From a virus, in the IMG/VR virus record IMGVR_UViG_3300025897_000089, positions 1-23,912 of that record: DNA of 23,912 bases. One strand, written 5' to 3'. Under the pieces are notes generated by a model. The model was not told the DNA's origin. It saw only the letters and a list, made by a program, of their open reading frames with translations, and ran no database searches. Shown piece after piece: positions 1 through 23,912 of the stretch (within the stretch, counting starts at the first letter, position 1; the number at the start of each line of letters is the position of its first letter). The translations under genes were made by a program, and so were the position numbers.

Positions 1-1
1 C

Positions 2-166
2 AGACCAGACCTACTGGCCTATGATTTATATGGTTCACCCAGGCTGTGGTGGGTGTTCGCACAGCGTAACCCAAACCAGATTGAGGATCCCATCTACGAT
101 TTCAAACCAGGAGTGACTATACAGTTGCCAAAACCGGCCAACATAACTCGTGACCTAGGAGTATAG
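2..166 (+). CDS. 53: Baseplate wedge protein gp53-like, 3' end (partial)
   Basis: The reading frame is open from base 2 to the TAG at 164-166, giving the last 54 residues of a protein whose start lies upstream of the window. The residues LLAYDLYGSPRLWWVFAQRN match the signature of T4-like gp53 (compare IANAIYGNPQLYWVLLMCN in T4 gp53). The following DPIYDF..G..I.LPK stretch resembles the LysM-like end seen in many gp53 relatives. gp53 joins baseplate wedges together around the hub during sheath-tail baseplate assembly. The stop codon is one base before the next ATG, and the end of this gene (TAGGAG at 156-161) supplies a good Shine-Dalgarno site for the following gene, so the two are probably translationally coupled. 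The assignment rests on a short C-terminal fragment plus its position next to other baseplate genes. Confidence 0.75.
   Translation, partial: RPDLLAYDLYGSPRLWWVFAQRNPNQIEDPIYDFKPGVTIQLPKPANITRDLGV
156..161 (+). promoter_or_regulatory. Ribosome-binding site for the hub-like gene
   Basis: TAGGAG lies 6 bases before the ATG at 168, inside the last codons of the gp53-like gene. It is the strongest Shine-Dalgarno match in the window and supports the start at 168. Confidence 0.7.
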
Positions 167-167
167 T

Positions 168-2549
168 ATGGCGAAAGTAGGAGGCAATAAGAGATCATCA
201 AAAACAACATCTAACATCGACAGTGGGAGAGGCAGTAACCTTAGGAACAACCTTAGAACTCAAAATCTTGGCAGAGTAGACAACAACGACTACGATCTTG
301 GCAGAGTAGACAACAACGACTACGAAGGAACTGGTGCATATTTAATTCCAAGAGTAGACAGCAACGACTACGACAGAACGTCAAAAGGACTAGGAGGTAA
401 AGGTAATTTACGTCCAAACCTGCTCCACCAGTTCGCATCTTACAACACAATATTCACCTTGAGCGGGATCAACGAACAAGAAATGAAATCACACGATTTC
501 CTCGACAATGCACCACATGATATCATAGCCAGGACCGGCGGCATAGGAGACGCCAATATTAGTACCAGACAATTTAATTCACCTACTGGTTTATCAACCA
601 TAGCCACAAGATCAAACGAGTCCCAATTCAAGCGGGATTTCTCAGGAAGCATATCGATACTGGAACGGGCACATGACCTGTTCATAGAGAACGTCAACAT
701 GATATCCACTGCCAGCCCCAATCCAGAGAGGGGCCTGGGCAACTTCACCAAGATAGAATTCGAGATACACGAGCCCTATGGCGTGACCCTGATAGAGAAG
801 GTCAATGCCGCGACAGGGATCAATGGCTACAAGGACTACCAGGACGCTCCACTGTTGCTGACGATAGAATTCAAGGGATTTAACGAGAACGGTCAACAGG
901 TGAAGACAAAACCACTGGTCAGGAAGATACCCATCGGCATAGCACGTGTGGAGTTTGACGTCAACGAGGGCGGGGCAAGGTACAGCCTGATAGCCGTGCC
1001 ATACCCAGATCTGGGCTACGATGACAGGTACAAGTTTCCAAGGACCGACGTCCCCGTGGCAGTGTCCACACCACTGGACTGGGCGAGGAAGGTCATGGAA
1101 GTATTGAACGTGACCATGATGCAGAACGAGATAGAGGAGAAGAAGAGACAGCTCCCAGACGTGTATGAGTTTATCATCGATCCAAGAGTGCTGGAGTACG
1201 GTGTCGCCTATGCTTCAAATGAGACCAATGCCACCATAGTTGCCAATGCAGACAAGGGTGTTGTAATTGGAGAAGATGGTGAAATCTCCGTATTCAATCA
1301 ACCTACACGAATAGAGAAACTAGAGGGAACGGCAGGCACAACAACTGCCCTTACTAAATTCTTCGAGGATGCCATAAGGTCACTCACAGGTTACAAGGAC
1401 CTGGCAGAAAGCTTCTGGGTGACTTACCTGAGATCCGCGAAAGTGAAAGATGAAATACTGAACGACGAAGGGAAACTTGCCGAATTTGTAAACAGTGATC
1501 AGATGCAATCCGTCCTGATGGAGAACCAGTACGTGAATTGGTTCAAGATCAAGACCACGGTAGAAACAGACATTGACCAATTCGACGAAATAACCAGGAT
1601 GCACCCAAAGAAAATCATATACCAGGCGATACCATACAAGATACATGTGTTGAAACTGATAACACCGGGCGTCAGTGTGTCGGGTGTGGACTGGAGCAAA
1701 AAGGTACACAAGGAATACAACTACATATACACAGGTGCAAACCTAGATGTGCAGAACCTCAAGATAAACTACAAGACGGCCTACTACAGGAGGAATGTCC
1801 GGGGTGACGACAAGGGACAGGCGGAGCGAGGTATTTTCAACTGGATAGCAAAATCGGCCCAGGAAATATTTGGCCGGGAAAAATATCCAGAACCACTGAA
1901 ACCACTGAGGCAGTATCCGTCCATCAACAAGGGACGTAGCACAGTGAACACCGAGCAAGACAATCCCAAGCTCCAGGAGTTCTATGATTACCTGACAAAT
2001 CCAGAAGCAGATATGATCCGTATTGAACTGGAGATACTGGGAGACCCAGCATACCTCTGTCAGGACATGTACATGCCCATACACCAGGACAGGGTCACCA
2101 AAGCGGGTGGCCAGGGAACGTTCAGTGGAGCATTCGAAAGTTTCAACTCGGACTCCTTCCAGCCCATAATAGCGGTGAATTACAGGATACCCGATGACCT
2201 GAATGACAACAAGGGATTGATGTTCAGCGATGGGGGGAAAACTAGAGACGAGGATCTCTTCTTCAACGGGCTTTACCAGGTCAACAAGATCGACAGCAAA
2301 TTTGACAACGGACAGTTCACACAGACACTGCACTGTTCTAGGTTCAACAATCAACAGGGTGCGGGAACAGAACCACTGAAAGCATCCGTGGACATAGGCA
2401 CCAATAAAATTTTAAAAACTATTAGCGATAAAAAAGCTGACGACAAACAAACATTAAGGGACATTGTGGCAGACCAGATTAGCGATCTCGCAGGTGGCTC
2501 AGATGCCATACTCGATCGCGATGGTAAAGTACTGGGAGTAGACGAGTAG
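168..2549 (+). CDS. Large baseplate/tail hub-like structural protein (793 aa)
   Basis: This is probably a virion hub component, placed directly before the gp5 spike gene as hub (gp27/gpD-type) genes often are. It is not an enzyme I recognise. Residues 1-85 are a basic, low-complexity leader containing three RVD(N/S)NDY repeats at about 36-42, 46-52 and 62-68. The folded part seems to start at about 85 (LLHQFASYNTIFTLSGI). The C-terminal third carries I.LEILGDPAYL and later LFFNGLYQVNKIDSKFDNGQFTQ. That pattern (a G-Y-V strand, then F-x-x-G-x-F-x-Q-x-L-x-x-x-R) is typical of tail-hub proteins of the late-control-D/gp27 group. The last 60 residues are lysine- and aspartate-rich. No signal peptide or membrane segment is seen. 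The start is supported by TAGGAG 6 bases upstream. The hub role is inferred from the C-terminal pattern and the position. It could instead be another large baseplate protein common in marine T4-like phages. Confidence 0.6.
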   Translation: MAKVGGNKRSSKTTSNIDSGRGSNLRNNLRTQNLGRVDNNDYDLGRVDNNDYEGTGAYLIPRVDSNDYDRTSKGLGGKGNLRPNLLHQFASYNTIFTLSGINEQEMKSHDFLDNAPHDIIARTGGIGDANISTRQFNSPTGLSTIATRSNESQFKRDFSGSISILERAHDLFIENVNMISTASPNPERGLGNFTKIEFEIHEPYGVTLIEKVNAATGINGYKDYQDAPLLLTIEFKGFNENGQQVKTKPLVRKIPIGIARVEFDVNEGGARYSLIAVPYPDLGYDDRYKFPRTDVPVAVSTPLDWARKVMEVLNVTMMQNEIEEKKRQLPDVYEFIIDPRVLEYGVAYASNETNATIVANADKGVVIGEDGEISVFNQPTRIEKLEGTAGTTTALTKFFEDAIRSLTGYKDLAESFWVTYLRSAKVKDEILNDEGKLAEFVNSDQMQSVLMENQYVNWFKIKTTVETDIDQFDEITRMHPKKIIYQAIPYKIHVLKLITPGVSVSGVDWSKKVHKEYNYIYTGANLDVQNLKINYKTAYYRRNVRGDDKGQAERGIFNWIAKSAQEIFGREKYPEPLKPLRQYPSINKGRSTVNTEQDNPKLQEFYDYLTNPEADMIRIELEILGDPAYLCQDMYMPIHQDRVTKAGGQGTFSGAFESFNSDSFQPIIAVNYRIPDDLNDNKGLMFSDGGKTRDEDLFFNGLYQVNKIDSKFDNGQFTQTLHCSRFNNQQGAGTEPLKASVDIGTNKILKTISDKKADDKQTLRDIVADQISDLAGGSDAILDRDGKVLGVDE
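265..324 (+). repeat. Perfect 30-bp tandem repeat (two copies) with a degenerate third copy at 351-373
   Basis: Bases 265-294 and 295-324 are identical, starting ATCTTGGCAGAGTAGACAAC. A third partial copy at 351-373 has a single mismatch over 23 bases. The repeat is in frame (30 bp = 10 codons) and encodes RVDNNDYDLG-type units in the disordered N-terminus of the hub-like protein. Identity at the DNA level points to recent duplication by slippage or recombination. Confidence 0.9.
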
Positions 2550-2562
2550 GATAAATTATAGT

Positions 2563-5133
2563 ATGGTACGAAACACACAGGGATTTTCAGACACACACGA
2601 CAACCAGAAGAGCTTCGGTGAGGCCAATCACGCCAAGGATGCCGGACCTTACGTGGCGACGGTCAAAACAGTCACGGATCCCCTGAGGATGGGGAGACTG
2701 GGAGTGAACATTCCCGCACTGACGAACACGACACGACCCAAGCCAGACCAGATCATATGGTGTCAGTACCTGTCACCGTTCTACGGTGCCAAGAGCATTG
2801 AGGCAGTCTCGAAGACAGATCCTTATGATTACAGGGAGACACAGCACTCCTACGGGTTCTGGGCGGTGCCACCTGACATAGACACAGAGGTACTGGTAGT
2901 ATTCGCCAAGGGAGACAGGACCGCCAACACTGCATTCTGGATAGGTTGTGTGCAGAAGCCACTGGTGAACCAACAGATTCCGGCACACGGTGCCACAACG
3001 AACACGAGCCTTCCGGCCGAGGCATCGGAATTGGGGGGAACGACAAAATCAAATTTATATGGCACGGAGAGTTTGCCAGCCGGTGAGAAGAACCAATTGG
3101 ATTATGCAGATGGCGAGGTACTGGCCACGGTCGACAAATGGAAGCTTCCGGTCAACGACATACTAGCGGATCAGATGAAAGGACAAGGACTTGTGCAAGA
3201 TCCTGTGAGGGGGACAATAACATCATCCGCAAGGAGGGAGTCTCCCAGCAAGGTGTTTGGGATCAGCACACCAGGAGCCATAAGATCGGATTCGAGAAAA
3301 AAGAATATAGGATTAGACAACAGCGTGGTGAGGCCAGACAGGAATCCTGGACACAGCTTTGTCATGGACGACGGAGACATCAATGGAGAAAACCAGCTGA
3401 CAAGGATAAGGACGGCATCGGGACATCAGATCTTGATGCACGACACAGAGGGCACGGTGTACATAGCCAACGGTTCAGGAAAGGCATTCATAGAGATGGA
3501 GAAGGATGGCACCATAAGTGTGTTCTCAGACGGAGGCATAAACATGAGGACCAAACAGGATTTCAACCTACACTCGGACAGGCACGTGAACTTCCACGCA
3601 AAGGGCAGTCTGAACTTCACGGCGGAGCAGAACGTAAACCTCAACGGGGGATTCAACGTACAGACGATGGCGAAGAATTCGATACTCAATTCGTCACAGG
3701 GTGATCTGAGAAGTTACGCCGCGACACAGATAACGTCTTTCACACGTGGGACACAGATGCACGGGGCGGGCGGAAACATAGACCTGGCTGGCGCCCAGGT
3801 ACACATGAACTCACAGGGTGCTAGAGCAGGATGGGGGCCATCATGGTTGGTGCCAGAGTCTGAACGGGTTGGCATCAAGGTAACAGGAGGTGAGGTCACT
3901 GATGGAGACGCCGCACTGATAGACATAGACAGTAGAAGACCATTCAGACCATATAATTCAAAGATAGATGATAAAACAATAGGTGTTGATAAATTTGACA
4001 ATGCAGTTGTGCAAAAGAAATCAGGAGCCCAACCAAACAAGATTGCAAACAAGACCACAGTGTCAGATTTTGTTACACACGAGCCATACACCAGGACCAG
4101 CAGTACTGCGATAAGGAAGCGATACATCAATCAGATATTGGAAAGCATAGAGTCGGGGAATCCCGGTATGTCATCACAGGACCTGGAAAACATAAAAAAA
4201 CAATTACTTTCCAAGGACAGCATAGACGCCGTGTTAGCCGAGGTCAACAAGATAGTCAGTGTGACCAGCGACAGGGTATCCGAGTTCGCATCAACGGAGA
4301 TAAACAAGCTCGTTGGCGACAACACGAAACTGAATTCTTCACAGTTGAACAACATACAACAGTTACTGGTCGGACCCTCTATCGCTAGTGTGTCAGGTGA
4401 GATCAGTAAAATCGTGGGCAAAAACGTGAACCTAAATTCTTCACAGTTGAACGACATAAAAACAAAAGTACTTGCCAATCCAGACGTAGCCTTCATATCA
4501 AGGGAGATCAAGAAAATTACGGGAATAACCGAGAACGTGAACCTGGATCTTTCACAACTGAACAATTTAAAAACAAAATTACAGAACAAACCCAACATAG
4601 CTGATGTGTCGGGTGAGATCAGGAAAATCGTGGGTGACAACGTGAAACTAGATCTCTCACAACTGAACAATGTAAAAACAAAATTACTGGCCAATCCGGA
4701 CGTGGCCAAGTTCACGAAACAGGTAAGTGGTTATGCCAAGGACATCGTGGGACTATCAGAGGCGGTGACAGTGAATCTCGAGGCACTGAATGACCTAAAA
4801 AATAAAGCCGTTGCTTATAAAAATGATATCAAGAATGCGGCCTCGGGTTTCATACAAGGCGTAGTATCAAAGTATACTACACAGGCATTCAACTATGCTA
4901 AAGATTTCATTAAAGGCTTCAAATGGAGCGACAGCAGACTGAAAGAAGACATACGATTAGTTGGCAAGTCACCCATGGGTATCAACATATATTCGTTTAA
5001 ATACAAACAGTCAGCAGGAACATACGAGGGCGTGATGGCCCAGGAAGTTCCATGGGCGAGACAAATGACAGACACAGGATTCTACATGGTGGATTACAGC
5101 AAGGTGGATGTTGAATTTAGGAGATCGAACTAA
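2563..5133 (+). CDS. 5: gp5-like central spike protein with repeat stalk and C-terminal S74-type chaperone motif (856 aa)
   Basis: This is the central needle of the baseplate, which contacts the cell envelope first on contraction. Residues 28-134 look like the gp5/VgrG OB fold (YVATVKTVTDPLRMGRLGV then FWAVPPDIDTEVLVVFAKGD). The T4 lysozyme domain that should follow is absent; instead there is a linker to about 260. Residues 265-420 have the short alternating strands of the trimeric gp5 beta-helix (MEKDGTISVFSDGGINMR, LHSDRHVNFHAKGSLNFTA). Residues 537-755 contain about six 36-42-aa repeats built on SQLNN(I/L/V)KTKL. The C-terminus has WSDSRLKEDI at 788-797, then GINIYSFKY and YEGVMAQEVPWA. 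This is the intramolecular chaperone (peptidase S74) signature, with S789 and K794 matching the endosialidase Ser/Lys dyad. T4 gp5 is about 575 aa. AGGA at 2548-2551 lies 11 bases before the ATG. The gp25 gene overlaps by one base. Confidence 0.85.
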   Translation: MVRNTQGFSDTHDNQKSFGEANHAKDAGPYVATVKTVTDPLRMGRLGVNIPALTNTTRPKPDQIIWCQYLSPFYGAKSIEAVSKTDPYDYRETQHSYGFWAVPPDIDTEVLVVFAKGDRTANTAFWIGCVQKPLVNQQIPAHGATTNTSLPAEASELGGTTKSNLYGTESLPAGEKNQLDYADGEVLATVDKWKLPVNDILADQMKGQGLVQDPVRGTITSSARRESPSKVFGISTPGAIRSDSRKKNIGLDNSVVRPDRNPGHSFVMDDGDINGENQLTRIRTASGHQILMHDTEGTVYIANGSGKAFIEMEKDGTISVFSDGGINMRTKQDFNLHSDRHVNFHAKGSLNFTAEQNVNLNGGFNVQTMAKNSILNSSQGDLRSYAATQITSFTRGTQMHGAGGNIDLAGAQVHMNSQGARAGWGPSWLVPESERVGIKVTGGEVTDGDAALIDIDSRRPFRPYNSKIDDKTIGVDKFDNAVVQKKSGAQPNKIANKTTVSDFVTHEPYTRTSSTAIRKRYINQILESIESGNPGMSSQDLENIKKQLLSKDSIDAVLAEVNKIVSVTSDRVSEFASTEINKLVGDNTKLNSSQLNNIQQLLVGPSIASVSGEISKIVGKNVNLNSSQLNDIKTKVLANPDVAFISREIKKITGITENVNLDLSQLNNLKTKLQNKPNIADVSGEIRKIVGDNVKLDLSQLNNVKTKLLANPDVAKFTKQVSGYAKDIVGLSEAVTVNLEALNDLKNKAVAYKNDIKNAASGFIQGVVSKYTTQAFNYAKDFIKGFKWSDSRLKEDIRLVGKSPMGINIYSFKYKQSAGTYEGVMAQEVPWARQMTDTGFYMVDYSKVDVEFRRSN
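4171..4830 (+). repeat. Degenerate tandem repeat in the gp5-like gene (about 6 units of 110-125 bp)
   Basis: The units encode an SQLNN(I/L/V)KTKLLANPDVA core followed by SGEI.KIVG.NV.L. The middle three or four are also close in DNA, for example TCACAACTGAACAAT recurs at about 4552 and 4657. Predicted to be helical and charged-amphipathic, so it could extend the spike as a trimeric helical stalk. That structural role is inference. Confidence 0.8.
4924..5133 (+). other. Peptidase S74-type intramolecular chaperone motif at the gp5 C-terminus
   Basis: Residues 788-856 of the gp5-like protein: W then SDSRLKEDI, GINIYSFKY, EGVMAQEVPWA and MVDYSKVDVEF. In endosialidase-type fibres, cleavage occurs just before the Ser of SDxRxK, so cleavage here would release about 68 residues. 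The domain is short compared with the 100-150 residues usual in tail spikes, so autoproteolysis is uncertain. Confidence 0.75.
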
Positions 5134-5135
5134 TG
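5119..5135 (+). promoter_or_regulatory. RBS and TAATG overlap coupling gp5 to gp25
   Basis: AGGAG at 5119-5123 lies 9 bases before the gp25 ATG (5133-5135). The gp5 stop TAA (5131-5133) shares its last A with that ATG, a standard stop-restart overlap. This fixes the gp25 start. Confidence 0.75.
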
Positions 5136-5558
5136 GCATATGGTAGCGGTAGCGGTGGCGGTGGTGGATCAAATCTGACTAACAAGACCGTGACCTTCAA
5201 GGGTTTCAGTTCCAAGGCGGACAAACAGAACTTCAAACTGTATGACTTTGAATGTGCCAAACAGGATCTCATAAACAGACTGAGCATAAGAAAGGGCGAG
5301 AGGGTGGAGAACCCGGAGTTCGGCACCATAATATACGATGCTATATTTGAGCCGTTCACTGAAGCACTAAAGGACGCCATTCTAGAGGATGTCACGGCGA
5401 ATCTCAACGCAGATCCACGTATAGCCACGGAAGAGATATTGGTCACGGAAGCGGACAAGGGCATAGCCATACAGGCCACTATCACGTATGTTCCACTGAA
5501 TATCACAGAGAAATTGAGATTTGGCTTTGATGAGAACTCACTGTCGCGTCTATCTTAA
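5133..5558 (+). CDS. 25: Baseplate wedge protein gp25 (141 aa)
   Basis: gp25 is a conserved baseplate wedge component of contractile tails, with relatives in phage P2 (gpW) and type VI secretion (TssE). It sits at the inner baseplate with gp6 and gp53 and is linked to the start of sheath polymerisation. The conserved segment is FKLYDFECAKQDLINRLSIR, then KGERVENPEFGTIIYDAIFE, which contains the family's R.GE....P.FG motif at about residues 50-65. Length is close to T4 gp25 (132 aa). The extra is an N-terminal tract of serines and glycines (residues 4-13) that looks like a flexible linker. The gene overlaps the gp5 stop by one base with AGGAG 9 bases upstream, so this start is well supported. 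The gp6 gene follows after the only real gap in the window. Confidence 0.93.
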   Translation: MAYGSGSGGGGGSNLTNKTVTFKGFSSKADKQNFKLYDFECAKQDLINRLSIRKGERVENPEFGTIIYDAIFEPFTEALKDAILEDVTANLNADPRIATEEILVTEADKGIAIQATITYVPLNITEKLRFGFDENSLSRLS

Positions 5559-5611
5559 AGTACGCACATTTCCTAACACATAAATATCGTTGTTAACAAG
5601 TTGATAAAAAT
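5559..5611 (+). promoter_or_regulatory. gp25-gp6 intergenic gap with a T4-type late-promoter-like box
   Basis: CATAAATA at 5579-5586 differs from the T4 late promoter box TATAAATA by one base and ends 25 bases before the gp6 ATG, a sensible place for a late transcript start. A perfect 10-bp palindrome TTGTTAACAA (5590-5599) follows at the expected start region. No stem followed by a T-run is seen, so there is no clear terminator. The sequence before the gp6 ATG (TTGATAAAAAT) has no Shine-Dalgarno match. The promoter call rests on one motif. Confidence 0.45.
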
Positions 5612-8600
5612 ATGGCCACAACAGACAGACAGAACCGATTACTAGTTGCCGAAGATTGGAGGAAGATCTATCAATCATTCCAGCAGGCCGACTTCAAGAG
5701 CTACGACTTCGAGACACTCAGAAGGACCATGGTGGCATACCTCCGTGAGAACTACCCAGATGATTTCAACGATTTCGTGGAGAGTTCTGAATACGTAGCA
5801 CTGATTGACTTGATAGCCTACGTGGCCCAAGCACTTTCATTCAGGGTGGATCTAAACGCAAGGGAGAACTTCCTGGAAACAGCGGAGAGAAGGAATTCGG
5901 TGTTGAGATTGGCGAGGCTGATAAACTACAACGCCAAGAGGAATCAACCAGCCACAGGACTTCTGAAGATCGATGCTATATCTACGACACAGGACGTTAC
6001 AGATTCTTCGGGAATCAATCTCGCAAACGGCACAATTATATGGAATGATTCAGCAAACTCAAATTACAGAGAACAGTTCACATCAATCTTAAATGCGGCC
6101 AACCAGACGGGACAGCTATTTGGCAAACCCAGGGAAGCAAAATCAGTAGGAGGCATCGACACAGAAGTTTATACACTGAGCTCCAACCAGCTGGACCTAC
6201 CGATATTCAACTTCAACAAGGCTATAGGGGGAACCAGCAGACAATTCGAGATAGTGCCGAGCACGATAAACGACTCGGAATCGATATACGAGTCACCACC
6301 GATACCGGGAACAGGACTGACCTACACGTACAGATCAGATGGGTCGGGAGACAGCTCGAACAACACGGGATTCTTCTTCCTCTTCAAACAAGGTAGGATG
6401 CAACAGCAAGATTTTTCCGTGGACACGGCCGTAACAAATTACATCAAGAGCTTAAACATTTCAAACATCAACGACACTGATGTTTGGTTGTACAAGTTGG
6501 ACCAGTTTGGACAGCTGTCGGAACAATGGACCGCGGTACCTTCACTGTCAGGCAACAACGCAATCTACAATTCACTTTCAAAAGAGGAAAGGAACATCTA
6601 CAATGTTGTGACGAGAGCGGATGATGCCGTTGACCTTGTGTTTGGTGATGGCAATTTCTCAAACCTACCACTGGGATCATTCAGGACATACCACAGGACC
6701 AGTGACAACGCCAAGTATGCGATACAGCCAGCAGACATGCAGAATGTACAGTTGACGGTGCCATACACTGACGCCAACGGTGCACAGCAGTCTCTGAGTA
6801 TAACGGCGAGTCTCAAGGCCAGCGTCTACAACTCCGCGGCAACAGAATCAAACGCTTCGATCAAGGACAAGGCACCACAGGTGTACTACTCTCAGAACAG
6901 GATGATAACTGCGGAAGACTACCAGGTTGTCCCTTTGTCAGCATCGCAGGAAATAGTCAAGGTTAGATCGGTAAACAGAACAGCATCTGGTATATCGAGG
7001 GCAAAAGAAATACTAGATCCAACAGGAGCGTATTCAAACGTGAGCGTGTTCGCAGAGGACGGAATTCTGTACAGAGAAGAGAGCATACAGCAGTTAACCT
7101 TCGGCTTCAACAACAGGAGCAACATACAGTCGACTATAGACACATCTGTTGAATCAAAATTAAAAGAAGCATCTGCTAGACAGTTCTACTACTTGAAATA
7201 CAGCACACAGGATCTGAGCGCACTGACCGCCACGTGGAGTTCGACAACAACGTCGACAAACACCAACACAGGTTATTTCACATCGGGAGGAGCACTGAGC
7301 ACAGGCGACTTCGCAACCTCGAATCTGAAATATGCTAAAATAGGCTCACTGATAAAATTCACATCACCGGACACGAGGAAATTCCTCAACGGGAAATTGG
7401 TCACGTCGACAACAGAAAACGCCGAGGACAGGCTATGGGTAAAGATCGGAGCAGTAGCAGGAGATGGTGCCAACAACGGAGTAGGAAATCTAGAGTCGGG
7501 ACTAGGACCAATAACGCTCAACAACATAGTGCCAGACGGAGCAGTGCTTAGTGCGGTGATACCTGCATTCACGACAGCATTCTCGACAACACTGGAAGCG
7601 AACATAATCGACAGGATAGAAGCATACGAGGAATTCGGTCTGAGATACGACATAGACACAGAACTGTGGACAGTGATCACAAGCACTAACCTGAACACAA
7701 GTTCAGTGTTCACTCTCAACAATGCCGGTAGCACAGCAGGGACGAACCTGGACGCCAGCTGGTGGTTCAAGTTCACCAATGACGGGAACACGTACACGGT
7801 ACAGTACAGGGAAATGGATTACATATTTGAATCGGAATCACAGAATAAATTCCATTATGATGTCGAGGAAAAAATTTACGACTACAAGACAGGGAAAAGT
7901 GTCAAGGACACTGTGAAAATACTAAAGACAAACTCTATCGTTTCAACAGGCAACAGCATAGGATATCCTATCACGTGGCAGGTAGTGGACACGGTGACCG
8001 AGGCAGACGGATTCCAGGACAACAGGAAAGTCAAGGTCGGCTTCTATGATGATGACGATGACGGGGTGGTAGACAATCCAGAACTTTTTGATATAGTGGT
8101 AGAACCAACATTATCAGAAACTACAAAATTCGTCTTCTTTGAGAAATACCTATCTTATGATACTGTGGAGAGATACAGACCGTACGCCGCAACAAATTTT
8201 GTAGTGACAGAGAAAGAATCATCAATCATTTTAAATTCATCAACATACACCGATGGACAGTTGTTCTATTTCTATGATGCTGATGAGGATGTGATAAAAT
8301 CTTACAGTTCAACCACAAACACACTGACAACAAGCACAGATTACATAGCGAGGAGAGGTAGGAGTTCTATCAGCTTCCAATACAAACACAACGCAGGACA
8401 GGAGACCAGGATAGATCCCAGCGTGTCAAACATTGTAGATATCTATATGTTGGAGAGGACATACGATAATCTGTTCAGGATATGGTTACAGGACGGCGGG
8501 GTAAAACCACTGACCTCCACGTCAGACCAACTGAGGATAAATTATTCAGGGACTCTGAATCCCCTTAAATCACTTTCAGATCAGATCGTGTATCATCCTG

Positions 8601-9094
8601 TGAAATACAAAATTTTATTTGGTGCGAACGCAGATGAACAACTGCAGGCAACCTTCAAAGTAGTGAAGAACACAAAAACCAATGTTACGGACGCAGTGAT
8701 CAAGACAAGGGTGATTGCCGCTGTAAATGAATTCTTCGCATTGGACAACTGGGATTTCGGTGATACTTTTTATTTTACAGAACTGGCCGCCTACGTACAC
8801 AATCAACTTGCTCCAGATCTACTGACAGCGGTGATTGTGCCAAACCAGGCAGGACAAGGATTTGGGTCTCTATTCCAGATCAATTCAGCATCAGACGAGA
8901 TTTTTATCAGTGGGGCCACCGTTGATGATGTTTCAATCATAACTGCACTGGGAGCCAACCAATTGGCGGCATCCGGCACTGTGGTTACAGCGACATCAAC
9001 TGCCACGACAAATACGACAACAGGATCATCAGTGTCAGGCTCTACTACAACAGGTTCGGGATCAAGTACCGGCAGTAGTGGATCAGGATACTAA
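5612..9094 (+). CDS. 6: Baseplate wedge protein gp6-like (1160 aa)
   Basis: gp6 forms the inner ring that ties the baseplate wedges together and drives the hexagon-to-star change on contraction. The N-terminal 115 residues carry the family signature (AEDWRKIYQSFQQADFKSYD, EYVALIDLIAYVAQALSFR, ARENFLETAERRNSVLRLAR). Mid-protein motifs include FGDGNFSNLPLGSFRTYHR at about 345 and ITAEDYQVVPLSASQEIVKV at about 431, both typical of gp6/gpJ baseplate proteins. The conserved C-terminal domain spans about 995-1115 (VKYKILFGANADEQLQ, DFGDTFYFTELAAYVHNQLA). At 1160 residues it is much longer than T4 gp6 (about 660), with beta-rich insertions in the middle. Residues 1124-1160 are almost only Thr, Ser and Gly. 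The stop overlaps the next ATG (TAATG). No Shine-Dalgarno is visible before this ATG, but the conserved N-terminus begins soon after it. Confidence 0.92.
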   Translation: MATTDRQNRLLVAEDWRKIYQSFQQADFKSYDFETLRRTMVAYLRENYPDDFNDFVESSEYVALIDLIAYVAQALSFRVDLNARENFLETAERRNSVLRLARLINYNAKRNQPATGLLKIDAISTTQDVTDSSGINLANGTIIWNDSANSNYREQFTSILNAANQTGQLFGKPREAKSVGGIDTEVYTLSSNQLDLPIFNFNKAIGGTSRQFEIVPSTINDSESIYESPPIPGTGLTYTYRSDGSGDSSNNTGFFFLFKQGRMQQQDFSVDTAVTNYIKSLNISNINDTDVWLYKLDQFGQLSEQWTAVPSLSGNNAIYNSLSKEERNIYNVVTRADDAVDLVFGDGNFSNLPLGSFRTYHRTSDNAKYAIQPADMQNVQLTVPYTDANGAQQSLSITASLKASVYNSAATESNASIKDKAPQVYYSQNRMITAEDYQVVPLSASQEIVKVRSVNRTASGISRAKEILDPTGAYSNVSVFAEDGILYREESIQQLTFGFNNRSNIQSTIDTSVESKLKEASARQFYYLKYSTQDLSALTATWSSTTTSTNTNTGYFTSGGALSTGDFATSNLKYAKIGSLIKFTSPDTRKFLNGKLVTSTTENAEDRLWVKIGAVAGDGANNGVGNLESGLGPITLNNIVPDGAVLSAVIPAFTTAFSTTLEANIIDRIEAYEEFGLRYDIDTELWTVITSTNLNTSSVFTLNNAGSTAGTNLDASWWFKFTNDGNTYTVQYREMDYIFESESQNKFHYDVEEKIYDYKTGKSVKDTVKILKTNSIVSTGNSIGYPITWQVVDTVTEADGFQDNRKVKVGFYDDDDDGVVDNPELFDIVVEPTLSETTKFVFFEKYLSYDTVERYRPYAATNFVVTEKESSIILNSSTYTDGQLFYFYDADEDVIKSYSSTTNTLTTSTDYIARRGRSSISFQYKHNAGQETRIDPSVSNIVDIYMLERTYDNLFRIWLQDGGVKPLTSTSDQLRINYSGTLNPLKSLSDQIVYHPVKYKILFGANADEQLQATFKVVKNTKTNVTDAVIKTRVIAAVNEFFALDNWDFGDTFYFTELAAYVHNQLAPDLLTAVIVPNQAGQGFGSLFQINSASDEIFISGATVDDVSIITALGANQLAASGTVVTATSTATTNTTTGSSVSGSTTTGSGSSTGSSGSGY

Positions 9095-9096
9095 TG
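9084..9096 (+). promoter_or_regulatory. RBS and TAATG overlap coupling gp6 to the giant gp7-like gene
   Basis: CAGGATACTAATG combines AGGA (9085-9088), the gp6 stop TAA (9092-9094) and the next ATG (9094-9096). The 12-mer CAGGATACTAAT recurs exactly at 22871-22882 at another gene junction. Confidence 0.7.
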
Positions 9097-12000
9097 GCTG
9101 ACAATACAACAAACTCATTAACCAACAACGAAGTTGTCAAACAGGGCGACAACGAGTACAGGAGAACTGTACAGCATTTACCAGCATTCTACAGGACAGA
9201 CACAAACCAGAGATTCTTGTCAAGCACACTGGATCCCCTGGTGCAGAAAGGTTCACTGGAGAGACTGGACGGTTACATCGGTAGGCAGGATGCCTACACT
9301 AGACAACCAACTGATCGATATCTTACAGCTACCAGCAGAGACAGGATGTCTTACCAGTTGGAACCCGCTGTCACATACACGGACAGAGATACCACTTCTG
9401 TGAATCCAGAAGACCAAGTCAAATTCACAGGAACCTATGATGACTACATAAACCAGATCAAGTACTTTGGAGGAAATGTTGACAACCATGACAGGATCAA
9501 CAAGGAGACTGTTTACTCTTGGAATCCAGCCATAGACTACGACAAGTTGATCAATTACAGGGAATACTTCTGGATGCCGGAAGGTCCGACATCTATTGAG
9601 ATAGACTCGGCAGGTCCATCAGCAGTGGCAGAATATGACGTGGTCAATCTTGCCAAGGGTGCATATAATTTTGGTCACAGGCCGGGAGAAAACAATCCCA
9701 TATTAAAACTTTACAGGGGAAACACGTACAAATTCAAAGTCAACGCAACGGGACATCCTTTCTGGATCATGACAGAACCTTACAAGAGCATGGTGGCGGA
9801 AGATGGGTCAACATCGACGTTATATTCAACAGGGGTGACCAACAACGGTGCCGACTATGGAACAGTGACATTTACAGTACCCACATATGTGGATGCTGTA
9901 TCGACGCCAGACACTTTATATTACCAGTGTGGCAATCACGATTCAATGTATGGGATATTACAAATTAGAACGACAACGGCAACAACGGCAATTGATCCGA
10001 CCAACGATATAGTGGGAGTAAAAAATTACAGCCTAAGAACATTGAATTTATCAAACGGAATGAAAGTTAAATTTACTAATAGTTTGGTTGCGACAAACTA
10101 TCAAGACAAAGAATACTACGTGGAAGGTGTCGGTGATGCCATAACATTGACCGATGTGGACGATTTGATAACGCCGGCCAGCTATGCCACAGAAAGTACA
10201 ATAGTTTATGATTCTGTCGGGTATGACTCGAGGCCTTATGCAAAAGCATACTACAGGCCAGACACAAAAGATTACATAACGATAAAAAGAGATTCACGTG
10301 ATCAGAATGCATGGTCTAGGTACAACAGATGGTTCCACAGATCCATCATAGACGAGACGGCCAGGATCAACGGCTATACACCAACACTCGATGAGGACTC
10401 CAGGGCCAAGAGACCCATAATAGAATTTGATTCTGGACTTGCTTTGTACAATCACGGAACGGTTGCAAAAACATCTGTCACACTGTATGACACGGTGACA
10501 ACGGATGCCTTCAGTGACGTGGTACTACAGACAGGTTACATAGTTGACGGCATTGCACTAACAGAAGGAATGAGGGTCATATTCGCGGCAGACACGGATC
10601 CCATAGTAAAGAACAAGATTTACAAAGTCAGCTTTGCGACAGCAGGTGACAGCACACAGGTCATCTCACTGACCGAGGAAGCAGACGGAGTGCCGGCAGA
10701 CAAGGACAGCGTATTCGTAGAATTCGGGACAGCGAACCAGGGCAAGACTTTCTATTACGACAGTGCAACCACTGCCTGGATAGAAGCACAGCAGAAGACA
10801 GGGGTCAACCAACAACCGTTGTTTGGCATGTGGGACAACAAGCATATAAGTTTTGATGATACAACAACATATCCCAACTCGTCATTTGCGGGGGCCAAGG
10901 TGTTTGAATTCGCAACGTCAGACACAGCAACAACAGACACGGTACTGGGCATAAAAGTAAAATACAACAGCATAAACAATGTCGGCGACATTGTTTTTGA
11001 ATCAGATCATACTTCGGGAACATTCACATACAAGGATGGAACCAAAACTGTCACCGAAACCCTAGCGATAGGGCACCTTCACTACACCACGGGCCGTACC
11101 ACACACAACTCCAAGAGCGCCTGGATAAAGAGGACGAACGAGAGCAGACAGAGGGTGGTACGAACGTTTGTGGCAGATGATACAGAGAAACAGTTGTTCC
11201 CCATTGACTTCTACGAGAATTCTTCTGCAATAACGGATCTGGAACTTTCAGTTTCCGTGAATGGATCCAGGAAGACGCTGACAACGGATTACACTGTTGT
11301 TAATGGAACAACAAACAAATATGTGAGATTCAACAAAGCACTATCGGTGGACGATCAGATCAGGTTAGCAGGCCACAGCAGTGCCGACAAGGTTGTTGGC
11401 AAAGGCATATATGAGATACCTGACAGCTTGGCCACGAACAGTTTAAACCAACAGTCGGGGACATACACCTATGGACAGATAATGAAACATGTTGTTGACA
11501 TATTTGACAAGAACCAGGACATAACAGGATCAGTACCGGGCACATCTAATCTAAGGGACAAACCAGACGCCAGACTAACAGGCGGTAGCATACACCAACA
11601 CGAGGGTCCTCTGTTGCCGGCGATATTTGGGCTGATAGATCAAGATTCTAATTTTATTTCTGCGATTGAGTATGCCAGCCAAGAATATGAGAAATGGTAC
11701 CATGCATTCCTTACACACGCAACAGGGACAGCATACGAGGGTGTTGCCGCTGACAGGGTAGATGAAATTATCTCATCGATAACAGAGGGCAGGAACTCTT
11801 CTTTCCCATTTTTCTATGAAGACATGATAGGATGGGGTGAAAATGTTTCAACCAGATCTTACACAGTACAGGGAGAGTCACAGACAGAATACGCACTTGA
11901 TTCGCAACACAACACAACAACCACAAGCAACAGAGCAGTTTATGTTTATCTGAATGGTGCACAATTACTATCAGGAACAGACTACACGTTCAGCACAGTA

Positions 12001-15000
12001 GATGACAGCGTAGAGATATCAGCCACACTTGCAGAAGGTGACAAGGTGGTGATCAAAGATTACGCAGACACAACAGGCAGTTACATGCCACCATCTCCGA
12101 CTAAACTTGGAATGTATCCGAGATTTAAACCGGAGTCGTTCATTGACGACACCTACCTCACTAGCCAGACAATGATCAGGAGACACGACGGATCGTTCAT
12201 CAAGGCATATGGTGATGAGAGAGATGATTTAATTTTAGAACTAGAAAAAAGAATTTACAACAACTGCAAAATCACGTACGACAGCACACTGTTGGATATA
12301 CACGATGTAAAACCGACAGCATTCTCATCAACGGAGTACACACTAACAGAGCTCAACGAGGTAATGGGCACGGACTTCTATGTATGGGCAGGCAGAAACA
12401 ATGTGCAGTACATCAACAACACACAATTTGTTGAAGGAGCACCGTTCACTTACAATTATGCCCTCTCAACCAACAGGATAACACCAAGCGAGAAACTGCC
12501 AGGCCACTGGAGAGCGATATATCATTATTTTTACGACACAGATGCCCCGCACGTCAGACCATGGGAGATGTTGGGCCATTCGGAGAAGCCAACAGATTGG
12601 GAAAGCACTTATGGTGCGGCACCGTACACGTCAGGTAACACGGTTCTTTGGAATGCGGTAGCGACAGCAACGGGACAGCACAGTAAACCACAGATACTGG
12701 ATTACCTACCAGTGGATGCGTCGGGCAATCTTCTAGATCCAATTGCGGCAGGACTTGTAGGCAATCTTGACCTACCGGGAAGACAGGCCACATGGAAGTT
12801 TGGTGACCAAGCACCAGCGGAGACGGCATGGCGTAAATCCAGTGCGTATCCTTTCACTGTGATGAAGACACTGGCACTTACAAAACCGGCTAAATTCTTC
12901 TCTAACTATTTTGATCTTTCCAGGTTATCAACAAACACGGCGGGAAACCAAATATATTCAGAAACGGGAATAAGGAACACTCTTGCAACGGCCAAGTACC
13001 ATCTGGAGACGATCACAGACAACAGCACAGGTGTAACCACGAGATATCAGACAGCAGGCTATCAGAACTTTGTCGTCAACTACTTGATATCTAGAAATGT
13101 GGATACCACAGCATTCTATTACAACAAGATGAAGAACCTGACAGTGCAGATGGCATACAAGCTGGGAGGATTCACAGACAAGGATAATTTGAAAGTGTTG
13201 ACAGATTCTGTATCTCCGGGGTCGACGACAGGATCTAAATTCATACCGGATGAGAACTACAAGATATTGTTCAGGACATCAAACCCCGTTGAGAGTTTCA
13301 CCTACTCTGGTGTGTTGATAGAGAAGAACACTGACACCGGACAGGACGGATCCAGCCTGTTGGGAGGCTACAAGGTCCTAGGCTATTCGACAACAAAGCC
13401 ATATTTCAAATTTAATTATCCTGTCAAGACAACGACACAATCAGCGGTTTCTGTAGCAGGAGCAACACCAGTATCACGATACAACTACTACCAGGAAGAC
13501 ACACAGACAATACCCTATGGTCACGTGTTCACAACGATACAGGATGTCACGGATTTCTTGTTTGGTCACGGGCACTGGCTAGAAGACCAAGGATTTAAAT
13601 TTAACAAGTATTCAAACGAATTGAAGGAAACGCTCAACTGGGCAAACGCAGTGAGGGAATTCCTATTCTGGACTACCCAGGAATGGGCACCGGGTTCGGC
13701 CGTCACGGTCTCACCGGCCGCTGATGGGTTTGAGTTGGACACAAACAATTCAGTTGTTGGCAGATTAAGGAACCTTGCAGGAGATTATTCACTGCTTGAT
13801 GCAGGAGGCAGGAAGATTGACATCCGGGATATATCCACCAAGAGGATAGGCAAGACATTCGAACTAGGCATTAAATCACAGGACACCGGCCTGTACAACA
13901 TAGCACTGAACACCGTACAGAAGGAACACATCCTGTTGTTTGACAACAGCACAGTGTTCGCGGACATCATATATGATCCATTCACAGGATTCAGACAGCA
14001 GAGACTCAAACTAGTTGGCTTCAAAACAGCAGGATGGAATGGGGATTACTATGCACCAGGATTCGTCTTTGATGCGGCACAGGTAACTTACTGGACGGCC
14101 AACACAGACTACAACGTAGGCGACTCAATAGAGTTCCAAGGCAAGTTCTATGTTGCAAGAGTCAATCACAACTCGGCAACAAAATTTGACAGTGCCAGCT
14201 GGATTTTAAAAGCAGAGAAACCTGCACCACAACTTATTCCAAACTTCGACTACAAGATATCACAGTTCAATGATTTCTACGAACTGGAGTCTAACAACTT
14301 CGATGAGTCACAGCAACAGTTGGCACAGAGACTGATAGGTTACCAGTCAAGGGATTACTTGGAAAATCTTTTCGTCAACGATGTCTCACAATACAAATTC
14401 TACCAGGGCTACATCAGGGAGAAGGGAACACAGAACGCCGTAGACAGACTGCTTAAAGCCAAGTACGAGGGAGAGGACATAACACTGGACCTGTATCCAG
14501 AATGGATGATCAGGTCAGGGACACTAGGCAACACGGATTCCGTAGAGAACATACAGATTACACTGGAGGCTAATAAGATCACTGCAGACCCACAGAGTAT
14601 AGAACTGTTTGATACGTCAAATGGCACATTGGAATACTCAAGATCCAACTACATAGCGAAAACGGATCTATATCGTAGGCCGGTAGACTACACGGCCGCA
14701 ACAACATTCAGTAGGTTGGACTATTCACAAGAAGGAGTGGACAGAGATGTCGCACAAGTTTTCAAGACAGCAGGATATCCACAATTGAACCAGGTACAGC
14801 ACACGGCATTTAACATTGTCGATCTGGTGAACCTAGACATGAACGCCATAACGTCCAATGATCTGGTATGGGTGGCCAACAAGAGCAACAGGGATTGGGA
14901 CGTTTTTAGATTGACATCAGCTGGATACAGGATAGCTTCACTGACACCAATAAATGACGTCACGCAGTTGGAGATAACATTCACGGGTTCACATGGCCTG

Positions 15001-18000
15001 TCAGCAGGCTCCACTAGCACACAGGCCGACTACTTTGGCATATCGAACAGTGAGGAAGTAACACTCAACGGAGTGTACAGAGTGGACAGCACACCAGACC
15101 ACAGGACTGTGATAATAGATTACGCAGGCAACACAGGATTCATACCGGCACTAGCAGATGGATCAACGGCAGACAGTTACGGCAATATCTACAAGTTCAT
15201 ATCGGTGAGGTTGGCCTCGATGGACAACGTGAATGACCTGCTCAACCACGCCGACTACAATAGCAAGGACGAAGCCATAGCAAAGGAAGGAGACAAGGTA
15301 TTCGCTGACGCTGACAGCTCAGGACTGTGGCGTGTGTACGAGAAACAAGATCCATACACAACAGCACTAGTACTATCACCGGACAGTGAAACGGTAGACC
15401 AGGAGTTCGGTCACAGGATAGTGGCAAGGAATGACGGCAGGGCAGTTATTGTTTCAGCTCCAGGCAAGGGACAGGGAGAAATTAATTTCCTTTTCAGGGT
15501 CTCGTCGGAGGCAGGGACACTGTTACAGTCGCAATCAGTAGGCACAATGACGGACAACGACGACAACACCAGTAGATTGGGAGAATCGTTGTCTATGAGC
15601 ACGGATGAGAACTTTGTGGTAGCGGGAGCGCCATACACCAACACGATCGGATTAGACGGCAGTACTAGGCAACTGAACTCGGGATTAATAAAGATCTATG
15701 TTTGGGATCCAACGACATTCAAGTATGGACTACTGGAAACAGTCACACCGCCAACAGATGGCTCGAGCGCCAACGAAAATCTAAATTTCGGTTGGGCCCA
15801 CAAGATTTCAGAACCAACAGTAAGTTCATTGAGAAGCACGGCACAGAAATACCTGTTTGTTTCAGCACCTGGACATGACAGCGACACGGGCAGGGTGTAC
15901 ATGTACACCTGGGGTATCGGTGCAGATGGATCAACATATTCCACGTGGACACAGGATTACACCATAGAAGCACCGGATGGCGGTAGCGGACAAAGATTCG
16001 GACACAGGATACAAGCCAACGACAACGGTGACATACTGGCAGTCAGTTCGTTAGCACCAGGCAACGCAGGCAAGGTGGAAATATTCGTCAAGACTTCACA
16101 GAGCAACGATGGGAGTTCACAGAACTCATTCGCACTGGCACAGACACTGACAGGTGTTGCGTCGGATGGTTCGACCGTGAACACGGCTTTTGGAGAAGCT
16201 ATAGCAATGAGCAAGGACGGAACATCACTGATCATAGGAGCTCCTGGGGTGGACGGCACAGAACAACCAGACGCTGGTGCGATATACTACTACAAGTGGA
16301 ATGCAGATGGTTCGACGAACACATACACACTACAACAGACCTTAAGTGCTCCGGACACACAGAGCAACATGAAATTTGGAACTAGCTTGGACATAAACGA
16401 TTCAGGAACGAGGCTGGTTATAGGTGCTGAAAACTTTGCAAATGTCAGGGAGATAAAATTTGACTCCGGCAGGACCACGTTTGATCTACAGGACACCAGG
16501 GTGGTTGATCCGAACACGGGATCAGGTGGTGCATACACGGCCACGATGTACAACACCAAATTTGTGATAGACGACAGCCTGGTATCAGTCAGCGTGTCAG
16601 AGAATGATGACTTTGGGAGAGGTCTATGCATGATAGACAACACTGTTCTTGTAGGATCCCCCAATGACGACGGGAACACGGACACCAGTGACGGAAGTTC
16701 TAAGATCTCGAATGACGGAACGGTCAACATTTATGATCTAACAGTGAACGGCAAGTACGCATGGGACAACATAGTGACGGAAGATGCATTGATCGACATA
16801 GATAAAATGGGACAAGTTTTCGAATTCAACAACAGCACCAAACAGATCAGAGACTACTACGAACTCTACGATCCCGTAAAAGGAAGGATACTAGGAGTAG
16901 CCGACAGAGAGATCAACATCAAGACCACCTGGGATCCTGCGACCTACAATTTTGGAACAAACGCCGACGGTAAAACACACTGGGCAGAGAAGCACATAGG
17001 GGAGGTATGGTGGGATCTGTCAACAGTCAAGTGGACATGGTACGAACAAGGAGAACAAGAATTCAAAACAAACCACTGGGGTCAACTCTTCCCGGGATCC
17101 AGCATAGACGTATATGAATGGACGGAATCAACATTCCTACCTAGTCAATGGAACACCAGATCCGCTACACAACAGGGCACGACGGAAAGGATAACAGGCA
17201 CAGCACTGAACGGTGACGATACGCAGTACACAGTGATACCGAGATACAACTCCAGACTAGATTCATTCGTCAACTACTATTACTATTGGGTTAAGAACAA
17301 AGCAACAATACCATCCAACAGTGTGGTAGTGCGGAAGAACACAACAGCATACGTGGCAAACCTGATAGCGAATCCTGAAAGGTATGGTTTCAAGTATTAC
17401 TCAGTGACTGACACATCCAAGTTTATTATAAACAATGTCAACAACCTTATCGGTGACGAAATAACACTAAACGTTGACGTCAGGACCAATAATTTTGAAG
17501 CAGATGCACACTCTGTTTGGAAGTTGGCCAGGGAAGGTGACAAGGACTACAGACCAGGAGCACGGATAGAGTCACGTTGGTGGGATTCACTAGCAGGCAA
17601 GAACACATCAGGAGACCTAGTGCCAGATCCAGACCTCCCTGTGAACGAGAGATACGGAAACAGCACGAGACCGAGACAGGGTTGGTACGTGGACAGATTT
17701 AATGCTTTGAAAGAGATAATAGATTACACGAACACTGTGTTGAAGAAAAATCAGTTGGTTGGTCAGATAAACCTAACCAACCTTGATGCCAAAGAACCAG
17801 AACCCACAGTACAGAGCCTAGAATGGGATCAGTCAATAGACACATACGCGGAATTGACTTACATAGACACAAGGGATCTGTCAGGAACAGTGAGATACCT
17901 TGTCAAAGCAGATGAAACAGCCAACGGATACTGGGCGATATACACATGGGACGGCACAGAATTCACTAGAACAAAGATACAAACTTACAACACATCATCG

Positions 18001-21000
18001 TATTGGAGTTACACAGACTGGTACGGCACAGATCCTGATGTACATGGAATGCTCCATGGTGAAAATACAAAAATTGACAAACAGGTAACCTACGAATACG
18101 AACTAGACACACTGTCTCTTGCAGTAGGTAAGCATGTCAAAGTTACTAGTGCAGACACAGGTGGATGGAAACTGTTCATGAAGACTGCGACAGGTTACAC
18201 AAACGTGGGAACAGAGAACGGGACGATCAGGCTATCGACCAAACTTTATGACTACTCACAGGATGCATCTGGTTTCGCTGGAGATGACAACTTTGATGAC
18301 AACTTCTTTGACCAAGAACCTTCCATAGAGACTAGAAATATTTTAACGGCACTGCGAGATGATATATTCATAAATGCACTGGCGATCGAGTACAACACAC
18401 TGTTCTTCATAGGATTGAGCAAGGTACTTTCAGAACAGATCTATGTTGACTGGATGTTTAAGACATCATTCATCAACGCCAAGAACTCTGTCAGACCACT
18501 GGACCAGAGGAAGACATACACATCAGGCACAGACAGTTGGATAGAGAGCTACATCAATGAAGTGAAACCCTTCCACACAAAATTAAGAGAATACAGATTG
18601 GGACACACAGGTACAGAGACACAGGACGGTTTGTTCACAGACTTCGACAGTCCAACATTCTATGATGCGACGACAGGCAAGATCAGATCTTTGAATGTTG
18701 ATTCCGACACTGATAAACTTACTCAATATCCTTGGCAGATGTGGAACGACTACCACAAGAAACACGTTTCATCTATAACAGTCAGCAAAGGTGGATCCGG
18801 CTACACCACAGCCCCGACAGTCACGATAGTGGGAGGAACAGTAGGTTCCACAGGACCTTTCCAGATACTGGCAACAAGTTCGAGTGGAGCGTCTTCAGGC
18901 AGTTACGGTTACTACTATCCATTGTTCAGTAGTCTTGAACAATCTAACATCTGGGACTCGCAAAATGGCGGATCTGGTACATCACACTCTCACACATTTG
19001 ATGGGTACGCAGGAACGTTCTACATGCCAGACAGTCAAATTTCTAATCATGCACAGTCAACAATATCCGGTGCATACAAGATGTACACAACACCGGCTAC
19101 TACTGCGGCGACTGCCACGGCAACGGTTGTTAGTGGCACAGTGACAAAAATAACTGTAACAAGTGCTGGTGCAAACTACATTTTAACACCTATGGTGGTA
19201 TTGACCGGAGGTGCATCTGATGGATCAACACCGTCTGACACCGCTAGAGCATACACGAACCTTAGCAACGATCTTGTTAGGGACATAAACACAACAATAA
19301 AATTTGATAGGGTTTCTAGCACATCGAGAGTGGTCGATTGGACGGCATTGACCAGCTATGCGTACAATGATCTACTTAGATATAAAAACCAACTTTACAA
19401 GGTAACAAATGCCTTCACAGCAACCACAGTGTTCGATGACAACATCGGCGATGTGTACAAAGTGTACGGTGATGAAACAGGACTAACGGCCGCGGACAGG
19501 ACCAAAGGTTTCTACACACCAGGATCGGGAATGGCAGGCAATGAACTTTCACAAGTGATGTCAGGAGTTGACTACGGTGGAACAATGGTCACAGGTTTAT
19601 TATACTCACAGGGACAAGGATGGGACAAGGAAGGTTGGTATAATTTCCCTTGGGACACGTATGGTGAATCTAGGATAAAAGCCTTCAGTGCCGATGGACT
19701 GACAGCAACATTCACTATCACCCCAGCACCGGCCACTAGTGATGTGTATCAGGTCTACATAACTGCTGGTGACAGCTCGAGGCAAAAATTAAACGATATA
19801 TTCAGAGGTGATGGAACAACAACAGCATTTACTTTATCTGCTATACCTGACGCAGGTGTACTAGTGGAGTTCATACCGTTCGATGACGATGGTGTGTTGA
19901 CCCCAACAGATGACAGGACACTCGACTCCATAGTACAGGGCGGATTATTCAGGTCAGCACTAGGACACGCACCAAGCGACATCATAATGGAAGGTGATGA
20001 TTTCATATCACCAGACACCAGTTATGCACCGGAAGAGACAGTGCCAGGACAGCTTTTTGACACACTGGACATAAAAGTTTACACATCTCCAGAATCGGGA
20101 GTACCATTTATATCTGAGAAGAATCACAGAGTCGAAGGTTCCACGACAACATTCAGCATCGGTGACTATCCAGGAACACTGGGATCAGTAACAGTTTCAG
20201 TGAACGGTGTGGTTAAAAAATTGACAACGGACTACACAATCGATGTCGCTAATAAAACAATCACATTTGGCACTGCACCTGCAGAGTATTCGGTCGTGTC
20301 AACAAAAGTTTTTGCAATAAGCGGAGAGAATTACAGGGTGCTGGATCAATACACAGGAGACGGAAGCACAGTCACGTTCACTACATCGACGAGGGGTGAA
20401 TTTAATTTAGATTCAACTGTGTCTGACATGTACATAACAGTAGATGGTGTACCTACAACAGCTTTCTCGACCACGACAACTGCGAACACGATCACGGTGA
20501 CATTCAACACGGCACCGACAGCAAATTCATTCATTCAGATAGCTGGCTTCAACAAGTCATCCAGCTCGACAAGAAGTTTTGCGAGCATCAGGAACCAAGC
20601 GATCACATATGATGGTAGCACAGACAGATACACTCTAACTTATCCACCTGGATCGATAGGTCCACTATCAGGTTTGACAATCGTCGAGGCAAACGGAAAA
20701 GTACTGAGAGGACCAGATGTTAGTTACTACATGGGAGACGGGACGACTGTTGGATTTGATTTCAATCCATTGTCAGGCCTAGGAAGCCTACAAGTAACGG
20801 CAGACACAACAACAAATTCAGCGGACACAACTGCAACCACAACGGACATAGAAGAGGATCTACCTCTGGGAGAAGATTCAACGATAGATCCAGTCAAGGT
20901 CATCACGAGTACTTCGCAGATACAGATACACGTGAACGGAGTAGAGCAGATACTGAACACCCACTACACAGTAGATCTAGGAAATGGAGTACACACGACA

Positions 21001-22146
21001 GATGTATCGTCAACAACGACTGACACAACTACGACGACCACGGACTCGGCAGGATCACCGGACAGGGTGAATTTTATCACCGCCCCGGCAAGCACGGACG
21101 TAGTTGCTATAACAACATTGGCGGATTACCATTACTACAACGTAGGGTCAGACATAATATTAAACCAAACACAGTTGGCATCAAATGGCCAGCCACTGTC
21201 CACTAACGATGTGATATCAGTGACAACATTCAACAACGCACTTGGAATGAAACTAAGAAGAGAAGTGCTGGAAGGACAATCAAGCAACACGTTCCATTTG
21301 AGATTTACTCCACTGAACGCCACGTACACTTATGTCTGGTTGAATGGAGTACAACTGACACAAGGTTATGACTACACACTGAGCGGCAACGTGATCACAG
21401 TAGTGAACAAGACAATAACATCGTCAGACAGACTAGATGTGATGTACTTCGCACTTGATACAGCGATTGGTGGCACAGGATTTAGGATATTCAAAGATAT
21501 GCTTAATAGGACTTTCTACAAGCGTATCAGCAAAACGTCAACGACACAGGTAATAAACGACATAGTAGAAGGATCGCAGACGATCACAGTCGACGACGGA
21601 ACAATTTTACCAACACCTGTTGCATCAAACAACATGCCGGGTGTGATCTTCATAGACAAGGAGAGAATAGAGTACTTCACTAAAACTGGAAATATTTTAG
21701 GACAGTTGAAAAGAGGTACGCTTGGTACAGGAATTAAGGATCATGGTTCAGGCGCAGAAGTGGTAGATGCGTCAGGAACTCAAACCATCCCTTATGCGGA
21801 CACAGTGTACACCAATACCTTCACAGGTGATGGCAGTACTGTTGCGTTTGCACTATCACAGATACCGGCTTCCGCTAGTGAGTTAGACATATTCATTGGT
21901 GGCCAACGATTGTTGCTCACTAGCGAGGACGGATCAACTATTAACTATTCTGTGGACGGATCTACTGCGACAGTGACTCTAAGCACTGTTCCAACTGACA
22001 GTACACAGGTTAAAATCTTACACAAGAAAGGACAGGTTTGGTATACAACATTAGGCAGTAATCCTAGTGACGGTAAGGGCTTACAAGCTTCAACCACTCA
22101 ACAAGCTAAATTCATAGCTAACGAGCCAACAAACTCACCTGAATAA
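9094..22146 (+). CDS. Giant gp7-like baseplate wedge/adhesin protein (4350 aa)
   Basis: A single uninterrupted ORF directly after gp6, the gp7 position. T4 gp7 is about 1032 aa; this is four times longer. The N-terminus (LPAFYRTDTNQRFLSSTLDP, YIG, RMSYQLEPAVTY, INYREYFWMPEGP) resembles large structural proteins of marine T4-like phages. Residues 1714-1810 contain YKFYQGYIREKGTQNAVDRL then YEGEDITLDLYPEW, which aligns by eye with T4 gp7 (SYDFYSTKGIEASYKFL..LYNEEVEIEIESG). Other parts in order: cupredoxin-like domain 183-291; beta modules near 690 and 930; carbohydrate-binding-like module 1667-1706; seven FG-GAP-type repeats 2100-2549; GEVWWDLSTVKWTWYEQGEQ near 2640; YVDWMFKTSFINAK...EVKPFHTKLREY near 3117-3171; GSGY-type repeat with a His-rich insertion 3226-3373; a second carbohydrate-binding-like module near 3416; then beta modules to the C-terminus. 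No signal peptide is seen. The gp7 assignment is moderately sure; the adhesin role is inferred. Confidence 0.75.
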   Translation: MADNTTNSLTNNEVVKQGDNEYRRTVQHLPAFYRTDTNQRFLSSTLDPLVQKGSLERLDGYIGRQDAYTRQPTDRYLTATSRDRMSYQLEPAVTYTDRDTTSVNPEDQVKFTGTYDDYINQIKYFGGNVDNHDRINKETVYSWNPAIDYDKLINYREYFWMPEGPTSIEIDSAGPSAVAEYDVVNLAKGAYNFGHRPGENNPILKLYRGNTYKFKVNATGHPFWIMTEPYKSMVAEDGSTSTLYSTGVTNNGADYGTVTFTVPTYVDAVSTPDTLYYQCGNHDSMYGILQIRTTTATTAIDPTNDIVGVKNYSLRTLNLSNGMKVKFTNSLVATNYQDKEYYVEGVGDAITLTDVDDLITPASYATESTIVYDSVGYDSRPYAKAYYRPDTKDYITIKRDSRDQNAWSRYNRWFHRSIIDETARINGYTPTLDEDSRAKRPIIEFDSGLALYNHGTVAKTSVTLYDTVTTDAFSDVVLQTGYIVDGIALTEGMRVIFAADTDPIVKNKIYKVSFATAGDSTQVISLTEEADGVPADKDSVFVEFGTANQGKTFYYDSATTAWIEAQQKTGVNQQPLFGMWDNKHISFDDTTTYPNSSFAGAKVFEFATSDTATTDTVLGIKVKYNSINNVGDIVFESDHTSGTFTYKDGTKTVTETLAIGHLHYTTGRTTHNSKSAWIKRTNESRQRVVRTFVADDTEKQLFPIDFYENSSAITDLELSVSVNGSRKTLTTDYTVVNGTTNKYVRFNKALSVDDQIRLAGHSSADKVVGKGIYEIPDSLATNSLNQQSGTYTYGQIMKHVVDIFDKNQDITGSVPGTSNLRDKPDARLTGGSIHQHEGPLLPAIFGLIDQDSNFISAIEYASQEYEKWYHAFLTHATGTAYEGVAADRVDEIISSITEGRNSSFPFFYEDMIGWGENVSTRSYTVQGESQTEYALDSQHNTTTTSNRAVYVYLNGAQLLSGTDYTFSTVDDSVEISATLAEGDKVVIKDYADTTGSYMPPSPTKLGMYPRFKPESFIDDTYLTSQTMIRRHDGSFIKAYGDERDDLILELEKRIYNNCKITYDSTLLDIHDVKPTAFSSTEYTLTELNEVMGTDFYVWAGRNNVQYINNTQFVEGAPFTYNYALSTNRITPSEKLPGHWRAIYHYFYDTDAPHVRPWEMLGHSEKPTDWESTYGAAPYTSGNTVLWNAVATATGQHSKPQILDYLPVDASGNLLDPIAAGLVGNLDLPGRQATWKFGDQAPAETAWRKSSAYPFTVMKTLALTKPAKFFSNYFDLSRLSTNTAGNQIYSETGIRNTLATAKYHLETITDNSTGVTTRYQTAGYQNFVVNYLISRNVDTTAFYYNKMKNLTVQMAYKLGGFTDKDNLKVLTDSVSPGSTTGSKFIPDENYKILFRTSNPVESFTYSGVLIEKNTDTGQDGSSLLGGYKVLGYSTTKPYFKFNYPVKTTTQSAVSVAGATPVSRYNYYQEDTQTIPYGHVFTTIQDVTDFLFGHGHWLEDQGFKFNKYSNELKETLNWANAVREFLFWTTQEWAPGSAVTVSPAADGFELDTNNSVVGRLRNLAGDYSLLDAGGRKIDIRDISTKRIGKTFELGIKSQDTGLYNIALNTVQKEHILLFDNSTVFADIIYDPFTGFRQQRLKLVGFKTAGWNGDYYAPGFVFDAAQVTYWTANTDYNVGDSIEFQGKFYVARVNHNSATKFDSASWILKAEKPAPQLIPNFDYKISQFNDFYELESNNFDESQQQLAQRLIGYQSRDYLENLFVNDVSQYKFYQGYIREKGTQNAVDRLLKAKYEGEDITLDLYPEWMIRSGTLGNTDSVENIQITLEANKITADPQSIELFDTSNGTLEYSRSNYIAKTDLYRRPVDYTAATTFSRLDYSQEGVDRDVAQVFKTAGYPQLNQVQHTAFNIVDLVNLDMNAITSNDLVWVANKSNRDWDVFRLTSAGYRIASLTPINDVTQLEITFTGSHGLSAGSTSTQADYFGISNSEEVTLNGVYRVDSTPDHRTVIIDYAGNTGFIPALADGSTADSYGNIYKFISVRLASMDNVNDLLNHADYNSKDEAIAKEGDKVFADADSSGLWRVYEKQDPYTTALVLSPDSETVDQEFGHRIVARNDGRAVIVSAPGKGQGEINFLFRVSSEAGTLLQSQSVGTMTDNDDNTSRLGESLSMSTDENFVVAGAPYTNTIGLDGSTRQLNSGLIKIYVWDPTTFKYGLLETVTPPTDGSSANENLNFGWAHKISEPTVSSLRSTAQKYLFVSAPGHDSDTGRVYMYTWGIGADGSTYSTWTQDYTIEAPDGGSGQRFGHRIQANDNGDILAVSSLAPGNAGKVEIFVKTSQSNDGSSQNSFALAQTLTGVASDGSTVNTAFGEAIAMSKDGTSLIIGAPGVDGTEQPDAGAIYYYKWNADGSTNTYTLQQTLSAPDTQSNMKFGTSLDINDSGTRLVIGAENFANVREIKFDSGRTTFDLQDTRVVDPNTGSGGAYTATMYNTKFVIDDSLVSVSVSENDDFGRGLCMIDNTVLVGSPNDDGNTDTSDGSSKISNDGTVNIYDLTVNGKYAWDNIVTEDALIDIDKMGQVFEFNNSTKQIRDYYELYDPVKGRILGVADREINIKTTWDPATYNFGTNADGKTHWAEKHIGEVWWDLSTVKWTWYEQGEQEFKTNHWGQLFPGSSIDVYEWTESTFLPSQWNTRSATQQGTTERITGTALNGDDTQYTVIPRYNSRLDSFVNYYYYWVKNKATIPSNSVVVRKNTTAYVANLIANPERYGFKYYSVTDTSKFIINNVNNLIGDEITLNVDVRTNNFEADAHSVWKLAREGDKDYRPGARIESRWWDSLAGKNTSGDLVPDPDLPVNERYGNSTRPRQGWYVDRFNALKEIIDYTNTVLKKNQLVGQINLTNLDAKEPEPTVQSLEWDQSIDTYAELTYIDTRDLSGTVRYLVKADETANGYWAIYTWDGTEFTRTKIQTYNTSSYWSYTDWYGTDPDVHGMLHGENTKIDKQVTYEYELDTLSLAVGKHVKVTSADTGGWKLFMKTATGYTNVGTENGTIRLSTKLYDYSQDASGFAGDDNFDDNFFDQEPSIETRNILTALRDDIFINALAIEYNTLFFIGLSKVLSEQIYVDWMFKTSFINAKNSVRPLDQRKTYTSGTDSWIESYINEVKPFHTKLREYRLGHTGTETQDGLFTDFDSPTFYDATTGKIRSLNVDSDTDKLTQYPWQMWNDYHKKHVSSITVSKGGSGYTTAPTVTIVGGTVGSTGPFQILATSSSGASSGSYGYYYPLFSSLEQSNIWDSQNGGSGTSHSHTFDGYAGTFYMPDSQISNHAQSTISGAYKMYTTPATTAATATATVVSGTVTKITVTSAGANYILTPMVVLTGGASDGSTPSDTARAYTNLSNDLVRDINTTIKFDRVSSTSRVVDWTALTSYAYNDLLRYKNQLYKVTNAFTATTVFDDNIGDVYKVYGDETGLTAADRTKGFYTPGSGMAGNELSQVMSGVDYGGTMVTGLLYSQGQGWDKEGWYNFPWDTYGESRIKAFSADGLTATFTITPAPATSDVYQVYITAGDSSRQKLNDIFRGDGTTTAFTLSAIPDAGVLVEFIPFDDDGVLTPTDDRTLDSIVQGGLFRSALGHAPSDIIMEGDDFISPDTSYAPEETVPGQLFDTLDIKVYTSPESGVPFISEKNHRVEGSTTTFSIGDYPGTLGSVTVSVNGVVKKLTTDYTIDVANKTITFGTAPAEYSVVSTKVFAISGENYRVLDQYTGDGSTVTFTTSTRGEFNLDSTVSDMYITVDGVPTTAFSTTTTANTITVTFNTAPTANSFIQIAGFNKSSSSTRSFASIRNQAITYDGSTDRYTLTYPPGSIGPLSGLTIVEANGKVLRGPDVSYYMGDGTTVGFDFNPLSGLGSLQVTADTTTNSADTTATTTDIEEDLPLGEDSTIDPVKVITSTSQIQIHVNGVEQILNTHYTVDLGNGVHTTDVSSTTTDTTTTTTDSAGSPDRVNFITAPASTDVVAITTLADYHYYNVGSDIILNQTQLASNGQPLSTNDVISVTTFNNALGMKLRREVLEGQSSNTFHLRFTPLNATYTYVWLNGVQLTQGYDYTLSGNVITVVNKTITSSDRLDVMYFALDTAIGGTGFRIFKDMLNRTFYKRISKTSTTQVINDIVEGSQTITVDDGTILPTPVASNNMPGVIFIDKERIEYFTKTGNILGQLKRGTLGTGIKDHGSGAEVVDASGTQTIPYADTVYTNTFTGDGSTVAFALSQIPASASELDIFIGGQRLLLTSEDGSTINYSVDGSTATVTLSTVPTDSTQVKILHKKGQVWYTTLGSNPSDGKGLQASTTQQAKFIANEPTNSPE
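9640..9966 (+). other. Cupredoxin-like domain inside the gp7-like protein
   Basis: Residues 183-291 show a cupredoxin layout: LKLYRGNTYKFKV, then GHPFWIM, a NNGADYGTVTFTVP strand and LYYQCGNHDSMYGILQI. The four candidate type-1 copper ligands are H221, C279, H282 and M285, in the plastocyanin order H...C-x-x-H...M. The H-to-M spacing is shorter than in plastocyanin. Whether it binds copper or is a structural relic is not known. Confidence 0.7.
14092..14211 (+). other. Carbohydrate-binding-like (CBM5/12-type) module in the gp7-like protein
   Basis: Residues 1667-1706 read W.ANTDYNVGDSIEFQGKFYVA followed by an F...SW end. This is the short aromatic pattern of chitin-binding-like modules (Y..GD.V.Y.G..Y......H......W). 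A second, weaker copy (DWTALTSYAYNDLLRYKNQL) lies at about residue 3415. Ligand unknown. Confidence 0.5.
14233..14523 (+). other. T4 gp7-like conserved segment
   Basis: Residues 1714-1810 hold the region of best resemblance to T4 gp7: an F.DFYELESNNFDESQQQLAQ helix, then YIREKGTQNAVDRLLKAKYE and GEDITLDLYPEW. In T4 gp7 a similar KG....YKFL..LYNEEVEIEI stretch lies in the C-terminal half. This segment is the main reason to call the giant ORF gp7-like rather than simply a fibre. Confidence 0.55.
15391..16740 (+). other. Seven FG-GAP-type repeats, probable seven-bladed beta-propeller
   Basis: Within residues 2100-2549 the pattern F/L-G-x-x-(I/L)...(D/N)G...(V)x(A/G)AP recurs seven times: EFGHRIVARNDG..VSAPG, RLGESLSMSTDE..AGAPY, NFGWAHKIS..VSAPGH, RFGHRIQANDNG..SSLAPG, AFGEAIAMSKDG..IGAPG, KFGTSLDINDSG..IGAEN and DFGRGLCMIDNT..GSPNDD. 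Integrin-alpha-type propellers also have seven such blades. Repeat six carries an insertion of roughly 60 residues before repeat seven. Confidence 0.8.
18769..19212 (+). other. GSGY-type beta repeat pair interrupted by a His-rich insertion
   Basis: Two related half-repeats, ITVSKGGSGYTTAPTVTIVG (about residues 3226-3246) and VTKITVTSAGANYILTPMVV (from 3350), flank a segment of roughly 75-80 residues. That segment contains SHSHTFDGYAGTFYMPDSQI and NHAQS. The half-repeats match a repeat common in phage tail proteins. The middle segment does not share their composition and looks like an inserted domain. Confidence 0.55.
19657..22040 (+). other. C-terminal array of repeated beta-sandwich modules in the gp7-like protein
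   Basis: Modules with the plan GDG(S/T)T..F.L, then V.V.VNG.....DYT, then V.F..AP....V recur along residues 3522-4316. Examples are FRGDGTTTAFTLSAIP (about 3570), VEGSTTTFSI..VSVNGVVKKLTTDYTI (about 3680), YTGDGSTVTFTTS (about 3753), LEGQSSNTFHLRF..WLNGVQLTQGYDYTL (about 4060-4100) and FTGDGSTVAFALSQIPASAS (about 4243). A compact domain with GVIFIDKERIEYF and LKRGTLGTG (about 4185-4215) lies before the last module. Two Thr/Asp-rich low-complexity inserts occur near 20803-20880 and 20992-21060. Confidence 0.65.
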
Positions 22147-22149
22147 ATA
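22142..22149 (+). promoter_or_regulatory. Weak late-promoter-like box at the giant gene's stop
   Basis: AATAAATA is one mismatch from TATAAATA and overlaps the TAA stop of the giant gene. It ends only 6 bases before the next ATG, so a transcript starting from it would be nearly leaderless. A chance match is likely. Confidence 0.15.
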
Positions 22150-22155
22150 CACTAG

Positions 22156-22881
22156 ATGACACAGGATACTAAACAAACAGAATCAAAAGAAGAAAACAAA
22201 AAACCCCAGGATAACACAGGTGTTATGATGACGGGACATATCAAGATCTTTGACCCAGAGACGGGTGAGGTCATCGTTGATAAAAGAAACGCGATCCACT
22301 ACGAGAACATGTCTCAGGCATTGGCCAATTCGCTGGCAAACAAGACAACAGGCTTTGTGCATGAGATGGCATTAGGTAATGGCGGAACAAGTGTTGATCC
22401 CACAGGTATAATCACATATCTTACACCAAACTCAACAGGTACAAATGCAACTTTGTACAACCAAACATATTACAAAGTGGTAGATGATACTTCTGCTACC
22501 AACAAGGACACCACGAGGAACAAGATGGAAGTGAGACACACGGCAGGTAACAAGTACACCGACATTGTTGTGACTTGCACATTGGATTATGGTGAGCCCA
22601 CGGGACAGGCCGCGTTTGACAACACAACAGATTTCAATGGCGATTATGTGTTTGATGAATTGGGACTGAAATCATGGGAAGGGACAGAGAACGGATCAAC
22701 GAACAAACTGTTGACACACGTTGTATTCCATCCAGTACAGAAATCTCTAAACAGGTTGATACAAATTGATTACACTTTAAGGATTCAGAGTTTAACAACA
22801 TTCACCGAAACAAGCTCGACTGCACTGTCAACTTCAAACACAGTAAGTGGAACGACTTCAGGTGGTAACACAGGATACTAA
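22156..22881 (+). CDS. Phage virion structural protein, unknown role (241 aa)
   Basis: A putative baseplate or tail structural protein, placed between the gp7-like and fibre-like genes where T4 has gp8 and gp9. I see no convincing similarity to either. Residues 1-24 are polar and charged (MTQDTKQTESKEENKKPQDN). The conserved-looking core begins at about 26 with GHIKIFDPETGEVIVDKRNA, followed by IHYENMSQALANSLANKT, MALGNGGTSVDP and DIVVTCTLDYGEPTGQAAFD...FDELGLK. This layout recurs in structural proteins of marine T4-like phages. The last 28 residues are Thr/Ser/Gly-rich and end in GY, like gp6. The ATG lies 9 bases after the giant gene's stop with no Shine-Dalgarno, so it may depend on coupling. 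M24/M25 (22225, 22228) are alternative starts with AGG at 22218-22220. Confidence 0.75.
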   Translation: MTQDTKQTESKEENKKPQDNTGVMMTGHIKIFDPETGEVIVDKRNAIHYENMSQALANSLANKTTGFVHEMALGNGGTSVDPTGIITYLTPNSTGTNATLYNQTYYKVVDDTSATNKDTTRNKMEVRHTAGNKYTDIVVTCTLDYGEPTGQAAFDNTTDFNGDYVFDELGLKSWEGTENGSTNKLLTHVVFHPVQKSLNRLIQIDYTLRIQSLTTFTETSSTALSTSNTVSGTTSGGNTGY

Positions 22882-22887
22882 TAGATG
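22871..22887 (+). promoter_or_regulatory. RBS and double stop before the fibre-like gene
   Basis: CAGGATACTAAT is followed by AGATG. AGGA (22872-22875) lies 9 bases before the ATG at 22885. The upstream stop TAA (22879-22881) is followed in another frame by TAG (22882-22884), directly abutting the ATG. This supports the start at 22885. Confidence 0.65.
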
Positions 22888-23912
22888 TCGTACACTGTAA
22901 ACAAGTCAAACAGCTCAGCATCACCAAACCAGTACACGGTGCAGGATGGTGTTGTGAACACCCAGACTGATCTTTCGTTCATAGGTAAAGGTTATGCAGG
23001 TTACGGAGAGGTGATCGCAGAGAACTTCCTACACCTGATGGAGAACTTCGCAAACACGACAGCACCTACTAAACCCGTACAGGGACAACTTTGGTATGAC
23101 AGTGCAACAAGCAGGCTAAAGGTATATTCAGGAACAGTATTCGTACCGTCAGGCGGAAACGTCCCGTACCAATCAACGGAACCCACGGCCCCTGCACAGG
23201 GAGATATATGGATAGACTCAGACACAGGACAGATGTACTACTACAATGGAACAACTTCGATACTTGTAGGACCACCAAGTTCAACAGGTACCACAAACGG
23301 ATTCACGTACGATGTAATAGTTGATTCATCGGATGCATCACAGAACATAACCAAGTGGTTCAATGACGGTAACCTTATCGCAATAATATCGGAAGACGAG
23401 TTCACCCCAAAGGCCACTCTCTCAGGATTTGCAACGATCAAGAAAGGTATAACACTGACCACAGCGATATCGGGTACAAAATTTGCAGGAACGGCCACGG
23501 ACTCAGACGCACTGGGCGGAGTTGCGGCGGCATCGTACTTGAGATCCAATGCCAACGACACAACTGCCGGAACGCTAGGTATAGTTACAGACTCTGGTAT
23601 GACTGTGGGTGCGGACAGTGACCTATCAATAACAGTGGACTCCACAGGGGTAATTGTTTCAAATGTGATAGTAGACACAGACATAACATTCAAAATGAAC
23701 GACGGAGGTGTAACAACCACGTTAATGACGTTGGACGGATCAGCATCAAGAGTGGGTATCGGAACAACCACACCGAGCTCGACATTACAAGTGGCAGGAA
23801 CAACGACAGCGACAGCATTCGTGGGACCACTGACCGGTGCAGTCACAGGAAACGTGACAGGAAACATCGCAGGGTCAGGTGCCAGCAGTCTGGGTGCAAC
23901 AACACTATCAGG
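22885..23912 (+). CDS. Tail-fibre-like structural protein, 5' part (at least 342 aa, runs off the window)
   Basis: The frame is open from 22885 to the window end, so the C-terminus is missing. The N-terminus (TDLSFIGKGYAGYGEVIAEN, then FLHLMENFANTTAPTKPVQG) is one I recognise from large fibre or baseplate-attached proteins of marine T4-like phages. Two short related motifs follow, GQLWYDSATSRLKVYSG (67-83) and GDIWIDSDTGQMYYYNG (106-122), a mini-repeat common in phage tail proteins. From about 200 the sequence is fibre-like: GTKFAGTATDSDALGGVAAA, SYLRSNANDTTAGTLG, then VGIGTTTPSSTLQVAG at about 290 and VTGNVTGN repeats up to the cut. The GIGT..P...L.V.G motif often precedes a C-terminal S74 chaperone in fibres, which may lie downstream. 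It probably contributes to host attachment. AGGA lies 9 bases upstream of the ATG. Confidence 0.8.
   Translation, partial: MSYTVNKSNSSASPNQYTVQDGVVNTQTDLSFIGKGYAGYGEVIAENFLHLMENFANTTAPTKPVQGQLWYDSATSRLKVYSGTVFVPSGGNVPYQSTEPTAPAQGDIWIDSDTGQMYYYNGTTSILVGPPSSTGTTNGFTYDVIVDSSDASQNITKWFNDGNLIAIISEDEFTPKATLSGFATIKKGITLTTAISGTKFAGTATDSDALGGVAAASYLRSNANDTTAGTLGIVTDSGMTVGADSDLSITVDSTGVIVSNVIVDTDITFKMNDGGVTTTLMTLDGSASRVGIGTTTPSSTLQVAGTTTATAFVGPLTGAVTGNVTGNIAGSGASSLGATTLS

Follow-up and report, generated by a model that had tools for sequence, protein, structure and literature searches.

The stretch of DNA analysed here (the window) is an entire virus record of 23.9 kb and contains, in order, genes for a gp27-like virion protein, the spike under study, gp25, a gp6-like wedge protein and a very large protein of 4350 residues (Table 1). 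This order corresponds to a T4-related baseplate operon and was kept in all relatives examined. A gp53-like gene is also present in the operons of the relatives, and its position would lie beyond the left end of the window. The spike ORF is open and complete, and the product of the gene preceding it is probably a gp27-like hub in which the spike is seated, a role suggested by gene position. Pfam searches of the 4350-residue protein identified no hydrolase. The nearest cultured phages for both the wedge protein and the protein encoded from position 22156 were jumbo phages such as Phosso, Atu_ph07, PA5oct/Paride and the Rak2 group, and a 138-kb relative encodes T4-like portal, gp23, terminase and sheath proteins. 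The source phage is contractile-tailed, T4-related and probably of the jumbo type. Metagenome-assembled bins in which contigs with relatives were placed (Pelagibacter, Porticoccaceae and Betaproteobacteria) were considered as a guide to the host, but these contigs are probably misbinned phage DNA and little informative.

Table 1. Genes of the window and features of the spike precursor, with nucleotide positions in the window
Feature	Position	Strand	Evidence
Upstream virion protein, probably gp27-like hub seating the spike	168..2549	+	phrog_11190; identical position in all relatives
Central spike precursor, gp5/VgrG-type hub, 856 aa	2563..5133	+	complete ORF; phrog_13211; Foldseek
OB-fold region, residues ~28-132	2644..2958	+	PF04717 at 96-129; invariant columns in alignment A1
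Conserved connector from OB fold to beta-helix, residues 133-265 (lysozyme position of T4 gp5)	2959..3357	+	Pfam; AF2
Triple beta-helix region, residues ~275-430	3385..3852	+	VgrG 8gra match at 275-418; PF10106 weak; DUF2345 region
THEPY motif, residues 505-509, invariant, directly ahead of the exchangeable tip module	4075..4089	+	alignment A1: T505, H506, E507 and P508 invariant
Tip stalk, residues 510-788	4090..4926	+	AF2 helices; one of two stalk families
35-residue helix-pair repeats, residues ~590-735	4330..4767	+	autocorrelation, lag 35
Predicted scissile bond W788/S789	4924..4929	+	PF13884 start; S74-less relatives end here
Peptidase_S74 domain, residues 789-856; putative dyad S789 (4927-4929) and K794 (4942-4944)	4927..5130	+	
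gp25 baseplate wedge protein	5133..5558	+	PF04965; own ATG overlaps spike stop codon (junction sequence)
gp6-like baseplate wedge protein, 1160 aa	5612..9094	+	phrog_10646, E 3.8e-292
Giant virion protein, 4350 aa	9094-22146		FG-GAP repeats and CBM5/12 module

The spike core and the site of tip exchange

Residues 28-411 of the spike matched the PHROG family phrog_13211, annotated as 'baseplate hub subunit and tail lysozyme' (E 2.2e-31), and the OB fold was recognized by PF04717 (Phage_base_V; 25.8 bits against a cut-off of 23.8), with K35, D39, G44, W100, P103, P104 and D105 as invariant columns of this region in alignment A1. In a family profile search the beta-helix region matched the VgrG spike 8gra with an E value of 1.5e-6. 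The AF2 model of the spike had a mean pLDDT of 60, and Foldseek matches to it were the spikes of the Algoriphagus and Anabaena injection systems, VgrG and T4 gp5. On the basis of these family, profile and fold matches the ORF is identified as a central spike of gp5/VgrG type.

The first-pass annotation had described a gp5 spike without lysozyme between OB fold and beta-helix, and this description held. No Pfam match was obtained for the connector, which carries the conserved motifs SSARRESPS and GISTPG, and lysozyme families matched nowhere in the complete spike protein. Residues 134-265 were modelled by AF2 as strands and three short helices rather than as a lysozyme, and together with the lack of a Pfam match this rules out a lysozyme hidden at this position. 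The interpretation of this absence has to be revised: the OB fold likewise continues straight into the beta-helix in the relatives, and those relatives that have enzymes carry them at the C-terminus. Absence of an internal lysozyme is thus, as judged from sequence comparison, normal for the phrog_13211 spike family and not a loss from the T4 position. The spikes of the jumbo phages (CBB/Rak2-like, Asteriusvirus SP27, Atu_ph07 and Paride/PA5oct) belong to the same family, lie in the same operon, are 28-35% identical to the window spike over residues ~25-416 and also lack an internal lysozyme. They differ at the C-terminus, ending in a GH24 domain (SP27, residues 765-882), a Trypsin_2 domain (Atu_ph07, residues 700-849) or in no module at all (Paride, which ends at 477 residues), whereas the window spike ends in a stalk and an S74 domain. 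A C-terminal lysozyme was also noted in CBB_240 by its authors (PMC5259590). The stalk and S74 domain therefore occupy the place at which enzyme-bearing relatives carry their enzyme.

T4 gp5 (Foldseek 1k28) shares with the window spike an N-terminal OB fold, a C-terminal beta-helix region and the place in the baseplate operon. However, the lysozyme of T4 gp5 is placed between these two domains, where none was found in the window spike by Pfam or AF2, and the window spike has the additional C-terminal stalk and S74 domain. T4 gp5 is cleaved internally, after its lysozyme, whereas the cut predicted below would free the C-terminus. VgrG and eCIS spikes (8gra, 7aef, 7b5h) resemble the window spike in combining OB fold and beta-helix without lysozyme and in their variable C-terminal extensions; in VgrG a gp27-like part is fused to the spike, whereas here it is a separate gene, and no PAAR protein was found here in the partial records searched.

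The point of variation among the spikes lies immediately behind the motif THEP. Among 122 distinct complete spikes, whose mode of collection enriched the sample for S74, the part following this motif was short (~9-30 residues) in 16, long without S74 in 41 and ended in S74 in 61, whilst the remaining 4 had no THEP motif by the pattern used. As the tip can be short, long or S74-ended, the position behind THEP is a swap site, which may be empty or occupied by an enzyme, by a helical stalk alone or by such a stalk together with S74. THEP itself was almost invariant in spikes of every type (residues 505-509 in the window spike, with equivalents in L012, L014, L020, L021 and L082); short hubs stop ~15 residues beyond the motif, and it may serve as a docking place for a separate tip protein.

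A helical repeat stalk and a short S74 domain

A helical repeat stalk, also proposed in the first-pass annotation, was supported by autocorrelation of the stalk sequence, with a peak of 0.051 at a lag of 35 residues against a maximum of 0.008 in 300 shuffles. Repeat units begin near residues 593, 627, 664 and 699 and were modelled as paired short helices (pLDDT ~60-82), indicating a helix-pair repeat rather than one continuous coiled coil. A continuous trimeric coiled coil was considered for the stalk, but the model suggests helix pairs with moderate confidence. The stalks fall into two families without detectable similarity, comprising 12 sequences (including the window) and 65 sequences, counts that include members without S74, and both families occur with and without S74. 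Identity to the window spike varied independently along the protein: L006 was 41% identical in the OB half, 62% in the stalk and 86% in S74, and L011 was 70% identical in the OB half and 76% in S74 with no similarity in the stalk. This pattern indicates, at the level of sequence, that stalk and OB halves have been swapped between spikes. Between the window spike and L003, dS was 0.05 for S74 but 1.5 for the OB halves, indicating a recent exchange of the stalk and S74 end between phages.

The S74-type signature reported in the first-pass annotation was corroborated by PF13884, which matched from S789 with 22.5 bits for the whole protein and 25.9 bits for the C-terminal 128 residues (cut-off 22). 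This match is marginal for the window spike alone, but 69 of 69 family members matched with E <= 0.01. The numbering given previously for W788, S789 and K794 was also correct. With eight of these domains as queries, at least 404 related stretches were recovered from viral contigs. In the 87 S74-bearing loci read, the Ser, Asp, Arg and catalytic-type Lys were invariant (87/87), within the motif S-D-x-R-L-K (R-Y-K once). A domain length of 68 residues was shared by 86 of these loci, and P1, the position preceding the Ser, was F, W or Y in 82. This S74 subtype was largely confined to spikes of the window's family, which accounted for 68 of 71 full-length carriers. L170, L171 and L172 carry it on proteins of 350-748 residues without detectable spike domains. 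In L026 (1990-4207) a frameshift, either a sequencing error or a real break, splits the spike gene between beta-helix and S74, leaving a 450-residue ORF with S74 in another frame. The nearest S74 domains in cultured phages were 40-43% identical and located on other virion proteins; the two carriers examined were of ~330 residues, in phages of 41-42 kb.

The known S74/ICA domains of endosialidase NF, K5 lyase, the T5 L-shaped fibre, GA-1 gp12 and MyRF share with the window spike the motif S-D-x-R-L-K, the C-terminal location and a Ser and Lys five residues apart, the spacing being equal to that of MyRF S587/K592 and endoNF S911/K916. In MyRF, change of either dyad residue to alanine abolishes cleavage (PMC8326128). 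The domain described here differs from these in being only 68 residues long and in lacking a C-terminal coiled coil, leaving no room for the C-terminal trimerization helix of known members; the Pfam S74 model spans 58 positions, so this helix is outside the Pfam definition. It also differs in being carried by the axial spike and not by a fibre or tailspike, and in the window spike it follows an alpha-helical segment and not directly a beta-helix. The S74 part was modelled poorly by AF2 even with 69 sequences (pLDDT 52). A coiled-coil helix was absent from this low-confidence model, Foldseek retrieved no S74 structure with it, and a PDB profile search for the domain matched no S74 structure. 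As S74 has no trimerization helix, it must be the spike or stalk that keeps the trimer together.

Ends of S74-less spikes and probable maturation of the precursor

If the spike is cut before the Ser, the new end should match the point at which functional spikes without S74 stop, and the ends of S74-less spikes are therefore informative. In the window's stalk family the S74-less spikes L007, L008, L010, L019, L023 and L024 end in FFRF, whilst L029 and L033 of the second family share the ending FKFW, and L038 and L040 close with SRFF and VFGF, respectively. The last residue was thus aromatic (F or W) in all 10 S74-less stalk spikes examined. When projected on S74-bearing relatives, these ends lay mostly 0 to -3 residues from the Ser, with scores well above those of shuffled tails. 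Residues 1-194 of the 197-residue L033 stalk, for example, aligned with residues 1-185 of 189 in L157 (61.5%, E 5e-76), and in L157 four residues remain between the aligned stalk end and S74. Some scatter was observed, with L038 ranging from +5 to -22 and projections on the window spike often at -7, where the local alignment stops early. As the sequences within each stalk family are related, the ten ends amount to two independent cases. The possibility that S74 is encoded as a separate gene in the S74-less relatives was rejected, no SD.RLK motif being present in any frame of those loci and gp25 following directly. These end-points support autocleavage with W788 as the last residue of the mature stalk tip, thereby strengthening the cut before S789 predicted in the first-pass annotation, and since the S74-less relatives stop almost exactly at the predicted cut the cap probably serves assembly only temporarily.

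The data are best accommodated by a self-trimming precursor, a reading that, taken as a whole and judged from sequence, we consider probable. The spike would be made as a trimeric precursor, seated in the baseplate hub by its OB fold and with the beta-helix as its shaft, both roles being suggested by homology. Behind the shaft would follow a swappable tip module, here the helical repeat stalk and elsewhere a cell-wall enzyme or nothing. The 68-residue S74 domain would act as an intramolecular chaperone, probably assisting assembly of the stalk tip, and presumably acting on the stalk rather than on the distant beta-helix. It would then cut itself off at W788/S789 by means of the putative Ser789-Lys794 dyad, yielding a mature spike of 788 residues with an aromatic end and the stalk exposed at the tip; any function of the aromatic end is conjectural. 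Within this scheme the order of the domains, the homology to S74 seen with sequence profiles, the invariant dyad, the swap site and the ends of S74-less homologues are directly supported. Cleavage at W788/S789 is most likely, given the S74 homology and those same ends.

Three other explanations were weighed. S74 might be a folding or trimerization cap that does not cleave and stays on the needle tip. ICA trimerization and cleavage in MyRF depend on the C-terminal coiled-coil helix (PMC8326128), and the short domain here has no such helix. However, a non-cleaving cap would not need a Ser and Lys invariant in every locus read, and S74-less relatives of two stalk families end at the cut site; we regard this explanation as unlikely. 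Less likely still is that S74 moves as a module between spike genes by recombination and hardly affects its carriers, its presence reflecting gene exchange at the stalk end and not need. The exchange of stalk and S74 independently of the OB half, the dS contrast with L003 and the many relatives that manage without S74 are all consistent with such a module. Against it stand purifying selection across distant pairs (dN/dS ~0.12 between the S74 domains of the window spike and L011), the constant domain length and invariant motif, and the strong restriction of the domain to spikes.

The remaining explanation, that the ORF encodes a tail fibre or tailspike whose OB-like start arose by chance, would agree with S74 being otherwise known from fibres and tailspikes. 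It is already contradicted by the hub family and fold matches and by the operon place between gp27-like hub and gp25/gp6 in all relatives, and we give it almost no credence.

Possible tip function and distribution of capped spikes

A separate tail lysozyme and a PAAR tip protein, for which the first-pass annotation had suggested looking elsewhere in the genome, were not found in 14 partial S74-type records. The lysozyme, SLT and M23 families (PF00959, PF01464 and PF01551) were absent from these records (~836 kb), and PAAR, searched with one model (PF05488), gave no match in sets of 13 and 14 partial records. When 136 ORFs of the 138-kb partial record were scanned with Pfam, no clear peptidoglycan hydrolase appeared among the matches listed. 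We advance as a speculative and rather doubtful extension that the needle, once S74 has been removed, acts directly on the envelope with an aromatic alpha-helical tip exposed in this way, which takes the place of tail lysozyme and PAAR tip, such non-enzymatic, self-uncapping needles being abundant in environmental viruses.

The fibres and tailspikes from which self-cleaving S74 chaperones are known lie at the side of the tail, whereas here at least 68 full-length spike genes place the domain on the needle of the tail axis, which crosses the envelope. A search of the open-access literature, which leaves out most subscription papers, gave no account of S74 on a central spike or hub. The combination of a jumbo-phage gp5-family spike with a short S74 domain, most likely self-removing at W788/S789, appears to be common in environmental viruses. 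If the self-trimming reading is correct, needle tips would be exchangeable cartridges (enzyme, protease, bare stalk or self-capped stalk) behind a fixed junction, and precise C-termini could be assigned to mature needles. It also raises the question of how the cell wall is opened by phages without a recognizable tail lysozyme.

The 138-kb relative showed several further features. A second protein (L088-L091) matches Peptidase_G2, another self-cleaving chaperone domain. The same phage record (L088-L090) also encodes an alternative oxidase (PF01786, 9.4e-79), five radical-SAM proteins, Asp/Asn hydroxylases, a carbamoyltransferase and a fatty-acid desaturase.
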